Positions 1 through 64,000 of a stretch of DNA of 64,000 nt are shown piece by piece. The DNA comes from Akanthomyces muscarius. Its lineage: Eukaryota; Ascomycota; Sordariomycetes; Hypocreales; Cordycipitaceae. The translations under genes and the position numbers were made by a program. Location: contig NC_079241.1 of NCBI RefSeq assembly GCF_028009165.1, positions 4,154,001 to 4,218,000 on the forward strand, written 5' to 3'. Numbering within the stretch: position 1 is the first letter of the stretch; every line of letters begins with the position of its first letter. The notes under the pieces were generated by a model. The model did no database searches, was not told the origin of the DNA, and worked only from the letters and a program-made list of their open reading frames with translations.

Positions 1-226
1 ACGAGTAGACGCCGCTCTCGGCCGTCTGCAGGCGGACCTTGACCAGGTCAAAGGGGTGGCCGACGACGACGGCGCAGACGCCGCCGACGGCGCCGGCGCC
101 CGTGTCGCGCAGCTGGTTGAGCAGGCCCGAGGCGGCCTTGGCCTTGACCTGCTCGGCGTCGGGCAGCTTCTGCTCGATCTGGGCGACGGCCTCTGTGGTG
201 GCGGAGGAGGATCCTGACGTGGGCAT
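1..226 (-). CDS. Mitochondrial carnitine/acylcarnitine carrier, N-terminal fragment
   Basis: The gene runs off the left edge; only the first 75 codons are present, read leftwards from the ATG at 226-224. About 35 Ser/Thr/Ala/Gln-rich residues lead into a first transmembrane helix with GAGAVGGVCAVVVGHPFDLV and then KVRLQT. This is the PxD/ExxK/R...Q signature of a mitochondrial solute carrier repeat. The exact PFDLVKVRLQT form is typical of the fungal acyl-carnitine/carnitine carrier (Crc1/AcuH), which exchanges acyl-carnitine for carnitine across the inner mitochondrial membrane. That substrate assignment is inferred from the first repeat only; another carrier of the family cannot be excluded. 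Confidence 0.75.
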   Translation of the reverse strand, partial: MPTSGSSSATTEAVAQIEQKLPDAEQVKAKAASGLLNQLRDTGAGAVGGVCAVVVGHPFDLVKVRLQTAESGVYS

Positions 227-2970
227 CGTGACTGGCTGTGACGGGAAGTTGAGAGGAGAGGGATTGGCGTCTGTCGAGGCTGTCTTGACAAGCTCGGAAC
301 CGTGGTGTTCGAGTTCCCCAGATTTTCGAGCGTTCGGTTCGTGCGCTGGGGCCGAGGCAATGTGAACGTGGGGCGCGGAGCTTTTTTGTTTGCTAGTCGG
401 GTCCAAACGCGCAGAAGCGAGGAGGATGGAGAGGAGAAGGAGCGCGTGCGAGCAATTGACGAGACGGAAAGAAGGGAAACAGTATCAGGAGGTGGGAAGA
501 GAGAAATTAATTTGTCGTGGGAGGGTAAGGTAAGATGTGGTTGCGTTGGCGTGCTGCAGCGACAACGGCGGAACGAGTGGTGTGGTAGGGATTGTGACGT
601 AGCAGCCAGTCAGATGCTGTATTTTCTGCTGCAGCATGCACGACTACTGGTGAACATAGCGTACCTAATAGTAAGGCCAGGGCCCGTCTTAGTAAAGCCG
701 CAGCAGCCAGTGGCTTGCATTGGCTGGTCTTACAGCGCCATCTCGCCGATTTACAGCAGCCCCAGGCCCTCTAGCGTCACTCGGCAATGGGGGATGTAAC
801 CGCTGCAAGGTAGTAGGTAGTCTGCTAGGCCAGCCACTAAACCGGTCTGAGCCACCGCCCCTGGCCTTCCCGGCGGTAGCCTCTCGGTAACCAAGGCGGT
901 CGCCGGTCACCGGCCGTCGTGGCTGGGCGGCAGACGGTTGCTGGTCTGTGTGGCAGGACAGAATCTTCTCAGCGTATAAAACAAAGGCTCTCGATCCCAG
1001 TTGTTTTAGTACTGCGAGCTCGGTTGGAGGGTGGTTTACGCGGAGGTGTTTCGCGGAGTAGTGGTATTGTTACGGGACAGTAACACGGAGGACTCAGTCC
1101 ACCAGTACTCCGTGACTTTGCTTAACAAATCACCCAATAGCGCCGATACTGTTTACAACTCGTCCGTGTCCGGCATCACGAGGCTCGTGTCGCAGGCTGC
1201 GCTCCGTGGCGGCAAGGCCGTGGTTGTCTCTTCATGGGAGTGGGCTCTCTCTCTGCCCCGGTTTGCGGCCGACGGTACGGAAGCGCAGTGTAAGGTCGGC
1301 CAGGATGGGGACAATCTCGAAAACGACGGGGTTTGTGAGCACGTCGGGAGCTGGCTGGAGTAGATATATACTGTAATAAAAAACCGCTTGGATGTTTTGT
1401 AGAGATATCTTTTCAACTGCATGCGCTGGTTACAGCAATAGAAAAGGCTTAGTGTTTATTGTGCGATGTTGCACGACCCCATGGTGCCATCTCCGGCTGT
1501 CCGACGCACGACAAACTTCCTCGGCTGTCACTGGCCTGTCCGTCCGTCAAACCCCGGCCGCGTCTGCGGATCAGATCTGGCTCGGTCGACGGCGCACTCC
1601 ACCACAGGTCGACAGCACTTCTTTCTAAACGCCGTGGCAAAGAAGGACGCCGGCGGCTGTCAGCCACTATGCAAAGAATGAAATTGAAGAAGACTAAGAA
1701 AAACAATACAAGTAAGGAGAAATAGGAGAAAATAGGAAGAATAAGAGAGGATTAGAAGGTAAGGGGATAATTATAGGTCAACGAATCAACAAGCCACTAC
1801 TTCTATTGCTTTGAGCGGCGTCTTTTTGTATCATCCACCTAGGTGTATTCTCGGAGGCAAAAATCGCAGTTAGCTTGAGTGATGACCAAAGAGAGACTTT
1901 GTTGATGAGACCTTGTATAATTTCTTGGCCATCTATTGACTTCGTCGCCAGTGTCCTTTTCCAAAAGACGGACGTCCGACGAAACGTCAAATTTATTGCC
2001 GCGAGGGTACAACAAGTTCGACAGTGGGCTGCTCCAATAGTGCTGGGTCGCTGGCACGATTTGAGACACTGCAAAAACATAATGGTAAAATAATTTAATC
2101 TCAACTGGTGGTTGGCGAGCTCTCAATAGGGCACCAACCCCAATCACCAGCTCGCATGCTGTCTTCTGACGCATTGCTCAGTTACTGGGTTGCCAAGGCT
2201 ACAAGTACCTATAAATAAATGTGAGTTACACAGTGCCAACACAGCAACCACGACTGGTGCTTACCGGGCAGATACAAACAGCGAAAACAGTCATGGTCTC
2301 GGCAGGCATCCAGGCAGCGGTCAATCGTAAAAAGAACCCACCCCCTCCGTTCTGAATGTGAATGCCCTCTCTCAGACATCGCAACATCACCATAACATAC
2401 TGAGTTTCCTCGCCAAGTTTCCTCACCCAGGCCGCAGCGGCTCGTCCGCTCGGCCGCGGTGCGTGTTCTCTGATGTCTACCTAAAGAAAAACGAGGAGTC
2501 TCCTAGGGAAGAAAAAAGAGGATTTGCAATTTCAACACTCCGGACACGAGCCTCTTCGAATTTAACTATCAGGCCCGCCAGCTGAATAAGCCCCCCGTCT
2601 GTGTTGTGACGTTCGAGAGCGTGTTAGCAGACTTCCAGTAATACTTTCTACCTTTGATTCACCACAGCACGGTAACAAAATCCGGCTCAATCATATCAGC
2701 TCTATTTCGAATACCAACAGAGCACTTCGTATGACTTCACGAACTTTTCCTCCGCCCCCCAAGGTTGGTATCTCCACAAACGACCAATCTACAAGCAAGC
2801 ACTGACATTCTGCTCTTCAGTTGCCAAGCTTGTCATCCTTTCGTTCTGCTGGCGGTGGGCATGAAAACTTCCAAGCTCTCTCTCGCTAGGCTACGGTTCA
2901 GGTCCACGATGCGAGAGCTCAGAAGAATTCGGCATCAGGCCAGGTACCAGGCCAACTGCAAAGTCCCAGG

Positions 2971-3020
2971 ACAAAAGCCCGACTTGGCGGTTACGAAAAG
3001 CATACCAGGAGTTTTACAAG
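2971..3020 (+). repeat. Diverged direct repeat, copy A
   Basis: Copy A shares with copy B (about 3466-3512) the blocks CCCGACTTGGCG, CGAAAA, ATACCAGG, GTTTTACAAGAAA and AGCAC in the same order, with a few substitutions and 1-2 base indels between them. Both copies translate in one frame to PDLA..K.IPGVLQE, so they could be remnants of a duplicated coding segment. No complete gene surrounds either copy. Confidence 0.6.
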
Positions 3021-3465
3021 AAAAGCACATCTGCCGTCTTCTCGCAAACGTGAGAAGAAATTTCCTGACAATGGCCAGACCTTTGACGACAAACGGCCAA
3101 AGGATGACGGAAAAAAAAAACCCCACGACAGTTGGGAACCAGGGGATATACTCCAGGAAGATGTCCCAAGTTTCTTGATCGTCAAAACAGCAACACAAAC
3201 GTCTCGCGAGGACGCCTCTCACGCTCGCGATGACAACCAAGCCGTCCGTCGCCATTGCCGACGCGCGGGCACGCCCCAGCAGGCACGCTGGGCTGCGTGC
3301 TCCCAGTTCTGTTGCGCCTTTACGGTACGAACTGGGTGTTATTACTACGATACGATTCTTGAGCCCTTTCCCCCCCACACACATATCTACGATTTCTCTT
3401 ACTGTCGATTTTTTCTTGCGAGGCCATTTTTACGGCTATTATTTCTTTATCAAAAAATCCCCCCC

Positions 3466-3512
3466 GACTTGGCGAGTTCGAAAAAGATACCAGGCGTTTT
3501 ACAAGAAAGCAC
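3466..3512 (+). repeat. Diverged direct repeat, copy B
   Basis: This is the second copy of the roughly 50-bp repeat, about 495 bp downstream of copy A and in the same orientation. It follows a run of C residues. The sequence to either side is not obviously similar between the copies. Confidence 0.6.
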
Positions 3513-4012
3513 CTTAGAAATTAACACAGATTCTTCGAATCTGGGAATTTTCCGTTCATCGAAGGCGACGGACTAGCTTTGAAAGCGATCAAGTTTACCA
3601 AGACCACTCTCTGCTCCTCCTTACCCATTCGCTTATCGGAATCTACTTCAAACAGGCAAACGGAATAAAGCTGTGTGTCCTACGACGAGTTTTTGCAGTC
3701 ACGACTTTCAAGATGGTATCCGAGGGCGCCGTATTACTCCGAGTAACCCCTGCCCAGTCCGACTGCAAACGCGTTGAGTTGCCAGCTGGCAGTCGCTTGT
3801 TTTTCCACGGCAGCTTGTCTGGTGAATTTTTTTCACACACAAAACAAAAACAGAAAATAACTATTGCTCCTACAATAATGTAAGTTGCCTTTTATCTCTT
3901 CTCTACTTTCTGCAAAGTCTGACAACGCTTGTTTCAGTCTTTGTACTTACACTTCCTGTCATCGTCACCTGTCCTCTCCAAAAGCCATTGCTCGCTCCTA
4001 AATCCGAACACA

Positions 4013-5243
4013 ATGACAAACTCCCGCCGTGCTCGAAAGAGACGCAGACAAGACTCTCCTACGGCATTCAGACTGGAAGATGGCCAACATCCAAAAAGAC
4101 TTGACTTGGAACAAGTGCCCGTCTACTCGAGAGACAAGGAGCTTGTTTCTCGTCTAGTCCGAGTCTACCAGACCTACGCGGGATCTCTCTCTCAACAGGA
4201 GCAAAGTGAATTTGTAAACATGATGCAGTCTGGCGACTATATGCTTCACAAGGGAGGCTCACCCCCTGTCCGAGCACCAAAGCATCATTTCTACATACAA
4301 ATGTACGACATTTCCAGCGCACTTTGGCTTCGCGAAGAAATCACTTTCGTAAAGTGGGCTCTGCTAGCCACTTTATACCCTTGCGAAACTCTTTATGAGC
4401 TCGGCAAAGTCATCGCGGACCTGGGACTGGACCGACGACCTTGCTTCAACAAGTATGCCCGTTCGCACAAGACAACTCTGGAGAGCCTCGAGCTACCCAA
4501 TCCATGGCAACTAGCGAAGCAATGCACAGTAAGGATTCGAATCATCTCTGTACTTGAGCTCGGGACAAGGAATGTAAGCAATCATTCTGTGTGCTTTTCT
4601 TCTCTACGATGAGCACTAGCTCTTCTGGTGTTACAAGACACTGACTTCTTTGTCCTAGCCGATCCGAATTTTGCCTGAGAGCACGCCTGAACTGGGCCCG
4701 GTTGTCGCTTCAGAGCCCTCAGAAGAACCTCAAACTGAAGATATGAATGGAGTTCCAGATCACATGAATGTTTCGGGTCATGTCAAAGACGCATCCACAA
4801 ACACCATTCAGATCGCAGAAATCCTGTCGGTGCAAGTAACTCAAGCAGTTGTCGCCCGCCTCGAACGCGAGCGTGATGCCGATCGCAAAGAGATGGCACA
4901 ATTAAGAGCAGATGTCGCTCAACTCAAACACGAGCGTGCTGCTGATCGCAAAGAGATGGCACGACTGAGACAAGAGCGTGATGCTGATCGCAAAGAGATG
5001 GTACGACTTGGACAAGCGCAGACTAATCGCGAGAGGACTGAAAGACTTCTCGAAAGAAACCTTGACAAAAACACCGCGGCAATCGAAAGCTATCGTAGTG
5101 ATACTACAACTTCATTGCAAAAAATGCAAAACAATCACGAAAAATTCGAAGAATTCGAACTGGAAAGGATGTCGCATCAGCAGAAGCTAGCAGCATTATT
5201 CCAAGAGCATTATGAGCGACTAGAAGTAGTGAAGGCATCGTGA
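4013..5243 (+). CDS. Unrecognised coiled-coil protein, two exons
   Basis: Exons are 4013-4573 and 4659-5243 (intron 85 nt, GTAAGC...TAG, phase 0), giving 381 aa. I do not recognise the family. Residues 1-20 hold a basic cluster (RRARKRRR) that could be a nuclear localisation signal. Residues about 40-185 form a compact mixed region with Trp, Tyr and Cys and no known motif. After the intron come an acidic Pro/Glu stretch and then, from about residue 255, an evident coiled coil. In it the motif ER.ADRKEM recurs three times at DNA spacings of 63 and 42 bp, both multiples of the 21-bp heptad length. The ATG at 4013 is chosen because it follows a pyrimidine-rich leader and precedes the basic cluster; an earlier in-frame codon at 3929 is not ATG. 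Coding appearance is good, function unknown, possibly lineage-specific. Confidence 0.6.
4869..5008 (+). repeat. Three heptad-phased coding repeats
   Basis: The unit beginning GAGCGTGATGCCGATCGCAA starts at 4869, 4932 and 4974 with only a few substitutions. It encodes ERDADRKEM, ERAADRKEM and ERDADRKEM inside the coiled coil of the gene at 4013-5243. High DNA identity points to recent internal duplication. Confidence 0.85.
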
Positions 5244-6612
5244 GCGGCTAACCGACATGATAGTTGTGTGAGTACTGTTGGACGGGAGAGGCAAAGGGAG
5301 AGGGAAAGGTAGAGACGGAGGATGCGGGCGAGGACTACAGAATGAAAACGGAGACAAGGCCCTGAATGTATGGATTCCCTGTTTATTTTACATGTAACTA
5401 TAAAAAAAAATTAATTGTGCCGTACTTGCTTGTCCATCGTGCTATGTTGACTATAGCAATGCGTGAATCTGGATACCCGGGTGATTCGACGCGGCTTCGA
5501 ATACATGCTCCGCACTTTCGTGCTGATTTGTCCAAAATGTGCACGCGCGCAGGTATGCACGTTGACGGCTGGCAGTGCCGTTTGAATTGGGGAAGGAACG
5601 AAAATTTTCTTGAACGCATAAAATGCGCGGTTTCCTGGTCTGCAGAAGCCAGGAAGCTCTGTGAAGATGCGCCGGAGAGTATGGGCGGTGCCGGACTGCG
5701 TTCCCGCCGGGCGAAAACGGGAGGCAGCTTGCCGCCCAGACGAAACTACAAGGCTGGTCGAGAGAAACATACAGCAAAGTCAAAATACATTATTTCGCAT
5801 TTACGAAGTAGCTAGCAAGCTTGCTTGTTTGTTCTAATGCATTGTCTTGGTCTGTTGTCCTGCTGAAGCGGCTCACGTTTGCTTGGACAAGTCTGCCGAC
5901 AGCGCATCACGCAACAGGACAGCAATCTGCCCAGATGAGCGAGCTCACCGCGGCCAAAATGCGAGCTGGTATTGAGTGGACAGTAAAAAACTAGGGCAAG
6001 CTTGTTTTGAAAGATGCAAGCTGACACAATGCCGACCTGATACATCCGAATTGCCAAGGACAGCAAGCAGCGGATGGGCAGGCTACCATACCCGCCACGT
6101 CTCGCAAGTTCAAGCACTGGGATTTCGAACCACCGATGTAATTGTAAGTGGCCGTAATCCCCGGTAGCGAAGGCGAGTTCAGCGATTGTACATCGCCGTA
6201 GGATACAGGTAGACCACCACCACCCGGAGGACAAGCAGCGGGCAGAAAGACCTGCCACGCTTCCGGCACTGGAGGCCACTGTCGCAGGCCGCCATCCGCC
6301 ACCGTTGACAGTAAGTACAGACACCGCAATAGCAAGCCACAAGAATATCGTAGAAAGGAATCCGCTTCAGTCAGTAAGGCCCCAGCGCTCTCTTGCTTCG
6401 TCTACCGTCTGGCACCCAGTTGCTGGCGTACTTGGCGCAGCTCTTTTGGGTATTTCCTTTCCTGGCGAAATGAGATGTGTGGGATCCACCCAGTCCACAA
6501 ATTCTCGGAATACCTTCAGCTTGGACAGCATTGCGTCGAGAAACGAAATTCCCGATATCTCGCCCAAATCAAGAGCTTTTTATATGAAACTAACGCCGCC
6601 AGTCTTCAATTC
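5244..6612. other. No supported gene
   Basis: Short overlapping open frames occur on both strands, none with an ATG start plus recognisable family features. The right end (about 6580-6612) is the immediate upstream flank of the tRNA-Pro gene. Confidence 0.5.
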
Positions 6613-6716
6613 GGTCTGGTGGTCTAGTGGTATGATTGTCGCTTCGGGCTTACGTAAGCCAAGCTTTGGTTCACCGGAGTTTGTGACAGGTCCCGGGTTC
6701 AATCCCCGGCCAGACC
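6613..6716 (+). tRNA. tRNA-Pro (anticodon CGG) with a 33-nt intron
   Basis: Acceptor stem GGTCTGG (6613-6619) pairs perfectly with CCAGACC (6710-6716). The T arm is CCGGG/TTCAATC/CCCGG. The anticodon arm is GTCGC / TTCGGG...T / GTGAC (one G-U pair), giving anticodon CGG at 6645-6647. An intron of 33 nt (6649-6681) lies in the canonical position between bases 37 and 38. A T5 run at 6729-6733 can serve as the Pol III terminator. The mature sequence agrees with fungal proline tRNAs. Confidence 0.93.
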
Positions 6717-7423
6717 CTATGTGGTATCTTTTTGCTCCCCTGGACGAGAGGAATCGATTGCAATCATTTTGAACTCATTTGAAGCAGAATTGGGTGAGAT
6801 GTATGAGTTGTAAGTGAGTTCTCACTTTTGGTGGTTGGGTGGGTGGTTGGCACTCCTTCCGTTTGCCAGCTGCCAGTAGGACCGGCAGACGGCCAGCGCC
6901 CACACAGCAGCCACATACCCTGTCTCATTACTCTACAGCGCAATGATTGTATTTTTTGCGGTCTTGGCTTCTTTATTTCTCTTTTTGATTATTGTAGAAA
7001 TGTCCCATTGCGGCGAAGTTCAGCCATCGTTGCCAGAGTGCCTGGCCGCGTGCAAACGCCGAGCAGGGTACTCGCGCTGCCAATCACGCAGCGACCTGAA
7101 CGAGCACCGAACGGCGCTAGGAACTTTAGAGAAAGGCCGAGAATGAGCTGCAGCTGGTTGGAATGTGACTTGCAGCGGTATAAAGACCAAATTTTCTATT
7201 CTTTTCCAGATGAGCATCGACTGAGTCCGTCGAAGGCTGCAGAGTGTGAAGCCAGGGCCGAGCTACCCTGGGGGTTGCGCCGAAGCTGTCAACACCATTG
7301 TCGTTACTTATGTAGCTGATTTGGACTGGTTTTTATAGGTGCATTTTTGCCGGGCCAACGCAATGCAGCTTCAATATCCACTCACATCGGTATTCCAGCC
7401 ACCAAAGGTTCTCCAACGCGCGA
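6717..7423. other. No firmly supported gene
   Basis: The stretch downstream of the tRNA-Pro contains one ATG-initiated 67-codon frame (6943-7146) with a signal-peptide-like start, listed separately at low confidence. Nothing else is interpretable. Confidence 0.4.
6943..7146 (+). CDS. Possible small secreted Cys-containing protein
   Basis: This is an ATG-started frame of 67 codons. The first ~20 residues are strongly hydrophobic (MIVFFAVLASLFLFLIIV), like a signal peptide or membrane anchor. A short tail follows with four Cys residues (SHCG, LPEC, AACK, SRCQ). The form resembles small secreted effector-like proteins, but the frame is short, no homologue is recognised, and it lies in a region of decayed genes. 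It could be chance. Confidence 0.25.
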   Translation: MIVFFAVLASLFLFLIIVEMSHCGEVQPSLPECLAACKRRAGYSRCQSRSDLNEHRTALGTLEKGRE

Positions 7424-7729
7424 GGTTAACTTGCTGCCCGCCGTTTGCCTAAATCAGCACCAACAACCTGACTAACGCCTGCCCATCCGTTCGCACGATT
7501 TGCCGTTCTTCTGTCAAGCTTCAGGGCCAAACCAGACCGCTCCTCAAGCTCCTCAAAAAGCCTCTCGATCTGCCACATATCGTCCAATACGGCTGCCCTG
7601 TCTCTCGCCAGGCGCTCCGTCAGCAGCCGCCACGAGCTCCCCGCTGCCAGCCCTGCGCAATCACCTTGACTCCAAACACTCGAAATACGACAAAACTGGC
7701 CGCTTTCAAACTCAACGATTTTGGCGGTC
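7424..7729 (-). pseudogene. Orphan coding-like fragment without a start codon
   Basis: Read leftwards from about 7729, an open frame of about 100 codons has a natural protein composition: an amphipathic Leu/Arg/Glu-rich segment including WRLLTERLARDRAAVLDDMW and then IERLFEELEERSG. It is preceded by CTTTTAG, which could be a splice acceptor, and ends at TAA near 7424, after a GTTAGT that could be a donor. There is no upstream ATG exon that I can support. I do not recognise the family. It may be an isolated exon of a broken gene in this relic-rich interval. Confidence 0.3.
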
Positions 7730-8016
7730 TAAAAGCAAAGCGTTGTTCGGATTCAAGTCGGCGTGTGGTAGGTACATTGGGTGCTGTTGTCTTTGATGTC
7801 GAACTTCGGCACTTCATTCCCCTGGAGTCTTCCCTATCAAAATTTCGGCCCATCACCCGTCCTGCAGCTTTCGCTGTTTCTAGTCGACATCTGGCAGCTC
7901 CTAGTTGCGCTCGCGCCCAGATTTGCCACCACCATGATTGATGAGCAAGGATTCCGCACAATGTCGCCAAGTATAAGTACATAGGCGATCTTCTCACTGA
8001 TGATTACGCAATATGA

Positions 8017-8594
8017 ACTCTCTTCATTGTCTTTGGGGACCCGCCTACGGGCGTTATCAAGTTTGATGACCTCGGCCTAAAGTCGCAAAATGTGACGACG
8101 CGCTACGGCCAGAGTAAGCCTGCCAATGTCTTGCACGCTAGGGAGCTGCACCGATGCCATGGACCCGGAGCGTCGGGTGCAGGCGGCAGCATCTGCACAG
8201 CGGGGGTGCATCCAGGACACATCAACACGTAAGTAAGACGCTGATGAAGAGCCATCGAGGAAAAGGCGCCGCCGCTGACCGCAAAAGCAGAGACCTCAAC
8301 AGACAAGCCATAGGCACAGTGCCGAGCCTACCTCTCCGCGCTGTGACGCCCATCATGCGCTGTGTTGGCATCTTGGACGAGCAGGACAAGGATGCCCCGT
8401 CATCTCTGTTCGCAATTTCAAGCGACGACTTCAAGGCGGCCGACTCGGGGGGCGTCTACGTGGTTCTGTACGCGGTGATTGGGACGCCCATCAAATACGC
8501 GCAGGATCCGGCGCTGGCGACCAAGTCGTGGGAGTGGACAGAAACGCAGCTCTCAGAAAATGGACTCCTTAGTTTGGATTCAATGCCGCGTTGA
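8017..8594 (+). pseudogene. 5'-truncated short-chain dehydrogenase relic
   Basis: The C-terminal half of a retinol-dehydrogenase-like SDR is readable. The catalytic YxxxK is present as RYGQSK (Tyr at 8104-8106, Lys at 8116-8118), followed by ANVLHAREL and the HPGHINT motif. An intron with GTAAGT and a GCTGAC branch site (8229-8290) can be removed in frame. The frame then continues through MRCVGILDEQDK and the C-terminal KYAQDPALATKSWEWTETQL to TGA at 8592-8594. Upstream of about 8041 the similarity stops, a TGA lies at 8014-8016, and no nucleotide-binding TGxxxGIG segment is found. The gene therefore lacks its Rossmann N-terminus and cannot encode an active enzyme. Its 3' end faces the decayed Zn2Cys6 gene 91 bp away. 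Confidence 0.75.
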
Positions 8595-8684
8595 GGAAGC
8601 AGGGTGCACTTTATTGTGACAATTTCATGGCATGTCGTTCTAGGATGGTTAGGTATTCGGCTATCCGGGTGGCATTAGGTACGG

Positions 8685-10474
8685 TTACTTGTCACAAACC
8701 TCAGATAGAATAAGGAGCGACTTACCAGCGATGTGTAACCGCTGCCCAATCACTCTCAGAGCTTCCTTCAATATATCGAAATACTCCATGTATTTAACGT
8801 CACCGCTTCCGTTGGCAGACCAAAGACACAACTTGACCACCGCGTAGCAGCTCTGCGTCACAAACGGATCTGATATGCCTCCCTAGGCGCCACTCTGGAG
8901 TCCAATTGTCAGTTTCGATGCAAATTGTGAAATTGCCGGTGCGAGCTGGTGTAGCCCATTGAGCGATGCCTTTTGTATGGACAGCTGCTCGGTGGTGCCC
9001 TGTCCCGACACGTCGTCAAACTTGGCACAGTTGTGGGTGTAGTACAGCGCGACAATGGCACTGGAGCAGATTTCCAGCGCAGATACCTTGCACAAGAGAT
9101 CCGAGGGGTTCTGCAACATGGCCTCCAAAAGCATCAATGTATGAAAGTAGGAAACGATGCTTTGCAGTTGCATGGCCTGCCGGTAGTAAGCGACGCGATC
9201 CTCGGTGGCTGGGTTGCCATTGATGTGAGACAGAACCCGCGAGAGCAAATCAGATGCCTGGCATGTCCGAGCAAACGTGGAAGCGCCAAGATACGTATCT
9301 GCCGTGACAGTCAGTGACGGAGTGACGGTTTGCTCCTGGGTGTCGCGCGTCAGTAGACATCTCAGCTGCGCGTCGACGTGATCTTACCCGCGATCCCAAA
9401 GGTCATCCTCCACGGGAAGAAGCTTCTGGTCTGACGGCATCGCAGGCAAATGGCCTATTATCTCAGTACTGTCAAAACTGAATCGGAGGATCAGCACAAG
9501 ATGCGTGATCGAGGGCATCGCATTGCAGCATGTGCATACCGGTCTGGCATGAAGACCGCCCACCACGTCCGCCGCAATTCCTCCCATTCGACCCTGGAAG
9601 CTACAAGACAGTTAGAAATCGATTTTTTTACTGTAAAATGATGAGAAGAAACCGACTTGGGCTTTTGAATAGCTGGGGCGCGTTTTTCCTGTCGTGAACG
9701 CCCATGGCCTGGCCAAGCCGAGCACAGTGGCCAACGGTCAGGAATGCAGCTGGGTAAATGGCGCTGCTAAGCTCGTAATAACCTATCATAATGGCCGACT
9801 GCAGAAGCGGCATAGAAATCATGTCCTGGCTCTCCAGCAGATGGAGACAATGCTTGGCTCTCTGGTACGCGGCCGCATTCGGTGACTGGCTGACGGCTGC
9901 CATGCACAAAACAAGGAGCAGAAAGCCGGCCTTCTTATTTTTGGCGCCTGCATACTGTCGGAAACGCCTCTTAGATACCGTATCGATCAAATATCACATT
10001 TCAGTACTGATGAGCGGGACAGCAGACCCGAGGCGTGTGCCTTACCAATGGGAAGGATCCCGTAAGTGGACTGAAAGTAGACTTCGGCGAGGTGCAGGAT
10101 ATATTCATTGTCATAACCTGCAAGCTCCTGCAACTCGTGTGGGAGAATTGGCTCGCGCAACTCTGCGGTAGACTTGAGCTCTGCGAAAGCTTCCGAGTCC
10201 AGAGAGAAGAGTGGTGGAAAACAGGTTCCGCGCATGGCCCAGCTCCGATGACTACAGAGTCTGTCAGCGAGACGGGCCATCGGAAAGACTTGTCCGCAGC
10301 GATGGGATAGGACGAACGGGCTTGATCTCATGAGGTAGGATATAACGGCAGGACGGTGCTGTCGGACGGGTAGTTGCAGCGCCATTGATTTGCTTGGCAG
10401 AGCTCACATGACGGCACCTCGCGCGTGCACTTGCGCTCCTGTCTGCGGCATGCGAGGCACGCCAGCTTGGACAT
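8685..10474 (-). pseudogene. Decayed Zn2Cys6 fungal transcription factor
   Basis: It starts at the ATG at 10474. Codons 6-32 form a Zn2Cys6 cluster (CLACRRQERKC then CTREVPSCELC and a final WRC). The fungal-specific regulatory domain follows in pieces: AELREPILPHELQELAG, then SKRRFRQYAG, the helix ending LGQAMGVHDRKN, WEELRRTWWAVFMPDRY, LLPVEDDLWDRG, and a C-terminal part ending ILSEVCDK before TAA at 8685-8687. Lesions: the frame stops 12 codons after the cluster and resumes in another frame; the intron with donor at 10045 has GG instead of AG where the acceptor should be (9978-9979); the frame is lost again around 9450-9510; and an in-frame TAG (8883-8885) interrupts the conserved C-terminus. 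The protein cannot be made full length. It would have acted as a DNA-binding regulator, perhaps of the neighbouring SDR. Confidence 0.8.
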
Positions 10475-10651
10475 GGACGCGTCTGTGTTAACCTTTTTCA
10501 TGGGACTTTGATGGGTTCTGTTTCATCAAGACGTGATGCTGGCTGGTAGCAGATTTGGAAACGTAAAGGGCGGCACGACGACTTGTCGAGAAACGCTGCT
10601 AGCGGGTAACAAAAGACACCGTCGCTAATTTCATCCACCATATAATTCTTT

Positions 10652-10745
10652 TCCTGTTACTTTTGTAATTGTTGCTACTTTTGCTATTGTTGTTACTTTT
10701 GCTATTGTTGCTCTTCTCATTGTTCCTCTTACTCTTGTAATTTTT
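10652..10745 (+). repeat. Imperfect ~18-bp T-rich tandem repeat
   Basis: Successive units resemble TTGTTGCTACTTTTGCTA, TTGTTGTTACTTTTGCTA and shorter degenerate copies. It is a minisatellite-like tract outside any gene. Confidence 0.65.
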
Positions 10746-12796
10746 AGTATCCGCCGCATCTACTCAACAAGCGCGGGCTCTGTAACCTGCGAGTTGCATG
10801 TGCAATCGCAGGAGCAGCCATGTTTGCGATCATTTCACCGCCCTCCTATATGAAACATGAATCATCCATCAGCTTGCTGCCTCAGTTCTTTTAATGGCCA
10901 ATGAAGCGACATTTATGCTGCCAATCGGATGCTTGCAGCTTTCTGGAGAATTTGAGAATGAAGTTTGCCTGTGGCTTGCCGGGCGGCAGGGGTTATAATT
11001 AGCAGAAGAACCGACCAGGATGCTACACGTGGTCAAATGTCCTAATACCACACACTGACCTCGGACGATTCTTCAGGGGCGGAAAGCCAGGTAACTCTTC
11101 CTGACAATTGGTCAGTTGAGCTGGGCCGGTTGACAGACAACAGGGTTGTAAGGGGTCTTGGCTACGAGCTGCGCTGGGGACCGCCAGGAGCCATGACGAT
11201 CCACCAGGACCAGCCATGTGGTTCAGTCGAGCATGTCTCAATGCACACAGGGGGTACTATCAGGAGGAAAAGAAGGCCTGAAATTAGTGGCTGGGCTGTT
11301 CCTAGCAGCCGCCCGTCAGCCCACGTAAAGTCAGTGTCTTGAATATGACTGGATGGGATGATCAAGGCAATTGATGCCTGCCATCTTGTGGAGGACGTGT
11401 CGGGCGGCGACGGCTTGGCGAACATGAAAAAAAGTGGCTAGACTAGTTACGCTGTCGTTATTAGTCGATCTACAGAGGGGACTACCGAGTAAGACTGGGT
11501 AGCTTCTGTGGCGTCGGAGCTGAGGACCATAGGAGGCAATAACATTTTAGCGAGCGGCAACTCAGGAGGCTCCCCAAGCCTGGCAATAGCCGCTAGTGCA
11601 TATACGTGATTGTCTAGCAGGCCAATATGCAGGGTGCTGCTCCTGTAGTGTTTGGAAAGTGATTCACGACAGGCGGGAGGCGAATTGCCAGTCGAATGCT
11701 GATAACTGAGCCTTGGCGCACAGCAGAGCCCGGATCAAAGGCGCTGTAGTAGGTGGTCCCCTGGTGTAGTTTGGTGCGTGGTGCGACGCACTGTCAAAGG
11801 TTGAGACAGGCGGTAGAATGCATGAGGCGGGTGCGGTGGCTGCATGTGTACAATTGACCAGTAACTACTGGTAGATGCTTGGAAGCTAGTCGAGAGCAAC
11901 GCCGGTTGTTGATGGACAACGGGGAGGACAAGGAAGGGCGGTTGGGCGGGATGCCAATGCCGTGGGCTTGGTGACAAAGAGCCGAGTGTAGGCAGGAGAT
12001 TCCAGCCGCGGCCGCAGGTTCCGGCACGTTGCGGTGAATGCCGAGATGGATTGACAGAGGAGCTGTGCAAAGGACAATGGAGGAAGACGCATGGGGTTCA
12101 TGTGGGAGAGGGTACATAGTTTGGTGATGGAGCGCGGGGGTTGTGCGTTGCCAGTTGGCTGGTGTGCGCCACCGCTCGCAGCGAGATTGACGTGGACCGG
12201 GGTGACAGGTACCAGCGCGACGACAAGAAAACCGACAATGTCGCAAAGAACGTCATCAAAACGGTGAGAGCAGCGTCGTTGCCAAGTACATACCTCTGTC
12301 GATTGGTATCATGCTATGTACTGCTATTCATTGCGTATTTTGACCAATACCCGCATCGTACCCGGTGTTTAAGCTTCGCAATTCAGGCCAAGACAGAAAC
12401 CGCTGGGCATATTATCATGATAAATAATACTCGATCGAACGCATCGCCCCCGCCAGAGCGGCCGGCTTTAGATGGACCGGAGCGCTATAATGGCGCACGG
12501 CCGTTGTCTGCTCGAGTGTCTCGGGGCAATGTAGGGTTGTTGTTTTTCGCACTGTCAATAAATGTCATGGTCGTTCTATTTGTTGTATCAATGAAACGCC
12601 AACTTGCGAGCACCTTTGCCTGGCTGATTTGTATTATGTAGTCTTAGTGCTCAAAGGTTCGGAGCTGATAGATTACATGCCACCTCTGCAGACTCCCCAC
12701 CAGCGCAGTCACGAGCGCCAGCAAAGCAGTGAGGCGGTTGGGTTTGCAGGGGTCTCTTGCAGGGCAGGATGGCCGTCTTTGGCGTCCAGCAGCTGC

Positions 12797-12820
12797 GTAC
12801 CTACCTACCTTAGGTACCTA
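12797..12820. repeat. ACCTACC/GGTAGGT motif cluster
   Basis: Overlapping TACC/GGTA tetramers form a partly palindromic tract. Similar tracts recur between genes at about 20677-20687, 21381-21399, 21428-21452, 22003-22013, 37936-37949, 47797-47813 and 48016-48048. Confidence 0.6.
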
Positions 12821-13862
12821 CGCTGAACCCCTGCGCTGGGTGCAGGTGGTGGTTGGCACTTGGCAGGCAAAGGCAGCCACAGGCTCCTCATTTATGGCTT
12901 GTACAAGCGTTTACTCTCAAAGCGTCAGCAAGGGTCAATACCAGACAGGTACTTGGAATTATGCCTGGTGCCCCTACAGACGGCGGGTACCTCCCCTCGC
13001 CCACCCACACACACAACCCACCCAGCCAACTGGTCGTGAGCCTCTGCCTCTCACTTCTCTCCACCACAGCGCTCCAGCTTGCACCCCCAATGCCATGCCC
13101 CATTGCCCGCCCATGCTCCCCTCACAAGCTCCTCGCCGGTGCACAACGTAACCTCTTCCATCTCTGCCTCTTGCAACCTCGTTCCGTTGTTTGTGTCGGT
13201 TTCATCTCCTGCCACAGGACATCCCAATTGCGCTCCCATCTCATCCAACATTCCTTCTCGCCCTCTCCTCTCGGCCGCATCGTGCTGCCGTTTATAGCTC
13301 CGTGCAATTTCTCGCTCCGCACCAGCAATCCAGCGCCCGCCGATTCTCCGCCCCAATTGGCCCACCCCATATCCATACCTGCGCCCGTCCACGTCCTGCC
13401 CTCACATCATCGCCCCGTTTCTCCCATCAAGCTATCGCCATCATCTTTCGCTGCTCTCCCGCGCCCGTCATCCCCTCTTCTAGGCGCCCCTGCCGCTCTT
13501 TGCCATCATCGTCTTGCACTTTCCTGCTGTGACTCCGTGCTTCCCCAGCTCCGTCGCCACCGCTACCGTTTGCTCCAGTACCCCGGCCCTTTGTTGCGAT
13601 TCTCGTGCCACCTCAGATTGCCTTGCGTCCCACAACGCACTCTTTCCGACACTTGCTCGCAACACCGCTCGTCCCTCGAGCTTCGCGTAGCAGCCGTCTG
13701 CCTGCTGCCCACCGCCGAGCCCGTCTCCATCTGCTCGATCATGCGCCGCTCCTGATTCGCATCGCCCAACGTCGCCCGCGCCCGAAACACCACCCGTGAT
13801 CTCGACCGCCCTCTTCCCACCACCCGCGAGGGCGCCGCGCCGCCCCCAACTGCTTGCCCATG

Positions 13863-15206
13863 ATGGGCAATTGCCTCAGTTCCACCAGCGAGGAAGCGGA
13901 ACAGAAGAAGAAGAGCCAGGCCATCGATCGCATAATTGAAGAGGACTCTAAAAGACTAAAGAAAGAATGCAAGATCTTGCTGCTAGGTACAATCAATTCC
14001 TCTGCTTCCGCTCACCCTGCCTCGTCGCTAACCGCTACTTCATCTAGGCTCCGGCGAGAGCGGAAAGTCGACCATCGTAAAGCAAATGAAGATTATTCAT
14101 CTCAAGGGTTACTCGGACGATGAGCTCTTCAACTACAGACCGACCGTTTTCAAAAACTTGGTCGAATGCGCCAAAGCCATCATTACCGCCATGCAGCAGT
14201 TTGGCATCGAACCCCAAATAGAAGAAAACCGCAACTACATGCCTTTTTTGATGGAGTACCAAGCAGAGTCTGGACCCCAGGCTCAGATTGATCCTCAAGT
14301 CGGCACGGCTGTCCAGTCGCTCTGGTCGGATCCCGCCAAAGACCGGCTAATGGAGCACCAAACAGAGTTCTACCTGATGGACTCGGCCGAGTAGTGAGTT
14401 CTCAACATGTTACAGGCAGCACTTGCAGCCAACGCCGTACTAATCCCCCTTTTCAGCTTTTTCCAAGAAGCCATGCGCATCGTTGCGCCAGGCTACCTCC
14501 CGAAAGAAATGGATGTTCTGCGGGCTCGTACCAAGACGACCGGTATCTACGAAACCCGTTTCCAAATGGGTGCCCTCAGTATCCAGTACGTCGCCATGTC
14601 TTCGCAAACCAGAAGATGGCGTGGCTAACTCGTCACAGCATGTTCGATGTCGGTGGACAGCGCAGCGAGAGGAAGAAGTGGATTCACTGCTTCGAGAATG
14701 TGACGTCAATTATCTTTTGCGTTGCTCTCTCTGAATATGACCAGGTGCTCTTGGAAGAGAGCAGTCAGGTATGTCAAAACCCCCGTCATCTGTTGGACAA
14801 TGCTGACGGTTGCAGAACCGCATGATGGAGAGTCTCCTGCTCTTCGACTCGGTTGTCAACTCGCGATGGTTCATGCGAACGAGTATCATTCTGTTTCTCA
14901 ACAAGGTCGATATCTTTAAGCAAAAGCTCACTCGATCGCCTCTGGCCAATTACTTTCCCGACTACTCCGGCGGCAACGACGTCAACAAGGCCGCCAAATA
15001 TTTACTGTGGAGATTCAATCAGGTCAATCGAGCACACCTCAACCTCTATCCTCAGTATGTCGGCTAGTCGGCCAGCACCAGATCTCGCACGCTAACTCGC
15101 ATGTAGCTTGACGCAAGCCACGGATACATCCAACATTAGACTTGTCTTTGCTGCAGTCAAGGAGACGATTCTGAGCAACGCGCTCAAAGATACCGGCATC
15201 ATCTGA
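13863..15206 (+). CDS. gna-3: Heterotrimeric G protein alpha subunit, group III (GNA-3)
   Basis: Six exons: 13863-13986, 14048-14393, 14457-14585, 14639-14768, 14816-15054, 15107-15206, all with GT-AG borders, giving 355 aa, the family length. The second of two adjacent ATGs is chosen because it leaves Met-Gly-Asn-Cys, the N-myristoylation/palmitoylation signal for the plasma membrane. GTPase motifs are complete: P-loop GSGESGKS split by intron 1, switch-I RARTKTTG, switch-[14 protein letters not shown], and TQAT near the C-terminus ending ALKDTGII. Sequence around [15 protein letters not shown] and [13 protein letters not shown] places it with fungal group III subunits, which link nutrient and receptor signals to adenylate cyclase. 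That role is family knowledge. The upstream kilobase is an unusually long pyrimidine-rich leader. Confidence 0.96.
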
Positions 15207-16888
15207 GCTATCAACTAACGCCTGGATATCAGCCGCCATGGCCGGCATTTCGGCACGATGCTAGGCGTCTCACGCCTATTTGGAGTTTTGGAGCACTTGC
15301 TGGACAGCGCATCGACTGTTTGTTATCCTCCGGACTTCTTTTTATGACATATCGATATGACAGGAGGCTTTTACATAATCCAACATGTTACGACAACGAA
15401 TTACTGCGACCAAGCCAAACGGATCATTTCAGTCGGGGTGGGTTGTCTTCATGGAATGGCGTTGACTGCTTTTTTGCCATTTTCCTATTCCCTTGTCCTT
15501 TTCTTTACTATAGCCCGGGCGCAGCAAGCATGGGTCGTCTTGTTTTATCGAATTGATGATTTCTTTGTCTGGGAACTGTATGCGATTGCGTCATGCCGAC
15601 GTATGTGATATTCTCTTTGCGACGTCGTTGCGAAATATGAGGCGACACAGCCTCGGCTGTGGACATGTGGTGCAAGCTAGCTCAGCATATCTCGATTACT
15701 GCTGGCGATGGGCTGGATGGGGAGGCAGGCTGAATACGAGGGCAGTTGTAAAATTATGGAACAAAAACACAAAGGTGCACTCACCAGGAATCGGTATGCA
15801 GAATTTAATTGTGAAGCAAACACCGTGGGGGGTGTAAGAGACTGCGTGACGATCATGGTGACTACAGTGCAATTGCCGTGCCCGTTGACATTAGACTGTT
15901 CAGACAGATTTGCAGCTGTATATTGATTATAGGACTTTAGCCGAGCGCCGAATGACGCATTCAAGCACCAGGTCAGCCGTTTGCTCAAGCTGTGAGATGA
16001 GCAAGTCGCAATAAACATTATTAGTGTAGTGTAGCCGTGCAGCGGGGGCGAATGGTGGGGTGGTAGATGAGGCCCTTGTGGCAGGCTGCATGCGGTATCA
16101 TGGACATACGGCTGTCTGACCACGTGACGCAGCTGCGTGGCAATACGGCAGGATGTCAACGCAAGAAAGATGGGCAAGGACTTGTCAATACGAATCATGA
16201 ATAGCCACGACTGTATTTGCATGTCGGGTGCAGCGGATGACGGGTGGAGGTGGAGATTTGCGCGCCTTCCGCATGAGAGGCCACTAGGCAGCGACAGGTT
16301 GCTGTAGCAGGCACTTACACCCACTGTAGGTACGTTCACCGTGGATGTTGCAACGGATGTTGCAACGGCCGCCGGACGAGGCAGGGCAAGTATGGGAGAT
16401 GGTGCTCCATGAGAGCCTACTAAAAGTTTGATAAATCTCGCAAATAGCACCCTTTATCCTTGGCGATCATGACTTGTGTGAAACACTTTGTGCTCAGTAT
16501 AACTAATTGGTGTGCTGTAGTGTACCAGTAAAGGATCAGGTACGGCACATGCCCCACCTGGCATGTGCTGGCAGCGCTGCCCATTAAACTCGTCTCGTCG
16601 ACGCGGGTCGAGCCGTGGAGCCAAAGCGCGTCCTCGACTACCTTGCCTCCATACCGCGTCCTTCATCAACACCCACACCAGTTTACTTTACTTTTTCTTT
16701 AGCCAAGCATTGATTTATGCTCACGCGCGCGCAAGGATCTAGTCTCTCCCGTGCCATATACGATTGACTCTGTGTAGATGCTTGCGTTTCTCCACAGCAT
16801 TTGCACACGACACGCCGCCGCTTGCCAGCAACACATCCATGCGTCCAGAGGCTGCCCGGCCACGACCAGCGCATAGTCTCTCGCCGCC
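15207..16888. other. Intergenic, no supported gene
   Basis: This covers the 3' flank of the G-alpha gene and the promoter of CDC45. A 257-codon minus-strand frame (15677-16450) has no protein-like composition or motif and is not accepted. Confidence 0.55.
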
Positions 16889-19482
16889 ATGTACCTACCG
16901 CGCTCTTTGATATCCAAACTCTACATTCACCTCCAAAACTCCCGACACCCGCTTTCGCCTCCCGTTCTCATTCTCGTCGCGCTCGAACCTGACGCCCTCT
17001 GCGGCTGCCGCATTCTGACCCGTCTACTCAAGCATGACTATATTCCGCACAAGATACAGCCCATCTCGGGCTACGCCGACCTCGAAAAGGCCGGCAAGGA
17101 GCTTGTAGTGCCCATGATGGAATCACGAGGCGGCGCCGGCGGCCTTGTTATTTGCCTCGGCGTCGGTGGCATGGTTGATCTGGGTCCGCTGCTCGGTCTT
17201 GAGCCTGAAGGCGAAGAGAATCCCTACAGCGGTGTCGAGGTCTGGGTGCTCGATGCCCATCGCCCCTGGAACTTGGCCAATGTTTTCGGTGGCTTCCCCC
17301 TGCTACCCTCCTCCGACGGGGCCGTAACCTACCAGTCGCGCAGCCCAGTCGGCGTATCCGGTGGTGGCATTGGACGCGCCTACAACTCCGATCGCGGCGG
17401 AATTGTCGTCTTTGACGACGGCGACATCGAAGAAGACCTTATGGCCGAACGTGATGCATATCTGGCGCTGGTAGATATGCCAGACATGGATGACGATGCC
17501 AACGACTATGGACTGAGTGACGACGATGACGAACCTTCAGAGCCCCGGGCTCTTGCTGGCCAGAAGCGCAAGAGCTTGTCGGGCAACGATGACGAGTTGA
17601 GTGACGACGAAGACAGACCCCACCAACGGCGGAGGAGCAACTCGGTACGTTAACGCATCCCATCACACGGCCATGGACTAACACCACGCAGTCAAGCCCT
17701 ATCGATTCACCGAGACGTCCGGCACAGCGAGGATTGGTGTCACTCCGAGACCCGGATGCCGGGCTGTCGAGCGATCCAATTGAGCCTCCATCTGGCGCAC
17801 AGGAGCCTCCCGCGCCCTCGGCCCGCGCCCTTCGACGAAAACTTCTGCGAATGAGGACTGACAACGAGTCGGTGCTGCAACAATACTACAAGATGGGATC
17901 GTCATTTTCAGAACCAATCTCATCCATGATGTACTCGCTGGCCTCGGAGCTCGGTCGCGAAGACAACGACTTGCTGTGGCTTACCATTGTTGGAGTGACG
18001 TCAATGGAGCTGTACGGAAAGTCGTCGGCAGGTGTGGCGGCGCCTGTGCGGGCGACAAGCAAGACTCGGCAGACAGGATGGATGGGAGTGCGTGGTGCAA
18101 GTCTCCGCCAGTTACTACGGGATGAGGTGCGCCGACTGAACCCGCCAGAAATCGCCAATGGGCGAGTCGCTCCTGAGAATACGGGCGTCATCCCGACCAC
18201 AGCTCGCAACCCTGAAGACACCGGCATCAGACTTTCCCCGGAGCCGCGTTTCCTCCTCATCCGCCACTGGAGCTTATACGACAGTATGCTTCACTCCCCA
18301 TATTTGTTCTCGCGCTTGAAGACGTGGAGCGAAACTGGAATCAAGCGCCTGCACAAACTCTTGGCCAAGATGGGCGTCAGTCTTGCGCAGTGCAAGCAGA
18401 GCTACACGCACATGGACATGATGCTGAAACGAGAGTTGCGAGCCAAACTTCTCAAATACGGCTCATTGTACAATCTCGATGAGATGGTCCCCGCGGTAGA
18501 TACGGATGGTAAAGACCGAGCGGGTGCCAAAGACGGATGGGGTTTCGTGAGGAGCTGGGGTTGGCGCGCAACATTGTCGGCACAGGATGTCGGCGTGGTC
18601 ATTGGTGCACTGCTCGAAGTTGGCAAGCACGCACAAGCCATTGACCTAGCGTATGCTGCCAGCCAGGCTGGCCGCGAGGTTGAAGATGATGCCGAAGTCG
18701 CAGCTCAGGGAGAAGAATGGATTAGGCGATTCTGGGAGGCCTATGATGCGCTTGAGGATATTGACGCACTAAAGGCCGGCCTACCGACCGCCCAGTTTTT
18801 ACATCGAGCTATTTACCGAACTGGCACATCGCTGATCAACAAGAAACAAATCAAGCACCTGCGGGCGTTCCGATTATGCGTTGTCAAGGATGGTCCCGAT
18901 GTATCGCTTTTCACGCATCCTTCGGCATTGACAAAACTCTCGCTGTGGATCGGAGAAGCCCTTGCCGAACAAGAGCGAGAAGCACACGGAAAGTTGTCGC
19001 ATGGCGGTCGTGGAACACCTCTGGTTGTGGCCAGCCTGCACGAGAAGCGCGGAGTCTATATAGTGGTTGGCACCGGCGGCGGTGGCGGGCCCGACTCGAC
19101 ATTCATGGACAAGGAAGCGGCAAAGCGGCGGCAGCAGGCCAAGGAGGCCAAGGCGAAGAAGAAGGAAGAGTCTCGTCTCGCCAAGGAGCGCGTAAAGGCG
19201 CAGAAGCGAGCAGACAAGGAAGCCGCCGGAGAAGAGGTGGATGAGCTGGAGACTGAGTCTGAGGGCTCAGATGCATCGGATTCGGAAGATTCAGACTCGG
19301 ATGATGAAGAGCACGACAAGGGCTACGGGCTGAACCGATTCGGCAGCGCATTCCAAGAAGTGATTGGCGAGACGAGCGCTCGCGTGCGAATCGACAGCTT
19401 CGAGCACTGCGTGGTGGAGGTGAAGAAGGAAGACTTGGGTGGCTTCCTGGAGAGTCTGAGCATGAAGGCAGTTGTTGGATAA
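16889..19482 (+). CDS. cdc45: DNA replication initiation factor Cdc45
   Basis: Exons 16889-17644 and 17692-19482 (47-nt intron, phase 0) encode 848 aa, the usual size in filamentous fungi. The N-terminus (PDALCGCRILTRLLKHDYI, then WVLDAHRPWNLANVF) is the degenerate DHH/RecJ-like fold of Cdc45. A long acidic, Ser/Asp-rich insert surrounds the intron (DDDANDYGLSDDDD). The middle region LRRKLLRMRTDNESVLQQYY and the C-terminal helical parts also fit the family. Near the C-terminus lies a Lys/Glu/Ala-rich charged helix and another acidic patch (about residues 733-785). Cdc45 joins Mcm2-7 and GINS to form the replicative CMG helicase in the nucleus. Confidence 0.93.
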
Positions 19483-19873
19483 ATTCATAATGGTAAATGG
19501 GAACAGCGAGTGATTTTAATTTCATGTTGGCAAGGGGTTTGTGGCATTGTTCGTATCATCTCCTTTTAGTAGTCTTTTTTTTCTCGCAACATGGTGGACG
19601 GCGCCTGGACGGGAAACATTTTGTATTTTGACGGCTTGAATGGCATCATGATAGGCAGGCAGGGATCACGGAGTCGAGTGGGCTTGTTTGCCACGTTGGA
19701 GCACTATCAGCAGTATCGACATTGATATAGAGGGCAACAATATGATTTCAGGCACTTACATCATGAGATGAATTCAGTGAGCGGCGGCTGTAATATGAGG
19801 AGAGACTTGGCAGCGGGTACGGTGTTTCGGATACTTATATATTCGTAAATAAGCAGAGTCCCCACACTCGTCT
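19483..19873. other. Intergenic between CDC45 and tRNA-Ser
   Basis: No coding or RNA signal is seen. It contains the 3' UTR of CDC45 and the 5' flank of the tRNA-Ser gene. Confidence 0.6.
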
Positions 19874-20015
19874 GGTAGCATGCCAGAGTGGTTGTAAGTA
19901 GGCTCCGCCACCATCAGTCAATTGATGTACTAACATGGAACCAGAATGGGTGGGACTTGAATTAATCAATCATCCCATGTCTTCGGACGCGCAGGTTCGA
20001 ACCCTGCTGCTATCG
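19874..20015 (+). tRNA. tRNA-Ser (anticodon UGA) with a D-loop spliceosome-like intron plus a canonical intron
   Basis: The acceptor stem GGTAGCA (19874-19880) pairs with TGCTATC (20008-20014; one G-U), followed by discriminator G, the base normal for eukaryotic tRNA-Ser. The T arm GCAGG/TTCGAAC/CCTGC (19991-20007) contains an intact B box, and the long variable arm is TGTCTTCGGACGC. The anticodon arm is TGGGA (19951-19955) with CTTGAA and then TCCCA (19973-19977), anticodon TGA at 19958-19960. A 10-nt intron (19962-19971) follows base 37. The D arm is split: CCA GAGTGGTT at 19883-19893, then 51 nt (19894-19944), then AA TGG (19945-19949). Removing those 51 nt gives a perfect class II D arm with a CCA/TGG stem. 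The A-box-like TGCCAGAGTGG lies upstream of the insertion, and T9 (20018-20026) ends the unit. Confidence 0.85.
19894..19944 (+). other. 51-nt spliceosomal-type intron inside the tRNA-Ser D-loop
   Basis: The insertion begins GTAAGT and ends CCAG. It has a perfect TACTAAC branch-point sequence at 19928-19934, 10 nt before the terminal AG. Length, donor, branch site and acceptor match the mRNA introns in this window (for example 50295-50345, also 51 nt with TACTAAC). The junction falls between T and A of the D-loop, so excision leaves GGTTAATGG. A bulge-helix-bulge for the tRNA endonuclease is not convincing: only GGTT/AACC pairs across the ends, without flanking helices. Confidence 0.75.
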
Positions 20016-20017
20016 AC

Positions 20018-20026
20018 TTTTTTTTT
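20018..20026 (+). terminator. Pol III T-run terminator of tRNA-Ser
   Basis: A run of nine T residues begins three bases after the discriminator base of the tRNA-Ser. Confidence 0.8.
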
Positions 20027-20559
20027 GCCATGTCTGATGACGCTTTACAATCCTTTCTTTGCGTCCTACTTCTCAAAACAGTGGCTTTCTTCATGTTATA
20101 CGCGCGATCTTGTCCCTTTTTATTCATGTATCGCGTCTAAAAGCTAAAGTCCGTCTGATTCCAATGATGTATCTGTTGGGTGTGCCGCGGAGTGTTTGAC
20201 GTGGCAAACTGGACGTACAAAGAGCACATGCAGCCAATTGTTCCTGTATCAGTTTTTCTTTTCCTGCCTTTTGGGGCGGGCCGTCAGTGCGATACAGATC
20301 ACGCAATGAGAGATATGGCTATGGCTATAAGTCGTTGAGTCCCATGGAGGACGAGCAGAGTCCAAGAAACGTATGCAGAGTGCCAGGGCGCAACGTCACG
20401 AGCAAGCCGGAGAAAATGTGCAAACTTTTGTAAGCAGCTAGCAAGTCGAAGAAAACATGTGCAAAATTCCTGGGCCACGGCGTGACGAGCAAGATGTGCA
20501 AAACGCCTGGGGCAGACAGAGCGGCGCTCGGGCGACCAAGCACTGGCGGCGGTGACAGG

Positions 20560-20581
20560 CCCCCCCCCCCCCCCCCCCCCC
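20560..20581 (+). repeat. Poly-C homopolymer of 22 bases
   Basis: There are 22 uninterrupted C residues on the plus strand, G on the minus strand. It is outside any gene I support. The length may be affected by sequencing or assembly. Confidence 0.9.
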
Positions 20582-21380
20582 GGTGATGCTGTCGACAATG
20601 TGGCGGCGTGGCTAGCAGGGGATCGATTGAAGAATACGGAGACAAATGGAAAAAGAGGCGGCGGTCCCTGCCAAGGACCTACCTACTTGGGCAAAGCTGG
20701 CAGGGTTGGTGAGTGTGGCAGTGCTGCGATCGTGAGGTGACGATGGTGGAGGTTGAGCTTGAGGGAGCCCGCGGTGGCGCCCTGGGAGTTTGTTGGGTCG
20801 GATTTCCAAATTTTCCCTGTAATTTCCGCGTCATCATTGGTGATGAGTCTCTACTTGCCGTATTTCATTTGGATCATGCTTTTCTGCTACGGCGCGTCAC
20901 GAGTGACGTGGCGTCGTCGCCGCAACGCCTGTGCTGGGTAGTTTTGTATTAACGGCGGTTTTGCTGCACGGCGCGGCAAGCCTATTTTGTGGGGAGAGTA
21001 GGGGACATTTGTGACACATCCAGGCTTATTAGTTTGATTGGTTTGTTCTGTAGGGACACGGCCTGCTGTCAAGATGTGAGCTCTGAGCTGAGTCCGAATG
21101 GTATGCCGCCATTTGTTACCTAATGAGAGCAGGCCTGGGTTACATGGTTCAGTGGTTGACAAGCTGGCACTCCACTGAATGGACGAGAAATGCCACTATA
21201 TTTGAGGGCGTTATTGGTGCAAAGTGCCCAAAACAGAGGCAGCCGAGGCCTGTAGCGCCAGGTCCCAGGCCCCTCGTTAAGCTTCTTCTGGCGCCTTGCC
21301 CCCGCCAAAACAGTGCGGTGCAGCGTGTGGAGAGAGCTGGGTGGCAGTGGTCCAGCAAGAGGAATTGCTGTCCGGAGGAG

Positions 21381-21452
21381 TACCTACCTACCTACCTACA
21401 GTGGGGTGCTGTACCTGCAACCACCCAAGGTAGGTACCTAGGTACCTAGGTA
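21381..21452. repeat. Paired ACCTACCT and GGTACCTAGGTA tracts
   Basis: TACCTACCTACCTACCTAC (21381-21399) is followed 28 bp later by GGTAGGTACCTAGGTACCTA and more. The second tract is self-complementary and complementary to the first, so the strand could fold on itself. It lies about 600 bp upstream of the NCS-1 start codon. Confidence 0.65.
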
Positions 21453-22041
21453 CGCACCTACGATGCAGCTGCCTGCTCTCCCTCCCTCCCCGCCAGACGC
21501 CAGACCAAAAGCCCGTCCGTCATCTGGCCGCCCTCACAGGTCCCTCTTGTTTCGCCATTGTTTCCGCCACCACGTCGTCGGACTCTTTCTTCCAAAAACA
21601 ACATTCTCCTTCCTCACGACAACCTATCCGACCCCTAAGAACCAGACGACCTATAACGAAGCTCTTCCTTTCACATTTCGAACGCTTCTTGTTTTACTTG
21701 TTCCACAAGTCCCTACCATTTATTCTTCCCCGCTGCTGTCCGACGTCCGTCTTTCTTTTTCAAACCGACCCCTCCGTCGTCGCCGCCGCCGCCAACCTTC
21801 TACAACAAACTGCCTGCGCCCCGAGCACTGACACTACTTTCTGACGGTAAAAAAAAAGTTCCACGTCGCGTCGCTCTTCTCTCTCGAATTCTAAAGGCTC
21901 ACAAATATTCTGCAGGCCAAGCCCGCTCATCATCGGATCCCCGACTATCGATTGCCGCACCGGCGCCGGCCTGCCTTCCCCTCCGCGCCGTCCGTTGAGC
22001 GATACCTACCTACACGACCACAGACCCGACAAAACCTCGAC

Positions 22042-23146
22042 ATGGGGAAATCGTGAGTGACCCTTGTCATCCCTCGTCCTCGCCCTCATCCCCCTCGGCC
22101 TGCGTGCTCTTGGGTCCTTTCGGCGTCGCCCTGCTGGCCCGTGGTGCGCGGACCGGCGCTACTGCTGGGCCTGGGGCGCCACCCCTCCAAAGGCATCTCT
22201 CGTCGTCACAGAGGGGGGGCGCCACGCACATGGGAGGCCACCCATTGCCCTCACCTAGCCGCCGTGGACGTCACTTTGCAGTCTCGCTGGCCGAGACATT
22301 ATGCATGCATCGTGGAGAGCAAACATTCGCTAACCTCGGCCTGTGGTACTTTTGCGCCACCTCTAGACAGTCGAAGCTTTCCCAAGAACAGCTCCTCGAG
22401 CTCCAAAAGTCGACTCACTTTGACAAGAAGGAGCTACAACAGTGGTACAAGGGTATGTCACAACAGTTCATGCCACGCCGTGCTTCCCGGAAGCGCATCG
22501 ATCCGTTCCATCCCGCATTCGAGCTTTTCGCTGGCAGCACACACGCGCAATCTCTACTCCAGTTTTGTCTTGGCGCGTGGCATCTTGCTAATTAAAAGTG
22601 CGACAGGTTTCCTCAAGGACTGCCCCTCGGGTCTGCTCAGCAAGCAAGAGTTTCAAAAGATTTACCGCCAATTCTTCCCGTTTGGCGATCCGAGCTCGTT
22701 TGCCGACTATGTATTCAACGTCTTTGACAGCGACCGCTCCGGCACCATTGACTTCAAGGAGTTTATCTGCGCCCTAAGCGTTACTAGCCGGGGCAAGATG
22801 GAGGACAAGCTCGACTGGGCCTTTCAGCTGTACGACATTGACCGCGACGGCAAGATAACGTACGACGAAATGCTTCAAATTGTTGAAGCCATCTACAAAA
22901 TGGTACGCCCTCCTATCGCCAGCAAAACTTCAAGTTGGGGGCCTCTCCCCGCTAACACAGACGCAGGTCGGCTCCATGGTCAAGCTTCCCGAAGACGAAG
23001 ACACCCCCGAGAAGCGCGTCCGCAAAATCTTCCGCATGATGGACAAGGACGAGAACGGCAGCTTGGATATTGAAGAGTTCAAGGAGGGCAGCAAACGTGA
23101 CGAAACCATTGTCTCGGCCCTCTCCCTCTACGACGGACTCGTCTAA
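22042..23146 (+). CDS. ncs1: Neuronal calcium sensor 1 (frequenin) homologue
   Basis: Exons 22042-22052, 22367-22452, 22607-22902 and 22967-23146 encode exactly 190 aa, the family length. The first exon is only 11 nt (Met-Gly-Lys plus two bases of Ser) and is followed by a 314-nt intron, long for this genome. The start is confirmed by the resulting MGKSQSKLS myristoylation signal. The protein has a degenerate EF1 (KDCPSGLL) and three canonical Ca-binding loops: [24 protein letters not shown] and [15 protein letters not shown]-1 proteins are Ca-sensing membrane switches that activate phosphatidylinositol 4-kinase and affect growth and Ca tolerance in fungi (family knowledge). Confidence 0.96.
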
Positions 23147-23509
23147 GTGGTAGGCAGTTCACTGCAAAAAATTGTATATAGTCAAAGAAAAAACACAGCA
23201 AAGCAGGTGCAACGCGTCATGGTTTTCAGTTAGTTTGATTTATTATTTTCTGCCACTTTTATGAATTGTGACGATGATGTACTGCGTAAGCCGAGACTTG
23301 ACAGCAAGTGCAGCCATGAATTGCAGTAGTAAACGAGCCATTGAATATCCAAGATGTATCACGAGTAAAACTACAGAATTTAAAAGTTACCGAGTCATTA
23401 TTGCTGAGCAACTACTTTTGAAGTTTGCACCCGTCTAGTGTGGGGTTGTCCCGCTTCGCATCTCACAGCTTTTGCTTCTCACCACTACAACTCATACACG
23501 CATACAGCC
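23147..23509. other. Intergenic between NCS-1 and the methyltransferase
   Basis: This is AT-richer sequence with 3' UTR and promoter only. No other feature is seen. Confidence 0.6.
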
Positions 23510-24520
23510 ATGGCGTACGCAGAGCTGTTTGAGTCGATATTGGAGCCCGAGATTGAAGATGCCGAGGAGGGTAAGCCACGTGTCAACCCGTAGACATGTC
23601 ATGTAGCTATGCTGAACGCTCTGCGCAGAAACATTCTGGCTCTACTCGCAGCCCATTCCCTCGTCCAACCTGGGCTTCGTCGACCCCAAGGCCAGCACCG
23701 TCGACGCGCGCGTCGGCGGCGTCGACTACACGATCCATCAGTCCCCCGGCGTCCTGTCCTCTGACCGGGCCGGCGGGACCACCGGCGCCGGTACCGACCA
23801 ACCCCCCTTGTCCCTTTCAAATCGATCCGTGCTGACAGCTCGCCAGTGCTGTGGAAGATTTCACCCGTCTTTGCCGACTGGCTGTCTTCGCCGACCAACT
23901 TCCTCTTCGCCTCCTCGCCGCCGCTCCTGGACGCCGCGTCCGCCATCCTCGAGCTCGGGTGTGGCATCTCCCCGCTCAACGCCTTTGCGCTCGCCCCGCG
24001 CGTCGCCTCCCACACCCTCACCGACCAGGCCTACGTGCAGCGGCTCCTCCAGCGGACCCTCGACGACAACTCGTCCCTCCTCTCCCCGTCTTCTACTTCG
24101 TCCTCCTCCTCCTCTTCGTCCCGACGGTCAAAGCCCAAGCCCGGCAGACGCGGCACCGTCTCGTTTGAGACGCTCGACTGGGAGACGGACGAACTGCCGC
24201 GGGGCCGCGCCTTTGACGCCGTGCTGGCGTGCGACTGCGTGTACAACTACGCGCTGATCCCCCCGCTGGTACAGACGTGCGTGGACGCGTGCCGGCGGCG
24301 GCAGAGGCACGAGGACGAAGAGGGGGGTGGTGGCGAGCTGGCGAAGAGGCCGAGTCTGTGCATCGTGGCACAGCAGCTGCGCAACGACGACGTGTTCAAG
24401 TCCTGGCTCGAGGCGTTTGTCAAGGAGTTCCGGGTCTGGCGCGTCGCGGACGACAGACTGCCCGAGACGCTGCGGCCGAGTGCCGGTTTCGTGATACACG
24501 TTGGCATATTACGAGAATGA
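23510..24520 (+). CDS. Lysine methyltransferase of the RKM5/METTL21 type
   Basis: Exons 23510-23570, 23629-23790 and 23847-24520 give 298 aa. The seven-beta-strand methyltransferase motifs are visible: VLWKISPVFADWL, the SAM-binding ELGCGISPLNAFAL, LTDQAYVQRLLQRTL, LDWETD, and the post-I motif FDAVLACDCVYNYALIPP. Toward the C-terminus come IVAQQLRNDDVFKSWLEAF and GFVIHVGIL. This pattern fits the fungal Rkm5 group; yeast Rkm5 methylates ribosomal protein uL1 (Rpl1). The substrate here is inferred. An insertion of eight Ser within a Ser/Thr/Arg-rich linker (about residues 145-165) is specific to this protein. The exons are markedly GC-rich. Confidence 0.75.
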
Positions 24521-24759
24521 GCATTGTAAATATGATACAAGTTTTGCTATTTTTTTTGGCTTTTTAGTTTCTTTTTTTTGTTTTGTATATATAATCGAGC
24601 AGAGTGAGGATCGCCCTCGAATGGTTTCTTTGTAATAGTAATACATAAATCGTGCTAGATGGCACGCAGAGGAGAGTTCGTCTCGTAGAAACAACGCCCA
24701 ATAAACACCAAGAACTCTGTTTATATCCGACCGCGTGCGTGTTCATATACCAAAATATA

Positions 24760-27175
24760 TCAATTGCCAAACATGTTTGGCCCGCCGCCCATATTCATAC
24801 CCATGCCTCCCATACCGCCCATTCCGCCCATGCCCGCAGAAGGGTCGCCAAAATTAAAAGTGTTAAAGTTTTGAAAGATGGATCCGTCTTGATACCCCGA
24901 AAGAATGTACGACCAGTCCATATCCGTGTCATCCAAATTGGGTCCGGGTCCGGACGCCTGTGGCGCCTGCGACATGGGCACGGCAGAAGGCGAGTTGTCC
25001 ATCATAGGCGTCATCTTGCCGATCCCGCTGTCGCTGTGCGATCCTGGCGTGCTGTACGCCGTCGGCGACGGCTTGGGAACCGTAAACATCTCCGGCGGCT
25101 CCTCGAGGGGGTCAGGCAGGTTCTGCTCCTTGGCACGGCGTCGCTTCTCGACAAATTCTTGCAGCATGACAATGAATTTGGGCGGCGTGGCCTGCTGGCC
25201 CCTCTCAAGCAAGGCTGTCTCGCGCGCCTTCCATGCCTTGACAAAGAGGTGGCCAAACGCCAGATGCATGGGAGAATGTAGGCCGTGCATCATGCCACGC
25301 AGCGAGTGGTTGGTGGCGATGCCCGCCCAGGCACGGTCCACCTCGGGTCCGATAAGTCGGAAGCGCAACTCGTTGACGAGAAACATGTATGCCGGAAAGG
25401 GAAAGTGGTGGTGGGTGAACCAGCGGTAACACTTGAGATTGTCCCGGGATTGCAGAATGTTGTCGTGCTCCAGCATCTGCGTAGCTTGCACAAACAAAAA
25501 CTCGCGGTCATTTACGTCGTGCGTCGAGGTGTGTCCATGTGCCAGCCGGATAAGATATGTAATGACGCGCAGCCTACTGAGCGCCTGACGCGTCATTGTG
25601 AGGGTAAAGAAGTGAAAGGGAATGTTGGGATCGCAGTGGATCAGATAGGTTCCTTCGATGTGCGCGCAGAATCCGTCAATTGTGTACGTCTTCCTTTCCC
25701 TGCCGACCAGCCTGATCAGCACTTTGCCAGCGGGTTGATCGGTGGGCTGTGGTGCCTTCAAGTCACGATGCCAGTCCTCCGGCGTTGCCATGGCAAGCTC
25801 TGATCGGATAAGAGCAAACATCATTTCCGTCGCACCTTTGTGAGCTGTCGGTGGCTCGGCTTGTTCGACATACAGGTCTGCATCGTTGATGTTGAGTGGT
25901 ATAGCGGTGTCGTGGGGTACTGCCAGCGCCGTAACAGCTGCGCCAGTCATTTCACCAATGCGCCGGTCATACGCTGCAATTGACCACCAAAGACGACGTC
26001 GCAGCTCGCCTTCATAAGCATTTAGGCCCTGGCCGGTGGGGTCCCGGTGCAGCCCTATGTGATGAGCCATGCGCACCATCAAACCCATGATGGAAAACAC
26101 ATGTCGGGGGTCGAGGAACCAACGAATAGCCAACTATACAATGTTAGTACGGAAAGGGGGGGTGGATGAGGCTGCACTGACCATGTAAAGAAGAAAGGCC
26201 TGCAGGGTCACAATGTCAGAAGTGCACATAAACTTGGCATTGATGAGCGCTTGTTGTAGTCCGGCAAAGAATTGGCCCAGCAGCTCTTGCTTATCGGCTT
26301 GGAGTCGCTGTTGCACTTCTTGTTCGTCCAAAGACGAGACCGCCGTCAAGAAAATGGCAAACATTAACGCTTCCAGGTTCTTGGGAGACTCGTCCGGGTT
26401 ACCAGAGTAGGCAATGACCTGCTGCTGGGTTGTAGGCACATGCGTGAGCTTCAGGAGAGGATTGACATTGTCAATGTAGACCTGCCAAAGCTGGAACATT
26501 TGTATCGTGGACGGACGATAGTCGGCGAGCGATATCTCCTGGTCGCTGATGAGAAAGGGAAAGGGGTTTCGGTTGGTAAACATCTTGTCAAAGGCCTTGT
26601 ATATGACTGGGTAGTCGGCCTCGTCGTCGGAGGAGTCGTTCAAGAGGCGATCATGAGCGTTAAACTGTGAGCTGGTTAGCATACAATGGCGGCAAATCAA
26701 AAGTGGCGCGTACTGATTTATTGTGCATTTTGAGAAAGTGGCCCAGCTTCCACCGTGGGCCGCGAGCATAGATAGATGAGACATAATCGCCCTCGGATGG
26801 GCTTGTCTTGAGATTTTCAAAGTCGTTTTCCAACTCGTCCACGTCTTCGTGGGTAGCCTCGGACTTGGCGTCATGATCCAAGGCATCAAACTTGATGTTG
26901 TGCTGCCGTAACAGGTCCTCGTACTTCTTGAGCCGCTCCAAGAGATCTCTCTCCTGCAACCTCTTCTTGCGACGGCGGGGTGGCTGCGGTGGCACGACGC
27001 GACACTCGGCGCCGGCCTTGACGCAGTTGGAGCAGGGCTTTTGCTTGTCGCACCGCACTTTGCGCTGTTGGCAGAGCACGCAGCTTGTGCCGCGGGTCAA
27101 CTTCATGGCGGAGAGGTCTGGCTGTGGGTTCGGTGGCCCCATGCTCGGGGCCGGGGGCTGGACTTGCGAAGCCAT
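24760..27175 (-). CDS. Zn2Cys6 transcription factor with fungal-specific regulatory domain
   Basis: Exons are 27175-26714, 26664-26182 and 26133-24760, both introns phase 0 (about 48 nt), giving 772 aa. Residues 32-58 are a canonical binuclear zinc cluster (CVLCQQRKVRC, CSNC, AEC) followed by the basic linker PRRRKKR and a Leu-rich coiled-coil dimerisation element (LLERLKKYEDLL). The middle homology domain spans the exon 2/3 junction (AIRWFLDPRHVFSIMGLMVRMAHHI across to RRRLWWSIAAYDRR). The C-terminus is Pro/Ser-rich, then Met/Gly repeats (GMGGMGGMGG) near the end, possibly an activation region. Intact throughout. It is divergently arranged with the DHA2 transporter at 27999, 823 bp away, so it may regulate that gene; this is inference. 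Confidence 0.9.
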
Positions 27176-27998
27176 GATCGGGTATATTTATCAGCTCGGC
27201 GAGCCGCAGCCGGCACAAAATGAGAGCGCAATGTACGCTGGCAGCTTTGGCGCAGGTTGCATAAGCGTCTGGGCAGGTGGCCCGTCATACAGAAAAAAGT
27301 CAAGTACGCCTGTATTGAGAGTGCGTCATAAGGCTGAGGAAGGTTGTACGACAATGGTCAAACGGTGACTCTGACGTTGCGGGCCACGTCTTGGCCTGCG
27401 GCTTCAATTGGCTGGGGCGGGATCCTTGTCGAAACAACCGAAATCCGATGTGCACAAAACGGGGCCGACAATGGCAATCAGATGCCACGACTTGAATGAC
27501 AGGCACGCGGCTACTAGCGCAGGTTGTGTGCTTGGCAGCGGGTTGGTGAGGAGTCAGAGTCAAAGAGTGAAGTTGAAGCCAAGCCGGGTGCGAGACGTGA
27601 GCTTCGGTCCCGAGCGGGGCGTGTCAGACCAACCCTGGCAGTCCCCATTCGGTTTAGCGCCATCGGTCACCAAAGTCTTGTCTCGCACCCGAGCTCAAGA
27701 CATTGCAGCCCTGCAATTCTCTTTTTTCAGCGCCCTAGCACCCTCCTTGTACTAAAAACTAACGTTAGCTTGAAAAAGAAAAAAATCGAAAGCGAGTTGT
27801 CAGCTGCGAACCAGGCTGCAATGTGCCCGGAGAAGGATCTCGGACATGAGGCTTCTAACGTCCGGGTGCCGGCCACGCAGCTTGACCGAGATGATGTATA
27901 TAACCATGCATGGCTCCCAACCCCATATAGTCTTTGATCACATCTAATAACATTCAATCCCACAACAATCATTGGTCGGATTCATTCCCAACCTGATC
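27176..27998. promoter_or_regulatory. Divergent promoter between the Zn2Cys6 regulator and the DHA2 transporter
   Basis: This is an 823-bp interval shared by two head-to-head genes. A TATATAA box lies at 27897-27903, about 100 bp before the transporter ATG. A near-palindrome CCGGGTGCCGG occurs at about 27862-27872. CGG/CCG half-sites of the kind bound by Zn2Cys6 dimers are frequent, but I cannot single out one operator. Confidence 0.45.
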
Positions 27999-29748
27999 AT
28001 GAACTCGTCAACGCAGCCCATCTCTTCTGCGCAGTCGCAACACACACTCTCCTCCGAGACGACAATGGAGCCCACCAAGGAGCAGCCTGCCGTCCAGGAG
28101 ACCACCAACCCCGATGTTTTGCAAAAGGTGCCTACCAGAGACGATGAATTATACAAGCCCAAAACTCTCAAATTCTGGCTTGTCCTGCTCTCCACATTTA
28201 CTTCCATGTTCTTGGTCGCCCTCGATCGCACCATCATCGCCACGGCCATTCCTCGAATCACCGATGACTTCAAGAGCCAAGCCGACATTGGTTGGTACGG
28301 CTCAGCCTACATGCTGACTACCGCCGCCTTCCAGCTGCTTTTCGGTCGCATCTACAGCTTCTATGATCTCAAATGGACATTTTTAGCCGCCATTGTTCTC
28401 TTTGAGATTGGCTCCGCCATCTGTGGTGCCGCACCTTCATCTACCGTCTTCATCGTCGGCCGTGCCATTGCTGGTCTGGGCTCCGCTGGTATCATGACCG
28501 GTTCCATGATGACCATCATTCCCTTGGTTCCTCTCCACAAGCGACCCATGTTCCAATCCATGTTTGGTATGGTCTTTGGTATTGCTTCTGTTGCCGGCCC
28601 CTTGATTGGTGGCGCCTTCACAGAGAACGCTACCTGGCGCTGGTGTTTCTACATGAACCTGCCCATCGGTGCTGTCGCCTTTGTCTTTCTCTACTTCTTC
28701 GAATTCCCCACGACAAAGTTGATGAATCTGCCTCAAAAGACAAAGCTCATTAGACTCGATCCTGTTGGCACAACCATCTTTATCCCTACCATCGTCAGCC
28801 TTCTCCTCGCTCTTCAGTGGGGTGGATCTACCTATGCCTGGAGCAACTGGCGCATCATTGTCCTCTTTGTCTGCTTTGCCATTGGCGCCGTCGCCTTTGC
28901 CACAGTCCAGTATAAGATGCCCCAGTCTGCCTCTCTCCCCTGGCACTTGATCAAGCAGCGCACCATGGCTCTCGCAACTTGCTTCATGCTGTTCCTGTCG
29001 GGAGCTATGATGATGCTCGTCTACTACATTCCCCTTTGGTGTACGTATCGCCTCAGCCCACTTCGCGTTTGCAGCTGCTAACTTCCTCCTAGTCCAAACC
29101 ACCCATGGCGTAAACCCTGTCAAGTCTGGTGTCTACACCATCCCGCTCGTCTTGAGTCTTGTTGTTGCGTCAATCACATCTGGAGTCGTAACCCAGAAGA
29201 GCGGTTATTACGTTCCGACCATGATTTCTGGTCCTTGCATCCTGCTCATTGCCGAGGGCCTGCTCACAACCTTTACTCCCCAGACTGGTTCGCCTCACTG
29301 GATCGGATACCAGTTTCTCGCCGGCTTTGGTGTCGGTCTTGGCCTTCAGTCGTCTACCCTGGCAGTTCAAGCCACCGTTGACAAGAAGGATGTTGCTACC
29401 GGTATGGCCATTTGCTTCTTTGCCCAGCAACTCGGTGGTGCCATCTTTGTCTCTGTTGGCCAGACCATTCTCAGCACCATCCTCGTTTCTCGCCTGTCAG
29501 AGATTCCTGGCCTGGACCCCAAGACTATTCTCAACACTGGAGCCACACAGCTGCACAATGTCGTCCCCGCGCAATATTTTAGCCTTGTTGTAGACGCCTA
29601 CAACTTTGCCGTCACCCGCATCTTCATTGCCTGCCTGGCCGTCACCGCTGCCCAATTGCTCTCATCTCTTGGCATTGAGTGGAAATCTATCAAGCCTGCC
29701 CAAGCCAAAGCTGCCGATCCTGAGGAACAGAATGAAATCAAGAATTAA
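27999..29748 (+). CDS. Major facilitator multidrug/toxin efflux transporter (DHA2, 14 TM)
   Basis: Exons 27999-29040 and 29093-29748 (52-nt intron) encode 565 aa. After a ~65-residue cytosolic N-terminus come 14 hydrophobic segments. The TM1 signature LDRTIIATAIPRITDDF and the TM5 antiporter motif GPLIGGAF are those of the 14-TM drug:H+ antiporter family. Fungal members of this subgroup often export mycotoxins or drugs across the plasma membrane; the substrate here is unknown. No secondary-metabolite backbone gene is nearby. It shares a promoter region with the upstream Zn2Cys6 gene. The ATG at 27999 is the first in frame. Confidence 0.93.
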
Positions 29749-30132
29749 TTACCACATAAAAATATTTGTCAAATGGCGACAACGTACGATACACATCAGC
29801 AGGGCAGCATTATACTGGCATAGCGTGTTTTATTTTATTTAATTGTTTATAACCCTCAACTCTATAGAATTCCTAAAAATTAATATAGAACGCCAAAGAC
29901 TTATTTTGTGCAATATGTAATTTCGTGCCAGTCCCTGTAATACCTACATTCGCAGTCCGATGAGTTGGTGGGGCACTGTCGCTCAAGGCAGTGGCGCGGG
30001 GCTGGCTTCTGCATCATCCAAGCTTCACCTCTTCATCTACCAGTGCCCATCGTTCGCCCATTCTGCCATAAACCACTCCCTACGAGCATAAGTGGTGTCA
30101 AAATAATCGAAAGAGCTTGAATCGTCATCATA
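29749..30132. other. Intergenic, AT-rich
   Basis: This is the 3' UTR of the transporter and the promoter of CSN6. Nothing else is seen. Confidence 0.6.
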
Positions 30133-31420
30133 ATGGAGGCTAGTGGCCCCAACCCACTCATCTCGAGCCAGAAGAGCTCCCAGCTGCATGCCGTCCTTCA
30201 CCCGCTGGTGCTTCTCACAATTTCCGACTACATTACGCGCCATACTCTCCGCCAGCAGTCCGTACCAATAATTGGAGCTCTTCTTGGCCAGCAGAATGGT
30301 CGCGAAATCACCATCGAGCATGCGTTCGACTGCCACCTCGTTGAAGCGCCTGACGAAGAGGGCGGCTACCTACTGGACAATGTCAAGTTTACTGCTCGAC
30401 TGGAGCAAAGTAAGAATCCTCCTTGCTCAAAGAAGCCCCCCTTTGCTAATGCCCGCCACAGTGATTACCGTTCACAAGGATCGACAGCTCGACTTCATTG
30501 GCTGGTACACGCTGCTTCCTGCAAACGGACCGACACCGACCGTCTTACCTATCCACAACCAGATATTGCAAGGCTGGAACGAGTCTGCAGTCCTCCTGGG
30601 CTTCCAGCCCCAAGAAGTCCTCCACCACTCTGTTGGTGGCAAGCTGCCTCTCACCATATACGAAAGCAACTACGAAGCGGACGAATCAAAGATCGACCAC
30701 GATGGCGAAGACAAGAAGATGGACGACGGAGAACCGCCTCTGAAGCTAAAGTTTCGGGAAGTCCCATATTCAGTTGAGACGGATGAGACAGAAATGATCA
30801 GCATGAACTATATCGCGAGCAGTGGAGGTAACGCCGCCGCTGTGGCCGCCAAGGACGCACAGCCATCGCGATCTGTAGAGTCGAATGGCAAGGGCAAGCG
30901 TCGTTTAGTCGAGAGCGACGATCCCGCCGATATCCTGCAGGACGATGAATCGGGTGTCACGCTCACACGGGAAGAAGAGGAGACGCTCGCTGCCCTGACT
31001 GCCAAAGCCAACGCCGTCAAGATGCTCCAATCTAGGATCCAACTGCTTACTGCATATCTCGAGAGTATCCCGACTTCGGTTGGAAGCACGGAGGCGGTCG
31101 ATGAAGGCTCCATGGATACCGACTCATCTACCATGACACCTTCGCTGACGGTCTTGCGGGAGATCAAGGCACTCACTGGTCGCCTGGGATTGGTGATTCC
31201 ATTGGACGACGAATCCTTCCAGAAAGAGATGGCTTCGGAGAAGAATGATGTCGAGACTATCGACCTTCTGAGCACTCTCATGCAGAGCATTAGTCAGGCG
31301 CGTCAAGTGGGCAAGAAGTTCAGCGTTGTCGACGGTTATAAGAACAGCATGCAGAGGCGCGGGGAATACCCTGGCACGCCATCCTTTTCGCTCCCTGGAA
31401 CAAATGAACTGCTCATGTAA
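30133..31420 (+). CDS. csn6: COP9 signalosome subunit 6
   Basis: Exons 30133-30409 and 30462-31420 give 411 aa. The N-terminal MPN domain (about residues 20-160) starts LHPLVLLTISDYITRH and contains IIGALLGQQNGREITIEHAF, typical of CSN6. The catalytic JAMM residues are absent: where CSN5 has HSHP, this protein reads GWYTLLPANG. It is therefore a structural MPN-minus subunit, as in all CSN6 proteins. A low-complexity acidic linker and a helical C-terminus (LLSTLMQSISQARQVGKKF) follow and would join the signalosome's helical bundle. The complex removes NEDD8 from cullin ligases in the nucleus. In Aspergillus it controls development (family knowledge). Confidence 0.92.
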
Positions 31421-31700
31421 AGCGGCGGCAATTTCACGAACGGCACGAATATTAGGAACGAAACATGGCAAGGCGTTTGGCAGGGTTACAAGGATTGGCT
31501 TCGGCAGTGCAGAGCCATCAGGTTTAGTCTAGAAATGGCACAGTGTATTTGTACAGCGAGCAGTAGGCATTTGATGCTTGCTAATAGGTTGCCAACGGAA
31601 GCAGGCAAAAATAGAGAAAAGAATACATCAATGCCCGCTGCTTTCAAGTCAACGCAGGAAGCCAAGTTAAGCCAAAAAGGAAGAAGTGCAAAAAAAACTT

Positions 31701-31803
31701 TGCGGCCAGTGTGACTCGAACACACGACCTTCAGATAGGTATCTAATCCGTAGGATTGAAGTTGGACTTCAGTCTGACGATCTCCCAGCTAATCTATGGC
31801 CGC
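31701..31803 (-). tRNA. tRNA-Phe (anticodon GAA) with a 30-nt intron, copy 1
   Basis: On the minus strand the acceptor GCGGCCA pairs perfectly with TGGCCGC, discriminator A. The D arm is GAT...ATC, the anticodon stem TCAGA/TCTGA, and the loop CTGAAG gives anticodon GAA. The T arm is GTGTG/TTCGAGT/CACAC. A 30-nt intron (31737-31766) follows base 37. A run of eight A on the plus strand (31690-31697) is the T8 Pol III terminator. Confidence 0.95.
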
Positions 31804-32395
31804 CGAGTTATTTCCGAGACATTTATTTTGCTTTATACAGGTGACCTGGTTTCTGTGCTAATGCTGCCCACCTAGTCGCTGCCGTTCTAGTTTGAAGATG
31901 CTGAGGACGGTGCCGATGATTTGTCCAAAAACGATTGGCGCAACATGGAGGAAATGGTGAGCAAGAGTATTTCTGCTATTTTTCGTCTGCCGCAGTTTCT
32001 ATTAACGGCTTTTTATTTATAGCGCCCGCGCCCGGTTGTAAAGCAGTTGGGCGTGGCATTTAGAGAAGTCGCCGCCGCCGTGGCACTTAGAGCATTAGGT
32101 CAGTGTATTTGCAGGTGACTTCTCAACGCCTTGCGCCGGCTCCGTCCGGGAAAACACGGAACGCGGAGTGAACAGTCCTCTTTTGTCACTTGCTCATGCT
32201 TGATTATGATTCTTGTCAAACTTTAATGGGAGAAAAAGGAAGAGTCGGTGCGCGAAATGGATGGTAATGTTGAGAATTGCCGTGCGAATTAGAGGCACAG
32301 AGAAGCCCATTGCAAGACAGCGCCGAGAAGCACCGCCGCCAACTCCACTCCACTTTAAGCGGGGCGACAAGGCAAAAAGAGGCAAAAAAGAAACT
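31804..32395. other. Spacer between two tRNA-Phe genes, with a coding-like island
   Basis: At about 31892-31956 a frame reads FEDAEDGADDLSKNDW then RNMEEM. It ends at a GTGAGC donor-like site and resumes after TTTATAG (about 32021) as RPRPVVKQLGVAFREVAAAV and on for a few residues. This resembles two short exons of an unknown gene, but no start or stop context is found on either side. It may be a gene fragment caught between the duplicated tRNA genes. Confidence 0.3.
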
Positions 32396-32499
32396 TGCGG
32401 CCAGTGTGACTCGAACACACGACCTTCAGATAGGTATCTAAATCCGTAGGATTGAAGTTGGACTTCAGTCTGACGATCTCCCAGCTAATCTATGGCCGC
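32396..32499 (-). tRNA. tRNA-Phe (anticodon GAA) with a 31-nt intron, copy 2
   Basis: The mature part is identical to that of the copy at 31701-31803. The two genes differ only by one extra A in the intron (32432-32462). The terminator is A6 on the plus strand (32384-32389). Short flanking stretches on both sides are also similar, indicating a tandem duplication. Confidence 0.95.
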
Positions 32500-33013
32500 G
32501 AGTTGTTGACAATGGTCGAGTTATTTTGCATTATATACTCACGCGAAGAGGCCCTTCTAAACGTTACAACGGAAAACTGCCAGCTTTGTTACGACTACCC
32601 TGTATGACTGGCAAGAGACAGAGAATCGACTAAAACAGGACCAACATGCGTCGCCAGTTCAAGCAGAGGTATATAAATCACCATGAATACAAGAAAGACC
32701 ATTCCTTTCGTTCTTTGACGTTTTCGCGGGCGGTCAAGGTGAAGGAACAATGACCTGGGTGAATAGTCTTGCATAAGCGCACGTAGCCTTATGGCATGTG
32801 TTCTAGATGGATCATAGACGAAGTCAACTTTTATACGCGTCACAGGCATTAAACGGTAGAAATTCGCCACAGTTGAAACGGCGATTTGAGTGTCACAGCA
32901 TAAATACGTCAACTGCGGCTATTGTAACATCGGGTATGAAGTCAACCAGTTCGACTTGGACTCATCCTCGGCAAACATCAACATGCATCACAAATTATTC
33001 GCGTACCCCATGC
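32500..33013. other. Intergenic
   Basis: This lies between tRNA-Phe copy 2 and the 3' end of VPS17. No further feature is recognised. Confidence 0.6.
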
Positions 33014-34948
33014 TTAAAAAGTGCTCGTGGCCAGGCGGCTTGCCGCGTTTCTCGCATCAATACGGTCGTCGTCCTCTTCCTCCGTCACGCCCACCAGGCT
33101 GGTGCGCCCAGCAGCCGCATCCTGCGGCGCATCCTCTGCCTCATTGTCCTCGGGCAGCTTGCCCATGAAGCTCGTTGAGGCGCTACGGCTCGCCGCATCC
33201 GCACGACGAGGCACGCCACTCCACGCATCGCCCTTGGGACCTTGGCTGGCGGCTAGGCTGGTGCGGCGGATTACGGGGTGCGATTCGCGGCCCAGCCGGC
33301 TCAGGCCACCAGACTGGTCAATGGCGCGAATATCGGCGCGGACGCTCTCCAGCACGGATAGCGTACGTCTCTCGGCCTCAATCTCGCGCAGAACGAATTC
33401 TCTAATGCTCAGTCGCAAGTCGGTCGCTGTCCGCGAGAACCACTTGCGGCGCTCCTGGAGCAGGTTCTGCGTTACCTTGTGGGTCTTGTTGTAGAGGTAG
33501 GCCTCCGTCTCACGCGCATCATCGAGAGCCGAAATGGCTTCGTCCACCTTTTCACGGCGCACGCTGCTGCTGGCCTTGAGGCGATCAGCGGCATTGAGCT
33601 TGCTCCTCGTGGCTTCTTGAGCCTGAATGAATTCTCTCGTGAGAATTTGTCGGTTCGTCAGGGTTTCCTTGACGATGAAGGCATCCTGCGAATGATATTG
33701 GAATGGGTCGCCAATTGTCGATGCCTCGGCGGTAGCCTGTGCGGCGTGGTAGTCTCCCACATTCTGAATAACTTTGCCCAGCTTTCTGTATGCATTGGCC
33801 AGACCAGGGTGAGGTTCCTGCACATTCATGGCTCCAAGCTTGACACCAAAATCAGACTCGGCCAGACCAAGTCCTGCAAGAGCCTTGTTAGTACTGTAGA
33901 TGTAGTCATCCGTTGGCTACACATACCTCGCCGGGCCTTGACCAGCTTGTCCACCTTGTGCCCTGCATCCATGGTGCCGAGGTAAAACAGCTTGACGGCA
34001 GGACGTGCATCGGCGAGCTCGGGCGTATCGTCGGGTGGCGGGGCGAATTGCTTGAGGATCTTTCTGCGAACACCGGTAGCGGGCTGCTTCATTTTGACCA
34101 ATGGGCTGTAGCCAAAGTCCGATTCGACAAAAAGTATCATCTCGTCGTCTCTCATCAAGGTTTCGTTGCTGCAGACATAGTTGAACCATCTCTGCATCAG
34201 AGCCTTGACTCGGGTCTCGTCCTCGTCGGTTCCAGCGCCTGCCGAGGTGACGGCAGGAGGGACGGCTGGCACAAAGGCATCGGGATTGGCGGAAATGAGA
34301 TGCTCGGCAAGCTTCACAAACTCGGAGTGTAGGCGGCGAACGTCACGATATTGCGAAGTGCGAAATCGAGGAAGATTGGTCTGTATACCGTCAGCATGCT
34401 GCAGGAAGAGTCAATTGCTAAACACATACGTAGACATCAAATCGCAGCAACGGATCTTTCTTTCCAGTGCGCTCTAGGCCAGTGATCTTGGCCTGTAATC
34501 TATATTGAGGCTGTGGCTTATGAGTCTGTCCCTCGGTAGGCGGTGCAGGTCCCTGGCCGCGTTCAGCATTGTGTCCCTGGGGCGCGAAACCAGGATGCTG
34601 GTGGTGCGGAGGCGGCTGGTGGTGCTGAACCGGCGGCGCCGGCTGTGAATCGACAGTTTGGCTGACTTCAGACTCTTCATGGACGTGGACAGCTTCGTGG
34701 TCGGTCTCGCCTTCAGTCTCGGATGCAGTCGTGGCTGTGCCGGGCCGCTGAAAACCGTCGGCGCCGAGAGCTGGACTGCCCAGGCCGTTGGAGTCTTGCG
34801 ACGAGAAGGGAAACGTGGACGAGGAGCTCTCCTGCGGGAGGCTGGCAAACGGAGGCGGGTTCCTCTTGGGCGAGGAGGTGGGAGAGTTGCCCCAGGGCGA
34901 AGCTCCCACCGGATCGTCGGTCTCGTGGATGGATGCGCTGTAGTCCAT
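33014..34948 (-). CDS. vps17: Retromer sorting nexin Vps17 (PX-BAR)
   Basis: Exons 34948-34430, 34380-33927 and 33873-33014 (introns 49 and 53 nt) give 610 aa. The N-terminal ~150 residues are disordered, with Pro/His/Gln tracts. A PX domain (about 150-275) runs from YRLQAKITGLERTGKKDPL through RRLHSEFVKLAEHL to WFNYVCSNETLMRDDEMILF. A BAR-type helical region (about 300-545) includes LANAYRKLGKVIQNVGDYHA and KWFSRTATDLRLSIREFVL. The tail is disordered and acidic. Vps17 pairs with Vps5 to bend endosomal membrane for retromer-dependent recycling of vacuolar receptors. It is divergently transcribed from BCP1. Confidence 0.92.
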
Positions 34949-35535
34949 GGCACTGACGGGCCAGCAGACGGCTCGGTGACGACGGAGGGTTGGTGCGGAG
35001 TCGTCGGCGACGTCGTTGAGAACAGTCCAGCACGCAGTGAGCTGGAGAGGAGTGTATCGTCACCGTGCAGATGAGCCGAACGAGCAGCGAAGCGTGTGGC
35101 AGACAGAAGGATGGAACTGCGTGCCGGCGTGTGTGGTTTGGGGATTGACTCCAGCAGTGGTGCTCCGTGACGCAAGCTGAGAGGCTGGTCGGGCTGGCAG
35201 CTGGGTGGTGGGTGGTGGGTGGTGGATGCCAGGATGGGACGGTCTACAGGCGGGCCACCAGGCGGAGCGGCGGAGCTTGCTGGCCTGACCAAGAGCGCGC
35301 CAGGAGCGGACGACAGCGGTGCCGTCACAGGGGCTCACTCGCTGTAGACCGCCAGACAGTGCTGTTCTAGCGTGTGGCTTCAGAGTTTCCCCGATCAAGG
35401 CTAGTGCGGGGCAACCCATCCAAAAAATTGTACTGGTAGAGCTTGTTCGTTGGCCGGCTCAAACATTTTTTTCTCCAGCAATTGCGCCTACACACTACTT
35501 CACTATCTCTTGATTATATCCAAGAGTACTTCACC
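34949..35535. promoter_or_regulatory. Divergent promoter VPS17 / BCP1
   Basis: This is a 587-bp shared upstream region. It contains a GGTGGT-type repeat (35202-35224) but no regulator site that I can name. Confidence 0.5.
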
Positions 35536-36464
35536 ATGGGAAAGAAGCGCTCTAGGGAACAGGACGGCCTGTCCGGAGGTCCGTCCGACAAGGCTGCCGA
35601 CAAGATGGACGAGGACAGCAGCGACGAAGAGGTAGCCGCCCACAAACCACCGCTCGGCCAAGTGGCACAGAGTTACTGACTTGAATTCTCTAGGATTTTG
35701 ACATGGTCGATGTCGACTTTGAATGGTTCAACTACGACCCCGAAGTCGACTTTCACGGTGTCAAATCGCTTCTGCGACAGCTCTTCGACGTCGATGCCAA
35801 CCTGTTCAACATGTCGTTCCTCGCCGACCTCGTCTTGTCGCAACCGACAATCGGCTCAACTGTCAAGGTTGACGGCAAAAATACTGACGCCTACGCCATG
35901 CTTACTGCCTTGAACACTGCTGTGCACAAGGATGCCGACACCATGAAGGACGTGCTGCAGTACTTGGTCCAAAAGGCTGGCACCAATCCTGCCCTGGCGC
36001 CCGTCGCGCAGCTCCTCAACGCCAACAAGCAGATTGGCCTCGTCTTTTCCGAGCGCTTCATCAACATGCCCTCCGAGATTGCCCCGCCTCTGTATTCGAT
36101 GCTCATTGACGAGATTGAGGCCGCCGTCGAGGACAAGGAACCCTACGACTTTTCACACTACCTGATCCTGACACGCACTTATACCGAAGTCGAGTCGACG
36201 CTCGACATTGAGGACCGAAAGAAGAAAAAGGCCAAGGAGGAGGCTTCCACATTCTATTTCCATCCCGAAGATGAAGTGCTGCAAAAGTACGCGACTGCCT
36301 TTGGTGGATTCGCCTACACCAAGGAGGGCGATTCTGTTGCTGACAGCAAGCGCGCGTTCCAGGAATTGGGCATCAAGGCCCAAGGACATATGATCCTTAT
36401 TGAGGCCCCCAAGTTCCAGCAAGCCATCAAGGCAGTTAATGACTACGTGAACCCTGGCCAATAA
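35536..36464 (+). CDS. bcp1: BCP1/BCCIP-like nuclear chaperone
   Basis: Exons 35536-35631 and 35694-36464 (62-nt intron, phase 0) give 288 aa, close to the family length. The N-terminus has a basic MGKKRSREQD and an acidic Ser/Asp patch. The conserved core begins DVDFEWFNYDPEVDFHGVKS and continues through NLFNMSFLADLVLSQPTIGS, INMPSEIAPPLYSMLIDEIE, and the C-terminal FGGFAYTKEGDSVADSKRAF. In yeast Bcp1 acts in the nucleus as a chaperone for ribosomal protein uL14 (Rpl23) and in export of the kinase Mss4; human BCCIP is the relative. No catalytic motif. Confidence 0.93.
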
Positions 36465-36548
36465 AGCCGAAAAAATAGAGAATAAACTTTGTATATATCA
36501 TGACATTATTGTTTCTCATAAAGATCCTGGATTGTCTGTTTTTTGCAA

Positions 36549-37478
36549 TTATGGAGCAGGCTCCAAGCGCTGCATCAAATATTCTACTTCGACCTCCTTT
36601 GTCAACGGAATAACATATTTCTCGTACATGGCGGCCACAGCGTCGACATCAATCTTAATATGCGACTCGGAGCCTTCCTTCAGACCAGGATCTTTGCCAT
36701 AGGTGCGCGCCTTGAGACGCAGACGTTCGAAAATCTGCAGCTCGACGGCGCGATTCGTGATAGCCTCGTCGATGCCCTTGCGGTCACCCGCCCTGATAAG
36801 AGCAGTGAACTTTTCCGTCTCGGAGCGGAACTTGCTCTCGGCGACAAACTTGCCAAAGTGGATGCGCCGCGACAGCGCCTGCAGGCAGGCAATGTCGCAG
36901 GTGGCGGCTGAGCCGTAGTTCTCCTGCGTCTCGCCGCGGTCGCCGTGGCCGAAGTCGGGGCAGACGGCAGGGAGGAACTTTTCCGTGTAAAAGTCCTTGA
37001 TCTTGGCGTTGACGTCGACGTCGTTGGTGTGGAGGATCTTGGGATAGTTGAGCGGCTTGAGGATGGGCTTCTGCACGGCCTGGGGGAAGTAGGGGTACTC
37101 GTCGGGAGACTCGTAGCGACGGATGAGAGACTGGAGTTTCTCCTGCTCGCTCATGTACCAGTCAAAGAAGCTGAGTTTGCTGTTGGGGATATCAAGGGCG
37201 CCAGGCACGTAGATGGTCTGTACCAGACTATGGTGAGCAATTCGGGTCCTTTGGCGCTTGAAATGTAAAGGAGTAATGCCGTTCGTACCTTGTTTAGCGC
37301 AAACTGCACACGCTCAATGAGAGCAAAAATGATGGTATCTTCGAGACGACTACCAGTGAGTGAGTCAAATGCGTGCAAGCATGTACAGGGAGCATCGGCG
37401 CACATACATGAGCTGGTAGCGGATGCGCGACAGGTCCAATGCCTGAGAGCCATCGTTCAGATCGACAAAGGAATCCAT
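36549..37478 (-). CDS. aro7: Chorismate mutase
   Basis: Exons 37478-37408, 37349-37289 and 37217-36549 give 266 aa, like yeast Aro7. The N-terminal helix ([20 protein letters not shown]) spans the first intron. The active-site segment reads [16 protein letters not shown], carrying the Arg and Lys that bind the substrate in the yeast enzyme. The C-terminus ends [15 protein letters not shown], including the catalytic Glu position. The enzyme converts chorismate to prephenate in the cytosol, the branch to Phe and Tyr; family members are inhibited by Tyr and activated by Trp. It is head-to-head with MDV1. Confidence 0.95.
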
Positions 37479-38412
37479 GAGAGGCTATTGCTTTTCTCTT
37501 GGACGAGCTGGGTGAGGTGTTGAGGCTGCGCAGAGTTTGGCCAAGCCAAGACGACGTTTGGAGGGGCAATTTTGTCCGAGCATCGGCTGCAGTGCCGCTC
37601 AGCTTGGGAGCTCGCATAATAAAGCACCACCTAAAATCAATGGTGGATCAGCGACGTCAGACAGGCCGACACCACTACCACGGCCCGCTGCACGACTGCG
37701 AAGGCTGCTGGAGTCCGCTGGATTTGGGGGCTAATCGTTCTTCCGCCCCAAACGCCTCTATCATCCTGACGAAGTGAGATTCGAACAAGTACTGGAAAGT
37801 TGAGATTTGAGGCATAGGATAAGTTAAGAATGACCTTAAATACGGCAATATGGAACGAGACAGCGACACACCCATGGTTCTACTCATTTGGCTCAGGCAC
37901 CACGGCTTTCCTTGCTCGCTTAGGTGGTAGCCCAATACCTACCTACCTATGCGAGTACCTATGGATGTGTGCTGATACAGCGTACACATGCGCTCAACAG
38001 CCTCTCGGCAGTTTGGCTGCAATTTGATATGCCAGTGTATAGGTAGGTCACATTATTCTCTCATCTCTCTCTCTTTTTGTTTTATTTTTATCTTATCCTA
38101 CCATGTACAATGCAGGCAGAGCTCCGCTCGTGGACATCTGTGCATGTCATGTACGTAGGTAAGCCCCACCATAGCTTCAGCGCTGCACTCGCTGCAAGCA
38201 CCAGCTCCCTGATTGCACTGGTAGCGCTCTCCAGCAAGGCATCCCTGCGCCGGCGCTCTCCAAGCGGCCTTCTCATTGGCGCTTGGCCCCAGCCTGGCCA
38301 CGCCCAGAGGCGAGGCAACCCATGGTCGCAAACTCCCTCTGACCTACGCCACTGCGTTTATCAAAGCCATTGACCAAAACGCAATTGCAGCTCAAGCTCT
38401 ACGGCCTGAGTT
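37479..38412. promoter_or_regulatory. Divergent promoter ARO7 / MDV1
   Basis: This is a 934-bp region with ACCTACCTACC (37936-37949) and AGGTAGGTCA (38040-38049) motifs between the two genes. No protein is supported inside it. A Gcn4-type TGACTCA is not visible here; TGAGTCA and TGACTC-like elements occur instead inside the first ARO7 intron. Confidence 0.45.
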
Positions 38413-40623
38413 ATGGCTGACCCAGAAAGCCAATATGATTTCGCTGACGATGGTCCCGACGACGACCAGTCGCTCATTTCGGTACGCGACACCAAACTGC
38501 CTCGCTGCCTATCACAACCCCTGGGTGTCGTGTGATGGCAGCGCCGTCGTCATTCCCAGAGTGCAACTCGGTTGCTAACACGTCCCCTTCTTGTCGCTGT
38601 CGTCTGCAGACTCGTGGCCTTGAAACCTTTAGCAGAAAAATAACAACCACCGCCAGCCACCTCATGGGCCCTGTCAATGCCGAAGGCGCATCGACACACT
38701 ACAAGGCCGCCATGGCCGAGGTGCACAAGCAGCTCAAGAGACCCACGGTCCAACGCAGCATGTTTGCCATGGCTAGAACTACGCCTACCGACATGGTTCG
38801 CTCCAAGCTCTCACGAGCTGAAATTCAGCACCGCGCCTTGACGACACTCCCAGACGACCTCCTCTCCAACATTCCCGACAACGACAACAGCTACTCGCTC
38901 TTCCAGGGCTTCCAGGCCAGCTTCCCCGAGCTAACAGACGAGGGCAAGAAGCATCGTCGACGCGTCTCAAGAGGCAGGAAGCTGATCGAAGATGGCACGG
39001 CCGTCTCCGAGACGCAGCGACTCAGCCAAGCCAAGAAGGAAAAGGCCGCCATGATGCACGAATTTGATTTGCTCGCTGTCCGTAAAAACATGGCCAGCAG
39101 TGAGATTCGCGAAATCGACAACAAAATCGCCAACCTCCATGGCATGCGCCGGATCATCATGGAGAGGCTGGCAGGTTTGGAGCAAGAAGAGGCGCTCCTC
39201 GAGCATGATAGTGAGCCACTCCTCGACTTTATCAACCCAACTGTCGGGTCATCTAACATGTCACAGTTCTTGACGTCGAAGGGAGAGTGGAAGCCGCTCA
39301 AGCGCTTGTTGATGAAGCCGAGGAAATAGCAAAGAACACTCCCACGAGGGACGAGGTTGACCTCGTTGGCGATGCCGACGACCACGACCCCGAATTCATG
39401 TCGCAATCCGTCTACGATAAAATACCGACTTCACCATCCAGCACACCAACGAAAAGACCCAAAAAGGTTCGCCGCCGCAAATCCATGCCCATCCTACACG
39501 AGCACTTCGAGGAGGGCTCTAGCATTCGCGAAATCCGAGCGCACAAGGACACAATCACTGCGCTCGACTTTGACGCCCCTTTCGGTGTCATGGTCACTGC
39601 CGCCCTCGATGATACTGTTCGTGTGTGGGATCTGAATGCCGGCCGTTGCATGGGCCACCTCGAAGGCCACAATGCCTCCGTCCGCACGTTGCAGGTGGAA
39701 GATAACATTTTGGCCACCGGTTCGGTAGACGCAACCATTAAGCTATGGGATCTTAGCAAATCACACTACGACCCGCAAGGCGCCGGAGGACACGGAGAGG
39801 AAGACGAAGATGCTATCGCGTTCGAGAACCCCGACGATCACCACGTTGAGCCGCCCCCGGGCAGCATGGACGACTGCGAGCTCTTCACACTGCAGGCGCA
39901 TGTTGGAGAAATCACGGCTCTCCATTTCCGCGGTGATACTCTGATCTCTGGTTCGGCGGACAAGACTCTGCGCCACTGGGACTTGGAGAAGGGCCGCTGC
40001 ATCCAGACGTTGGATGTCATGTGGGCAGCCGCACAGGCTTCCGCCAACCCCAGCACTTCTGATGCCGCTTGGAGGCCCACAGGCCGTTCGCAATCCAGCT
40101 CCGCTGATTTCGTCGGCGCCCTGCAGGTGTTTGAGTCGGCACTAGCGTGCGGTACCGCAGATGGCATGGTGCGTCTGTGGGATCTTCGGAGCGGGCAGGT
40201 ACATAGAAGCCTGGTCGGCCATACCGGGGCGGTGACCTGTCTTCAGTTTGATGACGTGCACCTGGTGACTGGAAGCTTGGATAGGAGTATAAGAGTAAGT
40301 TGAGCAGCGAGGTACACCTTGAGGCACCAAGACTAACTGGATGATAGATCTGGGATCTGCGAACTGGGTCTATATACGACGCATATGCATACGACAACCC
40401 TATTACGAGTATGATGTTTGACGCCAGGAGGATTGTCAGCGCCGCCTGTGAGGATGTTGTCAAGGTGTACGATAAGGTAGAGGGACGGCAATGGGACTGC
40501 GGCGCGGGCGTCACGGCGGCCGAGGAGGGCATAAAGACCTCTATTGTAGAGCGCGTGCGCGTCAAGGATGGCTACATGGTAGAAGGCAGACAAAACGGTA
40601 TTGTCGGCGTCTGGACGTGCTAG
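38413..40623 (+). CDS. mdv1: Mitochondrial division protein Mdv1/Caf4 (WD40)
   Basis: Exons 38413-38481, 38610-39210, 39267-40294 and 40348-40623 encode 657 aa. The N-terminal part (to about 200) is the Fis1-binding extension. A coiled coil ([20 protein letters not shown] to [11 protein letters not shown]) follows for dimerisation, then a basic linker ([15 protein letters not shown]). From about residue 290 seven WD40 blades follow: VRVWDL, IKLWDL, LRHWDL, VRLWDL and IWDLRTG mark the repeat ends. An acidic loop ([15 protein letters not shown]) interrupts blades 2 and 3. The protein sits on the mitochondrial surface and recruits the dynamin Dnm1 through Fis1 to divide mitochondria. The last intron has a CTAAC branch site. 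Confidence 0.93.
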
Positions 40624-41039
40624 AATGGGACGACACGCATGCATCTTTGATATTGGTAGCCTACAAATGTGTACAATTTACTGGAGATAAAGTAGACTTG
40701 GCGCGGAGCTGCGCACGAGTTCCACGATCGCACGAATCAGCGATCTCCTGTTTGGTTTTATAGAGCACACACAAGCAATGCAGTCGAATCATGACCTTTC
40801 ATCTCCTTTTATTTTAGCATGGCTTAAGGCTGCCGCCTTGGGTAGCTAGATTCGCATCCAGCGCGGGGCGATCGCTGGCATCTACAGCGCCCCGCTAAAC
40901 TCAAGGCGGACGGCGTCACTGTCAAAGGTCTCGTGAACGTTTCTACTCCGTCACCAACACCGCGGGCCGTTTGGTGCGCCTATGGCCGAGCTTAATATAC
41001 CCCAAACCCAGCGAAATACAATACCCGAACCTAATACTC
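40624..41039. other. Intergenic MDV1 to MIT/coiled-coil gene
   Basis: 3' UTR and promoter; no feature recognised. Confidence 0.6.
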
Positions 41040-42596
41040 ATGGATTCATCACCGCTTATCAAGGCGCACGACCACGCGCAGGCCGCCGCCGTCGCCACCC
41101 GCCAGTCCGCCGACACCACAGTCGCCATCAACGAGCACACCCTGGCCGCGGGTGAATTTGCCCAGGCCGCCCAGAGCACGTCCAGCGTCGAAGCACTCCG
41201 CACCCTCAAACTTCTCGAGGCGCATCATCAGCAGCTCGCCGAGCTGCTCAGGCAACCGCCCGATGCGCACTCGCACGCCGGCGCCGAAGGCGACATTGAC
41301 GAGAAGGCTGTCAGCGAAAAGGACGGCGACGATGCTGCTCACGCAGGCGGCAAGTCCTCGGCGGGCGATACGACGTCACCAAAATCATCCTCGTCGCCGC
41401 ACATGCCAGGGCTCGCGCAGCAGCGACGCCATGCCGCGCGCGAAATGTCGTCGTCCATTGCCAGCAACCTGGCCTCGGCACGCGGCATCCGCTCCAAGTA
41501 TCGCGGGCAGCCGCTGAGCCCCAGCGTATCCAACGACCAGGCGCCCGGAAATGTCGACCCGCACCCGAGGCGGGACGGCTCCAAGTCCAAGATGCAGACG
41601 CTGATGGACCACCAGCCTGGCAAGCCGACGTGGGTTCCGCCCATGCAGTCTTCAAAGTCAGACATGCGCCAGAGACTGGACTCGACGCCGCAGCAGCAAA
41701 GTCCCGAACCAAATGCCGAGGACATCGGGTACGCGCGATTCTATAATACATTCGGGAGCATCATTAATAAAATCTCTGCGCCCCTGGCATTTGCTGGCTT
41801 GCCGCTGATTCAAGAGGAGTCCATCACATCGGATCAAGAGGCGCCAGAGCCGGTGCAACAAAAGAGGAAACCAAAGACGGTCCCGTCCCCGCACGCCGAG
41901 CCGGATCTGACCAAAATATACTCCAAGGCTGCGATACGTGTTCTGGCGCGAGATGGTCATACTCATGCTCCTCACGAGTCTTTCTACGTCGTACCCACTA
42001 CTGGGCACACAATGTCCTATGCGAACATTCTTAGCTACGCCGAAAAGGAGAAGCGGCGTCTGGGTGGCTCTATACATGGAAGTGCGGAATCCGCCGTCGG
42101 GGAGGAGGAGGATGACGACTTTGTAGATGCGCGCGAGCTACCTGCCACGCTATCGCCAGGAGCGAAGCGGCGAGTTGGCAAATCATCGCATACAGAACGG
42201 CAACTCAACAATACCATCGAGGAGCTGCATACAGAGAACCAATCACTGAAAGATATGCTAGACAAGCTTTCTAAGCGACTGCATACCTTTGAGGCAAGCG
42301 CACAGAGCTCCGCCATGGCCCTGGCAGAGAGCTATCGCCTTATGCGGCCCTCTTCGCCAGAAGCCTCGTCCAAGCCGGACGACGGCGCGGCTGCAGCCAT
42401 GATACGCAAGAACCAGGAGATGGAGGAGCAGCTGCTGGCGGCGACGAAGCAAATGGAACGTCTAGAGAAGGATAATCGTAAGATGCAAAAAACTCTAGAA
42501 AAGTACAGAGAGAAATGGGAGCTGTTAAAAGCGGGAGCCAAAGCGCGAAGAGATGGCCAGAAGCCAGATGCTACAGAAGACGATAGCCAGAGTTAA
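41040..42596 (+). CDS. MIT-like and coiled-coil protein, candidate Atg38/NRBF2
   Basis: Intronless, 518 aa from the ATG at 41040. Residues about 1-70 form a three-helix, Ala-rich stretch (PLIKAHDHAQAAAVATRQSA and LEAHHQQLAELL) like an MIT domain. A long disordered Ser/Pro region follows. A conserved-looking block around 240-275 reads YARFYNTFGSIINKISAPLA, and another around 305-350 contains ESFYVVPTTGHTMSYANILSY. The C-terminal 110 residues are strong coiled coil (NNTIEELHTENQSLKDMLDK and later QMERLEKDNRKMQKTLEKYR). An MIT domain plus C-terminal coiled coil is the plan of Atg38/NRBF2, the dimeric subunit of the autophagy PI3-kinase complex. The assignment is by architecture only. Confidence 0.55.
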   Translation: MDSSPLIKAHDHAQAAAVATRQSADTTVAINEHTLAAGEFAQAAQSTSSVEALRTLKLLEAHHQQLAELLRQPPDAHSHAGAEGDIDEKAVSEKDGDDAAHAGGKSSAGDTTSPKSSSSPHMPGLAQQRRHAAREMSSSIASNLASARGIRSKYRGQPLSPSVSNDQAPGNVDPHPRRDGSKSKMQTLMDHQPGKPTWVPPMQSSKSDMRQRLDSTPQQQSPEPNAEDIGYARFYNTFGSIINKISAPLAFAGLPLIQEESITSDQEAPEPVQQKRKPKTVPSPHAEPDLTKIYSKAAIRVLARDGHTHAPHESFYVVPTTGHTMSYANILSYAEKEKRRLGGSIHGSAESAVGEEEDDDFVDARELPATLSPGAKRRVGKSSHTERQLNNTIEELHTENQSLKDMLDKLSKRLHTFEASAQSSAMALAESYRLMRPSSPEASSKPDDGAAAAMIRKNQEMEEQLLAATKQMERLEKDNRKMQKTLEKYREKWELLKAGAKARRDGQKPDATEDDSQS

Positions 42597-42825
42597 ACAC
42601 TACAGCGAATGAATATATATATATATCTATCAGTGACCATACGATTCTTCTTAACCACACTAACCACAAGAACCTTGTTTGTCATTGCATGAGCTAAATG
42701 GTGGCATATATTGATGGCTGTAAGCTTTCTGTTACAACCGAGTGGAGACCTTGGCTGGACATTTCATCCCGTCAACACAACGGCACTTGGAGCTGTCTTA
42801 GCGACCAACATAAAAGCATAGCATC

Positions 42826-44367
42826 ATGAGTGATCCTGACCTGGTCTGCCGAAACATCAAGGAGATTCTCGAACGCTACCATGAAGCCACACTCACGCTA
42901 GCGAATGCAAATGAAGGACCAGTCTCGCCCGATGCCAGCCTGCGGCTGGACGAGCTGGAGGGCGAAGGCATGGAGGACATGCTAAGCCGCCAGGCAAATT
43001 CCCTGCTTCAGGTGTATGACGCTGGCAAAGCCGGATGCTCCAGGGACAGCGCTGCTTTCGCCCGTATAGCCCTTCGGCTAAAGGACGTTGAGCTCGCGAG
43101 CCACGCCCGCCTCTACGTGTACCGTTTCGACCAGGTGCCGTTTCGCTGGCGACAAATCTACTCTGACGCGCATATTCTCACCACATTTCACATTCTGCTG
43201 GCGAACCTACCGTGGCAACGACCATTCGAAGAGCAGAAGCAGGGCTTCTTGAAGAGTTTAGACGAGGTGATTGCGCGGCTCGATCGGGCCCTCGTCACAG
43301 CCGGTGGGGGAGGCCGCGAGAGCTGGATTAACCAGACGATGAAGATGCTCCATCAAGCATGGGAGCGTATAGAGGAACCGGGTCTCGAAGGCGAATTCTC
43401 CAGTCGGGAGCCGTTTGGCCGTCCGACGCTGACGAGACCGTGCGCAAGACACCAAGGCTGGGATATCGACCGGTTTGAGAGGTACATGGAAGAGGGCCAT
43501 GCAGTGGCCGTGAATACCGGCGCCGTCGGCCCTGTGCCCATTGTGTTTACAGACTTGACACGGGACGACTGGCCTGCGCTGCGCCAAAGGACGTGGTTCC
43601 GGCCAGACTACCTCTTCCGGCAGACGACTGGCGGACGAAGGCTCGTTCCAGTCGAGATTGGACGCAGCTACGTCGATGCCGGATGGGGCCAAGAGCTCCT
43701 GCCCTTCAAGGACTTTCTTGTCCGCTTCATCGACAGGACCCTCACCTCTGGCGATGCCACCGCCGCCACCGCCGCCGCCGCCGCCGACCCCGCTGCCGCC
43801 TCTGTGGCGGCGCAGCAGACCGGCTACCTCGCCCAGCACAACCTCTTTGAGCAGATCCCCGCGCTGCGCAACGACATCCTGGTTCCCGACCTCTGCTGGG
43901 CCGCCGCGCCGAGCCAGCACCCCCTGACAGGCGCCGCGAAGCCCAAGCTCCCGCTGCCGGAGCTCAACGCCTGGTTCGGCCCGCCCGGCACCATCACGCC
44001 GCTGCACACGGACGGCTACAACAACCTCCTGTGCCAGGCCGTAGGCGCCAAGTACGTGCGGCTGTACCCGCCCCAGGCGGACAAGTACATGCGGCCCATG
44101 TCGAGCGATGAGAATGGCGTCGATATGAGCAACACGAGCGCCATTGACCTCGGCGCCATCGAGGGCTGGGACGGGGGCCCCGATGCGGATGTGAGCGACG
44201 ATGAAGAGACGAAGAAGTATATACAGGAACAAAGGGACAGCCTAGAGGGCGTCGAGTACTTTGAGTGTATACTGGAGCCTGGCGATACGTTGCTGATACC
44301 CGTGGGCTGGTGGCATTGTGTGCGGAGCTTGAGCGTTAGCTTCAGTGTCAGTTTTTGGTGGAATTGA
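42826..44367 (+). CDS. JmjC-domain oxygenase, JMJD5/KDM8-like
   Basis: Intronless, 513 aa. The N-terminal ~190 residues are helical. From about 225 the cupin fold follows: VPIVFTDLTRDDWPALRQRTW, PVEIGRSYVDAGWGQELLPF, then the iron ligands His-x-Asp in GTITPLHTDGYNNLLCQAVG and the distal His in PVGWWHCVRSLSVSFSVSFW. The Lys in VGAKYVRLYPP fits the 2-oxoglutarate-binding position. All Fe(II)/2OG residues are thus present, so an active hydroxylase is likely; the substrate is unknown. A run of Ala/Thr (about residues 307-330) is a low-complexity insert. Confidence 0.88.
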   Translation: MSDPDLVCRNIKEILERYHEATLTLANANEGPVSPDASLRLDELEGEGMEDMLSRQANSLLQVYDAGKAGCSRDSAAFARIALRLKDVELASHARLYVYRFDQVPFRWRQIYSDAHILTTFHILLANLPWQRPFEEQKQGFLKSLDEVIARLDRALVTAGGGGRESWINQTMKMLHQAWERIEEPGLEGEFSSREPFGRPTLTRPCARHQGWDIDRFERYMEEGHAVAVNTGAVGPVPIVFTDLTRDDWPALRQRTWFRPDYLFRQTTGGRRLVPVEIGRSYVDAGWGQELLPFKDFLVRFIDRTLTSGDATAATAAAAADPAAASVAAQQTGYLAQHNLFEQIPALRNDILVPDLCWAAAPSQHPLTGAAKPKLPLPELNAWFGPPGTITPLHTDGYNNLLCQAVGAKYVRLYPPQADKYMRPMSSDENGVDMSNTSAIDLGAIEGWDGGPDADVSDDEETKKYIQEQRDSLEGVEYFECILEPGDTLLIPVGWWHCVRSLSVSFSVSFWWN

Positions 44368-44720
44368 TCTTTATTTTTCCTTTCCTTGGGACGAGGCTTT
44401 GATGAAGACATGATTTATGATGAATAGACGAGAGAGAAATTATCGTTGAACCGGACTTAGAGCCACGATGGTTATATATTTTGTGTCAACTGCGACATGT
44501 GTGTGTGTGTGTGTGTGTCTGCACAGCGGTATTGTATTAACGCTTCAACTTTGTTCTCCTCCACATTGCATGTATCTGGTGAGCAGATTTGCCATTTGTA
44601 GGATTCATATAAATAAGAAAAAGCATGAAAGTTCAACTCCTTTCCCAATGATATTATCGGCACCTTTTTTCCTTCATTTTTTTTTTTGTTTTCCTTTTTT
44701 TATATTTATATATCTTGCTT
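44368..44720. other. Intergenic between two convergent genes, with a (GT)10 microsatellite
   Basis: This holds the 3' UTRs of the JmjC gene (plus) and LEU1 (minus). A GT dinucleotide run occupies 44499-44518. T-rich tracts lie at 44668-44705. Confidence 0.75.
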
Positions 44721-47263
44721 CTACCATTCGAGAGGCTCCTTGATGGGCTCACCGCGATTCGTCTTGGCGACGGGCACGGGCTTGGCAGCGAGCTTGCCGC
44801 CCTGGCCCTTGCGGCGGAGGTACGCGGAGCCGTCGAGCCAGGGGGTGTCGGCCGTCATCTGCTGCTCAAAGGCGGCAATCTTGTCCTCCATCTGCATGGT
44901 GAGGCCAATGTCGTCGAGGCCGTTGACGAGGCAGTGCTTGCGAAACTCCTCGACGTCGAAGCGGCAGATGGTGTCGCCGGCGGCCGTCTTGAGCAGCTGG
45001 GCGGGCAGGTCGACCTGGACCTCGCGGCCGGCGCGGGCCTCGGCGGCGACGGCGTCGAGGTCGGCCTTGTTGGTGACGGCAATGGGCAGCATGCCGTTCT
45101 TGAACATGTTGTTGAAGAAGATGTCGGCAAAGGAGGGGGCGACGACGGCCTTGATGCCAAAGTCGAGGAGCGCCCAGGGCGCGTGCTCGCGCGAGGAGCC
45201 GCAGCCAAAGTTCTCGCCGGTGCAGACGAGGATCTTGGCCGCGCGGTAGGGCTCCTGGTTGAGGACAAAGGCCGGGTTCTCGGAGCCGTCCTCGTGGTAG
45301 CGCAGGGCGTTGAAGAGCGCGCTGCCGAGGCCGGTGCGCTTGATGGTCTTGAGGAACTGCTTGGGGATGATGGCGTCGGTGTCGACGTTGGCCTTGTCGA
45401 GCGGCGCGGCGATGCCCTTGAGAGTGAGGAACTTGTCGAGCGCGGCGCCGCCGCCGGTGCCGGCCTGGGTGTTGGTGTGCGGGAAGTTGTCCTCGGGCTG
45501 GTCGGCAATGGCCTCGCGCTCGGCGGCGTCGTCGACGACGCGCTCGTCGACATGGGGCTTGCCGGTGGCGGCGGGGGTCTGGCTGGCCGCGACGTGCGGG
45601 CTGTCCGTGTAGTTGGAGAGCTTGCGCACGTCGGCGAGCTTGCCGACAATGGCGGCGGCGGCGGCCATGACGGGCGACATGAGGTGAGTGCGGCCGCCGG
45701 CGCCCTGTCGGCCCTCAAAGTTGCGGTTCGAGGTGCTGGCGCAGCGCTCCTTGGGCGACAGGATGTCGGGGTTCATGCCGAGGCACATGCTGCAGCCGGC
45801 CTCTCTCCACTCGAAGCCGGCGTCGATGAAGATTTGATCGATGCCCTCCTCCTCGGCCTGCTTCTTGACGAGACCGGAGCCGGGGACAACCATGGCAGCC
45901 TTGATGTTGGACGCAATCTTCCTGCCCTGGACGACGCGGGCCGCCGCACGCATGTCCTCAATTCGGGAGTTGGTGCACGATCCGATGAAGACCTTGTCGA
46001 CGGGGATCTCCTCGAGCGGCGTGCCGGCCGTGAGACCCATGTACTCGAGCATGCGACGGCCGGCAATCTTCTTGGACTCGGTCGCAAAGGTCTCGGGGTC
46101 CGGGACGACGCCGGTGATGGGGACGACGTCCTCGGGGCTGGTGCCCCAGGTAATGGTGGGGATAATGTCCTTGCCGTCGATGAAGACGTCAATGTCGTAC
46201 TTGGCGTCGGGGTCGGACTGCAGGGCGCGCCAGTAGGCCACGGCGCGGTTCCACTCGTCGGAGCCGTACTTGGGCGCGAGGGGCCGGCCCTTGAGATACT
46301 CAAAGGTGATGTCGTCGGGCGCGACCATGCCGGCACGGGCACCACCCTCGATGGACATGTTGCAGATGGACATGCGGGCCTCCATGCTGAGGCTTCGGAT
46401 GACGGAGCCGCAGAACTCAATGACGGCACCGGTGCCGCCGGCGGTGCCGATCTTGCCAATGGCGTGGAGGACAACGTCCTTGGAGCTGACGCCCGGGGCG
46501 AGCTCGCCGTCGACCTGAATGCGCATGTTCTTGCTGCGCTTGGTGATGAGGCACTGCGTGGCGAGGACGTGCTCGACCTCGCTGGTGCCGATGCCAAAGG
46601 CCAGCGAGCCAAAGGCGCCGTGCGTCGAGGTGTGCGAGTCGCCGCAGACCATGGTGGTGCCGGGCAGCGTGAAGCCCTGCTCGGGACCGATGACGTGCAC
46701 GATGCCCTGGCGCTTGTCGCCGAGGCCAAAGTAGGTCAGGCCAAAGTCCTTGACGTTTTCTTCCAGGGTGACGCATTGTGTGCGGGAGTCGTCCTCTTCG
46801 ATGAAGCTAGCAATGTCCTTCATGTTTTTGCGGGAAGTGGTAGGGACATTCTGTGAACATGGGCATATCAGTACTCTGTGCCGAGGCGCAACATGTGCGA
46901 TGACTTACATGGTCGGTAGTGGCCAGGGTGCAGTCTGGTCTGCGAACGGCACGACCGGCATTCTTGAGGCCCTCAAAGGCTTGCTGTGGTATTGTTAGTT
47001 TTACTCTTTCGTCCAATCGAGGCCTGCTGAAAATGAGACAAGCCTGCGACGGAGGTAGCGTACGGGAGAGGTGACTTCGTGGACCAAGTGGCGATCTGGA
47101 GGGGTAGAGGTTAGCTTGGTGCCGCCAGCGACAAGTAGAGGGGTCAGACTGTGGCAGACATACCGATGTAAAGCAACAGAGTACCATCGAGCTTCTCGTC
47201 GACAATGTGCTTGGAGAGCACCTTGTCGTAGAGGGTTTGCGGTTTTGACACTGATTCAGGCAT
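44721..47263 (-). CDS. leu1: 3-isopropylmalate dehydratase
   Basis: Exons 47263-47164, 47095-47064, 46983-46909 and 46850-44721 give 778 aa, the full fused fungal enzyme. The large-subunit part has [19 protein letters not shown], the cluster ligand in [13 protein letters not shown] and the CSMC pair in [12 protein letters not shown] that hold the [4Fe-4S] cluster. A linker leads to the swivelling small-subunit domain with [13 protein letters not shown] and [20 protein letters not shown]. The enzyme isomerises 2- to 3-isopropylmalate in leucine biosynthesis. Two tiny exons (32 and 75 nt) near the N-terminus are supported because only they join [20 protein letters not shown] in frame. The coding strand is very GC-rich at third positions, which creates a 713-codon antisense open frame. 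Confidence 0.97.
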
Positions 47264-48500
47264 TCTGGCTGTGTGAATTGGAGAGAGTTTGGAGAGAGGG
47301 GAAGAGATGGGAAAAAGAGGCAAAATCAGGGTTTTGCGGAGGAAAGGAAGTTGGACGAAGGAGGATGAGAGTTTTGGTGGGGGTGGTGATGTCGGGGAAC
47401 GGCTGGGTATCTAATCAAGCCGAGCTGTGGTGCTGTCCCTGTTAGGGTGATTTTAGTGCACCTAGCTGTTCAACTTGGTTGGATTGCAGAAGCCTGTTTG
47501 AGATGGAAGGGGATGGTGTTGTTGAAGAAGAGCAGTCCAATTGCCAGGCCACAACAATCAATGGATGCAAAAGCAAAGGGTAGAGGATGAGATAAAACTA
47601 TAAAAGTGTAAAGTAATAAAAAAAAATGAAAGAGGGCTCCGGTGCTCTTTTATGAAACCCCATCGCCAGGTAAAAAGGCTACCGAAGGCATTCGCAGCGC
47701 CGGCCTCGGCGGCTCCGATGATCGGAGGGGCAGCCTCTGCAAGCTCTACAGCGCTGGGAGGGCTCCGAATCGGCGCCGCGTTGGCGGCCAGGCTGGCTAC
47801 GTAGGTAGGTAGGCTTGTGATCGCGGGGCACCTTGGGCGGGCGGATTGCTAATGGTTGCCTGACATTGGTTGGCTCGCCCCATTTAGCGGTTGATTCCCC
47901 CCCCAACCCCCCTGTATGCTGAGCTGATGGAGGCGGACCGCTGTCTTGCCTCGAGTTCCAGTGGCTGCCTCGACTCGTATTGGGGACCGGTGCGACTTCT
48001 CACCACGCCGTGCGAGTAGGTACCAACTGGTACGTAGATTACCTACCAGCACTTGCACAACGATCTGGGTACCCCGCTGCCAGGACTCATGTTACTCCGC
48101 CTACTCCGGACTGCCTCGTACTTGTATAACCTGAATAACAAGTAATTGGTATTGTTTCCTGCGGTGGCTTAGGCGTAGCATACGTTTATTCCACTAGACA
48201 AAGTCAACATATAAATGTCAAATTAGCGGAGCATAGGTAGCCACGTAGCTACCAGTTGGAGTGTTGTATGGGACATGGGCTGACTTATTGTGGCCGTCTG
48301 AGAGGTGGTTTATGGCCAATTTTACGTCATCAGTCAAGTATACCCTGTGCGTAGAATCCATCTTGGTCGTGAGTAGTACATTGTTGTCTAAAGCTATTCT
48401 TCCGGCTCCTCGTGCACCACGTCGCTGAGCTTCCCCATTCGCCCATCTGCACGTACCCTAATCACCGATCATCATCCAAGGCTCGGTATTCTGACACACT
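47264..48500. other. LEU1 upstream region and spacer
   Basis: No gene is supported. Next to LEU1 the plus strand is purine-rich (pyrimidine-rich on the LEU1 strand), as in fungal promoters. CCGGCCTCGG at 47700-47709 is one mismatch from the Leu3 consensus CCGGNNCCGG, 437 bp before the LEU1 ATG. AGGTAGGT-type motifs occur at 47797-47813 and 48016-48048. Confidence 0.45.
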
Positions 48501-51099
48501 TCACCATCCGGACAGTGGCATTACGTTACCTCCAAACACCCTAACTGCGCCATACAGGAAGCCTCCCAGTACCTTCGTCTCGCGCAAACCCCATACAGCC
48601 AATGCTGTGGCCACTATCGCACCAGGGACAGCCAATACCAGAACAACTACGTCCAAGGCTGTAGTCTGTTTCTTGGCGTGTCTCTCCCAAAGTGTAGAGT
48701 AAGGATCAAAAACTGGCCAGACCACTTTGCAGTATATCTCCGCCACTGCTACAAAAGGCCCAAGAGTGCAGTCGAATACGGTGGCGGCCTGGGCCATCTG
48801 CTTTGCTTGTACAGCTCTTGCCTTAGCGGAACGAGGCGCGATGGCGCCGTCTTCGATGAGATGCGCCGGAAAGCTTCCGGGAATCTATTTCAACGTCAGT
48901 CCAGTCTACCTCCTAGATCAGGTCGCAGCATGAACCTACTCGTAGACATTCGCTGCATCCACCGCAGTGATTGGGCTTCGTTCTTGTCAGGGCACTCAGC
49001 GCAGCTGTTCCTCTCTTTTTCTTTCGCTCTTCTATGTATGCTACTTTCAGCATCACCTTTGGCGCCGGGTGAGAGTCTGTCTGACTCTGGTTGGCTTTGG
49101 ACGGCTTCGGCTCGGTGCTCTCGCTGTCGTCGTCGGCCTTTTTCTGGCGCAGTTGCAGCCGATTTGCGGCCCGCGTGGTTTTCATAGTATGCTGTTTGGC
49201 GCCCGGTTGGTAATTTACCGATACCGCGAGAGTGGTATCTTTCGGTGTAGCTGTTTGCGTGTCCGCGGTCTTCGATGAATCGCTCAACTTGTTCTCTGGG
49301 TAGGATCCTGTTGGTTTCTCGAGCTCTTTTGCTACCAGCGCGTCGTAGTGCTTTGACGGCGCCCCGGCTTTCAATCGGAAAGAGCCAGTAGTGATGGTGA
49401 TGTGTGTGTAGGCAGATTGATCCTTTGAGTCGGCGTCTTTCATCGTGGAATTCGGTATGTCGTTCGTGGTCACTGCTTGAGCGCTCACACTGTGACTTCC
49501 CTCGTTCTCTGTGCCGGTCTCCGTAGACTCTAGGTTTAGAACTCCGTTTCTCAACACACTCATATCCTGGTATATTCTGTCTGGTGTCAAGACTGTACCC
49601 ACGTCGCCCACCGTTTGGAGGGACTCCTGATGCTTGATAGTCGGGAGGCTCGACGGTGTGGTCTTGGCTGGCTTTATTTGCTGGGCGGCGCCGTCGATCC
49701 ATATGCCGACGGTAGGCGAAGCTGTCGGGGTTCTCGCTTGTTCTTCTCTTCTCAGTATATGCTTCCTGGTCATGTTTTGTATGCGATTCTGTGTGTTTTC
49801 CATGATAACGTTCGGCAAACACTTTTTTGTTCGCAGAGAATTGGTCAGCTCGCGAAAAGCTTTGCGTGTCGCGGTTCTGTGCCCAGGTTTGTTCGATTTT
49901 CCGCCTGAATCCTCTAGATTGTTTTGTTGCTTCCCTAAAAAAGCCTGCGATTTCGAGTCTGTGATATGGCCTTGGCCGGTTGGGACTTGAGAGGTTGGAG
50001 AAACTCCGCCAGACGACTCTTGCTTTGAAGACATCCCCTGACCAGCTCTCTTGGACCGAAAGGAATGATCAAAACTAATTCCATTCTCGAACAATTCTAA
50101 TGCTGCACCAGACACATCCACTAGGCTGCGCTGGTGCGGAGTGCGCACAACAGTGCCACATGATTCCTAGTCATTTTGGCCAGTTGAATCGAGACTCTCG
50201 CAAGAACTTATCTGTGCATGTGAATCCTCTAAATTAATCAGATTTCCTTGACGCTGGTGAGTAGTAGCGTTGATCTGAGAATCAGTAGAGTCTTCTGCAT
50301 AGATCTGTTAGTATTAGATCATGTGAGAGTGGAAACGTCACAAACGAGCTGGTAAATGAAGCTGCTGGCACGACAGCTTGTCGATGACTGGATCCTTGAT
50401 AATTGACCACTCTTTCGTGTGGCGGCGCCACATGAGCTGGTTTGCCAGTACTTCGGCTTCCTGCTTGCTCTTCTCCATCCGTCGGAGCTCGTCCTCGCGG
50501 GCCTTGAGAAGCATTATCTTCTGTTCTTTCTCTGTCATCTCTTGATCGATAGATCCAGTCGTAGAAATTAGTCCGACGTGCGCCCCCAATGCCGTCACAG
50601 CGCTTGGGTGACTCTCTTCGCTATCCGTTGGGGTCTCAACGTCCATACGACCTGTCTCAGGATTGACACCTTGGACCCCGAGATAGTCGCCACTCTCCTT
50701 CAAAGCTCTTCTTTCTCGCTTGGCCTGCTTGCGTAGCCGAAGCATGTGGTCTGTTCTTGCAAGATCACTGTCCAGAACATGGGTGGCGACGGAGTCTGCT
50801 CTTGGGGGAGTCTTGAAGTCGGGAGCCTCGTAAACTGATTTGTCTTTATTCGCAAGCTCGTTGGGCATCCAGTCAACGTTGGTATTGTCATGACTGAAGT
50901 TAATCTCTGGAAGATTGAAGCGTGCATCGTGCTTCTTTCGCTGTGTATCAGGCAAGTTAAAGCGTATGCTGTGCTTCTTCCTTGGTGTATCTGGTAATTC
51001 TTCATTTGAAGCTTGTTGACTGTGGAGTTCTTTTGCCGTGTTCCAGCGAACTATAGTATCCGAATGCATGCTTCCTTCGACGTAGGAGCCGCCTGCCAT
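48501..51099 (-). pseudogene. Unrecognised C-terminally membrane-anchored protein interrupted by one TAG
   Basis: Exons 51099-50346, 50294-48940 and 48884-48501 splice into one 831-codon frame. The only interruption is TAG at codon 294 (50169-50167). Intron 1 (51 nt) has a perfect TACTAAC; intron 2 (55 nt) has GTAGGT and ACTGAC. The N-terminal exon contains two near-identical units LPDTxRKKHxxRFN and a charged helix (EKEQKIMLLKAREDELRRME). Exon 2 is Ser/Thr-rich and ends with HCGGCSEC. Exon 3 ends with a hydrophobic hairpin-like region (DVVVLVLAVPGAIVATALAV and GGFLYGAVRVFGG), probably a membrane anchor. I do not recognise the family. Either the allele is a recent nonsense mutant, or the stop is read through, or a 293-aa protein is functional. 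The preserved 537-codon downstream frame and splice sites argue for recent loss or readthrough. Confidence 0.6.
50906..50999 (-). repeat. Two 42-bp coding repeats
   Basis: They encode LPDTPRKKHSIRFN and LPDTQRKKHDARFN in tandem, then a third degenerate LPEINF. They lie inside the first exon of the TAG-interrupted gene. Confidence 0.75.
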
Positions 51100-51741
51100 G
51101 GTAGATCTTTCTCGCGAACGCGCTGATGGCTTACGGCTTGACTCGGATGCTTCCCAAAAGCCTTTGGCTCGTACAGTACCTCCTCGTTCGATTCGTTTGC
51201 TGGGGAATATATGGCGAGCCCATCCGCCCTAGGATGCAGTGCGCCTCTTCTCTTCCTGACTCGTTGATTCTCTGTATGGCTGCGTTTGGTGCTTTTTTAA
51301 TGCGACTGGTGCCGATGGTGAAACTTTGGGGCCCAAAAAGTGCGGCATGGTGGCGAGTGATATTTGCAGCAGTGCCAGCAGCCGGCAGGAACGGCAGGTA
51401 ACAAGACAGGCAACCGTTAACTTCGAGAATACAGTAAAAGAGTGACGTGCATGGCAGAGAGGCCCAGTGCACGGCGACTCAAAAGTGTAAATACCGCTAT
51501 AACTGTTACATCATGTATAGAAACAGTTGGCAAGTTGCATGCCTGGTACGCCATGCAGGGATTCATCGAACTTGCCATCTATCTGTCTCAAGAGGCAGGT
51601 ACCAGAGGCCTTGTCTGACATCCTTGTTGGACAGGTAACGCATGACATTCACGCAAGTCTTCGCGAAATTAATCGCTGACAATAGTACACGGTCAGTTAT
51701 GGTGGTTTGGATATTTAAATTACAAATAGAAGTAAATGGCG
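51100..51741. other. Intergenic between NUR1 3' end and the TAG-interrupted gene
   Basis: Promoter of the latter and 3' UTR of NUR1. No other feature is seen. Confidence 0.6.
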
Positions 51742-53142
51742 CTACCATCTTGGGCGCTGGCTCTCCTGCTGCGTGGATCTCCCCGAACCGCGTATATCCG
51801 ACGTTGTTGCACCAAGCGACTTCCGGCTTTCCGAGTGTTTAAGTGGACTGCTTGCTCGAACTCGTTCCTCATACGCTGCCATCTCCCGGGACGTTCGTGG
51901 TGATTGGTGCTGAAGTGGGCTGTGCAAATTATTAAGGCTGTATGTGTGCTTTAATGGCGAATGGTCGTATATCGGGACACCAGATGATGCAGAGGCAAGA
52001 GACCTGTTTAAATTGTTCGTCGAGGCAGCAGCGGGTAAGCGGCCAGGCGTAGGCATGCTATTGCGAAGGCCTGAGCTGCGAACAACAGACGGCACATGAC
52101 TGAACGAGTCCGACCGACGACCGGATGGTGTGAATAGATTTGGCTTGATGGCGCTCGGGCGAGGAGGTACAGACTCCTCTTCGTCAATATGTGGGTTCCC
52201 GTGCGTCTTGAATGAGCGACGAATGAGTGTAGTTGGCGTGCCCGTCTCGACAATGTCCTCCGTGCTTGAGCCAGTGTCGATGGATGCCTGGACACCGACA
52301 TCGCGCACAATAGGATGCATTAATGGATGGACGAATTTGGTGTCATACTCATGCATAACTTCTTTCTGAATAATAGAGTTATCTTTGCCTTGCTGCGTAA
52401 ACTTGGAGAAGAAGAACAGCAGCTGCGCAGACAAGATGATTTGAAGGACCAATGTGTTGAACACAGTAACGCTGGGTCGGGGGTCCAACGAGGCAAGAGG
52501 AAGGAACATGGCGTATACCAAGACATGTACTGGCCCGAACAAGCAAAACAGGCGTAGCGAGATTGGCAAAGGATCCCATACTGCGAGCTCCCACACATCG
52601 CGCTTCTTATCGGGATGGGCCCTGCTCTCTGCTGTGTCAGGTGTAATCAGGTTGGCAAGGAGTCGAAGCGGCGAAGAAGTGGCTGGTGAGCCTTGCACCG
52701 GAACTCTGCGAGCCGACGGCGTGCCAGGCTGCACGTCAATGTTGGCCGCAAACATCCTATACTTGCGAGTGCGCGTTAAAGTGTACACGCCGTTGGTGAT
52801 TGCAAATGCACCCAGGCCCCAGATGATAGAATTGACCTATTGGGAAAAAATCAGCATTGACATATATGACAGTTTGGATGAGACGGTCAGTCGTACCATC
52901 AGCGAGAGCCAGAGTGACTTGTCTTCGCCACCAAAAACGTCATCTGCGGGTGGTGCTGAACCCGAGTTTGCGCGCGCGAGGAGAAAAACAAAATTCAGTG
53001 CCAATCCAAGCTGCGTGCCGGCATTTTCAGAGTCCCAGTCGCGAGTCTCGAGTTCTTCCGATAGCCAGAGCAGAAAATCCATTGGGTTCAAGAGCGCCGA
53101 GAGGCGCTCGAGAAGCGGCTTGCGGCGCACAAGACGAGGCAT
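51742..53142 (-). CDS. nur1: Nuclear rim protein Nur1 (DUF2418)
   Basis: Exons 53142-52897 and 52836-51742 (60-nt intron, phase 0) give 446 aa. The N-terminus MPRLVRRKPLLERLSALLNP followed by DFLLWLSEELETRDWD and LGLALNFVFLLARANS is characteristic of the family. Two membrane segments are visible in the N-terminal half: one around VNSIIWGLGAFAITNGVYTL and a pair around RLFCLFGPVHVLVYAMFLPL and FNTLVLQIILSAQLLFFFSK. The rest is a Ser/Pro-rich nucleoplasmic tail (SPLKHTYSLNNLHSPLQHQS). In yeast Nur1 with Heh1/Lrs4 anchors silent chromatin and rDNA at the inner nuclear membrane (family knowledge). Confidence 0.87.
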
Positions 53143-53586
53143 CGTTGTCCTGAGTGCGACAAGTTGACGGCAAGAAATAAATCGGTATGGAGACCGGCTT
53201 CTGTCTCGTCAATCCAACAGGCGATATTTGGTGATGACCCCGCCGTTGGTGAGAGACTGCTGTCGAAGCGAGTGCACGTTGCAAGAGCTCTGATTGTTTA
53301 TTTGTGAATGAGAGCTCTGGCTGGTTGTCAGGCACCACCAAAGTCTAGCGCCGCTTTAAATTAGACCTGGCGGAGTTGTGCGACACTGCAGCCTCTCTAG
53401 CGCAATGCGCAATAAAGCGGCAGCGAAGTGCGGCCAGGTTGGCTTGAAGCTTGGTGGGGCGCCTCTGTTTGGTGCCTCTGAGGCTGCTGGCAGGCTGCAG
53501 CCGTGGAGACTCGGAGCAGCGACATCACCTCTACCTGCAACACCTAGCTCTACTGTTCCAGACCAGCAGTGTAGCAGCCCCCGATC
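53143..53586. promoter_or_regulatory. Divergent promoter NUR1 / V-ATPase F
   Basis: This is a 444-bp shared upstream region. No named site is recognised. Confidence 0.5.
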
Positions 53587-54143
53587 ATGTCGTCGCAAGC
53601 AGATTACAAGGACCGCCAGTTTCTGGCTGTGATTGGTGACGAGGTGCGCTGCCGGCGTTGACGAGCGCCAACGGGTGAGACGGGACCAAGCATGGCTAAC
53701 TGTTAGCAGGACTCTGTTACGGGATTGCTGCTCGCTGGCATCGGGGTGAGTCGCAGATGAACAAATGACAGTCAGTACGGAGATGGCTAATGGTACTATA
53801 GCATGTTACGACCGGTGGTGACGGCCAGAAGAACTTCCTCGTCGTGGACAGCAAGACCGATACGCAAGCCATCGAATCCGCCTTTGAACGGTTTACCGAA
53901 GAGCGCAAGGATGTCGGCATTGTTCTGATCAACCAACATGTACGGCCACCTAGCTTTGATTTTCCTTCTGCAGGAACCGGATCGCTAATGTTGGCCTGAT
54001 AGATTGCCGACCGCATACGTCATCGTGTCGATTCCTACACCGCGGCTTTCCCTACAATTCTTGAAATCCCTAGCAAAGACCACCCATACGACCCTGAGAA
54101 GGACAGTGTATTGAGACGTGTGCGCCGTCTATTTGGCGAGTAG
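53587..54143 (+). CDS. vma7: V-type proton ATPase subunit F
   Basis: Four exons (53587-53643, 53710-53745, 53802-53939, 54003-54143; the second is 36 nt) encode 123 aa, the family length. The sequence contains [59 protein letters not shown] and ends [20 protein letters not shown] plus RRVRRLFGE, all hallmarks of subunit F. It belongs to the V1 central stalk coupling ATP hydrolysis to proton pumping into the vacuole. All introns are phase 0. Confidence 0.96.
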
Positions 54144-54434
54144 ATTTGTACTTGGGTCGACGCTTGCTGCGTGGCGTTTTCCTAGCTCTGTACGGCATGA
54201 TATACATACAATGATTCCGCACTACCACTACGGACGTGGTAAAATGCTTTGGGTGACCTGCCGCAGGACGCTTGTAGAGATGATTCTATATGCTTCATTC
54301 AAGTTATGACTACTGGCAAATTATAAAAAGATGGTGACGCAAACGGAACTTGGTAGAGAACTCCAGGGTAGTCGACTGATGCAAACAGAATTCGCTAGCA
54401 TAAGGCACATTAATCTAAAATAGCAGGTGGTCAA

Positions 54435-55132
54435 TTACAACTCGTTGTTGTTGAAGAAACCCATCCCACCGATCGCAAAAGCGACGGTAGCAGTCAGGCA
54501 AGTGATGTGGGTATCGTCGGCGTTGAAGACATCAGCGAGGACGGTGTATTTGCCCTGGTCCATTGTTAGCTATCCGGGTATAAGACCCCGATCGAGAGGA
54601 GTCAGACGTACAGGAGGGATTTCAACGGGAAGCTTGACAGTCTTCTCGATGGTCTGGTCGCCCTCCTCAATAGGGCACTTCATGTCGACATTTCCGAACT
54701 GCTCGCAGAGATCGGCGGTGGTAGTCAGGAGCTTGATGAGGCCATACTTGACGGTGAGCTTGACGTAGGCGCCCTCCTCAATCTTTTGCTTGACGGTGCC
54801 GCTGGCCTTGATGAGGAGCTCTTGACCACTGATGACATGTTAGCACGTATAACAGGAACGAAGTAGCTGACTTTATCTGTCGCCGTAGGTCAAATGCACT
54901 GCGACATGCGGCGTGCGGCGTGCGGGGATAGGAAGCCAGAGAAAACGTACGCCTTGGGAGGGTTGGGAGTGAGGTCAACGTTCTTGATGGTGATGAGGTC
55001 GGAGCTGTGGTCGCCCTGGCAGAGCTCGAGAGGTGATTCGCCGGGGATCTTGTTGTTGTCGTCCAAGATGCTCAGGGCCGTTGCCGGCGCGAGGCAGACG
55101 CTGAGCAGGCCGATGGCGGTGGAGAACTTCAT
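54435..55132 (-). CDS. NPC2-like phosphatidylglycerol/phosphatidylinositol transfer protein (ML domain)
   Basis: Exons 55132-54951, 54828-54612 and 54554-54435 give 172 aa. A signal peptide (MKFSTAIGLLSVCLAPATAL) directs it to the secretory pathway or vacuole. The ML domain follows with SPLELCQGDHSSDLITIKNV, the short-spaced Cys pair in DLCEQFGNVDMKCPIEEG, and HITCLTATVAFAI near the end. These conserved Cys positions form the disulfides of the lipid-binding beta sandwich. Fungal members bind phospholipid or sterol (Npc2). The protein ends GGMGFFNNNEL. Confidence 0.93.
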
Positions 55133-56901
55133 CGCGGTGTTCGGCGGGGAGAAGAAACGTGTGTAGAGGTATGGGGGTATCGAGAGGGATGTGCGATGTC
55201 AAAAGTACCTGCTGGATGATACAGATTGCGTTGAGAAGCGGTGCTGGTGCGATGACGATACCACTGTTGAGCCTGAATGAAGCCTCGTTTGCAGGAACCA
55301 CAGCGGCTGGTTGTTGGGCGGGTGCGTCATGGGACCCAAGCTCCACTCTCATTGGATCTGAGGCAGCCCACTCTTGTCACTGGCCTCTGCCCGCCGGTGG
55401 TTCAATGCAAGTCAGTGACAGACTTGCCGTCGCACTTGGCGGCTGTTTTACAGAATACCATTTCTTTCTTTTTAACATGAAACGATTTTTCCAGCCATTG
55501 CTAGATGCCTGGGTGGGGAGAGCGTTACTTTGTTCTCCGGCAGCCTTGCTCCCCCGGATACGTCACAATTTCACAAGGTGTTTGCGGCTGAAGCGTCCGC
55601 CAATGCTGCCTGAAATTGCAGCCCCAGGCAGCAGGAAGGCGCACGGGCCCGACAGTGCCTACCTATATATTCACCAGGCGCGCCGCCATCTTTCAAATTT
55701 TTTCCTTTCCTCTTCATACTTACCTTGTTCCAGTGCCCCGAGATCACGAAGACGGGGCACTAGTTTGAGAGGCCTGCATTGCACAGCGCGGCGTCGACTC
55801 ATGCTCAATTGTCCTTCGGGGCCATTGGGGGCGGAATTTTTGCTTTCATTCTCTTTCATTGTGGTTCGGAGCTATATGCTGCGACATGAAGAAGGACGTA
55901 CCAGGACTGGGATAGTTGAATGAGGGACAAGGGGGGATGCACGAAGCAGCGCCACGACTTGAAATTAAGAAGGGTTAGGCATAAATCGTTGAATGGGCTT
56001 CTCGTTTGTGCTGGGGCCAACGAGACCAGGTGCAGAGCCAGGAGTCAGACAAATTACGACATAACGCATGGGAATGTAACGCGTATTGCGCTAAAGTTAT
56101 GCTCGAGCCAACTTGTTTTTTTATATAGATTTGACTAAAAAGTTACTTCGGCCACGGAGGATCGAGACCATGATTCGGCTCGATCCTGACATAAGGGAGA
56201 GTCGCCGTGATGAAACAGTGCCGCGTTAGCCTGGTGCTCCAGGAAGTTGGGCTCGGTACCGCGATTTGTGAGCAGCGCAGTCGCCACATGGCGACTCTGG
56301 CTGGCCAGCGATTGTGCTTTAGCCGTCTCTACAAATTCTGGAGGAAGCATAGGATTTAATGAGATCGGTCGAGTTCTCCAGGGCTCGTTGGCTACGATAG
56401 TCGAGTCGTTCGCATCGTGTCGAGCACATGACAGATACGATGCCAGCGCGGCAATGACAGCAACGGCTGCGAGTAGGAACAGTACTTCGTACAAGATTCG
56501 CGAGAGCGAAAGACAGCGGGCACAAGGGGTTGGCAGACTGCTGGCGAAACCTCGAGGCTAAATAGCAGCAAGAGAAACGTGGTGGTTGTCCCCGCTTGCG
56601 TCCGCCCACCCTGAACTCGTTCGCTGCCTCTGCCATTCCTGGGACTTTGGCTGCTCTCGGCTGTTGGCCCTGACTCCTTTAGTAAGATCACCGACCGATG
56701 ACTATTCGATTCCGTCTACGATGTTTGCAGAAACAAATGGATGCGGCGATGAGCTGCTAAATTCGCCACGTTTGCCACTAGTTATGGTCGACAATAGCTA
56801 CCAGTTGTCGGCCTGATTTGAGCTTTCGCGCCAATCTTGACAAACAACTCAGGCGTGGCGAATCGAGTCAGCCGGAGCAGTGCTTCGCTTCGTCTCGAGT
56901 T

Positions 56902-56943
56902 GGCTTCGCATAGGCTTCGCATAGGCTTCGCATAGGCTTCGCA
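56902..56943 (+). repeat. 11-bp tandem repeat, 3.8 copies
   Basis: The unit GGCTTCGCATA starts at 56902, 56913, 56924 and 56935 without mismatch, the last copy truncated. Confidence 0.95.
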
Positions 56944-58464
56944 AGTGCTGTCTACGTCAAAAAGTAAAGAAGACCAAACACTTGGGGTATTCATTCGTGG
57001 CTCGTAGGCAAGCGGCTGTGACGGGCGGGGGCGAGAACAGAAGGAGGATGATAGAACGAGTGCGCTTGGTTGCACCAGGACGGCGCAGCACCGTGGCTGC
57101 TAGTGGTGGCGCCTGAGCTGGCTGTGTCATCATGGATATCAGCACATTGGCATTGGCACTTTGGCACCCCCACCGGCGACACGCCCCCCCTTTGCGAGCC
57201 CCCTGCAAGCTAGCGCGCCCAGCAACTGAGGTCCAGGTAACGCTGTCGCAACATTTGAAAACAAACAAGCCGATAACAAGTGAGAAGAAGGATTGTGGAC
57301 CGGCGAAAACTCTCTGGGCGGCGCATGTGTGGCCGAGGTGGATGTTGCCGTCTGACGAAATTGTTGCGCAGACAGCAGACGGCATCTACCAGCACGTTGG
57401 TACGAGTGTGAACAAGGAGAAAAGGATGTATGTAGCGAGAAGGTACGGATGGGCTGGGCGAAGCAGCGAGGGGATGACGGGCGACTCGACGCAACTTGCT
57501 TTTCGCCAGCGCACATCAAACATGAGGGTCCTGGGCTGGGCGCGGGTGGGCAGGCGTGGCAGCAAAGGCAGCGTGCAGTGCAATTTCACTGGCTTCCTGA
57601 TCCGGCCCAGCGCTGTCTCTGCTGCATTCGCCTGGGTGTGTGGCGCCACAGTGCTGGGGACTGGGAGCTGGGAGGTGTTGGAGCAGCAGTCGCGTCGGCG
57701 GAACGGGGCCTTGTTGCGCCCGGTAAGTTGGTGCTGCAGCAGACTCCGACTCCATCCAAGGCAAGCCGTGCCGTATCCGCAGCCAGGTGCCAGGGCATTG
57801 ATTGAATGAAAGTTTTCGTTCAGGCAAGGAAGCGTGGGGAGGAGGGGAGAAGAGAGGCACGTACACGGGAGAGGGAGCGAGATGGAGAAAGTGCATCAAC
57901 GCGCCCAGACGTGCAGCGTGCAGCTGCAGAGGCAGAGAGAGCTGACGAGGGTGCGACAAGTGCAGCCTGAGGCATCAACACGTCCAAGCCCGCCATGCGC
58001 CCACGCACGCGGCACTAAAAGTCGAGTGAGATAGCACATCCCACGGATTCCCACCGCCTATTCGAAGTTTGGTCTAGCGTCGTTTTTGGTTTTGCACCTT
58101 CGGCAAACCAGAGTCTGAGCTGGACGCTGATGGCCCGCTCTTGAGGGGGTCCTTGTCTGCCTGCTGGAACAACACAGCGCCGCGGCCGGGCTCGCTCGCA
58201 ATGCAGCAGAGGAGAGGTGAGGAGAGGAGAGGACACGACGGGACTGCGCAATCCGCCCACCCGCTGCCTGGTGCAGCGCCCTTCTCAGCACTCGAGACGG
58301 GCGGCGGGTCAGATTACAGCGAGGATGGCGAGTCCCAGGTGGCCCCCCCTTCCTGTCCCTCCCCAACAGCCAGCCCTGCACGCGGCCAGCAGGCGACTCA
58401 GGACCACCACCACCACGGTTGGATCGACTCTCTGCCTGCTCGTCGCCTGCTTTCCCAAGAGGCC

Positions 58465-58481
58465 AAAAAAAAAAAAAAAAA
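58465..58481 (+). repeat. A17 homopolymer
   Basis: Seventeen consecutive A residues in the interval upstream of SET3. Confidence 0.9.
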
Positions 58482-59235
58482 CTGCCCACCTGTGCAAAGT
58501 GCTAGCGGTACGAGAGTACCCAAGTACCCACCCCGGCGCCCAATGAATGGCGCGCCGCTCCTCTTGCTGGTGGGATTGCCAAAGTAGTTAGTTTGCAGCA
58601 GCGAAAGCGACCAGACCGGCCTGTTCTGCGCTTTCCTGTCGCTCCTCCCCGGCCGTCCTCCCCGTTTCCATTTCCTACCTTCGCCCTCACCACGACTTTT
58701 TCTCGACACACTGCTCCCTCTCTCGTTATTATTACCTCGTTATATCGTCGCATTCCTCTTCTATCACTCTGGTCTCTCTATATTGACCTTGTACATCTCT
58801 TTTCCTTTTGTTCTTCTGCCCTTGCGACAACTGCGTCCGCTCCTCTCGAATTCATTTTCCTCGCTCCCGCTTCCTCGTCGGGTTGGTTTTACGTTCTCGT
58901 CCGGCTGTCGCCTACCTCCGCAAACTCGCTGGACGCGTTGCACGATACTGTTTTGGCGCTCGCTCTGACCGTCTCAACACGTTTCTCGCTGTTTTCTCGA
59001 GCGCGGCGCGACTCTGCTGTCCCGGCTGCTCCCAGCGATCCGAATAGCCTCGCTCCCTTCTTCTCGCCACCACGAGCTGCGACGACCGGCCGATCGATAC
59101 AACGCGGTTCGCAATAGCCATAACCACTGGCATCTCGAATCTCCAGCCGAATTTTGAAGCGATCGATCCTTCCTGGCACGCGTCTACCAAGGCGTCGCCA
59201 TGCTGTCAAGACCGCGAGCGTAATTCGATTGACGA

Positions 59236-62016
59236 ATGACGTCTCTACCGCAACATATACAACCTCTGTCTTCTGCGAACTGCTCCCAGATTATGACCGA
59301 AAACCCTGTACCGCTGCCAACGCAAGTCGCGGCTCCTAGTCAGACCTCCCTCACCTCTCCCGCTAGTGCACCCCCTGCCAAGGAGGAAACAGAACCCAGC
59401 GCTGAGATTGGCGAGGAAGAACCGTACACCATCAAGTGTATTTGCAACTTTTCTGACGATGATGGAAACACGATCTATTGCGAAACTTGTGACACATGGC
59501 AGCACATTGACTGCTTCTACCCTGACAACAGGGACGAGGCTATCCGCGAGGACTTTGCTCACTCTTGTGCGGAGTGCAAGCCTCGGCCCCTCGACCGCCA
59601 AAAGGCTATCGAACGAACCCTCCGATTAAGAAATGGCGCTGTCCCAGGGGGGGACTCGCCTGACAAGAAAGGCAAGAGGCCACCCTCCACCAAGAACGGC
59701 AAGAAGCGCTTAAAGCCCTCCGAGCTGTCCTTGAACGCGCCAAACGGGGCAATCGAAACCGGAAAACCGCCCAATTCCGCCGAGAATCTATCCAAAAAAC
59801 CAAAACCCTCCCACAAAGCCTCGCAATCCGTCGGCTCACTGCCGTCAAAGCGCAGCCCCTCCTTTGCCAACCCTCGTTCTAATCCCGCACATCCTCCCAG
59901 TCCTGCCACAACTCCTCCCGACCTCCCCGACGACTTCCAGATTCATCACTACTCTGCGGGTTTCTATTCTCTCTACAATGAACACGATGTACCCGATACC
60001 CATAATAATGCCTTTGCCAGTTTGGCTATTCCCACTGCTCTGTCGCGCTGGCTGCGAGAGCCCGATGCGATGAAACAGGAGGTTGGTCGCACGCATACCG
60101 ACGTCTTTCAAGACGAGCCGGCGAATTCGGATGACAAGAGACCGGAGCTCGAAGTGAAGGACGCTACTCGCTCTCTGGAGCAAGGCACAACGCTGCGATG
60201 GCGCTACGTCAAATCTACTGCGCCTATTGAAAAGGACGTGCCTCTGATTGAGCTCAACGGCGAAATTGGCTTCCAAAAGGACTACTGCGCCAACCCAGAT
60301 AATCTTTGGGGCGATCTGTCATCACCGCTCCCTTTCGTCTTTTTCCATCCCGTCCTGCCGCTCTACATCGACACGAGAAAAGAAGGCTCCCTTGCGCGTT
60401 ATGTGCGACGCAGCTGCAAGCCCAACGCTCAACTCGACACGTATCTGTCCGGGGGATCGGAATACCACTTTTGGCTCGTTAGCGATCGTTACATTGCTGC
60501 TAGCGAACAAATCACATTGCCATGGGACTTCCGACTGGAAAAAAGCGTCTGTGCGAGGTGGCTCCACCTCCTTGGATTGAGCGACGACGAAAGCGCAACG
60601 CAGGATGAAACGGAGCTGGAAGAGTCGGAATACATTGCCATTTCTAACTGGATCGACCGCATTCTCTCAGAATATGGTGGCTGCGCCTGCGACCTGGAAA
60701 ACAACTGTGCATTCGCCCGCTTCCATCGGCACTATTTCCACGTCCGTGGCCATGGTCGCCCGGGCAAGAAAAAGTCTCGAAAGTCTCGCAATCATACTGT
60801 GTCTCCCACCAGCACTGGCCACGCCACTAACAGCCGTGCTGCGAGCGAGGGGCATGTCGACGAAATGACCGATAGCCATGCGAAATTTGAAACCATGTCT
60901 TTGACCAGTAAGCCTGCCAGCCGAGACCCAACACCAGTGAGACAGGGCTCGTTCGATCAGCTTGGGATACTCACGGAGCCTACGGATCGCGATAAACGCA
61001 AAGTGGCCATGGTCGAAGACTCGTTCCGTCGTATGGAGCAGCAACCTCCACCAAGAAAGAAGAAGCGCGTTTCCGATGGCACATCCTCCACAAAATCCAA
61101 GCCTCGCTCTGGCTCTTCGGTATCAGGCGGTTATGTCGATGCAGGAACATCCAGGAGCAAAACAGGATCCCCAGCTAGCTCAGCATCACCCAATCTGCCT
61201 TCGAACCCTTTCAAGAGCACGGCCTTGACGCAAAGGCCTCGCCCGTCGTCTTCCGGTTCTCGACCGTCATACTGTGACGCAGCAGTTCAGACGGACCCGG
61301 TTGAGGGCGAGTGGTTTAGTGAGCCATGTCGTTTGCCGGCCCCCAAAAAGAAGATCATCTCTTTATCTCGCCGACTGCTCAATAACCGGTATCGCATCAA
61401 GTCAGAGGACACAACGGAGCAGAAACCAAATATTGTCGACGTTGCACCGAAGGCTGCGATGGATATCGATGCTCCTGTCAATGCGCCTGCGGATTCTGAT
61501 ATAAGAGACGACACACATGCCGATACGTCACAGCCAGATGCAGTCATGCCCGATGCGCCCGCGCTGCTGACTGAGGGAATGAATGGTACTGCTGACACGT
61601 CTTTTAAGTCCAAGACGCCTGACTTGCGCGTGCAGATGCCACCAGTCCCGACGTTTGACAACAGCGGACTGCCGGCACCTATTGGTACGACTCCACTGTC
61701 AGCATCTGGCGCTATGGCATTGTCACCTTTTGCAGCTAATGGCATGCCGAGCCCCTTTCCACAGCCCGCTATCAACGGTGCGATCGCTAGGCAAAGTCCT
61801 GCTAAGAAGAAGCTCAGCTTAAGCGACTACACAAAGAGCCGGATGAGGAAAGGCGGCACCAAGGAAGTGAATGGGCCCGGGTTGCTTAAGTCGACCCTTT
61901 CGAGCCCAGAGGATATCAAGGTTGAGATAACGACCGAGACCCAAGGCATTGAAAAATTGGAGGAAGCTCAACCACTGTCGAGCGCTCACACAAATGGTGT
62001 GGTTGAGAAAGTGTAG
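59236..62016 (+). CDS. set3: PHD and SET domain protein of the Set3 histone deacetylase complex
   Basis: Intronless, 926 aa from the ATG at 59236; a second in-frame ATG at 59293 (MTENPVP) could also be used. A C4HC3 PHD finger spans about residues 64-115 (IKCICNFSDDDGNTIYCETC, then WQHIDCF and HSCAEC). A SET domain lies at about 315-440: LRWRYVKSTAPIEKDVPLIE, VRRSCKPNAQLDTYL, and YIAASEQITLPWDF. The RRSCKPN replaces the catalytic NHxCxPN, as in Set3/Set4 proteins that lack clear methyltransferase activity. The C-terminal half is disordered. In yeast Set3 scaffolds the Hos2/Hst1 deacetylase complex and its PHD reads H3K4me2 (family knowledge). Confidence 0.9.
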   Translation: MTSLPQHIQPLSSANCSQIMTENPVPLPTQVAAPSQTSLTSPASAPPAKEETEPSAEIGEEEPYTIKCICNFSDDDGNTIYCETCDTWQHIDCFYPDNRDEAIREDFAHSCAECKPRPLDRQKAIERTLRLRNGAVPGGDSPDKKGKRPPSTKNGKKRLKPSELSLNAPNGAIETGKPPNSAENLSKKPKPSHKASQSVGSLPSKRSPSFANPRSNPAHPPSPATTPPDLPDDFQIHHYSAGFYSLYNEHDVPDTHNNAFASLAIPTALSRWLREPDAMKQEVGRTHTDVFQDEPANSDDKRPELEVKDATRSLEQGTTLRWRYVKSTAPIEKDVPLIELNGEIGFQKDYCANPDNLWGDLSSPLPFVFFHPVLPLYIDTRKEGSLARYVRRSCKPNAQLDTYLSGGSEYHFWLVSDRYIAASEQITLPWDFRLEKSVCARWLHLLGLSDDESATQDETELEESEYIAISNWIDRILSEYGGCACDLENNCAFARFHRHYFHVRGHGRPGKKKSRKSRNHTVSPTSTGHATNSRAASEGHVDEMTDSHAKFETMSLTSKPASRDPTPVRQGSFDQLGILTEPTDRDKRKVAMVEDSFRRMEQQPPPRKKKRVSDGTSSTKSKPRSGSSVSGGYVDAGTSRSKTGSPASSASPNLPSNPFKSTALTQRPRPSSSGSRPSYCDAAVQTDPVEGEWFSEPCRLPAPKKKIISLSRRLLNNRYRIKSEDTTEQKPNIVDVAPKAAMDIDAPVNAPADSDIRDDTHADTSQPDAVMPDAPALLTEGMNGTADTSFKSKTPDLRVQMPPVPTFDNSGLPAPIGTTPLSASGAMALSPFAANGMPSPFPQPAINGAIARQSPAKKKLSLSDYTKSRMRKGGTKEVNGPGLLKSTLSSPEDIKVEITTETQGIEKLEEAQPLSSAHTNGVVEKV

Positions 62017-62678
62017 GAATTTGTTGAGGTGTATATATAATGTGGAGAGCAACCTGCTGCTGCAATGGTTGCATGATGAAGATGCGATTACTGGTTTCAA
62101 CACTTTGCGGACTATACCACTGTTTGAGGCGTTAGGGAGGCAAAAGGAAAGGAATTTTATGGTTTTTTTTTGGCGCTTGACTGGAGAGGGTTCGTTTTCT
62201 ATGGACTGGACATGGACTGTGTGGCAAGGTGCCCATGGCGAGATCGAGGGCTCGTGTCCAACATTCGACTGGTCATGATTCTTCGTTTCTTTTTTATACA
62301 GATTTTAAAAACGGAGCGACGCGTGGTACATGGGAGATATGGGTACGGTACTGGTGTACCGCCGCGGATCAAATGCCCCTCTGGTCGGTCACCTTTTCTT
62401 CTTTCTGGTTGTATTTATAGGCATACTATTTTCGGAACGGGATTGATACCTTTTTGTGCATCACCCTATGCATAGGCAAGAAATGTCCCATGTATAGGGA
62501 ATCGTCTCTTTTTTTGAACTGAATACAAAAACATTCAAGATCGTCATTGTTTACGGGTATCATTGTGTGTTTGATTAAGTCTACTGCGTATAATGCTATA
62601 GCAACTTCTTTCTTCTGGCCATCGTACATGTCTATATCTAAAACATCTTCACTGTTTCCTCCTGGTTTTCAAGTCTGT
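62017..62678. other. Intergenic between convergent SET3 and ALG7
   Basis: 3' UTRs only. T-rich tracts occur near 62165 and 62510. Confidence 0.6.
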
Positions 62679-64000
62679 CTAAAGCTGTTCCGTACTCCAA
62701 TTATCTTCCTTAAAGACGACCAGGGCGAGTCTGTGCCGGACAAAGAGGCCAAAGAGGCCAAGGCCGAGCTGCAGGAGCGTAATCTCGGTGGCGAGGCGAT
62801 CCTCGCGCAGCGGCCCGCGCCAGACGAGCCAGAGGTTCAGCAGCGTAAAGTTGCTCGTCTCGACGAAGCGGCCCTCATCGTCGGTGACGACCTTGAGCAG
62901 GCGCAGCTTGGCGAGCAGACGGAGGCCGAGGGCGACGAGCGGGTGCGGCTGGCGGCTGGCGGGCCAGGGCGTGACCGAGGGCTCGAGGAGGCCGGTGCGG
63001 GCGTTGAAGCGGGGCATGCGGTGTCGCGGGCAGGGCACGAGGCCGAAGATCTGGGGCGTCGAGTAGGCAAAGTTGAAGAACTGGGGGACGAGCAGGAGGC
63101 CGAGCGTCTTGGAGAAGTGGCCGAGGATGCCGACGACGGCAAAAACCATGCCGGAGAAGTAGCAGTAGGTGTCGCCGACGAAGACGCGGGCGGGATACCA
63201 GTTGTGGCAGAGGAGGGCGGCGGAGACGCCGATCCAGGGCAGGAGGAAGTAGAGGGAGAAGAGGTGGGAGTCGGTGGCCGGGTGCGGGTAGGGCGTGGCG
63301 AGGTAGAGGACGTCGTTGAAGGCGAGGAGGAGGGCGACGACGACGCACTGGGACACCTCGATGCCGTTGATGCCGGCGAGCATGTTGATGCTCTGCGGAC
63401 AGAACATGGCTATGCAGGCCATGTAGAGGTAGTAGAGCGGGCCGAGGTCGAAGAGCTCGCCGAGGTAGGGCTGCAGCTGCACGGGGATGACGATGCTCGT
63501 CACGTCAAAGTCGACAAAGTAGACGACGAGGATGGGGATGGCGGCCAGGCCGGGGATCCACCACTTGTGCCGCCAGCGAATGTCAAAGAGGTCGTCGCCG
63601 ATTCCGAGGAGAGCAATAGTCTGCAGGGAGATGATGGCGCCCAGGTACGAAGCAAGCTAGGCGTGGCCGTGTTAGTCTGAGCTTTCGAAAACCTTTTAGC
63701 CAGGCGCATACATACCTTGCTGTGGGGGAACCGGTGGAGGAAGCGGCCCTCGTTGACGTGCTCGGCCTTGAGGACGACGTCGCGGTTGCCGCCGCCGCTC
63801 GTGGCGGCGACAATGTCCTTGTAAAAGGGAAAGGGGATGAAGACGATGACGGTGAGCAGGTAGACGGCGGCACAGACGGCGCCCATGCACTCGGGCAGCT
63901 CGACCCTGTTGACCTTGGAGAGGTCGCGCCCGCGGAAGCCGGCCTTGATAAAGGTCGGGCCGAGCCAGCGGATCATGGCGTAGCAGAGCGCAAAGGCGGC
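62679..64000 (-). CDS. alg7: UDP-GlcNAc:dolichyl-phosphate GlcNAc-1-phosphotransferase, C-terminal part
   Basis: The gene enters from the right edge. Exon 64000-63716 and exon 63656-62679 (59-nt intron, phase 0) give 421 residues of the C-terminal part; the first exon(s) lie outside. Multiple membrane helices alternate with the conserved cytosolic loops. Seen are GAIISLQTIALLGIGDDLFD with the Asp pair and the RWRHK following, INMLAGINGIEVSQC (the NxxxGxNG loop), and VFVGDTYCYFSGMVFAVVGI with the active-site Asp. The C-terminal NFTLLNLWLVWRGP is also typical. The enzyme starts N-glycan assembly at the ER membrane and is the target of tunicamycin. It is convergent with SET3. Confidence 0.95.

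Follow-up and report, generated by a model that had tools for sequence, protein, structure and literature searches.

The window analyzed, a 64,000-nt stretch of the Akanthomyces muscarius genome, corresponds to positions C1:4154001-4218000 of a contig (C1) of 7,450,776 bases, and the whole genome comprises 36.2 Mb in 12 contigs. Within this window lies a tRNA-Ser(UGA) gene that is interrupted twice, by a 51-nt insert with mRNA-type splice signals in the D-loop and by a 10-nt insert at the canonical position of tRNA introns. The features of the gene and its surroundings, in window positions, are as follows.

17645..17691, + strand: mRNA intron of the neighboring CDC45 gene, 47 nt, GTACGT...GACTAAC...GCAG, with the branch A 10 nt before the last base (found by tblastn; borders and distance determined by hand)
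19836..19842, + strand: TATATAT, about 32-38 nt upstream of the tRNA gene, possibly a Pol III TATA-like element
19874..19893, + strand: exon 1 of tRNA-Ser(UGA), with acceptor 5' strand GGTAGCA, D-stem CCA, and D-loop start GAGTGGTT (from ARAGORN and the letters)
19881-19891, + strand: A box TGCCAGAGTGG
19894..19944, + strand: mRNA-type intron, 51 nt, in the D-loop directly 3' of G18 G19 T T, with GTAAGT at 19894-19899, TACTAAC at 19928-19934 (branch A at 19933), and CCAG up to 19944
19945..20015, + strand: exon 2, with the remaining D arm, anticodon arm (TGA at 19958-19960), variable arm GTC-TTCG-GAC (19979-19988), T arm (19991-20007), acceptor 3' strand (20008-20014), and discriminator G (20015)
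19962..19971, + strand: tRNA intron TTAATCAATC, 10 nt, 3' of base 37 (ARAGORN intron call)
19994-20004, + strand: B box GGTTCGAACCC
20018..20026, + strand: T9 run, resembling a Pol III terminator

The naming of the A and B boxes and the terminator role of the T run follow general knowledge of Pol III genes. The Pfam and PDB matches of other open reading frames in the window have no bearing on the tRNA gene.

The preliminary description of this locus proved accurate in its coordinates, letters, discriminator G, promoter boxes, and T9 run. Its one misplaced detail concerns the branch site: TACTAAC is present, but its end lies 10 nt before the end of the intron, i.e., 8 nt before the AG, rather than 10 nt before the AG. 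In the unspliced form, the gene is not called as a tRNA by ARAGORN, with or without anticodon introns allowed, and the Rfam tRNA model is absent from the three matches of this stretch at E ≤ 10. After removal of 19894-19944, ARAGORN returns tRNA-Ser(tga) with the 10-nt intron TTAATCAATC, read as ttgaa-intron-atccc. These results bear out two earlier claims, namely that the stems require the loss of the 51 nt and that a separate 10-nt insertion follows base 37. The spliced gene has a class II cloverleaf, G73, A and B boxes, and a T run. The 10-nt insert occupies the canonical position 37/38, whereas the 51-nt insert lies in the D-loop.

Among 4071 trial deletions of 30-75 nt in this gene, 22 reach an ARAGORN score at least equal to that of the intron removal. 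Exactly one of these 22 is bounded by GT..AG (0.09 expected), and it also has the branch site. The top-scoring deletion is read by ARAGORN as Gly(ccc) (108.6, vs. 105.5 for the intron removal). Such a preference for Gly(ccc) is found with some deletions of both Ser(UGA) and its paralogue Ser(CGA), and even unspliced Ser(CGA) is read as Gly(ccc) with a 68-nt intron. The ARAGORN score alone therefore cannot fix the reading, which is settled by the paralogues.

When the whole genome was searched with the spliced Ser(UGA) sequence, four DNA matches were found. These matches represent two genes, both of which are split at the same base. The second gene is the following.

C11:925497-925637: tRNA-Ser(CGA); its D-loop intron is 52 nt long (GTGAGT...TACTAAC...TCAG), and its 10-nt intron 3' of base 37 differs from that of Ser(UGA)

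Exon 1 is identical in the two genes (20/20 nt), the long intron occupies the identical site, and TACTAAC is kept. Their flanking DNA aligns at merely 35/71 and 24/47 columns. The variable arm differs by a paired change, being GTC-TTCG-GAC in Ser(UGA) and GGC-TTCG-GCC in Ser(CGA), and this compensatory change suggests that the tRNA structure of these genes is under selection.

At least 11 tRNA genes of this genome have an mRNA-type intron, in one of three positions: the D-loop in Ser(UGA), Ser(CGA), and three Ser(AGA) genes; between anticodon bases 35 and 36 in three Ser(GCU) genes and one Thr(UGU) gene; and the variable loop in two tandem Trp(CCA) genes. A T-arm pattern allowing up to one mismatch occurs at 16 places in the whole genome. 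Nine of these places were assigned by eye to the Ser type, and they correspond to Ser(UGA), Ser(CGA), the three Ser(AGA), the three Ser(GCU), and one permuted Ser(CGA) gene that is described below. The three Ser(AGA) genes carry the intron at the same D-loop site as Ser(UGA), with GTAAGT, a branch site of TACTAAC, TACTAAT, or CCCTAAC, and an AG end. They lack an anticodon intron. The exact word GAGTGGTTGTRAGT has five occurrences in the 36.2 Mb, which are exactly the five Ser genes with D-loop introns; 17 additional places match with one mismatch. In the three Ser(GCU) genes, the intron GTACGT...CTAACAGCCTCTCAG separates anticodon bases 35 and 36, and its removal yields the anticodon GCU on a Ser body. 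The remaining three genes are listed here.

C3:3658282-3658337 (L054:157-212): variable-loop intron of the first tandem tRNA-Trp(CCA) gene
C3:3658539-3658593 (L112:110-164): variable-loop intron of the second tandem tRNA-Trp(CCA) gene
C5:2972684-2972815 (L001:2408-2539), - strand: tRNA-Thr(UGU), with a 60-nt intron (GTTAGT...TTCTAAC...AAAAAG) at 35/36

The long introns of the Trp genes are 56 and 55 nt in length (GTACGT...TCTAAC...AACAG), and a short anticodon intron is present in addition. Removal of this canonical intron as well gives a 72-nt tRNA-Trp(CCA), in which the anticodon stem of the first gene (Trp1) retains an A-C mismatch. ARAGORN misnames the two genes as Thr and Cys. The Thr(UGU) intron ends in AAG, a weaker 3' site. 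About 900 bp from this gene is a Thr(CGU) gene that is 93% identical to the spliced form and has an empty site; the pair provides a clean setting for the study of intron gain or loss. Long and canonical introns occur together in Ser(UGA), Ser(CGA), and the Trp genes, and the A and B boxes appear to be uninterrupted at all three intron sites. The earlier proposal of an mRNA-type intron beside a canonical tRNA intron in a Pol III gene is strengthened by the 10 further genes. Its account of the origin, an intron gained by insertion into one gene, holds as far as an mRNA-type intron in a Pol III gene is concerned, but a single insertion is too narrow for a set of Ser, Trp, and Thr genes with three different intron positions.

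The deletion test was extended to all of these genes, with about 3,600-4,100 deletions each. For nine genes, 4-30 deletions score at least as high as the intron removal, and exactly one per gene is bounded by GT..AG. The test is not discriminating for the two Trp genes, for which 275 and 411 deletions score at least equally. In a complementary scan, every GT..CTRAY..AG stretch near a B box was removed from 140 distinct B-box segments, some of which had been chosen because of these genes. This gave 119 removals in 29 segments. A tRNA was gained or improved in 14 segments, which represent the 11 genes, and no tRNA was gained in the remaining 15.

The splice signals are shared by all 11 introns: GTNNGT at the 5' end, CTAAC or CTAAT as the branch site, and AG at the 3' end. 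The 5' sites are GTAAGT, GTGAGT, GTACGT, or GTTAGT, such that GTRNGT holds for 10 of the 11, with GTTAGT of Thr(UGU) as the exception. The distance from the branch A to the last intron base is 11 nt in nine introns and 12 nt in two. The 5' site, the 3' AG, the CTRAY at an mRNA-like distance, and the drifting intron body are all those of U2-type introns. The likeness to mRNA introns of the window, noted previously, is upheld by the CDC45 intron, which follows the same plan with its branch A 10 nt from the last base. Elsewhere in 268,695 bases of this genome, with the 11 introns left out, the pattern GT[AG][AC]GT..CT[AG]AC..YAG gives 32 candidates. Among these, 21 have a spacing of 10-13 nt (11, 5, 2, and 3 candidates, respectively), vs. 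4.6 after shuffling. The commonest spacing of these candidates is 10 nt, one below the value in the tRNA genes.

Comparisons among paralogues indicate that the signals have been kept while some of the intron bodies have drifted. Between Trp1 and Trp2, the exons (including the short anticodon intron) are alike in 81 of 84 columns and the intron bodies in 17 of 44, which is below the shuffled level of 0.46; the 5' site, CTAAC, and AACAG are kept despite this drift. Ser(GCU)1 and Ser(GCU)2 are alike in 79/81 exon columns and 17/33 body columns (shuffled level 0.51), and Ser(GCU)1 and Ser(GCU)3 in 81/81 and 19/36, respectively. The bodies are less drifted among the Ser(AGA) genes (20-24/30), between Ser(UGA) and Ser(CGA) (26/29), and between Ser(GCU)2 and Ser(GCU)3 (24/28). 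Thus, the signals are kept under drift in some families, and the other families are too young or too constrained to tell.

Two resemblances among intron bodies were also observed. By eye, the Ser(AGA) genes and the Ser(UGA)/Ser(CGA) pair share the motif GCYCC(GC)CAC in the bodies of their D-loop introns, though their exons differ much. The introns of Ser(AGA)1 and Trp1 have identical last 15 letters, CTAACCCCATAACAG (C1:319785-319799 and C3:3658323-3658337), which may reflect chance or transfer between introns. A spreading element was considered and rejected as their source: CTAACCCCATAACAG occurs exactly in these two places alone, with one further place at one mismatch, so no intron family is seen. 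The word CCGAGTGGTTGTAAGTA had no match in the viral contigs scanned.

An alternative is that the long inserts are cut at bulge-helix-bulge (BHB) motifs, as in red algae and archaea, by the tRNA splicing endonuclease or a less strict variant of this enzyme, with the GT..AG borders being coincidental. There are precedents for introns at such sites, since D-loop and other-site tRNA introns occur in Cyanidioschyzon merolae and ectopic ones without a clear BHB in the Guillardia nucleomorph (available passages of PMC3978253). ARAGORN can also take the long inserts of Ser(GCU) and Thr(UGU) for anticodon-loop introns. However, a strict 4-bp central helix has 1, 1, 3, 4, 2, 0, 0, 0, 2, 2, and 1 of its four pairs in the 11 genes, with a mean of 1.45 vs. 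1.5 for random letters (6/16). Ser(AGA)2 has all four pairs; the window Ser(UGA) has one, and a BHB at the junctions of the 51-nt insert is not supported. Relaxed offsets bring three of the 11 genes, Ser(UGA), Ser(CGA), and Ser(AGA)2, to 4/4 pairs, but the three Ser(GCU) genes remain at one pair or fewer. In comparison, the GT, branch site, AG, and 11-12 nt spacing are found in 11/11 introns, while the bodies of Trp and some Ser(GCU) introns have drifted. Moreover, the yeast enzyme cuts solely at 37/38 according to the available text of PMC4033280. If Ser(GCU) or Thr(UGU) were cut there, the Ser body would be expected to bear the anticodon GCG and the Thr body UGG. Endonuclease cleavage of the long inserts is therefore very unlikely, and the spliceosome is the best candidate for their removal.

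Another explanation is that introns have invaded tRNA genes that are dead or can be spared, with normal Ser and Trp genes located in another part of the genome or in a gap of the assembly. Searches for such copies covered the DNA of the genome with spliced forms and patterns, together with 63 scored candidates of the 781 for the Rfam tRNA model RF00005, and no uninterrupted Ser(UGA), Ser(AGA), Ser(GCU), or Trp gene was found among them. The spliced Ser(AGA) query gives five matches and the spliced Ser(GCU) query six. These are just the three genes of each type, with each Ser(GCU) gene split at 35/36. The Trp(CCA) query gives four matches representing the two Trp genes, both split at one variable-loop site. 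ARAGORN typing of all 51 RF00005 matches listed gives no uninterrupted Ser or Trp gene. B-box places number 277; 100 of these were listed, 30 were excised as loci, five were added later, and some others are genes already read. The exact uninterrupted word CCGAGTGGTTAAGG occurs six times, in Leu(TAA), Leu(TAG), Leu(CAA), and the three Ser(GCU) genes. ARAGORN finds no tRNA at the seven places with one mismatch to this word, which would miss Ser genes with another D-loop.

The only Ser gene found without a long insert is the permuted one, which is located as follows.

C2:3815661-3815746 (L094:1451-1536), - strand: probable circularly permuted tRNA-Ser(CGA), consisting of the 3' half, TGTA, the 5' half, and then a T run

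Rejoined at 37/38, the two halves form a full cloverleaf (ARAGORN score 116.57) with a 7-bp acceptor and a 5-bp anticodon stem. Two patterns detected no further tRNA half on the same strand of this 3-kb locus. For a possible splicing motif (hBH) linking leader and trailer, the duplex of the two has a value of -18.1, vs. a mean of -15.4 after shuffling, and 22% of 500 shuffles are equally good, such that the pairing does not stand out from shuffled sequence. Permuted tRNA genes, including a type II Ser(CGA), are described from algae, a nucleomorph, and an archaeon in the available passages of PMC3978253.

With 63 of 781 tRNA candidates scored, the dead-gene explanation keeps some room, and nine Ser genes seem few for a 36-Mb fungus, judging from general expectation. 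Nevertheless, the searches with spliced forms return interrupted genes only, and every family has kept its exons and T runs intact, with one paired stem change. A cell needs Ser and Trp tRNAs to live. If these genes did not work, all functional copies would have had to escape the searches made with the spliced sequences of the interrupted genes, and this is unlikely. The dead-gene explanation as a whole thus has a slim chance at most. The earlier reservation that several normal Ser(UGA) genes might mark this one as a pseudogene found no support among the candidates examined, where only the equally interrupted Ser(CGA) turned up beside Ser(UGA). The suggestion that it could be the only gene for UCA codons fared less well: no other Ser(UGA) gene was found, but the wording may be too strong because inosine-34 in Ser(AGA) could read UCA too. 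All three Ser(AGA) genes found carry this kind of intron as well.

It is hardly credible that the insert is instead retained in the RNA, with or without a regulatory role, and that the tRNA is used with an enlarged D-loop. The motif common to the Ser(AGA) and Ser(UGA)/Ser(CGA) introns suggests that the intron body may not be entirely free, but the unspliced Ser(UGA) is not recognized as a tRNA, inserts at 35/36 would destroy the anticodon, and the Trp intron bodies are at the shuffled level. Because no uninterrupted Ser or Trp gene of conventional order was found among the candidates examined, the long introns of these genes must almost certainly be removed.

Taken together, these findings indicate that positions 19874-20015 of the window very probably constitute a working nuclear tRNA-Ser(UGA) gene with a U2-type spliceosomal intron in its D-loop, one of at least 11 such genes. 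The anatomy of the genes, their splice signals and borders, their paralogues, and the absence of uninterrupted copies among those found can be read directly from the DNA. From these letters we infer Pol III transcription, splicing, the order of the two reactions, and the dependence on the spliceosome. In the proposed pathway, Pol III would transcribe Ser(UGA) from its A and B boxes up to the T run, as is general for such genes. In the 51-nt intron, GUAAGU would be recognized by the U1 and U6 snRNAs and UACUAAC by base pairing with the U2 snRNA; exon joining would then occur past the AG whose G lies 11 nt beyond the branch A. For the 10-nt intron 3' of base 37, the expected enzymes are the tRNA splicing endonuclease for cutting and tRNA ligase for sealing. 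Because all Ser genes found in the conventional order are interrupted, as are the two Trp genes found, the cell would need the spliceosome to read Ser and Trp codons. The whole nuclear supply of Ser and Trp tRNAs, except for that from the one permuted Ser(CGA) gene, is likely to pass through the spliceosome, and these tRNAs would be the first that depend on it.

This arrangement would have several consequences. Messenger RNA splicing would be coupled to translation, such that failed or regulated splicing would directly starve translation of Ser and Trp tRNAs, and several Pol III transcripts would enter the spliceosome. It would also follow that a tRNA gene transcribed by Pol III can acquire an mRNA intron and retain it, and that several places beyond the promoter boxes allow this. 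The introns of tRNAs and mRNAs are taught as two systems with separate enzymes, and both kinds appear here in one tRNA gene. In addition, such introns may explain why tRNA finders miss or misname Ser and Trp genes in genomes of this kind, as ARAGORN did here.

In eukaryotes, canonical tRNA introns lie 3' of base 37; the Sen endonuclease cuts them out, and tRNA ligase joins the ends. Such an intron is resembled by the 10-nt insert at 19962-19971, whereas the 51-nt insert differs in position, size, signals, and probably in the machinery that removes it. Among fungi, Debuchy and Brygoo reportedly described opal-suppressor tRNA-Ser(UGA) genes of Podospora "with unexpected structural differences" in 1985. 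Among the titles and abstract openings listed from the open-licence PMC literature, no report was found of spliceosomal introns in tRNA genes or, for fungi, of tRNA genes in permuted order. Pol III genes with mRNA-type introns are already known; to our knowledge tRNA genes are new as their hosts, without proven priority.

The ectopic and D-loop introns of C. merolae and the nucleomorph are comparable in that they lie outside 37/38 in nuclear or nucleomorph tRNA genes. In the available passages of PMC3978253, those introns are discussed as BHB-mediated, with many in Guillardia having no defined motif, whereas in the genes described here the spliceosomal signals are conserved and the BHB is not. 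Another parallel is the U6 snRNA gene of Schizosaccharomyces pombe, which has an mRNA-type intron (Tani and Ohshima, 1989, 1991, as cited in the available part of PMC8917221). In both cases an mRNA-type intron lies in a Pol III gene; according to that source the spliceosome removes it in S. pombe, as it probably does in A. muscarius. The interrupted RNA of S. pombe is a component of the spliceosome, whereas in A. muscarius tRNAs serve as hosts, with at least 11 genes and three intron positions. The U6 gene of A. muscarius has two full-length matches (C2:3037284-3037384 and C11:31203-31303; 47 of 2030 candidates scored), and both are intronless. Judging from these two matches, the tRNA introns do not belong to an invasion that includes U6, and this genome offers no internal U6 precedent. 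Finally, there is a likeness to the U2-type introns of fungal mRNAs: in 5' site, branch site, 3' site, length, and spacing, the tRNA-gene introns match the plan of the CDC45 intron, and the two differ in that the former lie in Pol III tRNA genes and the latter in protein genes transcribed by Pol II.
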